49,412 nucleotides of DNA from Aedoeadaptatus coli (GTDB taxonomy: Bacteria; Bacillota; Clostridia; Tissierellales; Peptoniphilaceae). A model generated the notes under the pieces. The model made no database searches. It was not told the DNA's origin and saw only the letters and a list, made by a program, of their open reading frames with translations. The stretch lies in assembly GCF_900343085.1 (NCBI RefSeq), contig NZ_OPYI01000015.1, forward strand, positions 741 to 50,152, written 5' to 3'. Shown here piece after piece: positions 1 through 49,412 of this stretch (position 1 is its first letter; each line of letters opens with the position of its first letter). The position numbers were made by a program, and so were the translations under genes.

Positions 1-57
1 CTTAAGCGCGGCCAAAAAAGGGGTGGGGGCCCCGGGGGCGGGGAAAATGCGGCCTTC

Positions 58-1494
58 TAAGGTGGACCCTTTGATTTGGACACGTCAACCCCTATGCGTT
101 GAGCAGTGTCGATCCGTATTCGTATGGTGTCATGTCGCCGAGGCCTTCTTGGTATCGGCGGTAGCGGTAGTAGCTTATGTAATCGGCGACGGCAGCTTCG
201 ATCTCTTGGTCGCTGGCGTTTTCGTCGAATGTTGCTTCTTGTTTCATTTTGCCGAAGAAGGATTCGCAGGGTGCATTATCCCAACAGTTGCCTTTTCTCG
301 ACATGGATTGAATGAGGCCCATGGATTGGATGGTGTCGCGGAATTTTTTCGCGGTGTAGTGGACGCCTTGATCGGAGTGGATGATGGCGTTTTGGCTGTA
401 TCCGCAGGTTTTGAGTTGTTCGAGGGTCTCGAGGACGAAATCGAGGTTGTAGTTTGTGCTGGTTTTGTAGGCGACGGGTTCGTTGGTTTGGGAATCGATG
501 ATGACGGAGACGTAGGAGAAGTGGCCTTGGTGTTTGATGTAGGTGATGTCGGTGAGGAAGAGTTTTCTGGCTTCGCCCGGCTTGAAGGCGCGTTTGACGC
601 GGTTGGGCGCGATTTTGTTTTCTTGGCCGTCGTTTTTTCGTTTGCCGTAGGGTCGGGATTGTTTCACGGGGCAGATGAGTTGGTATTTCCGCATGATGCG
701 TTGGATTTTTTTGCGGTTGTAGATGATGTCGTAGTCGTTTTTCAGGACCATGCGCAGGGAGCGGCTGCCTTTATGGTAGTATTTGCCGCTATGGTCGAAG
801 GCTTTTTGTATGAAGTACAGGGCTTCTCGATCAGCGTCTTCTCTTCGTTGCCGGTTTTCTTTGCTGGCTTTGTAGTAGTAATAGGTGCTTCGCGGCAGAT
901 GAAGGTTTTTGCAAAGGGCTTTAATGTTGACGGCTTTTCCGTAGGTTTCGACGGTGTCTTCTACGATTTTGCAGAGATCAGTCTTTCCATAGGCCTTCTT
1001 GTCGCATCGCCTCCCTCCTAGCCAGCCAGCTTTTTTTAATGCTTCGATCTCCGCAGCTTGTTGCTGAATGATTTTTTCTTGCTTTGCCAGTTTGTCTTTT
1101 GCTTTTCTCATGTCGTCGATGGCGTCAATGGCCTGAAGGGCTTCATTCGCGGCTTCCTGGTCAATTGATGCGAGAATGGTGTCCCGAATGTGGCGTTCTT
1201 TCCAACGTGCAGTGGCCCGTTCGATGCGTTTGTCGCCTAAGATTTCAGGATCGAAGCCGGCCTCGATAAAGATTTGTTTTGGTCGTTTGCCCATGGTAAG
1301 GGCATCGATGAAATGCTTTTTAAATTCGGCCGTATAAAAGACACGATAATCATCGACTGATTCGACATTTGGATTGGCGCGTAAGATGGCTTGCTCTTCA
1401 GTGGTTAGTTTTCCTCGTCCCATGGTTTCCCTCCTTAATTGAATTATACACGATTTGAGGTGGGGGGGATGTCCAAATCTTGGGGACCGGGTTA
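58..1494 (-). mobile_element. IS3-family insertion sequence, IS150-like ends
   Basis: The element is about 1437 bp and carries one transposase gene on the minus strand. Its ends resemble the IS150 group: the left end at 63-82 and the reverse complement of 1470-1489 share GATTTGGACA and a partly matching outer part, with TAAGG and TAACC at the tips. A 3-bp direct repeat TTC at 55-57 and 1495-1497 fits a target-site duplication. The boundaries are inferred from the repeat and duplication and could be off by a few bases. Confidence 0.75.
92..1423 (-). CDS. IS3-family transposase, single reading frame
   Basis: This 443-aa transposase carries out DDE-type cut and strand transfer of its own element. 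The N-terminal 100 residues look like a DNA-binding part, followed by a coiled-coil segment (about 105-132), an HTH_21-like region and an integrase core. Catalytic residues are visible as D292 (LTDITYI), D351 (HSDQGVHY) and E387 (CESFFGKMK). Unlike most IS3 elements it is one uninterrupted frame, not orfA/orfB with a frameshift. The frame looks intact, so the element may be active. Confidence 0.92.
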   Translation of the reverse strand: MGRGKLTTEEQAILRANPNVESVDDYRVFYTAEFKKHFIDALTMGKRPKQIFIEAGFDPEILGDKRIERATARWKERHIRDTILASIDQEAANEALQAIDAIDDMRKAKDKLAKQEKIIQQQAAEIEALKKAGWLGGRRCDKKAYGKTDLCKIVEDTVETYGKAVNIKALCKNLHLPRSTYYYYKASKENRQRREDADREALYFIQKAFDHSGKYYHKGSRSLRMVLKNDYDIIYNRKKIQRIMRKYQLICPVKQSRPYGKRKNDGQENKIAPNRVKRAFKPGEARKLFLTDITYIKHQGHFSYVSVIIDSQTNEPVAYKTSTNYNLDFVLETLEQLKTCGYSQNAIIHSDQGVHYTAKKFRDTIQSMGLIQSMSRKGNCWDNAPCESFFGKMKQEATFDENASDQEIEAAVADYISYYRYRRYQEGLGDMTPYEYGSTLLNA

Positions 1495-1663
1495 TTCCGC
1501 TCTGAGCTCTTTTCCCCGCCCCCGGGTTTCAAAACAATGGAAGAATGGATTTTTTGAGTTAAAGAAAAGAGGATCGCGAATCACAAAAACTGAGCACTTG
1601 GAAAGCGAAAACAAAACCAGGTAAAGAAAAAAAGAAAATGTCCTCACAAATTCCGAGCGCAAT

Positions 1664-1709
1664 AAAAATAAGGAAAGGATCGATTCCTCTCGATCCTTTC
1701 CTTATTTTT
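1664..1709. terminator. Bidirectional terminator after the ABC transporter operon
   Basis: A perfect 19-bp inverted repeat (1664-1682 with 1691-1709) with an 8-nt loop is flanked by A and T runs. It overlaps the last base of the stop codon of the binding-protein gene and would end the minus-strand operon. The stretch between this and the IS at 1494 shows no convincing gene. Confidence 0.9.
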
Positions 1710-2563
1710 TAAAAGTCTGCGGGTTTCTCTTCAACCACCATGTCTTCGGGTTTAGCCGCATCGCCGTAGGTGGGGGCGAGGGTTTCTTCAAATGCTTTGG
1801 TGAAGAATTTTTCTCCGTAGAGTTTTTCGATAATTCCGTTCACGCAGTCGAGCATTTCTTTGTTGCCTTTTTTTACGGCGGGGGCGATGTAGTCCACATC
1901 TCCCAGGGTTTTAATGCCCACGTCGTAGCCGTCGTTTTCAAGTGCCCAGGCCAAAACCTCGGTGTTGTCGGTGCTCATGGCGTCGCCGCGGCCGTCTAAG
2001 AGGGCGCTGTAGGCTTCGGCGTATTGGTCGTATTTTTGCAGTTTTACTTCGGGGTGTTTTTCAGTGAAGTAGGTTTCCGCCGTGGTGCCTTTGGAGATGA
2101 TGAGGGTTTTGTCTTTCAGTTGAGAAACGTCGGTGATTTCGCCTTTCGGGGAAACGACGCCCAGGGAGACTTTCATGTAGGGCAGGGCGAAGTCGACTTG
2201 TTCTTTTCGCTCGTCGGTGACGGTGAAGTTGGCGAGCAAGAGGTCGATTTTGTTGGCGTTCAGGTATTCGACGCGGCTTGCGGCTTCCACGGGAATGTAT
2301 TTGACTTTGACGCCCAGTTCTTCGCCGATGCGATCGCCGAGGGCGATGTCGTAGCCTTTAAATTGGCCTTTTTCGTCCATGTAGCCGAAGGGTTTTTTGT
2401 CGCCGAAGACGCCGATGGTGATTTCGCCGGATTTTTTGATTTCGTCGACGGTGCGTACGCCGGCTTTGTCGGCGGCCGGGGCGCCTTCTTCTTCCGCGCC
2501 GCCGCAGGCTACGAGGCCCAGGGCGAGTGTGGCGATCATAAGTACGGTAAGCAGTTTTTTCAT
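1709..2563 (-). CDS. Amino-acid ABC transporter substrate-binding lipoprotein
   Basis: This is an extracellular solute-binding protein of family 3 (SBP_bac_3), 284 aa, that delivers a polar amino acid to the permease pair encoded upstream. The N-terminus has a Lys-Lys start, a hydrophobic stretch and a lipobox LVAC, so Cys20 should be lipidated and the protein anchored to the outer face of the membrane. The body starts with the family-typical pattern GEITIGVFGDKKPFGY. It is the last gene of a four-gene operon, 10 nt after the ATPase gene. The Cys-rich leader upstream of the operon suggests cystine or cysteine as substrate. From the protein alone, glutamate, glutamine or another polar amino acid would be equally possible. 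Confidence 0.93.
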   Translation of the reverse strand: MKKLLTVLMIATLALGLVACGGAEEEGAPAADKAGVRTVDEIKKSGEITIGVFGDKKPFGYMDEKGQFKGYDIALGDRIGEELGVKVKYIPVEAASRVEYLNANKIDLLLANFTVTDERKEQVDFALPYMKVSLGVVSPKGEITDVSQLKDKTLIISKGTTAETYFTEKHPEVKLQKYDQYAEAYSALLDGRGDAMSTDNTEVLAWALENDGYDVGIKTLGDVDYIAPAVKKGNKEMLDCVNGIIEKLYGEKFFTKAFEETLAPTYGDAAKPEDMVVEEKPADF

Positions 2564-2573
2564 TTTGTCCTCC

Positions 2574-3308
2574 TTAGTTGTAATGCAGTCCTTCTAAAAA
2601 TCGGCGGCTTCGTTCGGTGGTCGGGTGCTCGAAAAATTCTTCCGGCCCCGTGTCTTCGATGATGTGGCCTTCTTCCATAAACAAGATGCGATTCGCGACT
2701 TTTCTCGCGAATTCCATCTCGTGGGTGACGATGAGCATGGTTTTTCCCTCTTTGGCCAATTCGCCGACGAGGGATAAGACTTCCTGCACCATTTCCGGGT
2801 CCAGGGCGGCGGTGACTTCGTCGAAGAGGAATATTTCCGGGTCCATGAGCATGGCCCGAAGGATGGCGACGCGCTGTTGCTGGCCGCCGGAGAGGTTTCT
2901 CGGAAAGCTTTGGGCTTTGTCTTTGAGTCCCACCCGATCCAAGAGGGCCAGGGCGCGCTTTTCGGCCTCGGCTTTGTCTTCGCCTTTGGCCTTCACGGGC
3001 CCGAGGGTAAGGTTGTCGAGGACCGTCATGTGGCCGAAGAGTTCGTAGGACTGAAAGACCATGCCGATTTTTTTCCTGACGCCGGGCATGTCTTTTTCTT
3101 CTTTTACGACGCTTTCGCCGTTCAGGAGAATGTCGCCTCCCTGAATTTTTTCCAGGCCGTTGATGCAACGAAGCATGGTGCTTTTGCCGCAGCCCGAGGG
3201 GCCCAGAACGGCGATGACGTCGCCTTTTTCAACGTTTAGGGAAAAGCCGCTGAAGATGGGGGCGCCGTCGTAGGCTTTTACCATGTCTTTTATTTCCAGT
3301 ATGGCCAT
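2574..3308 (-). CDS. Amino-acid ABC transporter ATP-binding protein
   Basis: This is the 244-aa ATPase subunit of a polar amino-acid importer (GlnQ/HisP type). It hydrolyses ATP on the cytoplasmic side of the permeases. Walker A (GPSGCGKST), the signature LSGGQQQR and Walker B ending LFDEVTAALD are all present, followed by the H-loop VTHEME. The start is the ATG at 3306-3308: it follows GGAGG by a normal distance and overlaps the permease stop as TAATG. A longer open frame upstream lies inside the permease gene and has no ribosome binding site. The overlap implies translational coupling. Confidence 0.94.
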   Translation of the reverse strand: MAILEIKDMVKAYDGAPIFSGFSLNVEKGDVIAVLGPSGCGKSTMLRCINGLEKIQGGDILLNGESVVKEEKDMPGVRKKIGMVFQSYELFGHMTVLDNLTLGPVKAKGEDKAEAEKRALALLDRVGLKDKAQSFPRNLSGGQQQRVAILRAMLMDPEIFLFDEVTAALDPEMVQEVLSLVGELAKEGKTMLIVTHEMEFARKVANRILFMEEGHIIEDTGPEEFFEHPTTERSRRFLEGLHYN

Positions 3309-3985
3309 TATGCCTCCTTCCATTTCTTTTCTAAGTGCCCGGCCCATTTGGACAGGGGATAGCAAACCAAAAAGTATAAAATCAAGATGACGAGGTAGAT
3401 CCAAAGGGCCGCGGAGGCGAATTCCAGCCGCACGGCTTCCACGATTTGTTGCCCGGTTTTGATGACTTCCACGACGCCGATGAGGGCGATGAGGGAGGTG
3501 GTTTTGATCATGCGGGTCACGAGGTTCATGGCCTGGGGTATGAGGCGGCGAAGTGCTTGTGGAAGCACGACGTAGCCCATGACCTGAAGGCGGGTGAGGC
3601 CGATGGATTGGGCGGCTTCGTATTGGTGTTTCGGAATGGATGAGATGGCGCCGCGGACGAGATCGCCCATTTCCGCCGTGCCCCAGAGGGTGAAGACGAT
3701 GATGGCGGCGTTAAATCCCGAGATATGCACGCCCAGGGCCCGCGCCATGCCGAAGTAGACGATAAAGAGGAGCACGAGTTGGGGCATGAGGCGCATGAAT
3801 TCCAAGTAGATTTTCGAAAGGATTTTGATGACCGGGGATTTTTTGGTCATGGTCCAGCCGAATACGAGGCCGAAGAGGATGGAGAGGGCCACGGAGATGA
3901 GAGACACGCGCAGGGTAACGGAGAGGCCTTTCAGGAGTCTTGTGATTGTATGTGGATTAAGCAATAGCGCTTGTGCCGATGCCAC
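3308..3985 (-). CDS. Amino-acid ABC transporter permease, second
   Basis: This is a membrane subunit of the polar amino-acid importer (HisM/GlnP family), about 225 aa with several TM helices. The cytoplasmic EAA loop (EAAQSIGLTRLQVMGYVVLPQAL region) docks to the ATPase. The start is a GTG at 3983-3985, chosen because a perfect AAAGGAGG sits 7 nt upstream. The frame stays open to a TTG at 4003, but that codon lies before the ribosome binding site. It overlaps the end of the preceding permease gene by 29 nt and the ATPase start by 1 nt, so the three genes are probably coupled. Confidence 0.92.
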   Translation of the reverse strand: MASAQALLLNPHTITRLLKGLSVTLRVSLISVALSILFGLVFGWTMTKKSPVIKILSKIYLEFMRLMPQLVLLFIVYFGMARALGVHISGFNAAIIVFTLWGTAEMGDLVRGAISSIPKHQYEAAQSIGLTRLQVMGYVVLPQALRRLIPQAMNLVTRMIKTTSLIALIGVVEVIKTGQQIVEAVRLEFASAALWIYLVILILYFLVCYPLSKWAGHLEKKWKEA

Positions 3986-4625
3986 GTCGCATCCTCCTTT
4001 CAAGCAGGCTGAAGATCACGGCTACGGGAACCAGGATCACCAGGTAAGATAAGACCAAGAGCAAGAGGGCTTCGTCGGTTTCGTAGTAGATGCCGATTAA
4101 GTCTTTTGCCACGTACATAAGATCCGCCAGGGCCACGGCGCTGAAGACGGAGGTTTCTTTCAAGAGAAAGATGGTGTTGGCGCCCAAAGAGGGGATGGCG
4201 ATGGCCAATGCCTGGGGCAGGACGACGTGGCGGATGCGCTGGTGCTTGGTGAGGCCGATGGCCATGGCCGCTTCGATCTGCCGCACATCCACGGCTTCGA
4301 TGCCGGAGCGGAAGGACTCAGCCATGTAGCTTGCCCCGAGAAAGATCAGGCCCACGATGGCACAGGCTTCCGAGGAGAGGACGATGCCGATCTTCGGCAG
4401 GCCGAAGTAGAGAAAAAACAATTGAATCAACAGGGGGGTATTTCTGGAGATTTCTATGTAGGCTTTGGCCAAGCCGTTTAGGACGGGGACTTTTTCCACC
4501 CGAATAAAGGCGAGGATGAGCCCCAAGAGGACGGATCCCGCCACTCCGATGAGCCCGATAGACAGGGTGAGCTTCGCCGCCGCGGCGTACTGCGGCAGCA
4601 TGGCCACGAGAAATTCTCGGTTCAT
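3957..4625 (-). CDS. Amino-acid ABC transporter permease, first
   Basis: This is the first structural gene of the operon, a 222-aa integral membrane permease of the HisM/GlnP family. It pairs with the second permease to form the translocation path. The EAA loop is seen at IEAAMAIGLTKHQRIRHVVLP. The ATG at 4623-4625 is preceded by AAAGGAG at 6-nt spacing. The ribosome binding site begins only about 10 nt after the T-run of the attenuator terminator at 4645-4670, so expression of the operon depends on reading through that terminator. Confidence 0.93.
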   Translation of the reverse strand: MNREFLVAMLPQYAAAAKLTLSIGLIGVAGSVLLGLILAFIRVEKVPVLNGLAKAYIEISRNTPLLIQLFFLYFGLPKIGIVLSSEACAIVGLIFLGASYMAESFRSGIEAVDVRQIEAAMAIGLTKHQRIRHVVLPQALAIAIPSLGANTIFLLKETSVFSAVALADLMYVAKDLIGIYYETDEALLLLVLSYLVILVPVAVIFSLLERRMRRGIGTSAIA

Positions 4626-4644
4626 GACAACTCCTTTCAGGCAA

Positions 4645-4670
4645 ATAAAAAAGCGAGCCGAAGCCCGCTT
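4645..4670 (-). terminator. Attenuator terminator in front of the ABC operon
   Basis: Read on the minus strand, an 8-bp stem (4663-4670 with 4651-4658, one G-U pair) is closed by a UUCG tetraloop and followed by a T-rich run ending at 4645. It lies between the leader peptide stop and the first permease start, inside the transcript. Its 5' arm (GCGGGC, 4668 to 4663) can instead pair with GCCTGC at 4734 to 4729 in the leader gene, which would prevent termination. Confidence 0.9.
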
Positions 4671-4784
4671 CAAGATGCCTATGGAAAATAACAATCAGGA
4701 CAAAACCATGTCGTTTCCCAACATCTGCGCAGGCAAATAACCCGTACAACAACAGGTACAGGAACAAGCACATTTGCAGATGCT
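4663..4784 (-). promoter_or_regulatory. Alternative helices of the cysteine attenuator
   Basis: Three competing pairings can be read directly on the minus strand. Helix 1:2 pairs 4784-4776 with 4728-4720 (9 bp, one G-U) and includes the first Cys codon. Helix 2:3 pairs 4734-4729 with 4668-4663 and 4726-4720 with 4679-4673 (13 bp around a small internal loop). Helix 3:4 is the terminator at 4651-4670. A ribosome held at the Cys codons would mask segment 1, favour 2:3 and let transcription continue. If it is not held, 3:4 can form. The stop codon lies past segment 2, which differs from the classical trp layout. The model is inference; the base pairing is read from the sequence. Confidence 0.8.
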
Positions 4785-4802
4785 TTGGAATAAGGTGTTC
4801 AT
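4695..4802 (-). CDS. Cys-rich leader peptide (35 aa)
   Basis: This is a short gene starting with ATG at 4800-4802 and ending in TGA at 4695-4697. It is preceded by AAAAGGAG at 5-nt spacing and a consensus promoter. The peptide has 7 Cys among residues 9-19 (CKCACSCTCCC; six TGT codons and one TGC). The remainder is unremarkable, with no second domain and no membrane segment. Its position just before an intrinsic terminator and a transporter operon is that of an attenuation leader: ribosome speed over the Cys run would report charged Cys-tRNA. A metal-binding or secreted Cys-rich peptide is the main alternative, but it does not explain the competing helices. Confidence 0.88.
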   Translation of the reverse strand: MNTLFQSICKCACSCTCCCTGYLPAQMLGNDMVLS

Positions 4803-4826
4803 GGTTTCTCCTTTTGATTTTTTCTT

Positions 4827-4855
4827 ATCATAACACGGCACCCTTGCCTTGTCAA
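4827..4855 (-). promoter_or_regulatory. Consensus sigma-A promoter of the leader and ABC operon
   Basis: On the minus strand, TTGACA (4850-4855), a 17-nt spacer and TATGAT (4827-4832) form a near-perfect housekeeping promoter. Transcription would start near 4820, about 18 nt before the leader peptide ATG. Such a strong promoter followed by a conditional terminator fits control at elongation, not initiation. Confidence 0.9.
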
Positions 4856-4886
4856 ACCAATTTACTCTGATTTGTCCTTTTTCGGA

Positions 4887-5921
4887 CTAAAGTGTTTCTT
4901 TCAAAAGACCTTCGAGTAGCCGGATGGCCCCGTCGATTTCATCTTTCGTCGTGTTGTAATCGGTGACGAAGCGCACAGGCACGGTTCCGTCTTCTTTCGG
5001 GCCCATAATGTCGAATTGGCCGTGTTTTTCCAGTTCGTCGGCCACAGCTTTCGGCAGGCGAATAAATAACTGATTGCTCTCGGGGGGATAGATAAATTCC
5101 ACGTCCAGGTAGGCGAGTTCTCGGGCGAGGTAGCTCGCGGCCCGATTGGCGGCGCGGCCGTTTTCGAAGAAGAGGTCGTCGGTGAAGAGGGCTTCGTACT
5201 GGGCGCCCAGGGTAAAGCCTTTGGCCATCAAGAGGGCACGCTGTTTTTGGAAGTAGATAAATTCCCGGGCCAGGTCTTCGCTTTTAAAGACCAGGGCTTC
5301 GCCGAAGAGGGCGCCGTTTTTCGTGCCGCCGACGGAAAAGATATCGGCGTAGTTCATGTATTCGGAAAGCTTCACGTCGTTGACCTCGCTTGTGAGGGCG
5401 CTGGCCATGCGGGCGCCGTCGATATAGACGGGGAGATTGTATTTATCCGCCACTTTTTTAATGGCGGCGAGCTCTTCTTTTCGGTAGACGAGGCCGGTTT
5501 CCGTGGTGTTTGAGAGGTAGATGATGCCGGGGAGGACATTGTGGAAGTCGCCGAAGGAGGCGATGAATTCGTCGAGGGCCTGGGGATCGTATTTGCCGGC
5601 TTCGGTTTTCACGGTGACCACTTTGTGGCCCGCCGCTTCCATGGCGCCCACTTCGTGTCCCACCACGTGGCCCAGATCAGCACTTACGATGGCTTCGTGG
5701 GGGCGGAGGTGGAAGGTGAGGGCCAGGACATTGGCCGCCGTGCCGCCGTGGACGAAGTGTACGGGGTAGTCGCCCCCTGCAGCTTCCTGAATCAGGCGCG
5801 TGGCCCGCTCCGTGTGGGGATCGAAGCCGTAGCCCATATTTCCCTCGCCGTCGGTGGCGGCCAGTGCTTTCAATACATTCGGATGGCATAAATCGTGGTA
5901 GTCGTTTCTGAAATTAAACAT
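4887..5921 (-). CDS. Low-specificity L-threonine aldolase
   Basis: This PLP enzyme of fold type I (344 aa) splits L-threonine or allo-threonine into glycine and acetaldehyde. It shows HGGTAAN for phosphate binding, the LSNTTETG motif, D168 in YIDGARMASAL, and the PLP lysine K201 in SVGGTKNG. The ATG at 5919-5921 is favoured over the in-frame GTG at 5927, because the AAAAGGGG ribosome binding site abuts that GTG and leaves proper spacing only for the ATG. It is transcribed away from the aminotransferase gene at 5988 with a TATAAT box in the shared spacer. The gene lies just upstream of the Cys-leader promoter, in the same direction but as a separate unit. Confidence 0.92.
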   Translation of the reverse strand: MFNFRNDYHDLCHPNVLKALAATDGEGNMGYGFDPHTERATRLIQEAAGGDYPVHFVHGGTAANVLALTFHLRPHEAIVSADLGHVVGHEVGAMEAAGHKVVTVKTEAGKYDPQALDEFIASFGDFHNVLPGIIYLSNTTETGLVYRKEELAAIKKVADKYNLPVYIDGARMASALTSEVNDVKLSEYMNYADIFSVGGTKNGALFGEALVFKSEDLAREFIYFQKQRALLMAKGFTLGAQYEALFTDDLFFENGRAANRAASYLARELAYLDVEFIYPPESNQLFIRLPKAVADELEKHGQFDIMGPKEDGTVPVRFVTDYNTTKDEIDGAIRLLEGLLKETL

Positions 5922-5937
5922 AGGCACCCCTTTTTCA

Positions 5938-5966
5938 TTGTCTTTTTGTTTTTGTCATTATATCAT
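5938..5966 (+). promoter_or_regulatory. Promoter of the CobD/HisC-like aminotransferase
   Basis: TTGTCT (5938-5943), a 17-nt spacer and TATCAT (5961-5966) lie 22 nt upstream of the ATG at 5988. On the opposite strand, TATAAT (5957-5962) can serve the threonine aldolase, so the two divergent promoters overlap. Confidence 0.65.
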
Positions 5967-5987
5967 AGGTCCGAAAGGAAGGATCCT

Positions 5988-7073
5988 ATGAAAAAGAATC
6001 GCCACGGCGCCGATCTCTACGCCTTGGAAACAAAATACCACTACCGCCCGGAAGACATACGGGATTTTTCGTCGAACATCAATCCCCTGGGCCCTTCGCC
6101 GAAAGCCATGGAGGCGGCGGCGAAAAACATTCGGGCTCTGTGCCGCTATCCGGATCCCGAGTACCGGAAATTGAAGGCGGCCATTGGTGATTACCTGAAT
6201 GTGGATCAGGCGGCCGTGCTCTTGGGAAGCGGCACGTCGCAACTGATTCAGGAAGCCATCGCCTTTATTAAGCCCGCCCGGGCCTTGATCAACAGCCCCT
6301 GTTACAGCGAATACGCCCGGGAGCTGGAAAAGATCGGGGCAGAGATTTTTGAATACCACTTGGATTACCACAAAAATTTCTCCATCGACGTAAACGAAAT
6401 CATCGCGCGGATCAACGAGGAAGCCGTGGATCTTTACGTGCTTACCAATCCCAACAATCCCACGGGCTCCATTTTAACCCGGGCGGACGTGGCGCGGATT
6501 TTGGACGAGACCTCTGCCCACGTGCTGGTGGATGAAACCTACATCGAGTTTACGGATCCCGCCATTTACTCCGCCGTGTCTTTGGTGAAAAGCCGCGAAA
6601 AGCTCATCGTAATCCGGGGCACGAGCAAATTTTTCGCCACGCCGGGGATTCGCCTGGGCTACGCCGTGACCGGAGATGAGGCCCTTCATGCGGCCCTTGC
6701 CGCGGATCTTTCCATGTGGGGGATCAACGCCATGGCCGATGTCATGGGGCGGGTCATGTTTCAGGATGTGGCTTTTCGCGAGGAAAGCTTTCGCCTAATT
6801 CAGCGGGAGAAGGCCAAGGTCATCGCCGCTTTGGAGGCCAAGGGCGCCCTGAAGGTGTTTCCCTCCTACGGAAATTTCGTCTTGGTGAAGATCAAGGACA
6901 AAAGTCGCACGGCGGCGGAACTTCGCGAAGCCCTTCTCGCGCAGAAAATGGTGATCCGGGACTGTTCGAATTTTAAGAATTTGGACGAACGCTTCTTCCG
7001 CTTCTGCCTCTTGGATCCGGAATCCAACGAGGCTTTGATGAAGGCCATCGACGATTTCTTTAAAACGCCTTAG
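5988..7073 (+). CDS. CobD/HisC-family PLP aminotransferase
   Basis: This fold type I PLP protein (361 aa) is most like threonine-phosphate decarboxylase CobD and histidinol-phosphate aminotransferase HisC. It has the N-terminal HGADL and DFSSNINPLGP patterns usual in CobD, GSGTSQLI for phosphate binding, NPNNPTG, the D-x-T-Y motif VDETYIEF and the PLP lysine K214 in RGTSKFFATPG. The start at 5988 follows GAAAGGAAGG. No other cobalamin or histidine genes are in view, so the substrate is open. Next to threonine aldolase, an amino-acid role is plausible. The extra frame upstream of 5988 crosses the promoter and was not used. Confidence 0.85.
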   Translation: MKKNRHGADLYALETKYHYRPEDIRDFSSNINPLGPSPKAMEAAAKNIRALCRYPDPEYRKLKAAIGDYLNVDQAAVLLGSGTSQLIQEAIAFIKPARALINSPCYSEYARELEKIGAEIFEYHLDYHKNFSIDVNEIIARINEEAVDLYVLTNPNNPTGSILTRADVARILDETSAHVLVDETYIEFTDPAIYSAVSLVKSREKLIVIRGTSKFFATPGIRLGYAVTGDEALHAALAADLSMWGINAMADVMGRVMFQDVAFREESFRLIQREKAKVIAALEAKGALKVFPSYGNFVLVKIKDKSRTAAELREALLAQKMVIRDCSNFKNLDERFFRFCLLDPESNEALMKAIDDFFKTP

Positions 7074-7096
7074 CCGAAAACGGCTTGATTTCGCCA

Positions 7097-7114
7097 TTGC
7101 AACCTGTGGTTGCG
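7097..7114 (+). promoter_or_regulatory. Possible operator upstream of the XRE membrane regulator
   Basis: GCAACC-TGT-GGTTGC forms a 6-bp inverted repeat about 100 nt upstream of the ATG at 7206. It overlaps a possible -35 (TTGCGA). It could be an autoregulatory operator for the HTH protein or merely a weak hairpin after the previous gene. Confidence 0.3.
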
Positions 7115-7205
7115 AAAATTCCAAGGCCTGTGTATGGCATGCAACCGGCTCATGGCGTATTCTTTTTTCAGAAAGCGAACCGACTATGTTTACAAGGAGT
7201 GTCTC

Positions 7206-8165
7206 ATGTTATTTTCTGAAAAGCTCGTCTACCTAAGGAAAAAATCCGGCCTCACTCAGGAAGCTTTGGCCGAGGCCTTGGGCGTGTCCCGCCAATCCGT
7301 TTCGAAGTGGGAAGCAGCCGGCGCCATGCCAGAAATGGCAAAGATCATCGAAATCAGCAAGTACTTTCACGTGTCCACGGACTTTTTGCTCTTGGATTCC
7401 ATGGATCCCTCCGAGGATGGGGCGGATCAGCCGGCGGAAGAAGCCCTCTCGTCCGTTGCATTGGAAGATGCCGATGCCTACATGAATTACCTCGCCGAGC
7501 GCGCGCCGAAGGTGGCCCTGGCCGTGAGTCTGTTTATTCTCTCCGCCATTCCGCCGATCCTGGCCGACATTGCCGATACCGACGCCGCCTCCACCTTGGG
7601 CATCATCGCCACCCTGGCCGTGGTGGCCGTGGGCGTCTTTCTTCTGGTCTACGGTCCGAAAATGCCCGACGATTTCGAATCCTTCGACGAACCCGTGGAT
7701 ACGGCCTACGGCGTGGACGGTGCCGTAAAAAAACGCAAGGAGAACTACGCCCCTCTTCACAACCGCCGCTTGAGCGCCGGGATCATTCTGTGTATTCTCT
7801 CCGCCGCGCCCATGCTCTTTTCCTCGGCGGCGGGAAGAGGCGATGCCTTCACCACCACGGGCTTTGCGACCACATTATGTATCGTGGCGGCCGGCGTCTT
7901 TTTCATCGTGCGCACTTCGGTCATCGAGGCGGGCTTCGATAAAATTTTGGAACAGGGGGATTATACCCGCCGCAAAAAAATCGCCCGTCGCCGCACAGTG
8001 CCTATTCAACGGGCCTACTACCTTTCGGTGCTCTTGATCTATTTGGCCCTGTCCTTTTACACGAATAAGTGGCAGTGGACGTGGATTATTTGGCCCGGGG
8101 CGGCGCTGGTCAACGTCATCTGCCGCAGCATCGCCGAGTCCATTCGGGCCTTCGACGAAGACTAG
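7206..8165 (+). CDS. XRE-type HTH protein with membrane domain
   Basis: The protein has 319 aa. Residues 1-60 form a Cro/CI-type helix-turn-helix (KSGLTQEALAEALGVSRQSVSKWE). An acidic linker follows, then about six hydrophobic segments spread over the C-terminal two thirds. It is probably a membrane-tethered transcription regulator; its signal and target are unknown. The ATG at 7206 follows AAGGAG, whereas the longer frame upstream has no such site. It stands alone between two transcription units, and a bidirectional terminator follows at 8203-8235. Two shorter proteins with a similar HTH-plus-TM plan lie at 28.7-29.8 kb. Confidence 0.85.
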   Translation: MLFSEKLVYLRKKSGLTQEALAEALGVSRQSVSKWEAAGAMPEMAKIIEISKYFHVSTDFLLLDSMDPSEDGADQPAEEALSSVALEDADAYMNYLAERAPKVALAVSLFILSAIPPILADIADTDAASTLGIIATLAVVAVGVFLLVYGPKMPDDFESFDEPVDTAYGVDGAVKKRKENYAPLHNRRLSAGIILCILSAAPMLFSSAAGRGDAFTTTGFATTLCIVAAGVFFIVRTSVIEAGFDKILEQGDYTRRKKIARRRTVPIQRAYYLSVLLIYLALSFYTNKWQWTWIIWPGAALVNVICRSIAESIRAFDED

Positions 8166-8202
8166 CCGGCTTCCCTACTTCAACCCGTAAATTTTCCCAA
8201 TA

Positions 8203-8235
8203 AAAAATCCCCCACCGCTTGGTGAGGGACATTTT
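8203..8235. terminator. Bidirectional terminator between XRE gene and ferritin
   Basis: TCCCCCACC (8208-8216) and GGTGAGGGA (8221-8229) pair around a GCTT loop, with an A-run before and a T-run after. It serves the convergent genes on both sides. Confidence 0.88.
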
Positions 8236-8240
8236 TATGC

Positions 8241-8723
8241 TTATCTTTGAGCCAATTCGCGGTCGAAGATGTAGAGGCCGTTCCAGGATTCGTTGATGCG
8301 TTCTAAACGTTCGACGATTCCGCGGAAGGTGTCTTCTTCTTCCCGTTGTTCTTCGATGAACTTGTTCAGGAATTCTTGGGTATCTAAGCAGCCCACTTCG
8401 ATGGCTTCTTTGTAGATGGCCTTGATGCGGCTGGTGACTTCTTGTTCGTGTTCGTAAGCGGCACGGAAGGTGTCGGTGAAGTTACCGAATTCCTTCGGCG
8501 GTTTGGCGATGGCTTCGTATTCCGGAGCCCAGTCCATTTCTTGAAGGAAATCGTAGAATGCCTTGGCGTGTTCCATTTCTTCCTTGGCTTGATGCACGAA
8601 GAAGTGGTCGAAACCGGACATGCCTTGGGTGTCCATGTAGTTGGCCATGGCCATGTAGATGTAGGCCGATTCGATTTCAAAGTTAAATTGTTCGTTCAGC
8701 TTTTTGCTTAATTCATTGGACAT
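8241..8723 (-). CDS. Ferritin (non-haem, bacterial type)
   Basis: This is an iron-storage protein of about 160 aa that oxidises Fe(II) and stores it in a 24-subunit shell in the cytoplasm. Ferroxidase ligands are recognisable in NFEIESAYIYM, in EEMEHAKAF and in EEQREEEDTF. The length matches FtnA-type ferritins. The ATG at 8721-8723 is preceded by AGGAGG. The longer open frame upstream runs into the spacer and is not needed. It probably shares a transcript with the small gene ending 22 nt upstream. Together with rubrerythrin at 15.2 kb it suggests oxidative-stress and iron handling in an anaerobe. Confidence 0.93.
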   Translation of the reverse strand: MSNELSKKLNEQFNFEIESAYIYMAMANYMDTQGMSGFDHFFVHQAKEEMEHAKAFYDFLQEMDWAPEYEAIAKPPKEFGNFTDTFRAAYEHEQEVTSRIKAIYKEAIEVGCLDTQEFLNKFIEEQREEEDTFRGIVERLERINESWNGLYIFDRELAQR

Positions 8724-8745
8724 AGTTTTCCTCCTAGTCTTACTC

Positions 8746-9009
8746 CTAAAAGTACGGTTCATAAACGCCATACACCGGCACGCCTTTATTTACGAGGAGT
8801 GCCAGGACAGTGGGGATTTCATCGACTTCCAACTTGAGACGAATGCCGTTGTAGCGAAACAGACAGCGCCCGGCATAGGGGCTGTCGGGCTTGTTTAATA
8901 GGTCCATGAGCTCGCCGATGTGCGCATCCATATCGCCGATTTGGAAAAAGACGTTCCGCAAACCGGCTTGATCTCTGTTGATTGTTTTTATTAAAAGTGT
9001 ATCGTGCAT
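8746..9009 (-). CDS. Small conserved-looking protein upstream of ferritin
   Basis: This 87-aa protein is not one I recognise. It has an alternating hydrophobic pattern and a late VLALLVNKGVPVYGVY segment, which vaguely recalls small regulatory alpha-beta folds (ACT-like). That is only an impression. It starts at ATG 9007-9009 after a G-rich ribosome binding site and ends 22 nt before ferritin, so the two are probably cotranscribed. No other gene occupies this space. The gene looks real because the frame is clean and its composition matches the neighbours. Confidence 0.65.
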   Translation of the reverse strand: MHDTLLIKTINRDQAGLRNVFFQIGDMDAHIGELMDLLNKPDSPYAGRCLFRYNGIRLKLEVDEIPTVLALLVNKGVPVYGVYEPYF

Positions 9010-9062
9010 GAACGTAACCCCCCGAACTCTGTTCGCATTACTTATACCCGAGGGATTCGGTT

Positions 9063-11009
9063 TTAATCGCTTTCGATACGAATATTGTCGATTTCCGTAA
9101 GGCCCCCCACGGTGATTTCCACGCGGCTCAGGTCCTTCATGTTAAAGGCGGGATTCTCGCTCGCCATGGCGCTTTTCGTGAGGCGCACCGTCTCCAGGGC
9201 CCGCTTGTATTCCCACTTTTTCGCCGCGTACTGCCATTTTAAAAGGCCGGTTTCGTGGGCGGCGTGGAGCGCGTCTTTTTTCGGAGTAAAGTGTACGGCC
9301 TCGCCGGAGGCGTCGATTAAGGTGATTTTTACATCGGCGCGACCGCTTTTTGCCGCCACGTCCAGGGCGAAGTCCCCGTCCCCTCCGCCGTTCACGTTGA
9401 GGGCGTAGGTGCCGATGAGTCGGGCCACGTGGTTGGTGCCGCCGCGATCGGAGGGAATGAAGGCCCCTTCCTGATAGGTGGTGGCGCCTTTTATGTCCGG
9501 CGCGGCGTCTGTGGCGGTGGTAAGGTCCGCGTCTTCTTCGAAATCAGCGAGGACGCGGCTCTTCGGCTGGGTGGCGAGGGCAAAGCCCGATTGAGGCAGG
9601 TAGGCTTTCAGGTCATTAAATAAATTGCGGTCCTCGATAAAGGCGTAGGCCGCCACTTCCAAAAAGTGCTCTTGATCGGCTTTGTCCAATATGTTTCCCG
9701 TGGCAAGAGCCAGGGCGGCGAGGCCTTCCCGGTCCAGGCGGCCCCAGTTGGAATTGAATTGGCTGTGATTGGCGTAGTCCACGAAGAGTTGGCCCCGCCA
9801 GGCGCCGGCGCGGAGGTATTGATCCATGCCTTCCAGGGAGGACACGTCCTGATCCCATGCCCCGGTGACGAGGAAGTAGGGCACATTTAAATCCACCGCA
9901 CGATCCCCGGGCTTGTACTGGCCGTCGGTGGGGGCCACGGCCAGGACGCCGGCCACCACGATGTCTTTCGTGGCTCGGCCGGTGTCGGGGTTGTATGGGA
10001 GTTCAGCGAAGGATGCCGCCACGGCCGCCGCTTCGCCGCCGCGGCTGTGGCCGCCGAGGTAGACGCGATCTTTATCGATGCGGTCTTTGAAGCGGGGATC
10101 GTTCAGAATTTTGTCGGCGTGATCCAAAAGGCTCAGGGCCCGGGCGTCGTTTTCGCCGGAAAGGCCCTTGCCGAAGTAGGCGTTAAAATGGGATTGCTCC
10201 ACGGATTGAAAGGCCACGCCCCGCGCCGCCAGGTAGCGGCCCAAATACTCGTAGCCCCCTTTGTTGTCTTCGATCATGTTGTGATTGCCGTGAACGAAGA
10301 CGAGGAGGGGGGCATTTTTTACGCCTACGGGCAGGTAGAGATCCCCTTCGTAGGGCACGTGGGCCGGGGTGTAGCCGAAAAACAACTTCCGCCAGCGGTC
10401 CTGGCCCTTGGGCAGGCGCAGGTAGGAGGCGTAGTTTTCCTCCCCGTAGTCGTAGGCGCTCTTCGGGCCGTAGGTAATTTTTTCCACCTTATAGGCGGCG
10501 GGAATCGTCTTTTCTGCACGGGCCACGTCCGGGCGAGTCTTCGGGCCGGGCCAGGCGCAGACAAAGATGAGCCCCGCCATAAGTAGGCCGCCGAGAACAG
10601 CCGCCATGGGATAGAGCTTCCGCGCCCCCACGTCCAGGGCGAAGAGCCAGATGATCGCCACCACGGCGGCGGTGGCGCCGTAGATGTAGGCGTCGGAGGA
10701 AGGGCCCAAAGAGGAAGTGGCGCGAAGCACATCGCTTACCTCGTAGATCAAAAGCCCGAGAAGGATGAGCTCCGTCGCCGCCGGAGTAAGTATGGCCGAG
10801 GCGAATTTTCTTATGAGGACGAGGATCCCTAAAAGGGCACAAAAATAGATCCCCCACAGGGCCACGTCGGCCGCGGCGTGGGGAATCTTCGTCTGAAAGT
10901 AGAAGCCGGGGAATTCGTCGAGGAAAAAGAGCGCCAAGAAGCCTGCGAGCCACGCCAGTCGCCCGCCGTTGAACGCGCCTCTATTCAGCTTCTTCCATAT
11001 CCCCTTCAT
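9063..11009 (-). CDS. Membrane-anchored alpha/beta hydrolase
   Basis: This 648-aa protein has about five hydrophobic segments in residues 15-155, then an alpha/beta hydrolase domain, then a beta-rich C-terminal domain (about 490-648). The catalytic triad can be read as S322 (GGHSRGG), D386 (GAWDQD) and H415 (YANHSQF). HGNHN at about 240 would form the oxyanion hole. The substrate is unknown; lipase, esterase and polyester hydrolase-like enzymes share this layout. The ATG at 11007-11009 follows AAAGGGG. It overlaps the end of ricT by 29 nt and closes the tmk-pstA-holB-ricT cluster, where it is not a usual member. Confidence 0.8.
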   Translation of the reverse strand: MKGIWKKLNRGAFNGGRLAWLAGFLALFFLDEFPGFYFQTKIPHAAADVALWGIYFCALLGILVLIRKFASAILTPAATELILLGLLIYEVSDVLRATSSLGPSSDAYIYGATAAVVAIIWLFALDVGARKLYPMAAVLGGLLMAGLIFVCAWPGPKTRPDVARAEKTIPAAYKVEKITYGPKSAYDYGEENYASYLRLPKGQDRWRKLFFGYTPAHVPYEGDLYLPVGVKNAPLLVFVHGNHNMIEDNKGGYEYLGRYLAARGVAFQSVEQSHFNAYFGKGLSGENDARALSLLDHADKILNDPRFKDRIDKDRVYLGGHSRGGEAAAVAASFAELPYNPDTGRATKDIVVAGVLAVAPTDGQYKPGDRAVDLNVPYFLVTGAWDQDVSSLEGMDQYLRAGAWRGQLFVDYANHSQFNSNWGRLDREGLAALALATGNILDKADQEHFLEVAAYAFIEDRNLFNDLKAYLPQSGFALATQPKSRVLADFEEDADLTTATDAAPDIKGATTYQEGAFIPSDRGGTNHVARLIGTYALNVNGGGDGDFALDVAAKSGRADVKITLIDASGEAVHFTPKKDALHAAHETGLLKWQYAAKKWEYKRALETVRLTKSAMASENPAFNMKDLSRVEITVGGLTEIDNIRIESD

Positions 11010-11847
11010 GGGCACACCCCTTTCCCCGGCAGGGCTTTCTCGCCAGATCTTCGGCGGAGACCACGACAAATTCCACTCCGTCGTCGGTTTCGATCTTTAC
11101 CTTCACCAAGGCCTGCAAGGTGTTGGTGGAAACCACCACGCCCTTTCCCTCGGCGGTGTAGACCGTGCGTCCCACGCGGGGCATGATTTTTAAATTGGTC
11201 TCGTAGCCCGGCTGTTCGTACCGGAGGCAGCACAAGAGCCTGCCGCAGACGCCGCTGATGGCGTCGGGATTCAGGGAAAGGCCCTGATCCTTGGCCATGT
11301 TAATGGACACGGGAGAAAAATCCCCGAGAAAGGACGCGCAGCAGCATTCCCGGCCGCAAATGCCGATGCCGCCCAAAAGCTTGGCTTCGTCGCGAACGCC
11401 GATTTGTCTGAGCTCGATGCGGGTGCGGAAAATCGCCGCCAAGTCGCGAACCAGGCGGCGGAAATCCACCCGGCCGTCGGCGGTGAAGTAAAAGAGGAGC
11501 TTGGAATTGTCGAAGGTATATTCCGCGCTGATCAGGCGCATTTTCAAGCCGTGTTCTTTTATTTTTTCCTCGCAGACCACCATGGCCTCCCGGGCCAAAT
11601 TGCGATTGGACAGGTGGCGCCGCTCGTCGTCTTCTGAGGCCGTGCGGAGAATGGGCTTCAGCTCGCCCACGATGTCCTCGGCCGCGACGGCCTTGCGCTC
11701 CATGGCCACGTAGCCGTATTCCACGCCCCTGGAGGTCTCCACGATGACGCCGCCGTCTAAGGCAGGCTCGGCGTCTTTCGGATCGAAGTAATAAATTTTT
11801 CCGCGGCGCTTAAATCGCACGCCGACTACATCTCTCGTCTCTGTCAA
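10981..11847 (-). CDS. RicT/YaaT-like PSP1-domain protein
   Basis: This is a homologue of B. subtilis YaaT (RicT), 288 aa. In B. subtilis RicT forms the iron-sulfur-binding Y-complex with YlbF and YmcA, which supports RNase Y-dependent mRNA processing. The PSP1 domain is seen from GVRFKRRGKIYYFDP onward, and the Cys clusters GICGRECCCASF and GVCGRLLCCLRYE are conserved. The start is a TTG at 11845-11847, nine nt after GGGAGG, overlapping the holB stop as TTGA. The frame is open further upstream, but this start gives the family's usual short N-terminus. Its place next to holB is classical for Firmicutes. Confidence 0.9.
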   Translation of the reverse strand: MTETRDVVGVRFKRRGKIYYFDPKDAEPALDGGVIVETSRGVEYGYVAMERKAVAAEDIVGELKPILRTASEDDERRHLSNRNLAREAMVVCEEKIKEHGLKMRLISAEYTFDNSKLLFYFTADGRVDFRRLVRDLAAIFRTRIELRQIGVRDEAKLLGGIGICGRECCCASFLGDFSPVSINMAKDQGLSLNPDAISGVCGRLLCCLRYEQPGYETNLKIMPRVGRTVYTAEGKGVVVSTNTLQALVKVKIETDDGVEFVVVSAEDLARKPCRGKGCAHEGDMEEAE

Positions 11848-12683
11848 ATTCCCTGGCCTCCCATCGTTAAAAGCAGCCACTCAAAGGCAAAGCTTTTGTT
11901 TACATTCATCTCCACGTAGCGCCGCGCCCGGTAGAGGGCGTCGATGATGTCGTAGACCCGCATCCCCACGATCTGCGACTGACGGGCAATGGGCACGCGG
12001 TAGTCTTTGTTTACAACTTTATTTTCGTCGCCGGTTTCGTAATACACGGCCATGTCCCGAAAGTAGGCGAGGAAGTGGTCGAAGATCTCGGGCAGATGGT
12101 CCTTTTCTTCTTCGAAAAAGCTGCGCGCCAAAAATACTTCCTCGGGCCGGGACAACACTTTTTCCACGAGGCGATAGCTTTTGTGGCGCCGCTCGGGATC
12201 GTAGGCGGGCTCCTCGCTCTTTAAATCCAAAAAGCCCGCCCGTGAGCGCACCGTGGGAAGAATCTTCTCCGGCGATTCGCTTAAAAGCAAAAAGCGGGTC
12301 TTCGCCGGAGGCTCTTCCAGCACTTTTAAGAGGGCGTTTTGTCCCTCGACGGTGGTGGTGTCGAAGTCCGCAAAGACGAAGACCTTGCCTCCGCCGGCGT
12401 AGTCCGTCATGGCCGCCGCCTTCAGCACTTCTTCGATGCGCTCCTTTTTTATGGACGCCTTGGAGGTCTTTTTGGACGGGGCGATTTCCACGTAGTCCGG
12501 ATGATTTTCCCCCCGGCCTTCTCCCGACAAAAAGAGCTTGCAGGAGGGGCAGCTGCCGCAGGGCGCCTCATCACTCGCGCACAAATAGCCCATGGCCAAG
12601 TGGCGCGCCGCTTCGAGAGCCGCCTCGCCGCTTCCCTTTAAAATGTAGGCGTGAAGGCCGGAGTGTAAGAGATCCGCCGTCAA
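11844..12683 (-). CDS. DNA polymerase III delta' subunit
   Basis: This is the clamp-loader delta' subunit (279 aa), which helps load the beta sliding clamp at replication forks. It has the zinc-binding cysteines (CASDEAPCGSCPSC), the sequence TTTVEGQNALLKVLEEPP typical of HolB, and the SRAGFLDL sensor region. The P-loop is degenerate, as is normal for delta'. It starts with TTG at 12681-12683, overlapping the previous stop as TTGA, with AAGGG upstream. It lies between the pstA paralogs and ricT, the standard Firmicutes order. Confidence 0.92.
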   Translation of the reverse strand: MTADLLHSGLHAYILKGSGEAALEAARHLAMGYLCASDEAPCGSCPSCKLFLSGEGRGENHPDYVEIAPSKKTSKASIKKERIEEVLKAAAMTDYAGGGKVFVFADFDTTTVEGQNALLKVLEEPPAKTRFLLLSESPEKILPTVRSRAGFLDLKSEEPAYDPERRHKSYRLVEKVLSRPEEVFLARSFFEEEKDHLPEIFDHFLAYFRDMAVYYETGDENKVVNKDYRVPIARQSQIVGMRVYDIIDALYRARRYVEMNVNKSFAFEWLLLTMGGQGI

Positions 12684-12955
12684 ATGTGAATGCCCTTAAT
12701 TAAGTCGATGGCGAAGACGTGGGCCCCGGCGTGGGTTTCGTCTCGGCCGCTGTTTTTGCCGACGATGCGTTCAAATATTTCTTTTAATTTTTCGTACTGG
12801 CTGTTGGTGACGCCGACGACCACCGTCGTGTTTCCCTCTTTCAGGAAGCCGCCGGTGGAGGCCATTTCCGTGACGGAAATTTCCGCCTCCAGCAATTCGT
12901 CGATGACGTCGCCGACGAAGCGATCGGCGATAATAGCAAACACCATTTTATCCAT
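12680..12955 (-). CDS. Second PstA-like (DUF970) protein, short form
   Basis: This 91-aa paralog of the cyclic-di-AMP receptor PstA/DarA lies 12 nt downstream of the first copy. It keeps the signature STGGFLKEGNTTVVVGV but lacks the larger loop and most of the conserved C-terminal strand region of the first copy (GGATIFIL). Its ligand binding may therefore differ. The ATG at 12955 follows AAGGGGG. It could form mixed trimers with the full-length copy or have another ligand; both are inference. Confidence 0.85.
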   Translation of the reverse strand: MDKMVFAIIADRFVGDVIDELLEAEISVTEMASTGGFLKEGNTTVVVGVTNSQYEKLKEIFERIVGKNSGRDETHAGAHVFAIDLIKGIHI

Positions 12956-12967
12956 GATGCGGCCCCC

Positions 12968-13291
12968 TTAATACCGATTGTATTCGGCTACGTCGAGAAT
13001 AAAGATCGTGGCGCCCCCGACGCGCACGTTTAAGGGATAGGGCATAAAGGATTCCCCCGGCGACATGGAGACCATGGAGGTGGGCTCTTCGCGCACGGAG
13101 CAATTGGCTTCCATGATGTCGAAGAGCTCGTCCATGTCTTTTTCTTCCACGCCCATGAGGAGGGTGGTGTTGCCCGCTTTTAAGAAGCCTCCGGAAGACG
13201 ATAATTTCGTTACGCGGAAGCGCTTTTCGGTCAATGCGTCGATTAAACCCGGTGCGTCCTGATCCTGCACAATGGCGAATATAAGTTTCAT
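12968..13291 (-). CDS. Cyclic-di-AMP receptor PstA/DarA
   Basis: This PII-like signalling protein of 107 aa binds cyclic-di-AMP as a trimer in B. subtilis, S. aureus and Listeria; its output is not well understood. It matches the family closely: MKLIFAIVQDQD at the start, FRVTKLSSSGGFLKAGNTTLLMGV, and VRVGGATIFILDV near the end. The ATG at 13289-13291 sits just after the tmk stop, with GGAG inside the tmk end. The longer open frame upstream lies in tmk and was rejected. Confidence 0.93.
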   Translation of the reverse strand: MKLIFAIVQDQDAPGLIDALTEKRFRVTKLSSSGGFLKAGNTTLLMGVEEKDMDELFDIMEANCSVREEPTSMVSMSPGESFMPYPLNVRVGGATIFILDVAEYNRY

Positions 13292-13292
13292 T

Positions 13293-13907
13293 TTACCGGT
13301 ACTCCTTTTCGATGGCTTCCACGGCGGCCGAAAGCACCTGCTCCGCATCCATGGACGCGTCGATAAAGCAAAGTTCTCCTCGGCGCCGTTCAGCCAAGAT
13401 TCTATAATAGGCCTCCACCGTGTCCGTGATCTTCTTGTCGGACTCCAGGCGATCGGCGAGGCGATCTTTCATGCGTTCCTTGCCCGTGCCTTCGGGCACG
13501 TCGAGATACAGGGTGATGTCGGGGACGAGGCCGTCGGTGGCGAAGGCGTTGATTGCTTCGACGGGCGCGAGGCCCAATTGACGGCACAGGCCCTGGTAGA
13601 CCAGGCTCGAGAAGACGAAGCGTTCCGACAGGACCAAGGCCCCTTCGGCCAGGGCGGGACGAATCACTTCCTCCACGTGTTGGGCCCGGGCGGCGGCGTA
13701 AAGCAGCGCCTCGCAGCGCGGATCCATGGCCTTGTTCTCGGGATCCAGAAGAATCTCCCGCACGGCTTCTGAAATGGCCGTGCCGCCGGGCTCTCTCGTG
13801 TGGATCACGTCCACACCCTTTTCCTTAAAGTGGCGGCAAATGCCCTCGGCGACGGTGGATTTTCCCGAGCCGTCCGGCCCTTCGATGACGACAAACAATC
13901 CTTTCAT
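13293..13907 (-). CDS. Thymidylate kinase
   Basis: This enzyme phosphorylates dTMP to dTDP with ATP for DNA synthesis (204 aa, normal length). It has the P-loop EGPDGSGKST at residues 9-18, the DRX-like REPGGT motif at 38-43, a substrate-binding SERFVFSSLVYQG and an RLE lid segment (DRLESDKK). The ATG at 13905-13907 follows a G-rich site. A TATAAT box (13927-13932) lies just upstream and may allow transcription independent of the aminotransferase gene, but no good -35 goes with it. Confidence 0.95.
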   Translation of the reverse strand: MKGLFVVIEGPDGSGKSTVAEGICRHFKEKGVDVIHTREPGGTAISEAVREILLDPENKAMDPRCEALLYAAARAQHVEEVIRPALAEGALVLSERFVFSSLVYQGLCRQLGLAPVEAINAFATDGLVPDITLYLDVPEGTGKERMKDRLADRLESDKKITDTVEAYYRILAERRRGELCFIDASMDAEQVLSAAVEAIEKEYR

Positions 13908-13940
13908 GGAAACACCCCCTTGGCCTTATTATAACATAGC

Positions 13941-15059
13941 TCAGTGGAGCTCGTAGGCGTCGAAGCCTTCGGCGAAGCGGGTTTCGATTCCGTAGCTTGC
14001 GAAGACTTCATCCAACACCTTAAAGAGAGCGCTGAAGTTTTCCTCGGAAATATTGGCTCCCATGTGGCCGATGCGGATGATGCGGTCGTGGAGCTTGCCG
14101 GCGCCTTTGGAGATAAATACGCCCCTCTCCCGGCACTTGGCGAGAAATTCCGTGGCGGAGATTTCATCGGGCAGGCACACGGCGGTGACGGTGTCGGCGA
14201 AGGAATCCTTCGGGTAGAGCTCAAAGCCTTCCTTCACGAAAAGCGCCCGGGTCATCTTGCCGTAGGCCTTGTGCAGGGCGACGCTGTCTTTCGTCTCCCA
14301 AAGATCCAGGGCCTTGTTCAGGGCGCCGGTTAAGTGTTCGCTCATGGTGTAGGGGAAGGCGAAATCTTCTTGGCCGCTCATGTAGTTTAAGACATTCATG
14401 TAGTAGCTCGGGATGGGTTCCTTGCGGCTCCGCATCTTTTCTTCCGCCGCTTCGGAAATGGTAATCATTGAAAGACCCGTGGGGGCGGAGAGGCATTTTT
14501 GCGTAGCGGAAAGCATCATGTCCACACCGTAGGCGTCGAAGTCGATGTCCTCGCCCCCGAAGGAAGACACGCAGTCCACGATGGACAAAATACCGTAGTC
14601 CTTTAAGAGATTGCAAATGGCCTTTACGTCGTTGGTGAGGCCCGAGGGGGTTTCGCAATGGACCATGGTGGCCATGGCGAAGTCGGAATCCTTTTCCAGG
14701 TAGGCCTTTAATTCATCCAAATCGAAGCCCCGGCGATGGTCCTTTTCGTAAAGGACGGCTTCCCCGCCGAAGAAATTCACGTAATCGGCAAAGCCGCCGC
14801 CGAAGACGCCATTGCTCATGACCAGCACCCGCTCGCCCGGCTCCATCAACGAGCAGACGGCGGCCTCAAGGGCGAGCATCCCTTCGCCCAACATAATCAC
14901 CGTGGGGCGGTCGGTCTTTACCACGGCGGAAAGGCGCTTCTCCACATTTCTGTGAAAGGCTTCGTAAGCCGGATCCAAGTCCGGATTGGTCACTACCTCG
15001 GTCATGGCCGCTTCCACTTCCGGTAAAAGGGTGGTCGGGCCCGCACATAAAATTCGCAT
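13941..15059 (-). CDS. Class V PLP aminotransferase (alanine/serine-glyoxylate type)
   Basis: This is a 372-aa member of the class V aminotransferase group, which includes serine-pyruvate, alanine-glyoxylate and 2-aminoethylphosphonate transaminases. HCETPSG at 134-140, D162 in VDCVSSFGG and the PLP lysine K188 in SATQKCLSAP are visible. The true substrate pair cannot be decided: no phosphonate or glyoxylate genes lie near. The ATG at 15057-15059 follows AAAGGAG. A TATACT box at 15104-15109 lies back to back with the rubrerythrin promoter. It may be the first gene of the tmk cluster, 33 nt before tmk. Confidence 0.87.
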   Translation of the reverse strand: MRILCAGPTTLLPEVEAAMTEVVTNPDLDPAYEAFHRNVEKRLSAVVKTDRPTVIMLGEGMLALEAAVCSLMEPGERVLVMSNGVFGGGFADYVNFFGGEAVLYEKDHRRGFDLDELKAYLEKDSDFAMATMVHCETPSGLTNDVKAICNLLKDYGILSIVDCVSSFGGEDIDFDAYGVDMMLSATQKCLSAPTGLSMITISEAAEEKMRSRKEPIPSYYMNVLNYMSGQEDFAFPYTMSEHLTGALNKALDLWETKDSVALHKAYGKMTRALFVKEGFELYPKDSFADTVTAVCLPDEISATEFLAKCRERGVFISKGAGKLHDRIIRIGHMGANISEENFSALFKVLDEVFASYGIETRFAEGFDAYELH

Positions 15060-15124
15060 GATCGTCTCCTTTATTTCATTCCTATTTTCTCATTCTTACT
15101 ACCAGTATAACACGGCCGAGGCGG

Positions 15125-15153
15125 TTGAACGTAGGTGGAAATTGGGGTATACT
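15125..15153 (+). promoter_or_regulatory. Rubrerythrin promoter
   Basis: TTGAAC (15125-15130), 17 nt and TATACT (15148-15153) lie about 40 nt upstream of the rubrerythrin ATG. No clear operator such as a PerR box is seen. Confidence 0.75.
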
Positions 15154-15192
15154 GATTGCAACCGCGTATTCTATGAGAAATAGGAGGAAATC

Positions 15193-15774
15193 ATGTCATT
15201 AAAAGGAACCAAGACCGCAAACAATCTGTTAATCTCCTTCGCCGGGGAATCTCAAGCCACGGCGCGCTACACCATGTACGCCAAGCAAGCGGACAAAGAC
15301 GCTTCCGTTCAAATTAAGAACATCTTCTTGGAAACGGCCCGCAACGAAGAAGAACACGGCAAGCGCTTCTTCAAGTACTTAGTCGACGACTTTAACGAAG
15401 ACGAACTCGAAGTGAAATGGGACTATCCTGTGGCCTTAGGCAGCACGGAATTGAACCTGAAAAACGCCGCCGAAGGGGAAGACGGCGAAGCCACCGACAT
15501 GTATCCGAAATTTGCGGAAATTGCCCGCGAAGAAGGCTTCGATGAAATCGCCGACAACTGGATCGAAATCGCCGAAGTGGAAGAAGCTCACCGGGATCGC
15601 TACCTGAAGCTTTTGGAAAATGTAAAGGAAGGCAAGCTCTTTAAGCGCGACGAAGTCGTCCTCTGGAAGTGCAACAACTGCGGCTACATTCACGAAGGCA
15701 AAGAAGCACCGGAAAAATGCCCCGCCTGCTTCCACCCGCAAAAATGGTTTGAACTTTTCGTGGAAACCTATTAA
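15193..15774 (+). CDS. Rubrerythrin
   Basis: This is a peroxide-reducing di-iron protein (193 aa) of anaerobes, in the cytoplasm. The N-terminal ferritin-like domain has the ligand motifs ESQATARY, EEEH and EVEEAHRDRY. The C-terminal rubredoxin-like domain carries two Cys pairs (WKCNNCGY and EKCPACFH). It starts at ATG 15193 after AGGAGG. It is single-gene or shared with the small downstream gene, with a strong terminator between them. Confidence 0.96.
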   Translation: MSLKGTKTANNLLISFAGESQATARYTMYAKQADKDASVQIKNIFLETARNEEEHGKRFFKYLVDDFNEDELEVKWDYPVALGSTELNLKNAAEGEDGEATDMYPKFAEIAREEGFDEIADNWIEIAEVEEAHRDRYLKLLENVKEGKLFKRDEVVLWKCNNCGYIHEGKEAPEKCPACFHPQKWFELFVETY

Positions 15775-15789
15775 AATAATCCGGAAACC

Positions 15790-15822
15790 AAGCACCGAGC
15801 CTCGGCTTCGGTGCTTTTTTCT
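15790..15822 (+). terminator. Terminator after rubrerythrin
   Basis: AAGCACCGA (15790-15798) pairs with TCGGTGCTT (15808-15816), followed by a T-run. The downstream DUF4298 gene starts only 15 nt later, so partial read-through may feed it. Confidence 0.85.
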
Positions 15823-15836
15823 TGAAAGGAGATACC

Positions 15837-16136
15837 ATGGATCGAAACGAACGGGTGGCCGAAATGGAGGCCATTTTAAACAAACACACGGACGCCGTAA
15901 AGGCTTTTAAAAAAGCCCTGGCCACCTTCGACGAGGCGCAGATCGCCTACGACAAGCTGGATGCCTACTACAGCTCCAAGGATTGGTTCGACGATGTTGA
16001 CGCCTACGACAAGGGCGAGATCACCGTGGACTGCGGCGTGCTCACGGAAGATGCCGTCTACGATTTAATCGGAGACAATTACGAAATGGCCAAGGAAATG
16101 ATTCGCGTGGCCAACGATATTTTTCAAAAACACTGA
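15837..16136 (+). CDS. DUF4298 family protein
   Basis: This is a small soluble acidic protein of 99 aa of unknown function. It resembles DUF4298 proteins: MDRNERVAEMEAILN start, a helical middle, SSKDWFDDVDAYDKGE, then a GVLTEDAVYDLI segment. The ATG at 15837 follows AAAGGAG, and an upstream ATG at 15822 lies before the ribosome binding site. No promoter of its own is evident, so it may depend on read-through from the rubrerythrin gene. Confidence 0.8.
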   Translation: MDRNERVAEMEAILNKHTDAVKAFKKALATFDEAQIAYDKLDAYYSSKDWFDDVDAYDKGEITVDCGVLTEDAVYDLIGDNYEMAKEMIRVANDIFQKH

Positions 16137-16163
16137 AAAAGCGGGCAGCCCCCGCTTTTTTTA
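16135..16163 (+). terminator. Terminator after the DUF4298 gene
   Basis: GCGGG (16141-16145) and CCCGC (16151-16155), extended by flanking A and T runs, form a standard intrinsic terminator right after the stop codon. Confidence 0.85.
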
Positions 16164-16325
16164 TTGCAAGAAATCCGCCCGCTTTATGTCCGATCGCCGG
16201 TTGTTTTCCCCTTCACAAAAATTTCCGCAAAATAAACATCCCCCGGCGTTAGAGTGACCCCATAAAGTTGGACTTAATCGAGTAAGCATTTCGCTTGCTC
16301 GATTTTGTTTTACATAACATTCGTT

Positions 16326-17126
16326 CTATGCTGCGTTCATTCGTTCACGGTATTGCTTCGGACTTAGACCTCCTAACTTTTCTTTGATTCGATCGTTGTT
16401 GTAGTAGCGGATGAAATTTTCGATGGCCCGAACGAGTTCTTGTCGGCTTCGGTAGACGTAACCGTCGTAGATTTCTCTTTTCAAAACACTGAAGAAGTTT
16501 TCCATGGGTGCGTTGTCGTAGCAGTTGCCTTTTCTGGACATGCTTTGAAAGATGTGGTGTTCTTCCAACATGGCTTGATAGGCGGTCATTTGGTAGCCCC
16601 ACCCACGGTCGGAGTGGAAGGTGCGCCGGTAGGGGCAGCCGTTGGTTCGTTCGATAGCTTCCTCTAAGCCTTGTAGCATGGTGACGCCGTTGGGTTGGTC
16701 GGAGAGGACGTAGCTGATGATTTCCAGATTGTACATGTCCATGTACGGATCGAGGTAGAGTTTCTTTGTTTGAAGTTTCCCCGCTTTGTCTTCGATGTAG
16801 TATTTGAATTCCGTGGTGTCGGTGGTAATTTTCTGGTAAGGGACAGAGGTATTGAAGCGACGGTTGATTCGATTCTTCTTGATTTTACCGACAACGCCTT
16901 TGTAGGAGTTGTACTTCTTGTATTTCCTGCCATAGGAGCGGACTTGAAGGCCCGTGACCTGAACCAGTCGTTGAACTTTCTTTTTGTTGATCGCCCAACC
17001 CCGGTTCTTCAGCTCCAGGTGGATCCTTCGATAGCCGTAGTCTTTGTGTTCGCGCCGTATGGACAAGATTTCATCTTTCAAGGATTGATCTTTATCTTCT
17101 TCACTCCACTTTTTCTGCCAGTACAT
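16326..17126 (-). CDS. IS150-type transposase orfB (catalytic part)
   Basis: This is the integrase-core part of the transposase, 266 aa from the first ATG. Catalytic residues are D103 (TTDTTEF), D173 (HSDRGWGY) and E209 (PMENFFSVLK). The frame continues upstream of the ATG without stop into the end of orfA, in the -1 frame relative to orfA. The active enzyme is therefore probably an orfAB fusion made by -1 frameshifting near AAAAGG at 17207-17212. No stop or indel breaks the core. Confidence 0.92.
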   Translation of the reverse strand: MYWQKKWSEEDKDQSLKDEILSIRREHKDYGYRRIHLELKNRGWAINKKKVQRLVQVTGLQVRSYGRKYKKYNSYKGVVGKIKKNRINRRFNTSVPYQKITTDTTEFKYYIEDKAGKLQTKKLYLDPYMDMYNLEIISYVLSDQPNGVTMLQGLEEAIERTNGCPYRRTFHSDRGWGYQMTAYQAMLEEHHIFQSMSRKGNCYDNAPMENFFSVLKREIYDGYVYRSRQELVRAIENFIRYYNNDRIKEKLGGLSPKQYRERMNAA

Positions 17127-17167
17127 AAATGTGGATTTGGGAAAGTTGATGGCGGCGAGGATCTCGT

Positions 17168-17752
17168 TTAGTTGGAATTGTTCTCGGAGTTTAGCGACGA
17201 TCTTCGCCTTTTCTTCATTGCTTCTTCCCTCGCCAAACTCCTTAACTGTTCCAAGTACATCTTTTGAATGGTAAGTTTCCGATTCTCAGCTTCTAATTCT
17301 TTGATGCGATTTTCCAATGCCTCCCGTGTGGATGCATCAAGGGGCTCGTCATTCGTTGAAGACTTCGGTGTTTGATTGGAGTCGTCTTTTTTCGTCACAG
17401 GTCTCCCTCGCTTGTGTGGTCGCAGACCCTCAATGCCCTCCTCTCGGTATTTCCTGCGCCAGTTAACGATCATGGATGGGTTCGTCAAGCCGAGTTCAAG
17501 GGCCAATTGCTGGTAGCTGCATTCGCTCGTTTCGTAGCGTGTAATGGCTTCTAACTTAAACTCTACACTGTACGCACGATTATTTCTAGAGCGCATTAAA
17601 CCTTCATCACCAAAATGTTTGTAATTATTCACCCAGTTCTTGATCAGTGATTCATCAATTTGATATTTATCTTCTAAGACGGAATAGCTTGTCTTCCCGG
17701 ACAGGTATTCTTCGACGATTTTCTTCTTCAATTCATAACTATATTTTGCCAT
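17168..17752 (-). CDS. IS150-type transposase orfA (DNA-binding part)
   Basis: This 194-aa protein has two helix-turn-helix repeats (about residues 1-60 and 60-115) that bind the element ends, then a coiled coil with many Leu and Glu residues (about 143-178) for multimerisation. The overlap of its 3' end with the orfB frame and the A-rich slippery stretch at 17207-17212 indicate programmed frameshifting, as known for IS150 and relatives. Confidence 0.9.
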   Translation of the reverse strand: MAKYSYELKKKIVEEYLSGKTSYSVLEDKYQIDESLIKNWVNNYKHFGDEGLMRSRNNRAYSVEFKLEAITRYETSECSYQQLALELGLTNPSMIVNWRRKYREEGIEGLRPHKRGRPVTKKDDSNQTPKSSTNDEPLDASTREALENRIKELEAENRKLTIQKMYLEQLRSLAREEAMKKRRRSSLNSENNSN

Positions 17753-17805
17753 TAAAAGACCCCCAAAGGTTGGATTTCTTGGTCCAACTTTTGGGGGTCA
17801 GTGCA

Positions 17806-18475
17806 CGTAGCCGGGGGTTTTCCTTTATCGGCCCAAAGGGCCTGTATTACTAGCTGCGCCTGAAGGGCGTCGGTGGTCTGCCCGTGCTATCGTTACTCGG
17901 CTACCCCTTAAAGGGGTTCGTCGTGTCAAAGGTTAGTTGCTCACTTATTTGATCCTCTTTCAGTTGATTTTGAATGTATTCCTGAATCTTTTTAGCGTTT
18001 TTTCCCGCGGTATCGACATAATAGCCTCTACACCAAAACTGCCTTCCCCTATATTTAAATTTCATGTCTCCCCATCGTTCATAGATCATGATGCTACTCT
18101 TCCCTTTTAGAAATCCCATGAATGAAGATACGGATAATTTGGGCGGGATCTCTAGTAGCATATGAACGTGATCCGGACATACTTCCGCTTCGATTATGTT
18201 TACGCCTTTCCAGCTACATAACTCGCGCAGAATCGCGCCTATTTCTAAGCGCTTCGATCCATAAAATACTTTTCGCCTGTATTTCGGAGCAAACACTACG
18301 TGATACTTACAATTCCATTTTGTGTGTGATAGACTATGGGTGTGATTTAGTGATGTCATTATTCCCTCCTGATTGTGATTGGTTGGCAGACCTTTCTTAT
18401 CATACCATTCTGGGAATATCAGGTAATTATCGCTAAAGCTAAACGGAACCCCCGGTCTAACCGGGGGTTTTCTAA
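17806..18475 (-). mobile_element. IS200/IS605-type element, split by the IS150-type element
   Basis: It has no terminal inverted repeats but carries a tnpA gene flanked by two nearly identical hairpins. One is at 18447-18469 (CCCCCGG-stem, before tnpA) and the other is split, 16240-16247 plus 17810-17817 (after tnpA). Both read CCCCCGG(C/T)-loop-(G/A)CCGGGGG and continue with TTTTC. In this family similar subterminal hairpins at both ends are bound by TnpA, so I take them as the element ends. The right-end part therefore continues across the IS150-type element to about 16235. Confidence 0.75.
17901..18359 (-). CDS. IS200/IS605 TnpA (Y1 transposase)
   Basis: This single-strand DNA transposase of the HUH family has 152 aa. 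The HUH metal motif is H64-V-H66 in CPDHVHMLLEIPP, and the catalytic tyrosine is most likely Y128 in KKIQEYIQNQ. Length and motifs are complete, so it may be functional. However, the element's downstream end hairpin is interrupted by the IS150-type insertion, which should block transposition of this copy. No tnpB gene is present. Confidence 0.93.
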   Translation of the reverse strand: MTSLNHTHSLSHTKWNCKYHVVFAPKYRRKVFYGSKRLEIGAILRELCSWKGVNIIEAEVCPDHVHMLLEIPPKLSVSSFMGFLKGKSSIMIYERWGDMKFKYRGRQFWCRGYYVDTAGKNAKKIQEYIQNQLKEDQISEQLTFDTTNPFKG

Positions 18476-18483
18476 TGCAAAAA

Positions 18484-18510
18484 GGGTAGGCCGAAGCCTA
18501 CCCGATTTTG
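18484..18510 (-). terminator. Terminator of the thl-crt-hbd operon
   Basis: On the minus strand, GGGTAGGC-TTCG-GCCTACCC (18484-18503) is followed by a T-run. It ends the operon 44 nt after the hbd stop codon. Confidence 0.88.
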
Positions 18511-18547
18511 TATGACAGAAGCTCTTGAAAGCCTCAATTTGAATAGA

Positions 18548-19393
18548 TTAGTCGTATTTGTAGAAGCCTTCGCCGCTCTTACGACCCAATTTGCCGCCGC
18601 GAACCATTTTGCGCAGAAGAACGTGTGCGCGGTATTTGCTGTCGTGGTAGTCGTTGTAGAGAACGTCCATGATGGCGAGGCAAACGTCCAAGCCGATTAA
18701 GTCAGCTAAAGCCAAGGGGCCCATGGGGTGGTTTGCGCCTAATTTCATGGCGGTGTCGACGTCTTCAACGGAAGCGACGCCGTCGCCGACGATGCCGATA
18801 CCTTCGTTGATCATGGGGATCAGGATGCGGTTGACGACGAAGCCGGGAGCTTCTTCGACTTCGACCGGAGTCTTGCCGATTTCGTTGGTTAAGTCGATGA
18901 TGGTCTTCTTGGTTTCTTCGTCAGTGTGCAGACCGCAGATGATTTCAACTAATTTCATTGCGGGAACCGGGTTGAAGAAGTGCATGCCGATAACTTTTGC
19001 GGGACGGTTGGTCACTGCAGCGATGTCGGTGATGCTCAAGGAAGAGGTGTTGGTTGCGAGGATGGTCTTTGCGTCGCAAAGTTCGTCGCATTGTTTGAAG
19101 TAGTCTTTTTTAACTTCGGGATCTTCCGAAGCGGCTTCGATAACGATGTCGCAGTCGGAAAGGTCTTTAAATTCTTCCACGATGGAGATGCGTTTCATGG
19201 CAGCGTCCATGTCTTCTTGCGTCATGCGTTCTTTGGAAACATTTTTGGCGTAAGCTTTTTCTACCTTGCCCATGATCTTGGCGATCTTTTCGTCGGTAAG
19301 GTTTCTACTCTTGATGATGACGTCGTGGAAAGGTGCGGCAACTTGAACGATGCCCAGACCCATAGTACCCGAACCGATAACTCCGATTTTCAT
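18548..19393 (-). CDS. 3-Hydroxybutyryl-CoA dehydrogenase
   Basis: This NAD(P)-dependent enzyme (281 aa) converts acetoacetyl-CoA to 3-hydroxybutyryl-CoA. The Rossmann motif GSGTMGLGI is at residues 8-16, the catalytic His lies in GMHFFNPVPAMKLVE, and the C-terminal domain shows HPMGPLALADLIGLD. It is the last gene of the operon after thiolase and crotonase, with AGGAGGAG before the ATG. The three genes supply the first steps of butyrate formation. The butyryl-CoA dehydrogenase/Etf genes are not in the window. Confidence 0.96.
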   Translation of the reverse strand: MKIGVIGSGTMGLGIVQVAAPFHDVIIKSRNLTDEKIAKIMGKVEKAYAKNVSKERMTQEDMDAAMKRISIVEEFKDLSDCDIVIEAASEDPEVKKDYFKQCDELCDAKTILATNTSSLSITDIAAVTNRPAKVIGMHFFNPVPAMKLVEIICGLHTDEETKKTIIDLTNEIGKTPVEVEEAPGFVVNRILIPMINEGIGIVGDGVASVEDVDTAMKLGANHPMGPLALADLIGLDVCLAIMDVLYNDYHDSKYRAHVLLRKMVRGGKLGRKSGEGFYKYD

Positions 19394-19426
19394 AAGAACT
19401 CCTCCTGTTCTCTATTTAAAGATTGT

Positions 19427-20206
19427 TTATTTACCTGTAAATTCCGGAGCCCGTTTGCCCAGGAATGCGCCCATGCCTTCTTTTTGATCTTCGGTGGCGA
19501 AGCAGAGAGCAAAGGCCGATTTTTCAATGTCCATACCCGTTTGAATGTCCGCTTGCAGACCGTCTACAATGGCGCCCTTGGCGTAGGATACGGCGCGAGC
19601 ACCCTTGGATGCGATGGTTTCGGCGAGTTTCATCGCTTCGTTCATCAATTCTTCCGGTGCGACCACGGCGTTGACCAAGCCGATTTCATAGGCGCGGTCG
19701 GCCTTAATGTTTTTGGCCGTGTAGATCAATTCTTTCGCGATGCCGACGCCGACGGTTCTCGGCAGGCGTTGGGTGCCGCCGAAGCCCGGGGTGATCCCGA
19801 GGCCCACTTCCGGTTGGCCGAAGACGGCTTTTTCGGAAGCGATGCGAATGTCGCATGCGAGGGACAGCTCACAGCCGCCGCCCAGGGCGAAGCCGTTGAC
19901 TGCAGCGATAACGGGCTTGGAAAGCCGTTCGATTAACATAAAGGTATCCATGCCGAGTTTTGCAAATGCGTGGGCTTCTGCCGCATTGAGCGGTTGCATT
20001 TCAGAAATATCGGCGCCGGCGACAAAGGCCTTGCCTTCGCCGGTGAGAATCACGACGGCTACTTCGTCGTCCGTTTCCAGAGCGGTAAAGCAGCGGTTTA
20101 ATTCGGTTAATACCTCGGTGTTCAGCGCGTTTAAGCTCTTAGGCTTATTGACCTTGACCGTGGCAATGGCGTTTTGTTTTTCGACAATCAGATATTGAAA
20201 GTCCAC
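19427..20206 (-). CDS. Enoyl-CoA hydratase (crotonase)
   Basis: This crotonase-fold enzyme (259 aa) dehydrates 3-hydroxybutyryl-CoA to crotonyl-CoA. It contains AGADISEM for the oxyanion hole, the ALGGGCELSLACDIRIAS motif, and the catalytic glutamate region FGQPEVGLGITPGFGGTQRLPR. It starts with GTG (20204-20206) about 8 nt after AAGGAA. It is the middle gene of the operon, 33 nt before hbd. Confidence 0.94.
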   Translation of the reverse strand: MDFQYLIVEKQNAIATVKVNKPKSLNALNTEVLTELNRCFTALETDDEVAVVILTGEGKAFVAGADISEMQPLNAAEAHAFAKLGMDTFMLIERLSKPVIAAVNGFALGGGCELSLACDIRIASEKAVFGQPEVGLGITPGFGGTQRLPRTVGVGIAKELIYTAKNIKADRAYEIGLVNAVVAPEELMNEAMKLAETIASKGARAVSYAKGAIVDGLQADIQTGMDIEKSAFALCFATEDQKEGMGAFLGKRAPEFTGK

Positions 20207-20234
20207 TATGGCACTTCCTTTCAGTTAATCCCGA

Positions 20235-21413
20235 TTAGCGTTCGACGGTAAGTGCGGTACCCATACCTCCGCCGATACAGAGGGTAGCGAGACCCTTCTT
20301 GGCGTCGCGACGTTTCATTTCGTATAAGAGGGTGGTGAGGATACGTGCACCGGAAGCTCCGATGGGGTGACCGATGGCGATAGCCCCGCCGTTAACATTG
20401 GTTTTTTCCATGTCGAGACCTAAGGTCTTGGCAACTGCGCCTGCTTGTGCTGCGAAGGCTTCGTTTGCTTCCACGAGGTCGAGTTCGGAGAATTCCCAGC
20501 CGGCTTTTTCCATAGCTTTTCTGGAAGAGGGGATCGGACCCGTACCCATGATCTTGGGATCGACGCCTGCGGATGCGTAGCTTGCGATCTTAGCCATGGG
20601 CTCAACGCCTAATTCTTTGGCTTTTTCTTCGCTCATAACGATAACCATGGCGGCGCCGTCGTTGATACCGGATGCGTTAGCTGCGGTAACGGTACCGTCT
20701 TTAATGAATGCGGGTTTCATGCCGCTGATGCTTTCTTTGGTTACGCCGTCGCGGATGTATTCGTCTTTGTCGACGATGGTGACTTTACCTTTGCGGCCTT
20801 TAACTTCTACCGGAACGATTTCTTCGTCGAAGATGCCTTCTGCGCGCGCCTTGCTTGCACGTTGTTGGCTGACTGCGGCGATTTCGTCTTGATCGTCTCT
20901 GGTGACGTCGTATTCTTTTGCTACGTTTTCAGCGGTAACGCCCATGTGGTAGTCGTTGAATGCGTCCCACAGACCGTCTTTAATCATTTCGTCGACGAGT
21001 TTCTTTTCGCCCATGCGAGCGCCCCAGCGAGCGTCGTTTAAGAGGAAGGGTGCGCAGCTCATGGATTCGGTACCGCCGGCCAATACGACGTCGGCGTCGC
21101 CTGCTTTAATGATTTGTGCTGCGAGGGATACGGCACGTAAACCGGAACCGCAAACCTTGTTGATGGTCATTGCCGGCGTGGTTTCGGGCAGACCTGCGTG
21201 AAGGATGACTTGACGAGCCACGTTTTGGCCAAGACCTGCTTGAAGTACGTTGCCGATGATGGCTTCATCGACATCTTCCGGTTTGATGCCTGCGCGTGCG
21301 ATGGCTTCTTTTGCTGCAACAACGCCTAAGTCGACGGCGCTTACGCTTTTGAATGCGCCCCCGAAGGAACCCACGGGTGTTCTTGCTGCACTTACGATGA
21401 CGACATTTTTCAT
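20235..21413 (-). CDS. Acetyl-CoA C-acetyltransferase (thiolase)
   Basis: This biosynthetic thiolase (392 aa) condenses two acetyl-CoA to acetoacetyl-CoA. The nucleophilic Cys is in [11 protein letters not shown], and the C-terminal motifs [19 protein letters not shown] and CIGGGMG with the second catalytic Cys are present. The ATG at 21411-21413 follows GGGAGG. The longer frame to 21473 covers the untranslated leader. It is first in the operon behind a consensus promoter, which fits high expression. Confidence 0.96.
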
Positions 21414-21484
21414 TATATAGCCTCCCTTATAAATATGTTCTGCTTGCTCGGTTGTCTTGCAATTGTTTTCCAACTTCTATCTGC

Positions 21485-21513
21485 ATTATAAAATATAAAT
21501 ACAGGCGCGTCAA
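21485..21513 (-). promoter_or_regulatory. Promoter of the thl-crt-hbd operon
   Basis: On the minus strand, TTGACG (21508-21513), 17 nt and TATAAT (21485-21490) form a strong sigma-A promoter. The predicted leader is about 65 nt and shows no terminator-like hairpin. Confidence 0.85.
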
Positions 21514-21539
21514 TAGATTTGGGGAAAATTTGTTAATTA

Positions 21540-21813
21540 TCTTTCAAGAAAATATTCGGGCAAGTCCCATGAATTAGGGATAATTATTTTTTATACAATC
21601 AGAAACGGGACTTTTACCCCTTCTTAACGGCGACTCGTTATGTTTTTTACATATCTTCGGGCTTGCGGGAAAATGATTTGCACCGCTTTCATGGTGATTC
21701 ATCCGAAAAAAAAAGAGAGAGGCGCCGATGCTCTCTCTTCTCTTCAAATCCGCGGCCTTCGCGCGTCCTTTTTATAGCGCCTTTTCGAAAAGCGCTGTTC
21801 CCCTCCGCCGATC
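21540..21813. other. Non-coding spacer with hairpins and an unassigned terminator
   Basis: No protein gene is supported here. On the minus strand an 8-bp hairpin AGAGAGAG/CTCTCTCT (21714-21721 with 21731-21738) is followed by nine T residues, a good terminator with no gene directly in front of it. A second hairpin, AGCGC with GCGCT around CTTTTCGAAAA (21776-21796), lies nearby. Together they could belong to a small minus-strand RNA or to the end of read-through from apt. Confidence 0.4.
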
Positions 21814-21842
21814 TTGACAGGCTTTCGCGGAAGGAGTAAAAT
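21814..21842 (+). promoter_or_regulatory. Promoter of tRNA-Gly
   Basis: TTGACA (21814-21819), 17 nt and TAAAAT (21837-21842) precede the tRNA by about 13 nt. Confidence 0.85.
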
Positions 21843-21855
21843 ACTGTTTACTTAT

Positions 21856-21929
21856 GCGGGTGTAGCTCAGTGGCAGAGCCTCGGCTTCCCAAGCCGATCG
21901 CGAGGGTTCGATTCCCTTCACCCGCTCCA
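21856..21929 (+). tRNA. tRNA-Gly (anticodon CCC)
   Basis: The sequence folds into a full cloverleaf. The acceptor stem is GCGGGTG with CACCCGC, the D-arm has GCTC/GAGC, the anticodon stem is TCGGC/GCCGA with loop TTCCCAA, and the T-loop is TTCGATT. The discriminator is T and CCA is encoded at 21927-21929. The anticodon CCC reads GGG glycine codons. It stands alone with its own promoter and terminator. Confidence 0.96.
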
Positions 21930-21952
21930 CGGCCTTATGGCCGTTTTTTTAT
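21929..21952 (+). terminator. Terminator of tRNA-Gly
   Basis: ACGGCC (21929-21934) pairs with GGCCGT (21939-21944), followed by seven T. The stem begins at the last base of the encoded CCA end. Confidence 0.85.
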
Positions 21953-21955
21953 TGC

Positions 21956-22471
21956 CTAAGCGGGAAATTCCATGAGGGAGTAGACGGGCACGGGCATTTT
22001 GTCCCGGCCGTTTAATCCGTCGAGCTCGATCAGTACCAAGCAGCCGATGACATCGGCGCCGGCGTTTTTACATATTTCCACCGCCGCGCTTCCCGTGCCG
22101 CCGGTGGCCAAGAGATCGTCGACGATGAGTACCTTCTCCCCTTTTTCGATGGCATCCACGTGCATTTCCACCGTGTCGGAGCCGTATTCCAATTCGTATT
22201 CGGCGGAGTGGGTGTCCGCGGGGAGCTTGCCGGGCTTTCGGATGGGCACAAAGCCCACGCCGAGATCGTAGGCCAGTGGCGCGCCCAAGATAAATCCCCG
22301 GGCTTCGATGCCCACCACTTTGTCGATGGCTTCATCTTTTACTAAATCCTTCATGGCGTCGATGGCCTCGCGGAAGGCCTCGCCGTCTTTTAAAAGGGTG
22401 GTAATGTCCCGAAAGGTGATGCCTTCTTTCGGGTAGTCTTTGATGCTTCTGATTTTCTCTTTAAAATCCAT
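21956..22471 (-). CDS. Adenine phosphoribosyltransferase
   Basis: This purine salvage enzyme (171 aa) forms AMP from adenine and PRPP. The PRPP-binding motif VLIVDDLLATGGT is at about 117-129, and the adenine-side region EARGFILGAPLAYDLG is typical of Apt. The ATG at 22469-22471 follows GAGAGG. An in-frame start further upstream has no better site and overlaps the promoter. It is divergent to fbp across a short spacer. Confidence 0.95.
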   Translation of the reverse strand: MDFKEKIRSIKDYPKEGITFRDITTLLKDGEAFREAIDAMKDLVKDEAIDKVVGIEARGFILGAPLAYDLGVGFVPIRKPGKLPADTHSAEYELEYGSDTVEMHVDAIEKGEKVLIVDDLLATGGTGSAAVEICKNAGADVIGCLVLIELDGLNGRDKMPVPVYSLMEFPA

Positions 22472-22497
22472 AGTCGCCTCTCTTTCTTTTCTATTCA

Positions 22498-22526
22498 TTT
22501 ATACCCCAAAACTGGGTATAGGACAA
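22498..22526 (-). promoter_or_regulatory. apt promoter overlapping a palindrome
   Basis: On the minus strand, TTGTCC (22521-22526), 17 nt and TATAAA (22498-22503) give a good promoter. The inverted repeat ATACCC-7 nt-GGGTAT (22501-22519) fills the spacer and reaches into the fbp side. It could be an operator shared by apt and fbp; no regulator can be named. Confidence 0.6.
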
Positions 22527-22540
22527 GTAAGGAGGGGACT

Positions 22541-24490
22541 ATGGAGCAATTATCCCAATTACAGAAAAACTACTACCGCCTCTTGGCCGAGAAATACCCG
22601 TCTCGTGACCGGGCCCTGGCCGAGGCACTATTACTCGAAAGCGGCCTGAATCTGCCGAAGCCCACGGAGCATTTCGTCAGCGATCTCCACGGGGAGTACC
22701 GAGCCTTTACCCACGTGATTCGAAACGCGTCGGGGGTGCTGCGCCGCTACATCGACGAACTCTTCCCGGAAAAATCCGAGGCAGACAGAAAGCGATTGGC
22801 CACGATTTTGTATTACCCGGAAGAAAAACTGAAGCTTTTAAAAGAAGCCATGGCGCCTGAGGAATACGACGCCCTGTTAAAGACCACTTTGGCCGACCTC
22901 ATTCTCGTGGCGAAGCGGGTGGCGGCGAAGTACGACCACGATCAGATCGAGGCCACCTTCCCGGTCGACCGAAAGAAGATTTTGAACCTGCTCTTGCTGG
23001 AAGAGGCGGGTCTGCGCCACAAGGCGGGCTATGTGAAGACGCTCCACGATAAAATCGTGGCCTACGGCGAAGGGGAAATCTACATTCGCGATTTGGCGGA
23101 TCTTTCCGTGCGCTACGCCGTGGACACCCTTCACGTCATCGGCGACATTTACGACCGGGGCGAGGAAGCGGAAAAGATCATGGACTACCTCATGGATTCG
23201 CCGAAGGTGGATATTCAATGGGGCAATCACGACATCGCCTGGATCGGCGCCTGCGCCGGGAATTTCGCCCTCATCGCCAATGTGATCCGCATCGCCCTGC
23301 GCTACAATGTGCTTCACACCATTGAAGACGGCTACGGCATCAATCTCATGCCCCTGGTGCGCTACGCCAGGAAGTACAAGGCCTCGGCGCCCTTTTATCC
23401 GAAAAATCCCGATCCCCACGAGGCCCAAAACGAAAGCTTGGCGAAGCTCCACAAGGCCGTGGCCGTGTTGCAGTTTAAGGCGGAAGGGCAGCTCATCGCT
23501 AAACATCCGGAATACGGCATGGACGCCATGGCCCTCTTGCACCGCATGGACCTCGAGTCGGGCACGGTGGAGGTAGGCGGAAAGACCTATCCCCTTTTGG
23601 ACACGGACTTTCCCACGGTGGATCCCGCCGATCCCTACGCCTTTACGGAGGAAGAACAAGCGGTGGTGGATCGCCTCACGGAAAGCTTCACCTCCGGGGA
23701 GCGGCTGCGGAAGCACATTCGCTTTCTGATCGAGTCGGGAAGCATGTACTTGATTCGAAACGACAATCTCCTCTTCCACGGCTGTCTGCCCACGGACGAT
23801 GAAGGCAACTTCGCCCCCACATCCGTTTTAGGAGAGCCTCTCGCCGGCCGAGAGCTATTAGATGCCTTCGATGCCGCCGTGCGGGACAGCTTCTTTGCCC
23901 GGGGCGAAAAGCAAAAAGAGGCGGCGGACCTCATGTTTTACTTGTGGTGCGGCGAAGCCTCGCCTCTTTTCGGCAAAGAGCGGATCACCACCTTCGAGCG
24001 CTACTTTATTGCCGATGAAGCCACACACAAGGAGGAAAAGAATCCCTATTACCGCCTGAGGGAGGAGGCGGATTTCGCGGAAAAAATCCTCCGGGCCTTT
24101 CACATCGACCCGGCCCGAGGCAAAATCATTAACGGCCACACCCCGGTGAAGCGCATGAAGGGTGAAGAACCCGTGAAGGCCGAGGGGAAAGTCCTCGTCA
24201 TCGACGGCGGCTTCGCCCACGCCTACCGAAAGACCACGGGCACGGCGGGCTACACCCTGATCTCCAATTCCTACGGCATTCTCCTCGCCACCCACAGCCC
24301 CATGAAAGACGAAGAGCGCCGCATCGCCGACGACATCGATGTTACCTCTTCCTTGGCCTTCGTCACGGAATACGACCACCGGCGACTGGTAAAAGACACC
24401 GACGGCGGCAAAAAAGGGTTGGAAACCATAAAAGAACTCACTACCCTGGCAAAACTTTACGAAACAGGCGAAATCAAGACACAAAAATAA
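22541..24490 (+). CDS. Fructose-1,6-bisphosphatase, class III
   Basis: This gluconeogenic phosphatase of the Firmicutes type (649 aa, full length) hydrolyses fructose-1,6-bisphosphate to fructose-6-phosphate. Metallophosphatase motifs are visible: FVSDLHGEYRAF near residue 45, GDIYDRGEEAEKIMDYL and WGNHDIAWIGA around 205-230, and later INGHTPVK and VIDGGFAHAYRKTTG. The ATG at 22541 follows AAGGAGGGG. It ends in a bidirectional terminator shared with the helicase gene. Confidence 0.96.
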   Translation: MEQLSQLQKNYYRLLAEKYPSRDRALAEALLLESGLNLPKPTEHFVSDLHGEYRAFTHVIRNASGVLRRYIDELFPEKSEADRKRLATILYYPEEKLKLLKEAMAPEEYDALLKTTLADLILVAKRVAAKYDHDQIEATFPVDRKKILNLLLLEEAGLRHKAGYVKTLHDKIVAYGEGEIYIRDLADLSVRYAVDTLHVIGDIYDRGEEAEKIMDYLMDSPKVDIQWGNHDIAWIGACAGNFALIANVIRIALRYNVLHTIEDGYGINLMPLVRYARKYKASAPFYPKNPDPHEAQNESLAKLHKAVAVLQFKAEGQLIAKHPEYGMDAMALLHRMDLESGTVEVGGKTYPLLDTDFPTVDPADPYAFTEEEQAVVDRLTESFTSGERLRKHIRFLIESGSMYLIRNDNLLFHGCLPTDDEGNFAPTSVLGEPLAGRELLDAFDAAVRDSFFARGEKQKEAADLMFYLWCGEASPLFGKERITTFERYFIADEATHKEEKNPYYRLREEADFAEKILRAFHIDPARGKIINGHTPVKRMKGEEPVKAEGKVLVIDGGFAHAYRKTTGTAGYTLISNSYGILLATHSPMKDEERRIADDIDVTSSLAFVTEYDHRRLVKDTDGGKKGLETIKELTTLAKLYETGEIKTQK

Positions 24491-24511
24491 GGCCCCGCGA
24501 GGCCTTATTTT
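24484..24511. terminator. Bidirectional terminator between fbp and the helicase
   Basis: AAAATAAGGCC and GGCCTTATTTT pair around CCGCGA, placed between two convergent genes. Confidence 0.9.
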
Positions 24512-24529
24512 CTTGCGCGTAAATTCAAT

Positions 24530-26170
24530 TTAATCTCTGTACACCCGCACGTGGTAGGTTTTTCCCCGGCTCTTCATGCCGTCTAATTGCTCGATGGCGC
24601 TTTTGGCGGCCTTCTTCGGCACTTCGATGACCGTGTGCCGGTCGCGGATTAAGATATTGCCCACCACGTCGCGGCCAAGATCCGTTTCTTTTTTAAAGAT
24701 GGCGAGGATGGCTTTGGGAGTGATGCCGTCTTTTCTGCCTTTGTCCATGTAGAGTTTGGCGTTATTGGAGAAGCGCTTTTTGTTGCCCTTGCCCTTTTTC
24801 TCTTTGCCCTTGCGGTCTTTTCTCAGGCCCCGTGCGCGGAATTTCTTGCCGTAGTCCACCTCATCCAATGCGTCGTGTTTTTTCGACTGGGTGCTGTCGT
24901 CTAAAAGCTTCAAGAGGGCGGCGGAAATTTCCACGGCGCCGTATTCCAGGCGAAGCATGCTTTCCACCATGGGCTTGTATTTGGAAAGATCCGCATCGGC
25001 GTCCAGAATCTCGGCCACTTTGCCTTCCAGATTCTCCCGCTTGTTCACGTCCATTTGCTCCATGGTAGGCAGTTCCATGTAGGCGAGGTCGGCCTTGGTG
25101 TAGCGGACGATGTCTTCCAGCTTGTAAATGTCCCGTCCCACGATAAAGGAGAAGGAGAGGCCCTTGCGCCCGGCCCGCGCCGTGCGGCCGATGCGGTGCA
25201 CATAGTATTCCTCGTCTTGGGGCAGGTCGTAGTTGACCACCATGTCCACGTCGCCTACGTCGATCCCCCGCGCCGCCACGTCCGTAGCCACGAGCATGTC
25301 GATGGAGGAATTTCTGAAGCGCTTCATGACGGCGTCCCGCTGGTTTTGCTTTAAATCCCCATGAAGGCCGTCGACAGCGTAGCCGCGGGATGCCATTTCG
25401 CTGACCAGGGCGTCCACCCGCTTTTTCGTGTTGCAGAAGACGATGGCCAGGGTGGGGTCGTAGATGTCCACGAGGCGGCTTAAGATTTCCGGCTTCATGG
25501 AGGCCTTCATTTCCAAATAGTATTGCTCGATGTTTTCCACGGTGAGCTGTTTGTGCTTGATGCGAATAATCTCCGGGTCCCGCTGGAATTTACGGGAGAA
25601 ATCCATAATGTCTTTTTCCATGGTGGCGGAGAAGAAACAGGTCTGGCGCGTTTCCGGCGTCTCATCTAAAATGGTGCGCATATCGTCGCGAAAGCCCATG
25701 TCGAACATTTCGTCGGCCTCATCCAAAATGGCCACGGCGAGGTCGTCGAAGCGCAGGGTTTTTCGGCGCATGTGGTCCATGACCCGCCCCGGGGTGCCCA
25801 CCACGATTTGCACGCCGCCTTTTAAGGCGCGGATTTGCCGCTCGATGCTGGTGCCGCCGTAGACGGGGAGAATCCTCACGCCTTTTTTGTAGGCGCCTAA
25901 ATTGGCCAGCTCGTTGGCCACTTGCAGACACAGTTCCCGGGTGGGGCAGAGCACCAGGCCTTGGAGCGGCCCCTTTTTTTCTACCCGTTCCAACATGGGA
26001 ATGCCGTAGGCGGCGGTTTTGCCCGTGCCCGTTTGGGCCTGGGCGATCACATCTTTGCCTTCTAAAAGAGGCGCCATGCTCTCGGCCTGAATGGGGGATG
26101 CTTCCTCAAAGCCCATGGCCTCGATGCCTTTTAAAATGGCTTCCGACAGATTAAATTCATTAAATTTCAA
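24530..26170 (-). CDS. DEAD-box RNA helicase with DbpA-type C-terminal domain
   Basis: This ATP-dependent RNA helicase (546 aa) is likely involved in ribosome assembly or mRNA turnover (CshA/DeaD/DbpA group). Motifs in order are Q-motif, AQTGTGKT, PTRELCLQ, TPGRVMDHM, DEADEMFDMGF, SAT, ARGIDV and HRIGRTARAG. A basic linker (about 440-475) follows, and a C-terminal DbpA RNA-binding domain ends with KTYHVRVYRD. The start is TTG at 26168-26170, five nt after AGGAGG, and no in-frame ATG fits better. A terminator lies in the leader at 26188-26214, which suggests control by attenuation. Confidence 0.93.
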   Translation of the reverse strand: MKFNEFNLSEAILKGIEAMGFEEASPIQAESMAPLLEGKDVIAQAQTGTGKTAAYGIPMLERVEKKGPLQGLVLCPTRELCLQVANELANLGAYKKGVRILPVYGGTSIERQIRALKGGVQIVVGTPGRVMDHMRRKTLRFDDLAVAILDEADEMFDMGFRDDMRTILDETPETRQTCFFSATMEKDIMDFSRKFQRDPEIIRIKHKQLTVENIEQYYLEMKASMKPEILSRLVDIYDPTLAIVFCNTKKRVDALVSEMASRGYAVDGLHGDLKQNQRDAVMKRFRNSSIDMLVATDVAARGIDVGDVDMVVNYDLPQDEEYYVHRIGRTARAGRKGLSFSFIVGRDIYKLEDIVRYTKADLAYMELPTMEQMDVNKRENLEGKVAEILDADADLSKYKPMVESMLRLEYGAVEISAALLKLLDDSTQSKKHDALDEVDYGKKFRARGLRKDRKGKEKKGKGNKKRFSNNAKLYMDKGRKDGITPKAILAIFKKETDLGRDVVGNILIRDRHTVIEVPKKAAKSAIEQLDGMKSRGKTYHVRVYRD

Positions 26171-26187
26171 ACGTTCCTCCTCGTTTC

Positions 26188-26214
26188 AAAAAAAAAGCAG
26201 TCCCGCGGACCACT
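26188..26214 (-). terminator. Terminator inside the helicase 5' leader
   Basis: On the minus strand AGTGGTCC-GCG-GGACTGCT pairs over 8 bp (two wobble pairs) and is followed by nine T. It lies 18 nt before the helicase start and about 25 nt after the predicted transcription start. It would stop most transcripts unless its folding is prevented, so it looks like an attenuator. Confidence 0.8.
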
Positions 26215-26247
26215 CAGTTTGCTTATCTGATTATTTCACTTCTTTCC

Positions 26248-26276
26248 ATTATGGGAGATGGGGCGGACAATTGCAA
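26248..26276 (-). promoter_or_regulatory. Probable helicase promoter
   Basis: On the minus strand TTGCAA (26271-26276), 17 nt and CATAAT (26248-26253) precede the short leader with the terminator. Confidence 0.55.
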
Positions 26277-26351
26277 GGCTTTCGGCAAAAGAATTAATGT
26301 TTAAGTATCGGTAAAGATTTTTTAAAAGGCGAAAAAACTCCCCGCAATTTT

Positions 26352-26379
26352 TTGCCTTATGCTAAACTTAAAGTAGACT
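26352..26379 (+). promoter_or_regulatory. Probable promoter of the xpaC-telA pair
   Basis: TTGCCT (26352-26357), 16 nt and TAGACT (26374-26379) lie about 38 nt upstream of the TTG start at 26418. Confidence 0.5.
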
Positions 26380-26417
26380 GCTTTGGATAAAAACAAGGCG
26401 TGAAAGGAGTTTCGGGA

Positions 26418-27563
26418 TTGAAAGATAAAAATGCCATTGAAAAATTTGTGGACCGCGCCATGGAAGACGACGACTTTCAGGACGTGGCCGATGTCATAGA
26501 AAAAAGCGTGGAAAGCGCGATTCAGTACTCGAAGATGGGCGCCGGCGCCCTGATGCGGGGGGTGAAAAAGGGCTTCGGGCCGAAAGAGCCCGTGCGCCTT
26601 CCTGTAAACCGGGATCCCGCCAAGGTGAAGCAGAAGGTGACATCACCGAACACTTGGTTCTGGCTGAGAAATGCAGCCGGGCTTTCGGCCTTGGGCTCCT
26701 TTGTTTGCGCCCTCATGGTCTTTATCGACGACATCGCCTATGGTGTCTTCTCCTCCGACACCATTGCCGCGTTCCTCTTTCTTTTGATCTCCGCCGCGGT
26801 ATTCGCCGCAGGCACCGTCATCAGCCAGCGCAATATGATTTTGGCACGGGACTTCTTCCGCATTCGCCGGGAGATTCAGGACCAATCGGTGCTGGCCACA
26901 GAAGACCTGGTCACGGCGCTGAATAAGCCCCAACAAACGGTGGCTGCAGAGATCAATCACATGATCCGAAAAGACTACCTGCCCCAGGCCCGCCTGGTGG
27001 AAGGAGGCGATCTGCTCCTCATCGATCACGCCGCCTACAAGGCCTACAAGGATAATTACATGGGCCGCACCATTCCCGTGAAGGAAAATGTGCCGGAAAT
27101 CGAAGAAACGGAGGCGCCTACGGATGACGATCGGGCCACCGCCATGGAGGATTACGAAAAGACATTAAAAGAACAGCGGGATCGTGCCCACGACGGCGTC
27201 CTGAAGGATAAAATTTCCGCTCTCTTAAAGCTTTTGGATGCCATTCGCCATGCGGTGAACACGGATCCCGGCCGGGTGGAAAGCTTAAACAAGTTCGTAG
27301 ACTACTACACCCCCACCACCATCAAGCTCATCGAGCGGTATCTGCAGTTTGAATCCTCCTCGGTGATTACGGATTCCATAAAAAAGACCATGGACGATAT
27401 TTTGCGCTCCCTGGACAAAGTCATCGACGGCTACGAAAAATTATTGGACACTTTGTATAAAGACGACCTCTTGGATCTCAACGCCGAGATGGACGTCATG
27501 GAAACGGTGATGAAGCAAGACGGACTCATCGAAGAATCGGAAGGAGACGAATTCCATGAGTGA
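26418..27563 (+). CDS. XpaC-family membrane protein
   Basis: This 381-aa protein resembles the family annotated as 5-bromo-4-chloroindolyl phosphate hydrolysis protein (XpaC), whose real function is unclear. The N-terminal part is charged. Two hydrophobic segments at about residues 84-140 (AAGLSALGSFVCALMVFI; TIAAFLFLLISAAVFAAG) anchor it, and a long helical cytoplasmic part follows. The start is TTG at 26418, eight nt after AAAGGAG; the GTG at 26400 lies before that site. Its last 8 nt overlap the TelA gene. XpaC and TelA genes often occur together. Confidence 0.8.
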   Translation: MKDKNAIEKFVDRAMEDDDFQDVADVIEKSVESAIQYSKMGAGALMRGVKKGFGPKEPVRLPVNRDPAKVKQKVTSPNTWFWLRNAAGLSALGSFVCALMVFIDDIAYGVFSSDTIAAFLFLLISAAVFAAGTVISQRNMILARDFFRIRREIQDQSVLATEDLVTALNKPQQTVAAEINHMIRKDYLPQARLVEGGDLLLIDHAAYKAYKDNYMGRTIPVKENVPEIEETEAPTDDDRATAMEDYEKTLKEQRDRAHDGVLKDKISALLKLLDAIRHAVNTDPGRVESLNKFVDYYTPTTIKLIERYLQFESSSVITDSIKKTMDDILRSLDKVIDGYEKLLDTLYKDDLLDLNAEMDVMETVMKQDGLIEESEGDEFHE

Positions 27564-28665
27564 TGAAATCAAATTGACCCTGGACGGCGCCGCGGACGCG
27601 GACATCGAATCGGAACTGACCTTGGAACCCAAGGAAGTGGACGCCCAAGTGAAGCTGACGCCGGCGGAGCAAAAGCAGGTGGATGAATTTGCCAAGACCA
27701 TCGACCTGACCAATTCCTCGGTGATCCTGCAGTACGGCGTGGGGGCACAGAAAAAGATCTCGAACTTTTCAGAAAAAACCTTAAACTCCGTGCGCACAAA
27801 GGACCTCGGCGAAGTGGGAGGTCTCCTCGCCGAGGTGGTGACGGAGCTGAAGAGCTTTGAAGACGAAGACGAAAAGGGCCTGAAGGGCTTTTTGAAGCGC
27901 TCCACCAACAAGGTGACGGCCATGAAGGCCAAGTACGACAAGGCGGAAAAAAATGTAGACGACATCGCCCGGGTTCTGGAAGGCCATCAAATCACCTTGA
28001 TGAAAGACATTTCCATGTTGGATCAAATGTACGATCTCAACGAAAAGTATTTTAAAGAACTGTCCATGTACATCCTCGCCGGCAATAAAAAGCTGGAGGA
28101 CGTGCGTAACCGCGAGCTCCCCGCTCTTATGGCCTCGGCCACGGAGGGAAGCCTGGAGGCGCAAAAGGCCAACGACCTGCAAAACATGGCCAATCGCTTC
28201 GAAAAAAAGATCCACGATTTGGAACTGACCCGCATGGTGAGCCTGCAAATGGCGCCGCAAATTCGCATGGTGCAGGCGTCGAACACGGTCATGGCGGAAA
28301 AGATTCAGTCCACGGTGGTAAACACCATTCCCATCTGGAAAAACCAAATGGTTTTAGCCCTCGGCGTGCACCACAGCGAGCAGGCCGCCGAAGCCCAAAA
28401 GAAGGTGGCGGATCTCACCAATCAGCTCCTGAAGAAAAACGCCGAAACTCTGCGCCAAAGCACGGTGAATGTGGCCAGAGAAAGCGAACGGGGCATCGTG
28501 GATGTGGATACCATTCGCTACACCAACGAACAGCTCATCTCCGCATTGGATGAGGTCAGAAAGATTCAAATCGAAGGCCACGAAAACAGAGAAAAGGCCA
28601 AGCGCGAGCTGGAAGCCCTGGAAGCGGATCTGAAGCACCGCCTGCTTCCCCAAAACAATCAATAG
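27556..28665 (+). CDS. TelA/KlaA toxic anion resistance family protein
   Basis: This is a cytoplasmic, mostly alpha-helical protein of 369 aa with long coiled-coil stretches. The family (TelA, Pfam toxic anion resistance) is linked to tellurite and cell-envelope stress resistance, by an unknown mechanism. Family-typical segments are visible around YDLNEKYFKELSMYILAG and PQIRMVQASNTVMAEKIQ. The ATG at 27556 overlaps the end of the xpaC-like gene, so they are translationally coupled. The name reflects family membership, not proven resistance here. Confidence 0.88.
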   Translation: MSDEIKLTLDGAADADIESELTLEPKEVDAQVKLTPAEQKQVDEFAKTIDLTNSSVILQYGVGAQKKISNFSEKTLNSVRTKDLGEVGGLLAEVVTELKSFEDEDEKGLKGFLKRSTNKVTAMKAKYDKAEKNVDDIARVLEGHQITLMKDISMLDQMYDLNEKYFKELSMYILAGNKKLEDVRNRELPALMASATEGSLEAQKANDLQNMANRFEKKIHDLELTRMVSLQMAPQIRMVQASNTVMAEKIQSTVVNTIPIWKNQMVLALGVHHSEQAAEAQKKVADLTNQLLKKNAETLRQSTVNVARESERGIVDVDTIRYTNEQLISALDEVRKIQIEGHENREKAKRELEALEADLKHRLLPQNNQ

Positions 28666-28666
28666 A

Positions 28667-28693
28667 AAAGACCCCTCGCGGGGCCTTTTTTAT
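28667..28693 (+). terminator. Terminator after the telA-like gene
   Basis: GACCCC-TCGC-GGGGCC with flanking A and T runs lies directly after the stop codon. It may also act on the convergent HTH gene. Confidence 0.85.
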
Positions 28694-28716
28694 TGGGCAA
28701 ATTGATTTGTATGGAA

Positions 28717-29178
28717 TTACCAAAATCCCTTTGTCTTGTCGTAAATAATCTTTCCCACTTGCACGACGAGGATGGCGCAGGCGAGGTAAAACAACAGATT
28801 CAGCGGATAGATTTTTACATAGTAGATGGGATTGGCGAAACAACTTCCGTCATGACGAAAAGCCAGCTCTTGATAAACCGGCGTTAAGAGAAAACAGATT
28901 AGAAACAAGAGGACATCCATGGCGAGGATAATCTCGCGCCTCGTAAAAAGTTTTTTCTGTCCTCTGCGTCCATGATCCACGGTTCCTTCTCCCGTCAAAT
29001 CATCCATGGTCACACCGAAAAATGCGCAAAGCTTTAGCAGATTGCTCGTGTCGGGCACGGCTAAATCCTGTTCCCATTTCGATATGGCTTGACGGGACAC
29101 GTGAATGGAACCTGCCAATTCTTCTTGGGAAATGCCCCGCTCTTTTCTAAGGGAGTGGATCCTTTCACCTATTGTCAT
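28717..29178 (-). CDS. XRE HTH protein with two TM segments (copy B)
   Basis: This 153-aa protein has a Cro/CI-type HTH in residues 1-60 (ISQEELAGSIHVSRQAISKWEQ), a basic linker and two hydrophobic helices (IILAMDVLLFLICFLLTPVY and LLFYLACAILVVQVGKIIY). It is probably a membrane-bound regulator. Its C-terminal VQVGKIIYDK is nearly the same as in the next gene, and the DNA of the two 3' ends is also similar, so the pair arose by duplication. The signal is unknown. Confidence 0.82.
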   Translation of the reverse strand: MTIGERIHSLRKERGISQEELAGSIHVSRQAISKWEQDLAVPDTSNLLKLCAFFGVTMDDLTGEGTVDHGRRGQKKLFTRREIILAMDVLLFLICFLLTPVYQELAFRHDGSCFANPIYYVKIYPLNLLFYLACAILVVQVGKIIYDKTKGFW

Positions 29179-29377
29179 GGTTCCTCCTTTCTTTTCCCTT
29201 CTATTTTGCCGTTATTTTATCTTTTTCGCCGCCCATTTTCTATCTATTTCGGGTGGCAATGGAGCAACCAAAGCTTCCAATTCAGTGTTTTTCCCTGAAC
29301 GGAACGATTTTTATCCTATGTTCACTTCACACAGGAAGGGTCCTTCCGCAGGCGCTTGTTCTTCGCCTGATTTCGTT

Positions 29378-29830
29378 TTATCCGGATCTCTTTGCCTTGT
29401 CGTAAATAATCTTTCCCGCTTGCACCACGAAAATGATGCAGGCGAAGGCGAGGAGAATGTTTAGGGGGAAGTGTTGTAAGTATTCCCTCGAATCCGTAAG
29501 GTATTGGCCATAAAGAGACGAGTCTATCCATTGAAACAGGGGCGCTAAAAGAAGGCACAGGAGAAACAGGGCGGCGTCCAGAATCAAAATTATTTCCGCC
29601 TTTGAGAAACGGCCGTGCCGCACGCGGCCTTCCGCTTCCCTGCCCTCGAGGTAGGCCATGGTCGTATGAAAGTAGCCGCAGAGCTTCAGGCGGTCGCCGT
29701 AGGCGGGCAGGGCTTTGTCCTGTTCCCATTCCCGTAAATCGTCTACGGACACCTCCAAGGCTTCCGCCAAGGTTTCCAAGGACATGCCCTTCTCTTTTCG
29801 TAAATTCGCCATGCGTTCGCCTAATGACAT
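29378..29830 (-). CDS. XRE HTH protein with two TM segments (copy A)
   Basis: This 150-aa paralog of the previous gene has the same plan. Residues 1-60 form an HTH (MSLETLAEALEVSVDDLREWEQ, here with a less canonical recognition helix), followed by two TM helices and the ending VVQAGKIIYDKAK. The altered HTH suggests a different DNA target or loss of binding. The roughly 200-nt spacer between the copies carries no gene. Confidence 0.82.
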   Translation of the reverse strand: MSLGERMANLRKEKGMSLETLAEALEVSVDDLREWEQDKALPAYGDRLKLCGYFHTTMAYLEGREAEGRVRHGRFSKAEIILILDAALFLLCLLLAPLFQWIDSSLYGQYLTDSREYLQHFPLNILLAFACIIFVVQAGKIIYDKAKRSG

Positions 29831-29903
29831 ACGCGCCTCCTTTTTTATTTAATACATTTTATCAAAACCCGCGCCCCTCTTACAATTCTTTCCGCAAAAA
29901 AAC

Positions 29904-29935
29904 GGCTCTAAAATATCCATTGGGGAGTAACTCCT
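29904..29935. repeat. Palindromic repeat, copy 1 (left half only)
   Basis: This stretch matches the first half of the hairpin repeat found intact at 31246 and 49286 (…TATCCATTGGGGAGTAAC…). It breaks off near the apex, where an IS150-type end begins at 29936. The right half is missing here. Confidence 0.75.
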
Positions 29936-29996
29936 TAGAGCGACCCATAAAGTTAGACTTTATCGAGCAAGCAAAAATGCTACTTTTAATAACATA
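29936..29996. mobile_element. Remnant of an IS150-type end
   Basis: TAGAG followed by CGACCCATAAAGTTAGAC and then TTTATCGAGCAAGC parallels the left end of the intact element at 16250 onward (TAGAG, TGACCCCATAAAGTTGGAC, TTAATCGAGTAAGC). The similarity fades near 29996, and neither transposase sequence nor the other end is found. It is a decayed or deletion-derived fragment. Confidence 0.8.
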
Positions 29997-30010
29997 AAGA
30001 TGGAATTTAA

Positions 30011-30238
30011 AAATCATCGGCCTTTTTATTTGACACGAAGATCCCATCCCGGTATGAAAACCATGGCGTTGCATGGTATGCCTACACATCGCTCCAAAGC
30101 AAAACGACCGGCTATTATCTAAGTTTTTTAAAGATTGCTGATGGATGGGCAAATTATGGTCGATGTTTGGGTATCACATCATTGAATGAATCTCACCAAG
30201 CTGAGTTACGAGCAATTCAAATCAGAAAAGGAGATTAG
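30011..30238 (+). pseudogene. C-terminal gene fragment
   Basis: An open frame of 75 codons without a usable start runs from just after a stop at 30008 to TAG at 30236. The residues (YENHGVAWYAYTSLQ, YYLSFLKIADGWANYGRC, ITSLNESHQAELRAIQIRKGD) look like a real protein end. I cannot name the family. Its end contains the AAAAGGAG used by the next gene, so the two were probably an operon before the upstream part was lost next to the IS remnant. Confidence 0.5.
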
Positions 30239-30240
30239 AC

Positions 30241-31143
30241 ATGAAAAGCAAAATGATTCGCTTAGCCCTATATGTTGCCGCACTATGTCTTATTCTATCA
30301 GATCCCGTATTGGCTTATGGGGGAGGCCGTGACCCTATGAAAGAGCCATGGTATGCCCCTGCAGTGAACTACTGGTCTCATAAGGGCTGCTTGGAAGAGG
30401 AGTGGGTTGAGGACCTAAACAGCTTGCAAAAGCGGGTGACCTGGTCTGACCTGGCCGGGACCTTGTCCAAGCTGGACAAGAATTATTCTGATGCCAACTA
30501 CCAAACCGACTTATCTTCAGGTCCGGTGGCTTGGGCCAAGGACCTTGCCATAATGGACCGAAATTTAGAAGGGAATGATGCAGTCACCCGACTAGATGGA
30601 GCTAGAGCGCTTGCTACTTTCCTAAAGAAATCCTGCGCCAAAAGCCAAGTCCCTTTGAGTCGCACCGGCCTTTCGGATTTTTCCGACATTCCCCGGGCCG
30701 ACCGGGAAGCTGTCCTCTTTGTAAAGGCCAATGGACTGATGAAGGGCCATGCTGACGGGCACTTCGGAGGAAATGAGCCCCTGCTTGTCTGCCAGCTGGT
30801 CCAAATTCTCTACAATGGGCGAGAGCTTTTTTCAGATATTAGGCTGGACAAGCTCTTTTTATTGGACCCGGCCCAGGTAGATTCTATTGAAATCCAAGAT
30901 GGAACTACCGGAGATGTAAAGGTCATTAGGGAAAGGGACCAAGTCGCCAAGCTGGTAAAGCTCCTCAACAGCTTCCGGTTTCATAAGGCAGAATTTTCAG
31001 ACCGCGACGGCTGGACTTGCCGGATGAAATTATATTCCTCTGCCGGCTTGGAGACAGACTTTACCTTGTCTGTCGACAGCGTGACCCTTAACCTGACCCG
31101 ATACCAATCGAATGACCCTCATTTTTCCACCATCGTTAAGTGA
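30241..31143 (+). CDS. Secreted SLH-like domain protein
   Basis: This 300-aa protein has a signal peptide (basic start, hydrophobic 8-22, cleavage likely after VLA). S-layer-homology-like repeats follow. The clearest one is FSDIPRADREAVLFVKANGLMKGHADGHFGGN, and the WYAPAVNYWSHKG region is a second candidate. The last 90 residues are beta-rich. SLH domains bind secondary cell-wall polymers, so a wall-associated role is likely. Composition is visibly lower in GC than the neighbours, and the gene is bracketed by an IS remnant and palindromic repeats, which suggests acquisition by transfer. The start follows AAAAGGAG. Confidence 0.75.
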   Translation: MKSKMIRLALYVAALCLILSDPVLAYGGGRDPMKEPWYAPAVNYWSHKGCLEEEWVEDLNSLQKRVTWSDLAGTLSKLDKNYSDANYQTDLSSGPVAWAKDLAIMDRNLEGNDAVTRLDGARALATFLKKSCAKSQVPLSRTGLSDFSDIPRADREAVLFVKANGLMKGHADGHFGGNEPLLVCQLVQILYNGRELFSDIRLDKLFLLDPAQVDSIEIQDGTTGDVKVIRERDQVAKLVKLLNSFRFHKAEFSDRDGWTCRMKLYSSAGLETDFTLSVDSVTLNLTRYQSNDPHFSTIVK

Positions 31144-31245
31144 CCGGATCCTGCACAAGGGGCTTCATAAACGGAAGTCGAATGTTAAAAAGATGTAGCA
31201 ACTTAGGCCTTTTGATCAAGAAATGAACTTGAGACATAAAAGATT

Positions 31246-31294
31246 GGTTCTAAAATGTCCATTGGGAGTAGCCTCCTCAATGGATATTTTTGTC
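31246..31294. repeat. Palindromic repeat, copy 2
   Basis: A hairpin built from TGTCCATTGGGAG and CTCCTCAATGGATA with a short GTAGC-type loop and a T-run after it. The sequence is about 85-90 percent the same as the copy at 49286. It could act as a terminator for the SLH-like gene. Confidence 0.8.
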
Positions 31295-31316
31295 TTGAAT
31301 TTACAATCTAAGTGCA

Positions 31317-31348
31317 ACAAAAAACAGCACCCCCTTTTGGAGTGCCGC
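31317..31348 (-). terminator. Terminator of the Na/Pi cotransporter gene
   Basis: On the minus strand GGCACTCC-AAAA-GGGGGTGCTG is followed by a T-run, 18 nt beyond the stop codon. Confidence 0.75.
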
Positions 31349-31365
31349 TTCATTTCAATTTTTTA

Positions 31366-33066
31366 TCAACCCGCCGTGGCGCGTCGGACGTCTTCCGCCA
31401 CCAGGGATTTTTCCCCGTGGGTTTTAATGGGATCGAAGGTGAGGCGCGCGATGTTAAAGGCGTGGTCGCCGATACGTTCCAAGGTACCCAGGATGTCCAC
31501 GAAGAGGGAGGTCGTGACCGTGGCTTCTTCGTGTTGAGAGGTCATGCGCCTGAAGTGGGAGGCACGAAGTTCGTATTCCAGGTAGTTGAGATTGTTTTCG
31601 TCTTCCTTCATGACATCGTAGAGGTGGTGGTCCCCGCCTTTATAGACGTCCACCCCGTTAACGTACATGTGGATCAACAGTTCGTAGATGGATATGAGCT
31701 CATCCATGGCTTCTTTATGGAATTCCTCGCCGGAATCGTAGATCATTTCGAAGTATTCCACGAGGTTTTGCACCAAGTCGCCGATGCGCTCAAAGTTTTT
31801 CTGCACCTGAAGGCTCGCCGAGTATTCGTCGGCCAGTTCTTCAGAGAGGGACTGCTTGGAAATCTTCAAGAGGTAACTTTCGATTTTCGTATCCAGGGAA
31901 TTGACCATGTCTTCCAGCTGATTGACTTCGTGGAAGTATTTTTTGTCTTTGGTCAAGAGGTACTGCTTGCTGTCTTGAAGGGATTCAAGCACAATGTCGG
32001 ACACCTGCAGGATCGCCGCCTTGGCCTGGGAAAGGGCCCCGGCCGGGAAGGTCTGGACCATGGCTTCGTCCAGCTGAATTTTCCCGAGCTCCAAGGTGAG
32101 GTCGTCGCGCCCCGGCATGATTTTTTTCAGGAGCAGGACGCATTTGGGAATCAGGGGCAGGAAGATGAGCATGCCCACGAAGTTAAAGGTGAAGTGGGCC
32201 ACGGCGATGGTCATCATGTCGTTAAGATGAAGCGCCTCCGACATGTAGACGACGAAGCGTTCGTAGGGGCCGATAATGGCCAGGAAGAAAATAGACACGG
32301 ACACGTTAAATAAAAAGTGGAACAGGGACGTGCGCCGCGCGGCCAGGCTGCCGCCGACGGAGGCCAAGGCCGCGGTGACGGTGGTGCCGATGTTTGCGCC
32401 GAAGACCAGGCCCAAAGCCGCCACCAAGGTAATGGATTTAGTGGCGTAGAGGGTTTGCACGATCCCGACGATGGCCGAGGACGATTGGATCACGCCGGTG
32501 ACCACGGCGCCGATTAAGGCGGCCAGGATCGGTTGGCGACTGAGACGAACGACCATGTCGGAAAAGCCCGGGATGTACTGCAGTTCTTTTAATGCATCGC
32601 CCATGGTGTTTAAGCCGATAAACAAGAGGCCGAAGCCGATGATGATTTCGCCCAGGTAGATGGTTTTTTTCTTCGATGCCATCAGGGCCAAAAATACGCC
32701 TACGAGCAGTATAAAGTAGGCCAAGTAATCCAGTTGAAAACCGATTAAGATCGACGTCACCGTGGTACCGATGTTGGCGCCGAGGATAATGGCAATGGCT
32801 TGACTCATGCCCATGAGTCCGCTTCGTACGAGGGAAATGGCGATAACCGTCGCCGCCGATGAGGATTGGATCAAGCCGGTCATGACGATCCCGACGAGGA
32901 CCGCCATCAGGGGATTGGACGTATATTTTTCTATATAGTCTCGAATTTTCGTGCCGGCAAACTTCGTCAGGCTGTCGCCCATGAGTTTGACGCCGAAAAG
33001 AAACAGGCCCAGACCGCCGGCAATAAAATGCCAGTCAATTTGAGACCATGAACTTACCTCGCCCAT
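31366..33066 (-). CDS. Na/Pi cotransporter family protein with PhoU-like domain
   Basis: This 566-aa membrane protein is likely a sodium-coupled phosphate transporter (NptA/PNaS family). The N-terminal part has two inverted repeats with the signature QSSSA (TGLIQSSSAATV and TGVIQSSSAIVG), each followed by GANIGTTVT. The C-terminal roughly 220 residues form a soluble helical PhoU-like domain (NFERIGDLVQNLVEY; TLERIGDHAFNIA). The ATG at 33064-33066 follows GAAGGAG; the GTG at 33084 precedes the ribosome binding site. A TATAAT box lies in the upstream spacer. It is a single-gene unit. Confidence 0.93.
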   Translation of the reverse strand: MGEVSSWSQIDWHFIAGGLGLFLFGVKLMGDSLTKFAGTKIRDYIEKYTSNPLMAVLVGIVMTGLIQSSSAATVIAISLVRSGLMGMSQAIAIILGANIGTTVTSILIGFQLDYLAYFILLVGVFLALMASKKKTIYLGEIIIGFGLLFIGLNTMGDALKELQYIPGFSDMVVRLSRQPILAALIGAVVTGVIQSSSAIVGIVQTLYATKSITLVAALGLVFGANIGTTVTAALASVGGSLAARRTSLFHFLFNVSVSIFFLAIIGPYERFVVYMSEALHLNDMMTIAVAHFTFNFVGMLIFLPLIPKCVLLLKKIMPGRDDLTLELGKIQLDEAMVQTFPAGALSQAKAAILQVSDIVLESLQDSKQYLLTKDKKYFHEVNQLEDMVNSLDTKIESYLLKISKQSLSEELADEYSASLQVQKNFERIGDLVQNLVEYFEMIYDSGEEFHKEAMDELISIYELLIHMYVNGVDVYKGGDHHLYDVMKEDENNLNYLEYELRASHFRRMTSQHEEATVTTSLFVDILGTLERIGDHAFNIARLTFDPIKTHGEKSLVAEDVRRATAG

Positions 33067-33184
33067 AGATTCTCCTTCCGTCACAATGTTTCATACATAG
33101 TCGATCTTATTATATCAAAAAGTAAAGTCCGGGTAAGGCTTATGTTATAAAATCTCTCTTTTTATTTCTTTCCCCGATTCGGCA

Positions 33185-33212
33185 GAAAAAAAGCGCCTGC
33201 GAGAGGCGCTTC
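33185..33212 (-). terminator. Terminator of the AGCS symporter gene
   Basis: On the minus strand AAGCGCCT-CTCGC-AGGCGCTT is followed by a T-run. Confidence 0.88.
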
Positions 33213-33228
33213 GATTTTCTGTGAATGT

Positions 33229-34626
33229 TTACTTCCAATAATCCAATTTGCTTTCGTCCAGGCCGATGTTTCTGCCGATAAAGTGGGGATCTTTGCCGGC
33301 GTGGGCCTGTTCTTTGTAGTCTTTTAAGGCGGCCAGAGCCTGATTGCTCAAGAGCAAAATCGAGGGAATGTTCACGAGAACCATCATGGCCATTAAAAAG
33401 TCCGCCACATTCCACGCCAGTTCCATTTCCATGCTGCTGCCCAGGAAGATGAGCAGAATCGCCACGAGGCGGTAGCACAACATAAAGGTTTTGGAGGGCG
33501 CCTTTTTGTGGAGGTAGTTCAGGCAGCTGTCCACGTAGTAGAGATTGCCCAAAAGGGTGGTGAAGGCAAAGAGGGTCAACGACAGGGAGATAAAGACGTA
33601 GCCGTAGTGACCGAAGACCGTGGCCAGTGATTCCTGTACATAGGCGGCGCCGGCCAATTCTTCCGTGGCTTCCACGCCCGATGCCATGGCCATAAATGCC
33701 GTGGCGGAGCAGATCACCAGGGTATCTAAAAAGACGGAAAACATTTGAACGAGGCCTTGTTTTACCGGGTGGGACACGTCCGCCGAGGCAGCGGCGTTGG
33801 GCGCGGAACCCATACCGGCTTCGTTGGAGTACAGCCCACGCTTGACCCCTTGGACCAAAGCGGAGCCGGCCAAGCCGCCGAAGATGGCTTGGAAGTTAAA
33901 GGCGTCGGAGAAGATGTTTTTGAAGACCGTGGGCATGTAGGTAATGTTTTTCACGATCATAAACAGGGCCATGGCCACGAAGATAATCCCCATAAAGGGA
34001 ACCAATGTGGAGGTGGCCTTGATGATGCGCTTGCCGCCGCCCAAGATGCAGAAGCCTGCGACGACGGCGAGGATGCCGCCGATGATCCAGGTGGTCTTTC
34101 CTTCCACGAAGAAATCGTAGACGCGGAAAGAGTCGGTCATGTTGAAGGACGCCAGCATATTAAAGCCCACGGCGTAGGTTAAAATCAAGAAGACGGCGAA
34201 GAGCACGCCTAATTTTCGGGAGCCTAAGGCCACTTCGATGTAGTAGCTCGGGCCGCCGTAGCTGTTGCCGTGCTCGCCCCGGCGCTTATAAATTTGCGCC
34301 AAGGTGGACTCGATAAAGGCCGATGCGCCGCCGATTAAGGCGATGATCCACATCCAGAACACGGCACCGTAGCCGCCGAGGCAAATGGCCTGTGCCACGC
34401 CGACGATGTTGCCCGTGCCGACGCGGGATGCCGTTGAGACCATGAGGGCCTGGAAGGAAGACACTTCCCCTTCGTGGGGCTTTTCACGCAACACCCGTAG
34501 GGATTCGCCGAACATCGAAATTTGTAAAAATCCCGTGCGCACGGTGAAGTAAAGGCCGGCGCCGATTAAAATAATAATAAGTATGGGGTAGTACAAATAC
34601 CCGTTTACTTTCAGTAACAGATCCAT
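33229..34626 (-). CDS. Alanine/glycine:cation symporter (AGCS)
   Basis: This sodium-coupled amino-acid symporter has 465 aa and about 11 TM helices in the cell membrane. Family signatures are clear: VSTASRVGTGNIVGVA near residue 65, GGPSYYIE and the RGLYSNEAGMGSAPNAAASA motif around 270-290. It would import alanine or glycine. The ATG at 34626 follows GAGGTG. It is monocistronic, with a promoter at 34676-34703 and its own terminator. Confidence 0.95.
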   Translation of the reverse strand: MDLLLKVNGYLYYPILIIILIGAGLYFTVRTGFLQISMFGESLRVLREKPHEGEVSSFQALMVSTASRVGTGNIVGVAQAICLGGYGAVFWMWIIALIGGASAFIESTLAQIYKRRGEHGNSYGGPSYYIEVALGSRKLGVLFAVFLILTYAVGFNMLASFNMTDSFRVYDFFVEGKTTWIIGGILAVVAGFCILGGGKRIIKATSTLVPFMGIIFVAMALFMIVKNITYMPTVFKNIFSDAFNFQAIFGGLAGSALVQGVKRGLYSNEAGMGSAPNAAASADVSHPVKQGLVQMFSVFLDTLVICSATAFMAMASGVEATEELAGAAYVQESLATVFGHYGYVFISLSLTLFAFTTLLGNLYYVDSCLNYLHKKAPSKTFMLCYRLVAILLIFLGSSMEMELAWNVADFLMAMMVLVNIPSILLLSNQALAALKDYKEQAHAGKDPHFIGRNIGLDESKLDYWK

Positions 34627-34665
34627 TGTTCACCTCAGTTTCTTAACGATACGTACAACATTCAT

Positions 34666-34703
34666 GGTTGTTCACATTCTATCACAACCAACTACATTGT
34701 AAA
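34666..34703 (-). promoter_or_regulatory. agcS promoter with inverted repeat
   Basis: On the minus strand TTTACA (34698-34703), 16 nt and TAGAAT (34676-34681) precede agcS by about 50 nt. GGTTGT (34666-34671) and ACAACC (34684-34689) form an inverted repeat across the -10 and start region, a likely repressor site. Confidence 0.6.
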
Positions 34704-34788
34704 AGAATATTTTGCATTGACACGGATTTTTCCGCTCTGCTCTGAAAAAGCGGCCTCTTTGTTCTTTACATCAATCGGCAATTGACGC

Positions 34789-34823
34789 AAAAAACCTCTC
34801 CATTGCAAGCCGCGACGGAGAGG
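34789..34823 (-). terminator. Terminator after the 36-aa membrane peptide
   Basis: On the minus strand CCTCTCC (34817-34823) pairs with GGAGAGG (34795-34801) around a 15-nt loop, followed by six T. It separates the small gene from agcS. Confidence 0.75.
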
Positions 34824-34854
34824 CTTTTCATACCTTCAGAAAGTGAGGCGCGTT

Positions 34855-34965
34855 TTATTTTTTATTGGCGATCTTCGCCAGATAGTATACGACGAGTACC
34901 ATAAAGACGAGCTTTACAACGATGGTTATGCCGGAATATATACCTCCAAACAAAGCAGATTCCAT
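34855..34965 (-). CDS. Small single-span membrane peptide (36 aa)
   Basis: ATG at 34963-34965 is preceded by AGGAGG at 6-nt spacing, and the frame ends with TAA at 34855. The peptide has one hydrophobic helix (about residues 12-33) with a Lys at 18 and a basic end (AKIANKK). It has its own terminator, so it is a separate short transcript upstream of agcS and in the same direction. It resembles in size the small accessory subunits known for some secondary transporters, but I do not recognise the family. Function is unknown; an AGCS or V-ATPase partner is only a guess. Confidence 0.7.
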   Translation of the reverse strand: MESALFGGIYSGITIVVKLVFMVLVVYYLAKIANKK

Positions 34966-35058
34966 AAAATACCTCCTAAATAATGGCTTCTACGAAAACG
35001 TCCATTTGCTTCCTTCGATCATAAAGCGCAGGTAATCTCTGCAAAGGCCCTTGTTAAA

Positions 35059-35556
35059 TTAGTCGTTAAGCTTCGGCGCGATTTTTTCCATGTAGGTTTC
35101 GATGCGCGCGGCCATGGGCGGGGCGAAGTCGCCGGCGTTTAGCATGGCGCCGAGCTCCTCTTTGCCCACGAATTTGTAATCTTCCACTTCGCTTTTTTGC
35201 ATTTTGATCTTGTCCACGTCTCTTACGAGGAGAAAGATTTTGGAAAATTTCTGATTTTCTTTCATGGTGCCGAGGAAGGTGAGGTCTCTGTCCGTGGCCC
35301 GAATGCCCACTTCTTCTTTGAGCTCGCGCAGGGCGCCCTCCAGTGGGCTTTCCTTATCCACGACGCTTCCCATGGTAAATTCCCATTGATGGGGGAAGGT
35401 TTTGTTCTTGGCCCGCTTCGTCACCAGGAGTTTCCCCCGGGAGATGACCATGACGCCCGAGACGACGAAATACTCCGTGGCCTCCAGCGGCTCTTTTCGG
35501 TCTTTTAAATAGCCCAGGTAGTTAAAATCTTCGTCGTACATGCGCCTCAGTTCCAC
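35059..35556 (-). CDS. NUDIX hydrolase
   Basis: This 165-aa protein has a complete Nudix box, from GSVVDKESPLEGALRE to LKEEVGI at about residues 62-84. It would hydrolyse a nucleoside-diphosphate-linked substrate; the IPP-isomerase-like layout at the N-terminus (DEDFNYLGYLKDRKE) is also seen in many Nudix proteins of unknown substrate. The start is GTG at 35554-35556, five nt after AAAGGAGG. It lies 11 nt after the V-ATPase D gene and is probably the last gene of that operon. Confidence 0.88.
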   Translation of the reverse strand: MELRRMYDEDFNYLGYLKDRKEPLEATEYFVVSGVMVISRGKLLVTKRAKNKTFPHQWEFTMGSVVDKESPLEGALRELKEEVGIRATDRDLTFLGTMKENQKFSKIFLLVRDVDKIKMQKSEVEDYKFVGKEELGAMLNAGDFAPPMAARIETYMEKIAPKLND

Positions 35557-35567
35557 GGCGGCCTCCT

Positions 35568-36185
35568 TTATTTGCTGACATTGTTTTTGACGCGCTTCAA
35601 GCGGAAGAAATCTTCCCGCTCTTTTTCCGCCAAAATTTCTTCGATTTCTTTTTTCGCGGCTTCGTACTTGGGAATTTGGATTTTTTCCAGGGCATTGGCC
35701 CGCTTCACGGTTTTTTTGATTTCCTTGGCCAGACGGTAGAGATCCGTTTCGATTTCAGCCAGCTCGTAAATCCTCGCCCGCATGTCGTGCATGCGAATGT
35801 AGGCTTCGTCGAAGGCGAAGTTGGATTCAAACATACTGAAGGTGGTTTGGGGCTTAAAGGCCTTGTAGTGGATTTCGGGGATCTCCACGCCCATGACGGA
35901 GCGGTAGCCGATGTGGTAGGGCTCTTCCGTGGGCATGGATTTGCTCATTCCCACCACGGACTCCCATCCCATGGTCACCGAGGCCATGGTGAGGGCGTCG
36001 TAGGATTGGCTGAAGTGCTTTTCCACCTCTTGTTGAATGGTTTGCGCCCGGGCGTTTAAGCGCATGATCTCGCGCATGAGCACGGCCCGCTTTTTATCCA
36101 GCAGGCTGTAGCCCCGCTTGGCAAAATCCAAAGCGTTTTTTACTTTGATTAAATTGGCTTTCGTCGCCGTTACGCGTTTCGCCAT
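35568..36185 (-). CDS. V-type ATPase subunit D
   Basis: This is the central-stalk subunit (205 aa), an antiparallel coiled coil that rotates inside the A3B3 head. It begins MAKRVTATKANLIKVK and has the family's long N- and C-terminal helices. The start follows GAGGTG, 9 nt after the B gene stop. Confidence 0.93.
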   Translation of the reverse strand: MAKRVTATKANLIKVKNALDFAKRGYSLLDKKRAVLMREIMRLNARAQTIQQEVEKHFSQSYDALTMASVTMGWESVVGMSKSMPTEEPYHIGYRSVMGVEIPEIHYKAFKPQTTFSMFESNFAFDEAYIRMHDMRARIYELAEIETDLYRLAKEIKKTVKRANALEKIQIPKYEAAKKEIEEILAEKEREDFFRLKRVKNNVSK

Positions 36186-36194
36186 GGCTCACCT

Positions 36195-37568
36195 CTAATA
36201 ATATTTCTCGAGAATCTTGGGATCGACGCGCACCAAACTGTCCTTGGGCAGGGTCCGGAGGAGTTCCCAGGCCTTGTCCAGGGTTTGGCCGATGGCGGAG
36301 GACTCGTTAAAGTCCTGGCCGATAAATTCGTTTTCGAATCGGCGGCCGAATTCCAAAAGCTTTTGATCCCCTTCGGAAAGTTCCTCTTCCCCGATGATTT
36401 GCGCCAAAGAGCGCACTTCGATGCATCGGGAATAGGAGGCGAAGAGCTGGGCGGAGACGTCGGAATGGTCTTCCCGGGTGTAGTCCGCCCCGATGCCGTC
36501 TTTCATCAAACGGGACAGGGAGTCCAGAATGTTAATGGGGGGATAAATGCCCTGGCCGTGCAAGTCACGGGAAAGCACGATTTGGCCTTCGGTGATGTAG
36601 CCGGTCAAGTCGGGAATCGGGTGGGTAATGTCGTCGGAGGGCATGGTCAGTATGGGAATCAAGGTGACCGAGCCCTTCACGCCTTTGATCATTCCCGCGC
36701 GCTCGTAGATGGCGGCGAGGTCCGAGTACAAATAGCCCGGGTAGCCTTTTCTGGAAGGCACTTCTTGTTGTTGGGAAGACACTTCCCGCAAGCTTTCCCC
36801 GTAGCTGGTCATGTCGGTCATAATGACCAGGACGTGTTTGTGTTGTTCGAATGCCAGGTATTCCGCCGCGGTCAGGGCGCATTTCGGCGCGATGATCCGC
36901 TCCATAATCGGGTCGTCGGCGTAGTTCATGTAGATGACGACTTTGTCCATAACGCCGGCTTCCATAAAGCTGTCCGTAAAGAAGGACGCCACTTCCCGCT
37001 TCAGGCCCATGCCGCAGAAGACCACGGCGAAATCGCCGCTTTCGCCCGCGTCGGAAACGTTGGCTTGGCGAACGATTTGGGCGGCGAGCTCGTTGTGGGG
37101 CAGCCCTGCGCCGGAGAAGATCGGGAGCTTTTGCCCGCGAATCAGGGTCATGACGGAGTCGATGCCGCGAATCCCCGTTTGGATGAAGTTTCTCGGGTAT
37201 TCCCGGGCCACCGGGTTCATGGGCTGGCCGTTGACATTGTAAAATTTATCGGAATAGACCGGGCCGCCTTTGTCGATGGCGCGGCCGATGCCACTGAAGC
37301 GGCGGCCTAAGATTTCCGGGGACAGGGGGATTTCAAAGGGACGCCCTTCGAAGACCACGTTTAAATTTTCCGTGGAAACCCCCATGGATTCGCCGAAGAC
37401 CTGAACCGTGGCGGCATCGTCGTTGATGCCGATGACCCGGCCCACGAGGATTTCCTTCGTGTCCCGATTGGTAATGGAGACGATCTCGCCGTAGCGCACC
37501 CGGTGCAGGCCGGAGAGCTGAATCAGGGAGCCGTCGACATTATCTAAGCGCAAATACTCTTTCTTCAT
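36195..37568 (-). CDS. V-type ATPase subunit B
   Basis: This is the non-catalytic nucleotide-binding head subunit (457 aa). It contains the B-type replacement of the P-loop, [15 protein letters not shown], and later [15 protein letters not shown]. Only 3 nt separate it from the A gene, and the ribosome binding site GAGGAGGTG lies inside the A gene end. Confidence 0.95.
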
Positions 37569-37571
37569 GGC

Positions 37572-39452
37572 CTACACCTCCTCTTCTTGCGGTTCTCGGG
37601 CGGTTTTATCCGCTTCGCTTTGATTGTTTTCCTCCGCCTCTTGCTTTTTCTCTTGGATTTCGTAAGCTTCCATTTCGTTTTCGGCGATGCCGTATTCGAT
37701 GCGGATTTCTCTGTAATGCTCTTGAATATCGTTGATTAAGTGGGTGAAGGCCTTCATGTCGTCGTTGGCAATGTTGTACTTCATGTTCACGATTTTGTTA
37801 TGCAGGGCGTCGTCTTTTACTTCTTCAATGGAGATGCCCTGATCCAGCACCACTTTGCCCTCTTCGTACAAGGTGTCGATGACTTCCATCATGGCAAATT
37901 GTTTTTCCAGGGGCACGGACTGGTCGATGTCGTTAAAGGCGTTTTGTTGCAGGAAGGCGTCTTTGATCATACGGGCGATAATTAATAGGAAGCGTTCCTT
38001 GTCGGGAAGCACGTCCTCGCCGACGAGCATGACGATTTCCTGGAGCCGGGCCTCTTCGTTTAAGATGTTCATGAATTTCTTCCGCAGGCCCGGAAGGTCC
38101 CCGTCCAGGCGATTGTCGTAGTAGTTGGACAGGGCGCCGATGTAGCCGGAGTAGGAATGGAGCCAGTGAATGGCCGGGTAGTGCCTGGAGTAGGCCAGGT
38201 CTTTATCCAGGGCCAAGAACACATTGACGAAGCGGCGGGTGTTTTCCGTGACGGGCTCGGAGAAGTCGCCCCCGGCCGGGGAGACGGCGCCGATGGTGGT
38301 GACGGAGCCTTCCTCGCCGCATAAGGTTTTGGCGGAGCCGCTGCGCTCGTAGAAGGAGGCGATGCGACTGGGCAGGTAAGCCGGGTAGCCTTCTTCGGCG
38401 GGCATTTCTTCCAAGCGACCGGAAATTTCACGTAAGGCTTCCGCCCAGCGGGAGGTGGAGTCGGCCATCATGGCCACGTCGTAGCCCTGATCCCTAAAGT
38501 ATTCGGCGATGGTGATGCCGGTGTAGATGGAGGCTTCACGGGCCGCTACGGGCATGTTCGACGTGTTGGCGATTAAGATGGTGCGCTGCATCAGGGGCTT
38601 GCCGGAGTTCGGGTCGATGAGCTTCGGAAAGTCTTCCAATACTTCCGTCATTTCGTTGCCCCGCTCGCCGCAGCCGATGTAGACGATGATGTCCGCGTCG
38701 CAGAATTTGGCGATGGAGTGTTGGGTCATGGTCTTGCCCGTACCGAAGCCGCCGGGAATGGCCACGGTGCCGCCTTTGGCAATGGGAAAGAATACGTCAA
38801 GCACCCGCTGGCCGGTGACCAGGAGTTGATCGGCGTCTAAAAATTCGTCGACGGGCCTCGGGATACGCACGGGCCAGGGATGACTCATGGCCACCTCGTG
38901 TTCCTCGCCGGCTTCGTCTTTGATTTTGCAGACGGGTTCCACAATGTTGTAATCGCCGGCCTCGGCGACCCACACCACTTCCCCGGAGACGTTCGGGGGG
39001 AGGATGATGCGGTGGGTAATGATTTCCGTTTCTTCCACGGTGCCCACGACGGCGCCGCGGTGAAGCACATCCCCCGCCTTGACTACGGGCTCAAAGGCCC
39101 AGAGCTTTTCCAGATCCAAATTCATCATGCCGATGCCTTCGGGGATAAAGCTGCCGTATTTTTCGTTGATGCGGTTAAGAGGCCGCTCGATGCCGTCGAA
39201 CATGTTTCCGAGAAGGCCCGGGCCTAAACGCACGGAGAGCGGCCCGCCGGTGGAGACGATGCCCTCGTCCCGCATAAGGCCTTCGGTTTCTTCGTAGACC
39301 TGCACGATGCCTTCGTCGCCGTGAATGGCGATCACTTCGCCGATCAGCTTTTTATCGCCGACCTGCACCATTTCCCGCATGGAGAAATCCCCCATGGGCT
39401 TGCCCACGACGACGGGCCCGTTGATCTTTATGATTTTTGCTTCTTTACTCAT
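37572..39452 (-). CDS. V-type ATPase catalytic subunit A
   Basis: This is the catalytic head subunit (626 aa). Walker A is GGFGTGKT at about 240, the bulge domain specific to V/A-type enzymes lies before it, and the catalytic Glu region GCGERGNEM follows. An acidic tail (KQEAEENNQSEADK onward) extends the C-terminus beyond the usual length. It overlaps the E gene by 8 nt. The presence of full A, B, C, D, E, F, G, I and K genes argues for a functional rotary enzyme. Confidence 0.96.
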   Translation of the reverse strand: MSKEAKIIKINGPVVVGKPMGDFSMREMVQVGDKKLIGEVIAIHGDEGIVQVYEETEGLMRDEGIVSTGGPLSVRLGPGLLGNMFDGIERPLNRINEKYGSFIPEGIGMMNLDLEKLWAFEPVVKAGDVLHRGAVVGTVEETEIITHRIILPPNVSGEVVWVAEAGDYNIVEPVCKIKDEAGEEHEVAMSHPWPVRIPRPVDEFLDADQLLVTGQRVLDVFFPIAKGGTVAIPGGFGTGKTMTQHSIAKFCDADIIVYIGCGERGNEMTEVLEDFPKLIDPNSGKPLMQRTILIANTSNMPVAAREASIYTGITIAEYFRDQGYDVAMMADSTSRWAEALREISGRLEEMPAEEGYPAYLPSRIASFYERSGSAKTLCGEEGSVTTIGAVSPAGGDFSEPVTENTRRFVNVFLALDKDLAYSRHYPAIHWLHSYSGYIGALSNYYDNRLDGDLPGLRKKFMNILNEEARLQEIVMLVGEDVLPDKERFLLIIARMIKDAFLQQNAFNDIDQSVPLEKQFAMMEVIDTLYEEGKVVLDQGISIEEVKDDALHNKIVNMKYNIANDDMKAFTHLINDIQEHYREIRIEYGIAENEMEAYEIQEKKQEAEENNQSEADKTAREPQEEEV

Positions 39453-40071
39453 GGTCCATCTCCTCTTGGAACAGGCGGTAGAGCAGCTTGCCGATGGCGT
39501 AGCGCTTGTCTTCGATCATGGTGTAAAGGTCGTAGTTTAAACTGTACGTCCTGTCCATGTCGCTGATGGTGTGCCCACCGATGCGCGCATCCTCTAAGGT
39601 CTCTCCGTGAAGGACGATGCCCTTTTCCTCGGCCATGGTCTTAAATGTATCGAAAAACCGATCCATGTCCGCCGCCACCATGTGGAAGCGGTACTCCCCG
39701 GGCTTTAATTCATTCAGGGACTCCTCCACGCGAACGGCGAGGTCTTCGCCGTATTGCGGGGTGTGGGTGTATTCCACGGCCCGGGCACGAATGGCTTCGA
39801 TAAAGTCTTTTTTCAGTTCGTTGATCTTTTTAAGTTCCAAGACGCGCTCGTTTTCCTTGGCCTTGGCGATCTTTTCATTGCCCATGACCCGGGCGAGATC
39901 GGCGCGGCGACGAACGATGTTGTCTTTTTCTTCGTTCAGTTGTTTTTCCTTGCGCTCCAAAAGGTTGTTTTTTTCCTGTTCCCAGGCCTCTTTGCGCTTC
40001 TGTAAATCCGTTAAACGCCGCTTGTAGACGACGTTTTCGAATAATTCCAATTTGCTTTCGACTTGCAGCAT
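39445..40071 (-). CDS. V-type ATPase subunit E
   Basis: This is the peripheral-stalk subunit (208 aa). A long charged coiled coil occupies the N-terminal half and an alpha-beta C-terminal domain binds the A3B3 head. It starts at ATG 40071 after GGTGAG. Confidence 0.88.
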   Translation of the reverse strand: MLQVESKLELFENVVYKRRLTDLQKRKEAWEQEKNNLLERKEKQLNEEKDNIVRRRADLARVMGNEKIAKAKENERVLELKKINELKKDFIEAIRARAVEYTHTPQYGEDLAVRVEESLNELKPGEYRFHMVAADMDRFFDTFKTMAEEKGIVLHGETLEDARIGGHTISDMDRTYSLNYDLYTMIEDKRYAIGKLLYRLFQEEMDHE

Positions 40072-40082
40072 TTTCTCACCTA

Positions 40083-40391
40083 CTAATCCAGTTTCACCCC
40101 GATGGCGTCGCGAACGTATTTCATAATGAAATCATCTTCCGTGTAGCCATCTCTTCCGGGCAATGTGCAGATAAAGGGACTGCGCTTTTTCTCTTTGACA
40201 GCCAGAACCTTCTCTTCCAACGTGCGAAAGTCCTTTTCGTTTAAGATAATCATGCCGATGTTTTTATCTTCCAAGGCGGCGTCGAAGGCGGCATTCAGCG
40301 CCTCAGTATCGGCGCAGTACACCCCTTCGAATCCGCTCATACGAAGGGCGACGAGAAATTCGTCGTCGCGAGAGATGACCCTGGAGATCAT
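40083..40391 (-). CDS. V-type ATPase subunit F
   Basis: This small central-stalk subunit (102 aa) has a Rossmann-like fold. Typical features are ISRDDEFLVALRMSGFEGV at the start and IGMIILNEKDF in the middle. Its ATG overlaps the K stop codon as TAATG with only a weak ribosome binding site, so its translation is probably coupled to K. Confidence 0.9.
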   Translation of the reverse strand: MISRVISRDDEFLVALRMSGFEGVYCADTEALNAAFDAALEDKNIGMIILNEKDFRTLEEKVLAVKEKKRSPFICTLPGRDGYTEDDFIMKYVRDAIGVKLD

Positions 40392-40810
40392 TACAGTTTG
40401 CCCAGGATCATGATGGAAATGATCAAGCCGTAAATGGCGATCCCTTCGGCCAAGCCGACGAAGATCAGGGTCTTCCCTAAGATGGAGTCGTCTTCACTGA
40501 CGGCACCCAATGCGGCGCTTCCGACGATGCCGACGGCATAACCCGTACCGATGGTGGCGAGGCCCGTGGAGAGGGCTGCGGCCAAAAGGCCCAGGCCGTT
40601 TACTTCCGTCGCACCGGTGGCTGCGTGGACGACGCCGGGGGCGAGGAGCACGTAGGCGGCGAGAACCGTGGGGATAAAGGCGAGCAGATTGGTGCGCATG
40701 GCTTTCTTAAGTTTTACGCGGTCGGAGGACACGCCCCGTTCCAAAAAGACGAAGCCGGCTGCAATGGTGGATAAGACCACGAGGGATGCTAAAAATAATA
40801 TTTTTTCCAT
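40391..40810 (-). CDS. V-type ATPase proteolipid subunit K
   Basis: This membrane-rotor subunit (139 aa) has four hydrophobic segments, i.e. two fused hairpins with a single ion-binding carboxylate in the last helix (VGLAEGIAIYGL). That is the layout of Enterococcus NtpK. The glutamine-containing Na+ pattern of NtpK is not obvious here, and Gly follows the Glu, so proton coupling is possible; this is tentative. The ATG at 40808-40810 follows AAGGAG, and a TTG six nt upstream is less well placed. Confidence 0.92.
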   Translation of the reverse strand: MEKILFLASLVVLSTIAAGFVFLERGVSSDRVKLKKAMRTNLLAFIPTVLAAYVLLAPGVVHAATGATEVNGLGLLAAALSTGLATIGTGYAVGIVGSAALGAVSEDDSILGKTLIFVGLAEGIAIYGLIISIMILGKL

Positions 40811-40824
40811 AATCAATCTCCTTC

Positions 40825-42780
40825 TCAGTGCTTGTTTTGGGTTAATTTCAGATTGTCGGAGCGGAATTCCCGTCCGCTGCCGTCGTAGTAGCGGCTGAAC
40901 AATTCGTAGTATTCCAGGCGCAGGCCTTGGATAAAGACGATGAGCCCTTCCAGGCCGATGATTAAAATGTTTCCTAAAACCAAAATCACGTAACCGCCTG
41001 CGGTGTGGGGTGCCATTTCGCTCATGACGTGGAAGGCCATAAAGAGCCCCACGTGGTTAATGGCAAAGGCGCCGACACGAATAAAGGACACGATCCCCGA
41101 CAAGGTGGAGATCAACAGCTCGATCATGGAGAACGAGCTTTCGATAAAGTAGCCGCTCTTGTTTCCGCCGTAATCCACATCGGTCTTTGAGATCTTCGCC
41201 ATGAGGGGCTTTTTGAAGATCATAAGCACGATGGAGACGATGAGGATTCCCAAAGCCACGGGCATGGGAATAAAGGATACGACGCCGGCCACATCCAAAA
41301 TCATGGCGAGGAGCATGGCGAAGACCAAAAAGCCGAAGAGGCCGTGTTCGCCGAAAAGCCCGCGGGCCAAGTCTCTGTTTTTAATGGCGTTGGCAAAGTT
41401 CATGCCGTAGGCCAGGACCAAAAGCACGATGCCGAAGCCGATGGCGGCCATAAGCACTTGGTCGATGTTTTGGAAGGGTCTGAGCCAGAGGGCGTCGATG
41501 ATTTCTTCGTTTCCGAAGACCGAACCGTACAAGAAGCCGAAGACCACGGAGGATGCGCCCATGCGCATTAAGAGGCCGCCCATGTCTTTTTGTTTCTTTT
41601 TCGAGACGAGCCAGCCGATAAGCATAAAGATCGCCCCTTGCCCCACGTCGCCGAACATGGCGCCGAAGAGCAGCATGTAGGTAATGCCGACGAAGATCGT
41701 CGGGTCGATTTCGTTGTAATGGGGAATGCCGTACATGCGAACCAAGAGCTCGAAGGGCTTAAAGAACTTTGGGTTTTTCAGCTTCGTCGGCGGGGTAATG
41801 CCCCGAGCCGCTTCCTCCTCGCTTTGGGTGGTGATCACCACGTCGTCGAACTTCGCCGTGCGGCGTTTTATTTCTTCCACGCCGGCCTCGTCGGTCCAGC
41901 CCGTGATCAGGAAATACTCCTTGGCCGTGGCCATTTGTTGCTTGGCCTCTTCGATCCGGCCCAAAAAGAGCATGTGGCCTAAAATCTCCCGCACCTTGTC
42001 CCGGTCGTCGCGGTAGAGGGTCTTGCGTTCCTCGTCCAGCTCCGCCAGGCGGGTGTAGAGATCCGTTTCTTCTTTTTCGAGCTTGGCCAAGGTTTCCTTC
42101 GCCGTGCCCATGGCGTTGTCCATGACCGGCACGTCAATCCAGTGGAGGGATTTCAATACCCGGTCGATTTCATCGGCCACCTCGTTGGGGTAGACGATCA
42201 TGTAGACTTCTTCGTCTTCGAAGGAGCCCGTGTGAAAGACAATGGCCAGGAGGTTTTCGTAGCTGTTTTTCAAGCGCACCCGGGCGGATTTTTCCAGGCG
42301 GCCGAAGCGGGCCGTGAAATACTTCATGTCCCGGATTTGGTTTAAGTCCACGTCCACGTTTTCAAAGAGGGCCATGTTTTGCTTGAAGTTTTCGATGGCC
42401 TCCAGGCGCTTGTGAATCGCCTCGTATTCCGTGCGCATGGGCTCGACCCGATCCAGGAGGGCCTGATACCTGCGGTTTAGGCTTTCCGCGTCTTCGAAAC
42501 CGGTGATCTTTAAGTCCTTAATATGGAAGTAGTCCACCAATTTTTGCGCCTCTTGGGCCTTTTGTCTGATATCCGTGTTAATGGGAAAGGGCGCCAGATT
42601 GTTTAAATCCACGACCATGTCCACATTGTCTTCGAGAGAGTAAATATTGCTGTTCTCCGCCAATTGGGTCATGGCGTCGACCATATCCAGCGCTCCCGAA
42701 GCCAGGACCTGGAACAAAATATCCTTCAGATTCTCGATCCGGCCGACGACACTGAGCATGACCATTCTCTCTACTGCCAT
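40825..42780 (-). CDS. V-type ATPase subunit I (a-subunit)
   Basis: This 651-aa subunit has a cytoplasmic N-terminal half (two alpha-beta lobes linked by long helices) and a membrane C-terminal half with about seven or eight helices that form the ion channels against the K ring. It starts MAVERMVMLSVVGRIENLKDIL. The channel region FIRVGAFAINHVGLFMAF contains the essential Arg. It overlaps the C gene by 10 nt. Confidence 0.95.
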   Translation of the reverse strand: MAVERMVMLSVVGRIENLKDILFQVLASGALDMVDAMTQLAENSNIYSLEDNVDMVVDLNNLAPFPINTDIRQKAQEAQKLVDYFHIKDLKITGFEDAESLNRRYQALLDRVEPMRTEYEAIHKRLEAIENFKQNMALFENVDVDLNQIRDMKYFTARFGRLEKSARVRLKNSYENLLAIVFHTGSFEDEEVYMIVYPNEVADEIDRVLKSLHWIDVPVMDNAMGTAKETLAKLEKEETDLYTRLAELDEERKTLYRDDRDKVREILGHMLFLGRIEEAKQQMATAKEYFLITGWTDEAGVEEIKRRTAKFDDVVITTQSEEEAARGITPPTKLKNPKFFKPFELLVRMYGIPHYNEIDPTIFVGITYMLLFGAMFGDVGQGAIFMLIGWLVSKKKQKDMGGLLMRMGASSVVFGFLYGSVFGNEEIIDALWLRPFQNIDQVLMAAIGFGIVLLVLAYGMNFANAIKNRDLARGLFGEHGLFGFLVFAMLLAMILDVAGVVSFIPMPVALGILIVSIVLMIFKKPLMAKISKTDVDYGGNKSGYFIESSFSMIELLISTLSGIVSFIRVGAFAINHVGLFMAFHVMSEMAPHTAGGYVILVLGNILIIGLEGLIVFIQGLRLEYYELFSRYYDGSGREFRSDNLKLTQNKH

Positions 42781-43790
42781 ACTTCACCTTCTTTCATAGG
42801 AATCGTCAAGAGACTCCTGATTAAATCTTTTCCGAAGCCGAGCCTCAGCCCTTCCAAAGTGGTGGAGACGTCTTTTATGGCGTTTTCCAGCAAAATGGAC
42901 AGGGCGACGATTCGACCCAGGCTTAAACCCGCCTGTTGGTAATGTTTTTCATAGACGGCGGCCAAATCCCTCGTGGCCAAAATGTCGGCCATTTGGTTGT
43001 TTCGCTTTTCCTGGAAGAGGAAGGAAAAAGACGAGTTCCTTACCGAGCGCACCAGGGCGTTCACATCTTCCGCATAGATCCAGGATTTTAAAAGCTTCGG
43101 GGGAATGTTTCCGCCGTGAATGACGAAGTTTTCCATTTCCGACTTTAATATGTCGTAGGTCTTTTTGCCCCGGTAAATGTAGCGAATGTTCAACAGATCC
43201 ACATGGCGATTCAACATGGCCATAATTTCCTTGCGGTCTTTTTTCGGCAGCTCTCGCGCTTCCTTGATCAGGCGCTCGTAGTAGCTTCTGTCCAGCTCCA
43301 TTTCGATGTAAAAAAGAATCTTATCGCGGGCGACCCCTTTGTAGGCGGAAAGCATCCGGCCGTAGGGCGTGGCCTCCAAGACCTTGAACAATTCGTCGGG
43401 ACCGACGGTTTGATCCTTGGGCAAGAGCATGGGATCCAGGGCCAAGAGGCTTTTCCGCACGAGGCCCACGTCTTCGTCGTGATAGACCGCCCGGAAGATC
43501 CGCTTTAAATCCTGAATTTCATAGCGCGTTAAAAGGGCGTTGTAAAAGCTCCGGGCCGATCCCTGTAAGTAGTAGTGAAAGCCGTTTAAGGTATCGTAGA
43601 CCTTTTGTGCCATCTTTACATTCACTTCCAACAGATGAGGGTTTTCGGTAAGCTCCAAGCCCCACGTGCTTTCTAAAATCGCCAGACCGTCTTTAATGTT
43701 TCCCGCTTCCAGAATCTTTAAAGGCACTTCCGGTTTAAGAAAACGGGCGTAGACGGCCACGGCTTTGGTGTTGACTGCAGCGTAACTCAT
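42771..43790 (-). CDS. V-type ATPase subunit C (d-type)
   Basis: This 339-aa helical protein caps the K ring and connects it to the central stalk. Its typical start is SYAAVNTKAVAVYARFL. The ATG follows GGGAGG. In this operon C lies before I, whereas in Enterococcus hirae it lies after K and E, so the order is rearranged. Confidence 0.9.
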   Translation of the reverse strand: MSYAAVNTKAVAVYARFLKPEVPLKILEAGNIKDGLAILESTWGLELTENPHLLEVNVKMAQKVYDTLNGFHYYLQGSARSFYNALLTRYEIQDLKRIFRAVYHDEDVGLVRKSLLALDPMLLPKDQTVGPDELFKVLEATPYGRMLSAYKGVARDKILFYIEMELDRSYYERLIKEARELPKKDRKEIMAMLNRHVDLLNIRYIYRGKKTYDILKSEMENFVIHGGNIPPKLLKSWIYAEDVNALVRSVRNSSFSFLFQEKRNNQMADILATRDLAAVYEKHYQQAGLSLGRIVALSILLENAIKDVSTTLEGLRLGFGKDLIRSLLTIPMKEGEVWQ

Positions 43791-43802
43791 ACTCGCCTCC
43801 CA

Positions 43803-44111
43803 TCAAATGTCCAGGAGTTGAAACGCTTCTTCCACCAATTCCGCTTTGTGGGCTTTATACACCGCATCCACCGATTCCAGCTTCTTGCGGTTGTTTTCTT
43901 TGATTCCCTCGACCACGTCCATGGCCTCGTTGTAAATCGCATCGTAACTGTCCTTCGCCGAAGCCTTCGACGCTTCCCGCTCGTCCACTTCCATTTCCGT
44001 GAAATGCTTTTGCAGATCCGCTTTTTCGTCGTCGATGGCCTTTTCTTCTTCTCGAACCATGGCGTCGGTTCGTTCGTCCAATTCTATGACGCTTCGAATC
44101 AAGTGTTCCAA
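43803..44111 (-). CDS. V-type ATPase peripheral stalk subunit (G/H type)
   Basis: This 102-aa protein is almost wholly charged and helical and is rich in Glu, Lys and Asp. It is the expected partner of subunit E in the peripheral stalk (NtpF-like). It is the first gene of the operon, which agrees with E. hirae. The start is TTG at 44109-44111, four nt after GGGGAG. Identification rests on position and composition because this subunit is poorly conserved. Confidence 0.75.
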   Translation of the reverse strand: MEHLIRSVIELDERTDAMVREEEKAIDDEKADLQKHFTEMEVDEREASKASAKDSYDAIYNEAMDVVEGIKENNRKKLESVDAVYKAHKAELVEEAFQLLDI

Positions 44112-44174
44112 CGTACTCCCCTTTCCATTAAATATTCGGTAAATCCCCCGAAAAGAGGACTTACAGGTATGATC

Positions 44175-44203
44175 ATTTTAGCACTTGCCCCTTCGTAAAG
44201 CAA
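44175..44203 (-). promoter_or_regulatory. V-ATPase operon promoter
   Basis: On the minus strand TTGCTT (44198-44203), 17 nt and TAAAAT (44175-44180) lie about 60 nt upstream of the first gene. Confidence 0.65.
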
Positions 44204-44472
44204 AAAAACAACACTGCAGAATCGGCAGTTTTTTCAGATTTGCACCGTTTTATTTGTGAAAAGAAGGTTGCCGCGATTTAAATTTAAAATAGGGAAAAAT
44301 CGCCTCGGGAAAATCTATTTAAAAACGGCGTTTTTACATCAAATAAAACGACAATTTTTCGAAAATACGATCCATTCTCAAAGCCGTTTCTTTTTGAGCC
44401 TCTGACAGGTAAAAATAATTGTGTTTTTGCAAATTTTTTCCATTTTTCGGTGAATTTGCGCCAGTTTTTTGG
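44204..44472. other. AT-rich spacer upstream of the Lrp-type regulator
   Basis: No gene is seen in this roughly 270-nt stretch. It is much richer in A and T than the rest of the window, with many A and T tracts. One short hairpin (ACTGC-7 nt-GCAGT followed by T6, about 44213-44236) is present. Placed between the V-ATPase promoter and the lrp promoter, it could hold binding sites for the Lrp-type protein or another DNA-bending regulator. Confidence 0.5.
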
Positions 44473-44478
44473 TATAAT
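44473..44478 (+). promoter_or_regulatory. -10 box of the lrp-like gene
   Basis: TATAAT at 44473-44478 lies about 40 nt upstream of the ATG. The -35 at 17-nt spacing is poor, which would suit a regulated or autoregulated promoter. Confidence 0.5.
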
Positions 44479-44518
44479 CTCATTAACCTATTTGTTTTGA
44501 TTAAAGGAGGTGCATAAG

Positions 44519-45010
44519 ATGCACATCAATCGCTTTACCGGTGATTCCATCGACACATATATCTTGTCCCTGCTCAACGAAAACAGCCGCATGTCCTTAA
44601 GCGACATCGCGAAAAAAGTGAGCCTTTCCGTATCGGCCACGCGCAATCGGATCCATCGCTTGGAAGATGCGGGCGTCATTGCCGGCTACACCATTCTCCT
44701 CGGCGGAGAAGAGGACGATTCCTACATCCACTCCTTCTGTCTCATCGACATCTCCGAGGAAGACAATACCTTGGAAGAATTTATTAACTACATCCAAACG
44801 TCCGATCAGGTCACCGACTGCTGGAAGCTTATGGGGGAATACCAGTTTTTAATTCGCATTAAATCCACCTCGTCGAAAGCTTTAGACGATTTTTTAATGC
44901 GCCTCAGGGAATCCATTTCCATTAAGCGGACCAACACCATCGGCGCCTTGAATCAGGTCAAGGGAAAGGACATTCGCGAACACAATGCCATTCGGATTCA
45001 GGAAAAGTAA
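44519..45010 (+). CDS. Lrp/AsnC family transcription regulator
   Basis: This 163-aa regulator has an N-terminal winged HTH (residues 5-60: LNENSRMSLSDIAKKVSLSVSATRNRIHRLEDAGVI) and a C-terminal RAM ligand domain (from about 70). Such proteins bind amino acids and assemble as octamers on AT-rich DNA. The ATG at 44519 has AAAGGAGG 8 nt upstream. It sits next to hom and asd, so control of aspartate-family synthesis or of its own AT-rich upstream region is likely but not shown. Confidence 0.93.
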   Translation: MHINRFTGDSIDTYILSLLNENSRMSLSDIAKKVSLSVSATRNRIHRLEDAGVIAGYTILLGGEEDDSYIHSFCLIDISEEDNTLEEFINYIQTSDQVTDCWKLMGEYQFLIRIKSTSSKALDDFLMRLRESISIKRTNTIGALNQVKGKDIREHNAIRIQEK

Positions 45011-45038
45011 AAGCGGGCGCTTCGGCGCTCGTTTTTTT
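45011..45038 (+). terminator. Terminator of the lrp-like gene
   Basis: GCGGGCGC-TTCG-GCGCTCGT with a T-run directly follows the stop codon. Confidence 0.88.
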
Positions 45039-45047
45039 ATATGGAAG

Positions 45048-45074
45048 AAAAAAAGACAAGCCGCGGGGCTTGCC
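45048..45074 (-). terminator. Terminator of hom
   Basis: On the minus strand GGCAAGCC-CCGC-GGCTTGTC is followed by seven T. Confidence 0.88.
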
Positions 45075-45083
45075 TTTCAATCT

Positions 45084-46223
45084 TTAGTCTTCCATGCGGG
45101 CGAAGAAGGTTTTTTCGTCCAGTTGCTTCAATAATTCGTCTCGGGCCATGTCCTTGGTGTAGGTGAATCCTTCTTCCACCCGATCCACGAAATCCCCTTC
45201 CAGTTCTTTTGCCACGAAGTAGCGGCCGCGAATGGGAGCGAGGGCCACATCGCCCCGCTTCAAGAGGGGCATGGCGCTTTTTGTGGCGGCGGCCACGAGA
45301 TCGGCCACCACGGCGTTACCCGTGGGCTCTTTGCCGGCGCCGGGGCCGGTGAAGGCCAAATCGCCGACCCAGCTGCCCTTTACATTCACCTGATTAATGG
45401 CATCGGGCAAAATAGCCAAGCTGTCCGCCCCGTCTAAGAGCACCGGTTCCACCACGGCTTCGATGCCGCCTTCTACCGGTTTCGCCGAGGCAACGAGTTT
45501 CACCTTCTTATTTTGCCCTTTCAGATAGGCCACCACGGATTGATCGATTTGAGCGATGCCTCGAGTGGGAATGGCGTCGCCGTCCACGTGGCCGAAGGCC
45601 ATTTCGATTAAGAGGTGCAGTTTTCTGCGGGTGTCGTAGCCTTCCACGTCGTCGGTGGGGTCTTGTTCGGCGTAGCCCAGCTTTTGGCACAGGGCCAGGG
45701 TGTCTTTGTAATCGGCGCCTTCTTTAAACATGGCGTTTAAAAGGTAGTTGCAGGTGCCGTTTAAAATGCCCTTCACATCCAAAATGTCGTTTTGCAGGCA
45801 AAGAGCCCGAAGGGGCGTCAGGACGGGAATGCCGCCGCCCACGGCCGCTTCAAACAAGAAGGGCGCGCCGGTTTTTTCCGATAAGGCCACGAGCTCTTCG
45901 TAGTGGGCGCTAACGCAGGCCTTGTTGGCGGTAACCACGCCCACGCCTTTTTCCAGGGCCCGGCGCATGTAGTCGTAGGCCATGTCCATGGCGCCGGTGG
46001 CTTCGGCGATGCAGTCCACTTCTTCGAGGACCTGATCGTATTCCTTGGCCGTGACCACGGGCTCGTCGATTTCAAGCTCCAGGGTATTTCTGCTCCGGTC
46101 CGATGCGACCACGTAGGCGATCTCCATGGGGCCGATCGTTTTTTCGAAAATCTCTTGTCGATCCTTTAAAATGTCGTAGGCGCCGCGACCCACGGTGCCG
46201 AATCCGATTAATGCCAGTTTCAT
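45084..46223 (-). CDS. Homoserine dehydrogenase
   Basis: This enzyme reduces aspartate-4-semialdehyde to homoserine with NAD(P)H (379 aa). The nucleotide-binding motif GFGTVGRGAY is at residues 6-15, NKACVSAHYEEL and the catalytic region GILNGTCNYLLNAM and GYAEQDPTDDVEGYD are typical. It lacks the long C-terminal ACT domain of the larger Hom proteins, so feedback control by threonine may be weak or reside elsewhere. The ATG at 46221-46223 follows AAAGGGG; the upstream in-frame start precedes that site. It is transcribed divergently from asd. Confidence 0.95.
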   Translation of the reverse strand: MKLALIGFGTVGRGAYDILKDRQEIFEKTIGPMEIAYVVASDRSRNTLELEIDEPVVTAKEYDQVLEEVDCIAEATGAMDMAYDYMRRALEKGVGVVTANKACVSAHYEELVALSEKTGAPFLFEAAVGGGIPVLTPLRALCLQNDILDVKGILNGTCNYLLNAMFKEGADYKDTLALCQKLGYAEQDPTDDVEGYDTRRKLHLLIEMAFGHVDGDAIPTRGIAQIDQSVVAYLKGQNKKVKLVASAKPVEGGIEAVVEPVLLDGADSLAILPDAINQVNVKGSWVGDLAFTGPGAGKEPTGNAVVADLVAAATKSAMPLLKRGDVALAPIRGRYFVAKELEGDFVDRVEEGFTYTKDMARDELLKQLDEKTFFARMED

Positions 46224-46269
46224 GTTTTCCCCTTTCTTTTTCACTTCGCTGCATTCAGTCCATTATGAA

Positions 46270-46302
46270 TTGACTATACTAGAGTGTTTTTGTTATAGTC
46301 AA
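46270..46302. promoter_or_regulatory. Symmetric divergent promoter of hom and asd
   Basis: TTGACTATAC (46270-46279) and TTATAGTCAA (46293-46302) form an inverted repeat matching in 9 of 10 bases. On the plus strand TTGACT-17-TTATAG drives asd. On the minus strand the same elements read TTGACT-17-GTATAG for hom. Each arm thus holds the -35 of one promoter and the -10 of the other, so both occupy the same 33 bp and should compete for RNA polymerase. Confidence 0.8.
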
Positions 46303-46339
46303 GAAAAACATTGCTCACATATAAGAAAGAAGGTTTATT

Positions 46340-47335
46340 ATGACGATCTATCGCACAGCTATTTTAGGCGCAACGGGCCTTGTGGGCCAAACCATGCGCA
46401 GCATTTTGGAAGAAAGGAATCTCCCTCTGGAACTTTCCATGTTTGCATCGAAAAACAGTGCGGGCAAGACCTTTACTTTTAACGGTGAAGAACACGTCAT
46501 CGAAGAGCTTACGGAAGATGCCTTGCGTGAAGGCAAATTCGACTATGTACTCAGTGCTTTAGACGGCGATTTGGCCGCCAAATATTGCCCCGTGGCCGCC
46601 GAAGCGGGCGCCATTGTCATCGACAACAGCTCCCACTTCCGCATGGTCGACGGCATTCCCTTGGTGGTCCCCGAAATCAATCCGGAAGATATTTCCGACA
46701 AGGCGGGCATTATCGCCAATCCCAACTGCTCCACGATTCAATCCGTGGTGGCCTTAAAGCCAATTGAAGACCTCTTTAAGATGAAGCGGATCGTCTTTAC
46801 TACCTTCCAAGCCGTCAGCGGCTCCGGCGTTCGAGGCATCGCCGATTTGGAAAACGGCGTCAAGGGCGAAGCCCCGGAATTTTACCCCTACCCCATCGCA
46901 TTTAACTGCCTTCCCCACATCGACGACTTCCTGGACGACGGCTACACCAAGGAAGAAATGAAGATGGTGAACGAATCCAGAAAGATTTTCCACCGGCCGG
47001 ATCTGGCCGTCACCGCCACCGCCGTTCGCGTGCCGGTGAAGGGCGCCCACGCCATTTCCGTAAACGTCACCTGCGAAAAACCCGTCGACCTCGACAAACT
47101 CCGCGCCGCATACGAAGCCATGGACGACGTAGTGCTTCAAGACGACGTGAAGAATCTGGTTTATCCCTTGCAAATCAATGCCGAAGGCAAAGACGAAGTC
47201 TTCGTGGGCCGCATTCGCAAAGACGATTCCTGCGAAAACAGCTTAAACCTTTGGGTCGTCGCCGACAACATTCGCAAGGGCGCCGCACTAAACGCCATTC
47301 AAATTCTTGAAAAACACTTAAACGCACGGGCATGA
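46340..47335 (+). CDS. Aspartate-semialdehyde dehydrogenase
   Basis: This enzyme makes aspartate-4-semialdehyde from aspartyl phosphate (331 aa), the branch point to lysine/diaminopimelate and homoserine. It shows the nucleotide motif GATGLVGQTM at 10-19, the catalytic Cys in NPNCSTIQ and the substrate-binding SGSGVRG region. The ATG follows GAAGGTTT. It overlaps the nitrilase-family gene as ATGA. Confidence 0.95.
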   Translation: MTIYRTAILGATGLVGQTMRSILEERNLPLELSMFASKNSAGKTFTFNGEEHVIEELTEDALREGKFDYVLSALDGDLAAKYCPVAAEAGAIVIDNSSHFRMVDGIPLVVPEINPEDISDKAGIIANPNCSTIQSVVALKPIEDLFKMKRIVFTTFQAVSGSGVRGIADLENGVKGEAPEFYPYPIAFNCLPHIDDFLDDGYTKEEMKMVNESRKIFHRPDLAVTATAVRVPVKGAHAISVNVTCEKPVDLDKLRAAYEAMDDVVLQDDVKNLVYPLQINAEGKDEVFVGRIRKDDSCENSLNLWVVADNIRKGAALNAIQILEKHLNARA

Positions 47336-48126
47336 GAGTTTCCGTCATCCAGGCCCCCATCGGCCCCATGCTCCTCGATGAAAATCGAAAGACGATTTTC
47401 GGCGCCATGGAAGCGGCCTTAAACGACGATCCCGATGTGATCGTGCTCCCCGAAATGTGGAACTCAGGCTTTTATCCGGAGAAATTTTCCGCCGAGGACG
47501 ATTATATGGAAGAAGCCCTGTGCCGAGACCTTTCCTCCTTTGCCAAAGCCCACGCCGTCAACCTCGTGGCCGGCAGCCTTACCGTGTGGGATAAGGGCCA
47601 TCGGGCGAACCGCGCCTTTATCTACGACCGCACAGGCGCGCTCCTAGGCACCTACGACAAGGCCCACCTCTTTCCCATGGGGGCGGAAAAAGAATGCTTC
47701 ACCCCGGGAGATAAAAGCCTCGCCTTCGAACTGGACGGCGTAGGGGCAGGCATCGTCACCTGTTTCGATTTGCGGATGCTCGAGTGGGTGCGCCTCGCCG
47801 TCATGGGGCGGGCGAAGATTCTCTTCGTTCCCATGGCATGGGGCCTTTCCCGGGTGCCCCACATGCATCTCTTCGCCCGGGCGCGGGCCGTGGAAAATCA
47901 ATGCTTCGTCGTGGCGGTCAACTGCACGAAGCTCGCCGATTACCCGGCCATGGGCGGCGGCGGAAGCTGCATCTACGACCCCATGGGCGAGGAAGTGCTC
48001 ATGACGGGCACGGAAGCCTGCGTCCACACGGTGGATTTGGATTTGAACAAGGTGGACGAAGCCAAGGCCATGTTCGATCTCTATAAAGAGCGACGACCGG
48101 CGCTCTATGGCGGTTTGGTGAAGTAA
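47332..48126 (+). CDS. Nitrilase-family carbon-nitrogen hydrolase
   Basis: This is a 264-aa amidase of the nitrilase superfamily. The catalytic triad is Glu in VLPEMWN (about 41), Lys in YDKAHLF (about 106) and Cys in IVTCFDLRM (about 141). Omega-amidase (YafV/Nit2-like) enzymes that hydrolyse 2-oxoglutaramate or 2-oxosuccinamate have this size and motif set; the exact substrate is open. Its start overlaps the asd stop, so it is cotranscribed and coupled. Confidence 0.88.
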   Translation: MRVSVIQAPIGPMLLDENRKTIFGAMEAALNDDPDVIVLPEMWNSGFYPEKFSAEDDYMEEALCRDLSSFAKAHAVNLVAGSLTVWDKGHRANRAFIYDRTGALLGTYDKAHLFPMGAEKECFTPGDKSLAFELDGVGAGIVTCFDLRMLEWVRLAVMGRAKILFVPMAWGLSRVPHMHLFARARAVENQCFVVAVNCTKLADYPAMGGGGSCIYDPMGEEVLMTGTEACVHTVDLDLNKVDEAKAMFDLYKERRPALYGGLVK

Positions 48127-48127
48127 C

Positions 48128-49285
48128 ATGCAAAAACAAGACATTCTATCGGCGGCGGAGGTGGCGAAGGCCCACTACCGCCACCTCCACACCCATCCGG
48201 AACTGAGCGGCGAAGAGTTTGAAACCGCCCGCTACATTAAACGCGTGCTGGCGGAGCTTGACCTTCCCGTACACGACTACTCCAACGGCGGCTTTCACGG
48301 CGACATCAAAGGCACGAAAGACGGCCCCCTGGTGGCCCTTCGCGCCGACATGGACGCCCTGCCCCTTAAAGAAGACACGGGCCTATCCTTCGCCTCCGAA
48401 AATGACGGCGTCATGCACGCCTGCGGCCACGACATGCACATGGCCTCCCTTCTCGGCACGGCCATCTACTTCGCCGAACACCGGGACTTTCCCGGCACCG
48501 TGCGCCTGATCTTTCAGCCCAACGAGGAAAAAGACGGCGGCGCCGAAGTCATGGTCGCCGAAGGCGTCATGGACGGCGTGAGCCACTGCATGGGCCTCCA
48601 CGTGTCCCCCTATTTGGACGTGGGCACCTTCGGCCTGCGACCCGGCTTTATGTACGCCGGCGTGGAAGATTTTAAAATCACCTTGACGGGCAAGGGGGGC
48701 CATGCGGCCAATCCCGAGCTCTGCACGGATCCCATCGTCTGCGGCGGCCACGTCATCGTGGCCTTGCAAAGCATCGTGGCCCGCCACGTCTCACCCTTTA
48801 CCCCGGCGGTGGTCACCATCGGCGCCGCCCGCGGCGGCAACAAGCACAACATCATTCCCGATGAAATGATTCTTGAAGGGACCATTCGCTCGGACAACTT
48901 GGCCAATCGGGACAAGCTCCGCGGCCTTCTCACCGACATTTCCGCCGCTACGGCAAAGGCCCACGGCTGCGACTGTACCGTGGAAATCATCAAGGGCTAT
49001 GTTCCCCTTATTAACGATGAAAAGGCCACGGAAATCGTGGCTCAGGCCCTTCGCGCCACATGCGGCGAAGACGCCGTCACCTTCCTTCCCACCCCCACCA
49101 TGGGCGCGGAAGACTTCGCCTACTACCTGCAAAAAGCGCCGGGCACCTTTATCAATCTCGGCGTAAAAAATCCCGGAGACGAACGCAACGCCATTCACAC
49201 GCCGCAGTTTTTCCCCGACGAGGCGGCCTTGAAATACGGCATCCTCGCCGAAGTGGCATCGGCCCTGGCCTTTATGGAAAAATAA
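48128..49285 (+). CDS. M20-family amidohydrolase
   Basis: This 385-aa metallo-hydrolase of the M20D group includes hippurate/indole-acetyl-amino-acid hydrolases and N-acetyldiaminopimelate deacetylases. Metal-binding motifs ACGHDMHMA and FQPNEEKDGGAEVM are clear, with a lid domain at about 180-300. It follows the nitrilase-family stop by 1 nt. In an operon with asd, N-acetyl-diaminopimelate deacetylase (lysine branch) is a sensible candidate, but no other dap genes are present in this window. Confidence 0.88.
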   Translation: MQKQDILSAAEVAKAHYRHLHTHPELSGEEFETARYIKRVLAELDLPVHDYSNGGFHGDIKGTKDGPLVALRADMDALPLKEDTGLSFASENDGVMHACGHDMHMASLLGTAIYFAEHRDFPGTVRLIFQPNEEKDGGAEVMVAEGVMDGVSHCMGLHVSPYLDVGTFGLRPGFMYAGVEDFKITLTGKGGHAANPELCTDPIVCGGHVIVALQSIVARHVSPFTPAVVTIGAARGGNKHNIIPDEMILEGTIRSDNLANRDKLRGLLTDISAATAKAHGCDCTVEIIKGYVPLINDEKATEIVAQALRATCGEDAVTFLPTPTMGAEDFAYYLQKAPGTFINLGVKNPGDERNAIHTPQFFPDEAALKYGILAEVASALAFMEK

Positions 49286-49335
49286 GGCTCTATAATATCC
49301 GTTGGGGAGTAACCTCCTCAATGGATATTTTTGTG
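49286..49335. repeat. Palindromic repeat, copy 3, acting as terminator
   Basis: AATATCCGTTGGGGAG and CTCCTCAATGGATATT pair around TAAC, followed by a T-run. It begins right after the M20 gene stop and would end the asd operon. It is the most regular of the three copies in the window. Confidence 0.8.
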
Positions 49336-49407
49336 CAAAAAGATAGCACTTGTTTTCCCTATCACCTAAAATTAAATCACCACAAAATAATAAAGGAGGG
49401 CAAACAA

Positions 49408-49412
49408 GTGCA
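49408..49412 (+). CDS. Start of a gene continuing beyond the window
   Basis: GTG at 49408-49410 lies 8 nt after AAAGGAGG (49392-49399), an excellent ribosome binding site. Only two codons at most are inside the window, so nothing can be said of the product. Confidence 0.4.

Follow-up and report, generated by a model that had tools for sequence, protein, structure and literature searches.

The window, a stretch of 49,412 nucleotides from Aedoeadaptatus coli (family Peptoniphilaceae; genome of 1.99 Mb), carried on its minus strand a promoter, a short Cys-rich open reading frame (ORF), a series of RNA helices and an amino-acid ABC transporter operon in the order permease, permease, ATPase and substrate-binding protein. 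An intrinsic terminator sat between the leader ORF and the first structural gene. The features of the locus are listed below.

4850-4871, minus strand: operator-like box ATCAGAGTAAATTGGTTTGACA, overlapping the -35 element and alike at the equivalent place in 8 genus members
4827-4855, minus strand: sigma-70-type promoter TTGACA-17-TATGAT with 11 of 12 consensus matches and TG before the -10 (extended -10), similar in the genus
4695-4802, minus strand: leader peptide ORF of 35 codons with 7 Cys codons (ATG at 4802, TGA at 4697-4695), with protein matches in the genus
4776-4784, minus strand: segment 1, AGCATCTGC, pairing with 4728-4720 and containing the first Cys codon (4778-4776)
4741-4762, minus strand: Cys-run hairpin H1, CCTGTAC-CTGTTGTT-GTACGGG, from hairpin scan and fold, with compensatory changes in relatives
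4720-4734, minus strand: segment 2, GCCTGCGCAGATGTT, within the ORF and near-invariant as DNA across the genus
4663-4679, minus strand: segment 3, shared by the antiterminator (as its 3' half) and the terminator (as its 5' arm), from its pairing with segment 2
4647-4671, minus strand: intrinsic terminator, hairpin 3:4 (4671-4650) with T-run, in 8 of 8 genus members
3957-4625, minus strand: amino-acid ABC permease 1 (PF00528; HEQRo_perm_3TM above cut-off)
3308-3985, minus strand: amino-acid ABC permease 2 (PF00528), GTG start assumed from Shine-Dalgarno (SD) sequence and frame
2574-3308, minus strand: ABC ATPase (PF00005; GlnQ/TcyN-like NCBIfam profiles below cut-offs), start set by SD and frame
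1709-2563, minus strand: family 3 substrate-binding protein (PF00497), predicted L-cysteine receptor, nearest PDB chains 1xt8 and 2yjp

A beta-eliminating lyase gene (PF01212) was located just before the leader promoter on the same strand (4887-5927). Directly after the transporter operon was a transposase ORF (rve and HTH_21; 92-1423, minus strand), which we take to be IS3-type by its domains.

An earlier reading of the DNA, made from the sequence alone, had proposed a cysteine-sensing attenuator ahead of an amino-acid ABC operon, and Pfam bore out the operon downstream of the terminator, with its permeases, ATPase and family 3 binding protein. The binding protein matched the PDB chains 1xt8 (Campylobacter CjaA, E 1.5e-84) and 2yjp (Neisseria, E 5e-80), with the third match at 3e-36, and NCBIfam receptor profiles (cystine, arginine and others) matched it below cut-offs only. 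Both chains are tabulated with cysteine as ligand in the part of PMC9824665 consulted, and a passage of PMC4178425 describes CjaA as binding cysteine, its part in import being not proven. With cysteine receptors as its two nearest PDB chains, the binding protein is predicted to take cysteine as substrate, and the downstream operon would handle the amino acid that the leader is proposed to sense.

The consensus promoter claimed ahead of the leader was found at 4855-4827 and ranked best among the 4 promoter-like sites of a 9-kb stretch (shuffle mean 5.2). From the position of the -10, transcription would probably start near 4820. The operator-like box at 4850-4871 is perhaps a second, protein-based control layer. 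Its version in the metagenome-assembled genome (MAG) SUG1768 was AATTCATACTAAATTAGTTTGACA, and the words AATTCATAT, ATAGTATGA and GATAGGAAA were enriched upstream of the operon in 41 representative upstream regions.

The leader ORF encoded MNTLFQSICKCACSCTCCCTGYLPAQMLGNDMVLS, with Cys at codons 9, 11, 13, 15, 17, 18 and 19 (7 Cys within residues 9-19), and the SD sequence AAAGGAG (4814-4808) lay immediately 5' of it. The locus thus had the short ORF, initiation signals and one-codon run of an attenuator leader, as the sequence-only reading had described them, and the ORF is predicted to be translated. No Pfam or NCBIfam family matched it. A search of the window's genome with the pattern TGYNNNTGYTGYTGY, which is blind to other Cys spacings, gave 8 matches against 21 in a backward control, and only one of the 8, the window's own match, was preceded by an ATG with SD and followed by a terminator. 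A cysK profile match above cut-off was present in 8 of 8 genus genomes, and no ORF of 6-60 codons with at least 3 Cys in 12 was found within 600 nt before cysK in 2 of these 8 (G000, the window's own, and G007).

Helices 1:2 (9 bp), 2:3 (13 bp) and 3:4 had been proposed as mutually exclusive, and all three were recovered at the claimed coordinates. Helix 1:2 paired 4784-4776 (AGCATCTGC) with 4728-4720 (GCAGATGTT) through 9 pairs, one of them G.U, and segment 1 contained the first Cys codon as claimed. Helix 2:3 paired 4734-4720 with 4679-4663 through 13 pairs in two blocks (GCCTGC:GCGGGC and AGATGTT:GGCATCT). The first base of the last Cys codon (4748) preceded the start of segment 2 by 14 nt, and this distance was 13 in five and 16 in one of 6 genus leaders tested (one unpaired base counted). 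The stop codon was indeed downstream of segment 2, starting 23 nt beyond its end. Folding of the minus-strand leader RNA, which had been suggested as a check, gave -59.4 kcal/mol for 4821-4640 against -43.3 (sd 3.75) for 200 dinucleotide shuffles (z -4.3), none of which was as stable (0 of 200). The predicted fold consisted of helix 1:2 and the terminator.

The 8 genus genomes comprised the window's own and those of Aedoeadaptatus pacaensis, A. urinae, A. ivorii, Peptoniphilus rachelemmaiella, P. nemausensis, the MAG SUG1768 and G001. A protein search recovered the leader in all 8, and the terminator was likewise present in all 8, so that the Cys run and terminator predicted upstream of homologous operons were kept throughout the genus. 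An alignment of 7 genus species showed 3-base indels at the Cys run, and LPAQM was kept across the 8 leaders. A close permease (E 1e-40 or better) was present in 11 of 130 family genomes; 8 of the 11 were the genus members, all with leader and terminator. The non-genus leaders in the family were those of KCTC25270 (L011, on a contig shared with L055) with 6 Cys in 12 codons, G115 with 4, and G071 (L010) with 2 Cys in a Ser-rich run (ASCSSCSSLSSGSG) and a re-paired antiterminator. All three had a terminator. The Ser-rich leader perhaps marks a shift in what is sensed.

The co-varying helices that the sequence-only reading had proposed looking for were found in 2:3 and H1. One G-C pair of helix 2:3 (GCAGATG with CATCT in the window) was A-U in P. 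nemausensis and G001 (GCAAATG with CATTT) and in SUG1768 (with CATT), that is in 3 of 8 species, which is perhaps a single event. In KCTC25270 and G071, which belong to other genera, helix 2:3 was re-paired with different bases, and segment 2 paired with its own segment 3 at -14.3 and -13.5, respectively, against -6.7 to -10.6 with those of other species. The antiterminator, which excludes the terminator, thus showed one compensatory pair within the genus and re-paired helices in two relatives. Inside the genus, 2:3 energies did not favour own pairs: segment 2 of ivorii, G001 and P. nemausensis paired equally well or better with some foreign segment 3, and genus segments 2 reached -14.2 with the segment 3 of KCTC25270.

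In H1, the closing C-G pair was G-C in P. nemausensis and G001, and SUG1768 was without a closing pair. An inner C-G was U-A in ivorii and KCTC25270, the next pair being C-G in one and G-C in the other. G071 had a different hairpin at this place, with one mismatch. The 5' arms of P. nemausensis/G001 and of G071 paired clearly best with their own 3' arms. Helix 1:2 carried a C.A mismatch in SUG1768, P. nemausensis and G001 (3 of 8). The three-helix scheme was therefore upheld for 2:3, which is backed by paired changes, and needs revision in that 1:2 is mismatched in these species and the better-covarying H1 had been omitted.

Few parts of the 7-species genus alignment varied as little as segment 2 and the 3' arm of H1. 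In each of the 28 genus pairs, 3 or 4 of the 4 L-P-A-Q codons of segment 2 were identical, compared with 40-87% of same-residue codons in the adjacent permease, which points to selection on the RNA, four codons being few.

A duplex test of the antiterminator against shuffles gave p of at most 0.03 in 4 of 24 leaders across clades, and p 0.15 for the window. Because this test was mostly not significant, a ribosome-position model with shuffles was used. The model folds only the RNA past the leading edge of the ribosome, taken to lie 15 nt 3' of the first base of the A-site codon, and returns the chance that upstream RNA holds the terminator 5' arm before the 3' arm (segment 4) exists. For the window this value lay between 0.62 and 0.75 for all 7 Cys-codon positions of the ribosome, and was 0.21 both for a ribosome at the stop and for ribosome-free RNA. 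The E. coli trp leader in the identical model gave 0.71 when stalled, 0.17 at the stop and 0.06 without a ribosome. In full-length equilibrium folding, the terminator was favoured at nearly all ribosome positions and the antiterminator reached at most 0.37 (Cys15). The terminator also wins at equilibrium for trp, and the switch must therefore rest on kinetics.

In the shuffle test (20 sequences, 50 shuffles per leader, two stall positions), the stall value minus the larger of the stop and ribosome-free values was matched by 0 of 50 shuffles for the window, trp and Lacrimispora L064 and for L076, by 1 of 50 for ivorii, L. algidixylanolytica and Avacidaminococcus, and by 2 of 50 for urinae. The other 12 of the 20 sequences gave unremarkable values of this measure (p 0.08 to 1.0). 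Stall minus stop was matched by at most 2 of 50 for trp, G071, L074, Lacrimispora L064 and L069. For the window, the stall value alone (matched by 26 of 50) and stall minus stop (10 of 50) were ordinary, and it was exceptional only in the measure that includes the ribosome-free state. The Herbinix and L044 leaders showed no switch, and both Anaerocolumna leaders behaved in the wrong direction. In these two (L031 and L057), a long antiterminator partner (TTTTACGGAAT region with ATTCCGTAAGCAG) was located where the Cys run ends; a ribosome late in the run would therefore block the pairing, opposite to trp in the model.

Relatives of the permease were scanned in named genomes, and the best 80 of 526 loci were taken, 79 of which were usable. 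Within the 430 nt upstream of the operon, 24 of the 79 loci carried a Cys-dense ORF, defined by 4 or more Cys in 12 codons; 6 of the 24 were genus-mates of the window. Chance expectation, from 20 shuffles of each locus, was 1.25 of 79, and the reverse strand had such an ORF at none of the 79. At a threshold of at least 5 Cys in 12, the count was 19 loci against 0.15 expected. When an SD and a terminator were required as well, a search of both strands of all 80 loci (up to 7.7 kb each) found 17 ORFs with at least 4 Cys in 12, all of them at most 430 nt before the operon, together with 5 further ORFs with 3 Cys. Leader runs included CCFCCRCFARRD (Lacrimispora), SCCCMCIFC (Anaerocolumna), TCCCKCCSC (Herbinix) and MLCCCCCC (Avacidaminococcus). 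None of 19 Streptococcus and 8 spirochaete loci among the best 80 of 526 reached 4 Cys.

Operons without a Cys leader made up 55 of the 79 near loci and 29 of 30 loci in broader class and phylum samples, where a Cys-dense leader was present in 1 of 30 (two of the 30 having less than 350 nt of upstream DNA). The proportions of 24 of 79 near and 1 of 30 farther out indicate that the trait is frequent near this transporter clade and rare beyond it. On a tree of 64 permeases, the Cys-leader trait needed at least 10 changes, compared with 19.6 for shuffled labels, and differing leader peptides stood on scattered branches. Attenuator behaviour in the duplex test and the ribosome model was negative or not clear-cut in several distant lineages.

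A T-box or other Rfam element as regulator was rejected, as none was present at the locus. RF00230 (T-box) had no match in the window, and the sole Rfam match there above the gathering score was a tRNA elsewhere. The window's genome had 9 T-box matches at E 0.001 or better on other contigs, 2 of them above the family cut-off. Among relatives, 17 with leaders had no Rfam match above the gathering score, and no T-box was found at 19 loci, 15 of them without a Cys leader.

Very probably, the locus works by ribosome-mediated transcription attenuation, with the supply of charged tRNA-Cys as its signal and a CjaA-type cysteine ABC importer under its control. The proposal of a Cys attenuator was thus strengthened by the Cys run and terminator in 8 of 8 genus genomes, the cysteine-type transporter, the paired changes in 2:3 and H1 and the trp-like modelled folding. 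We infer that the ORF is translated, that the ribosome stalls on it and that the operon responds to cysteine in the direction given here. When cysteine is ample, the ribosome would pass the Cys codons and reach the stop; the ribosome, together with H1 and (in most species) helix 1:2, would prevent segment 2 from pairing with segment 3, and RNA polymerase would be halted by the 3:4 terminator ahead of the transporter genes. When Cys-tRNA is short, the ribosome would stall on the Cys run with its leading edge just upstream of segment 2, masking or melting segment 1 and H1. Segment 2 could then pair with segment 3 before segment 4 is made, the terminator would not form and the operon would be transcribed.

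The ORF could instead encode a small Cys-rich protein that binds metal or thiols and functions alongside the transporter, the terminator only setting the expression level. Its high Cys content and its retention across the genus would suit such a protein, but the number and spacing of Cys differ by lineage (MLCCCCCC, SCCCMCIFC, ICKCACSCTCCC), the residues after the run track RNA pairing, the four codons tested being constrained at their synonymous sites, and no Pfam or NCBIfam family matches. The placement of all 17 Cys-dense ORFs with SD and terminator (best 80 of 526 loci) no farther than 430 nt upstream of the operon also speaks against it, and a protein function is highly improbable. Least probable is a TnaC-like arrest peptide, whose conserved TGYLPAQM-like end would stall the ribosome in response to cysteine or some other small molecule. 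All 8 genus leaders do retain LPAQM, but the TGYLPAQM stretch is encoded by the DNA of the H1 3' arm and segment 2, and in other genera this peptide end is lost (SYGFLAC in KCTC25270, GSGVFGLH in G071) while the pairing is kept.

Cysteine control in Firmicutes is often exerted by CymR-type repressors, and a DNA-binding repressor at the box 4871-4850 might be the true cysteine sensor, with the leader providing only general transcription-translation polarity. Retention of the box over the -35 in the genus agrees with this. The Cys-dense leaders of other lineages and the paired changes in 2:3 and H1 are left unexplained by it, however, and a repressor as the true sensor is very unlikely. A repressor layer and the attenuator layer may coexist.

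On balance, it seems likely that Cys-codon attenuators have arisen or diverged repeatedly in Bacillota before one CjaA-type importer, with dissimilar peptides and terminators and a shared logic, in Peptoniphilaceae, Lachnospiraceae (Lacrimispora, Anaerocolumna) and Acidaminococcaceae, and that in Aedoeadaptatus, which has T-boxes elsewhere in its genomes, the Cys run is also a hairpin that the ribosome must open. A switch on a cysteine importer that is read by the ribosome would give anaerobic Bacillota, better known for T-boxes and repressors, a direct and readily testable cysteine sensor. It also suggests repeated wiring of a single transporter to leader peptides, and with it a set of natural variants in which to study attenuator evolution.

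The mechanism itself is already known, and cysteine leaders have already been reported in Actinobacteria and Rhodobacterales. Mycobacteria reportedly have cysteine-responsive attenuators with leaderless ORFs, by the title of a 2020 study by Canestrari. Going by that title and by passages of PMC1262725, the window's leader falls outside the mycobacterial leaderless polycysteine class, as it has an SD and a terminator. The sections of Seliverstov 2005 (PMC1262725) consulted describe Cys-run leader peptides before cys and cbs genes in Actinobacteria and state that Mycobacterium leaders have no conserved terminator hairpins, and a passage of PMC13236596 gives translation attenuation for M. smegmatis. 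Short Cys-run ORFs ahead of cysteine genes are common to these systems and the window, whereas the window has an SD, an intrinsic terminator and a transporter as target. The Rhodobacterales uORFC-8-2 before cysS has tandem Cys codons and an intrinsic terminator, with predicted ribosome-mediated attenuation (passage in PMC8632094). It resembles the window in its Cys-codon uORF and terminator and, by description only, is set apart by its occurrence in Alphaproteobacteria, its two Cys codons and its tRNA synthetase target.

The sequence-only reading had held that cysteine leaders are not an established feature of Firmicutes. This stands in that no report of cysteine leader peptides in Firmicutes/Bacillota was found among the papers listed in searches of an open-access literature that lacks most subscription papers, but leader-peptide attenuation itself has been reported there for Leu and His, as passages describe for S. 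aureus ilv (Leu; PMC5794164) and for His in bacilli (PMC2965389) and further lineages (PMC9413887). Those attenuators share with the window a leader peptide and terminator in organisms where T-boxes are common, and differ in their amino acids and operons.

The E. coli trp attenuator, with its textbook features, is alike in its leader ORF with regulatory codons, in the choice between 2:3 and 3:4 and in its similar response to ribosome position in the model. It differs in using Trp codons ahead of a biosynthetic operon, whereas the window uses Cys codons ahead of an importer. Unlike trp, the window has its segment 2 inside the ORF, with the stop 23 nt beyond, and its Cys run is itself a covarying hairpin.
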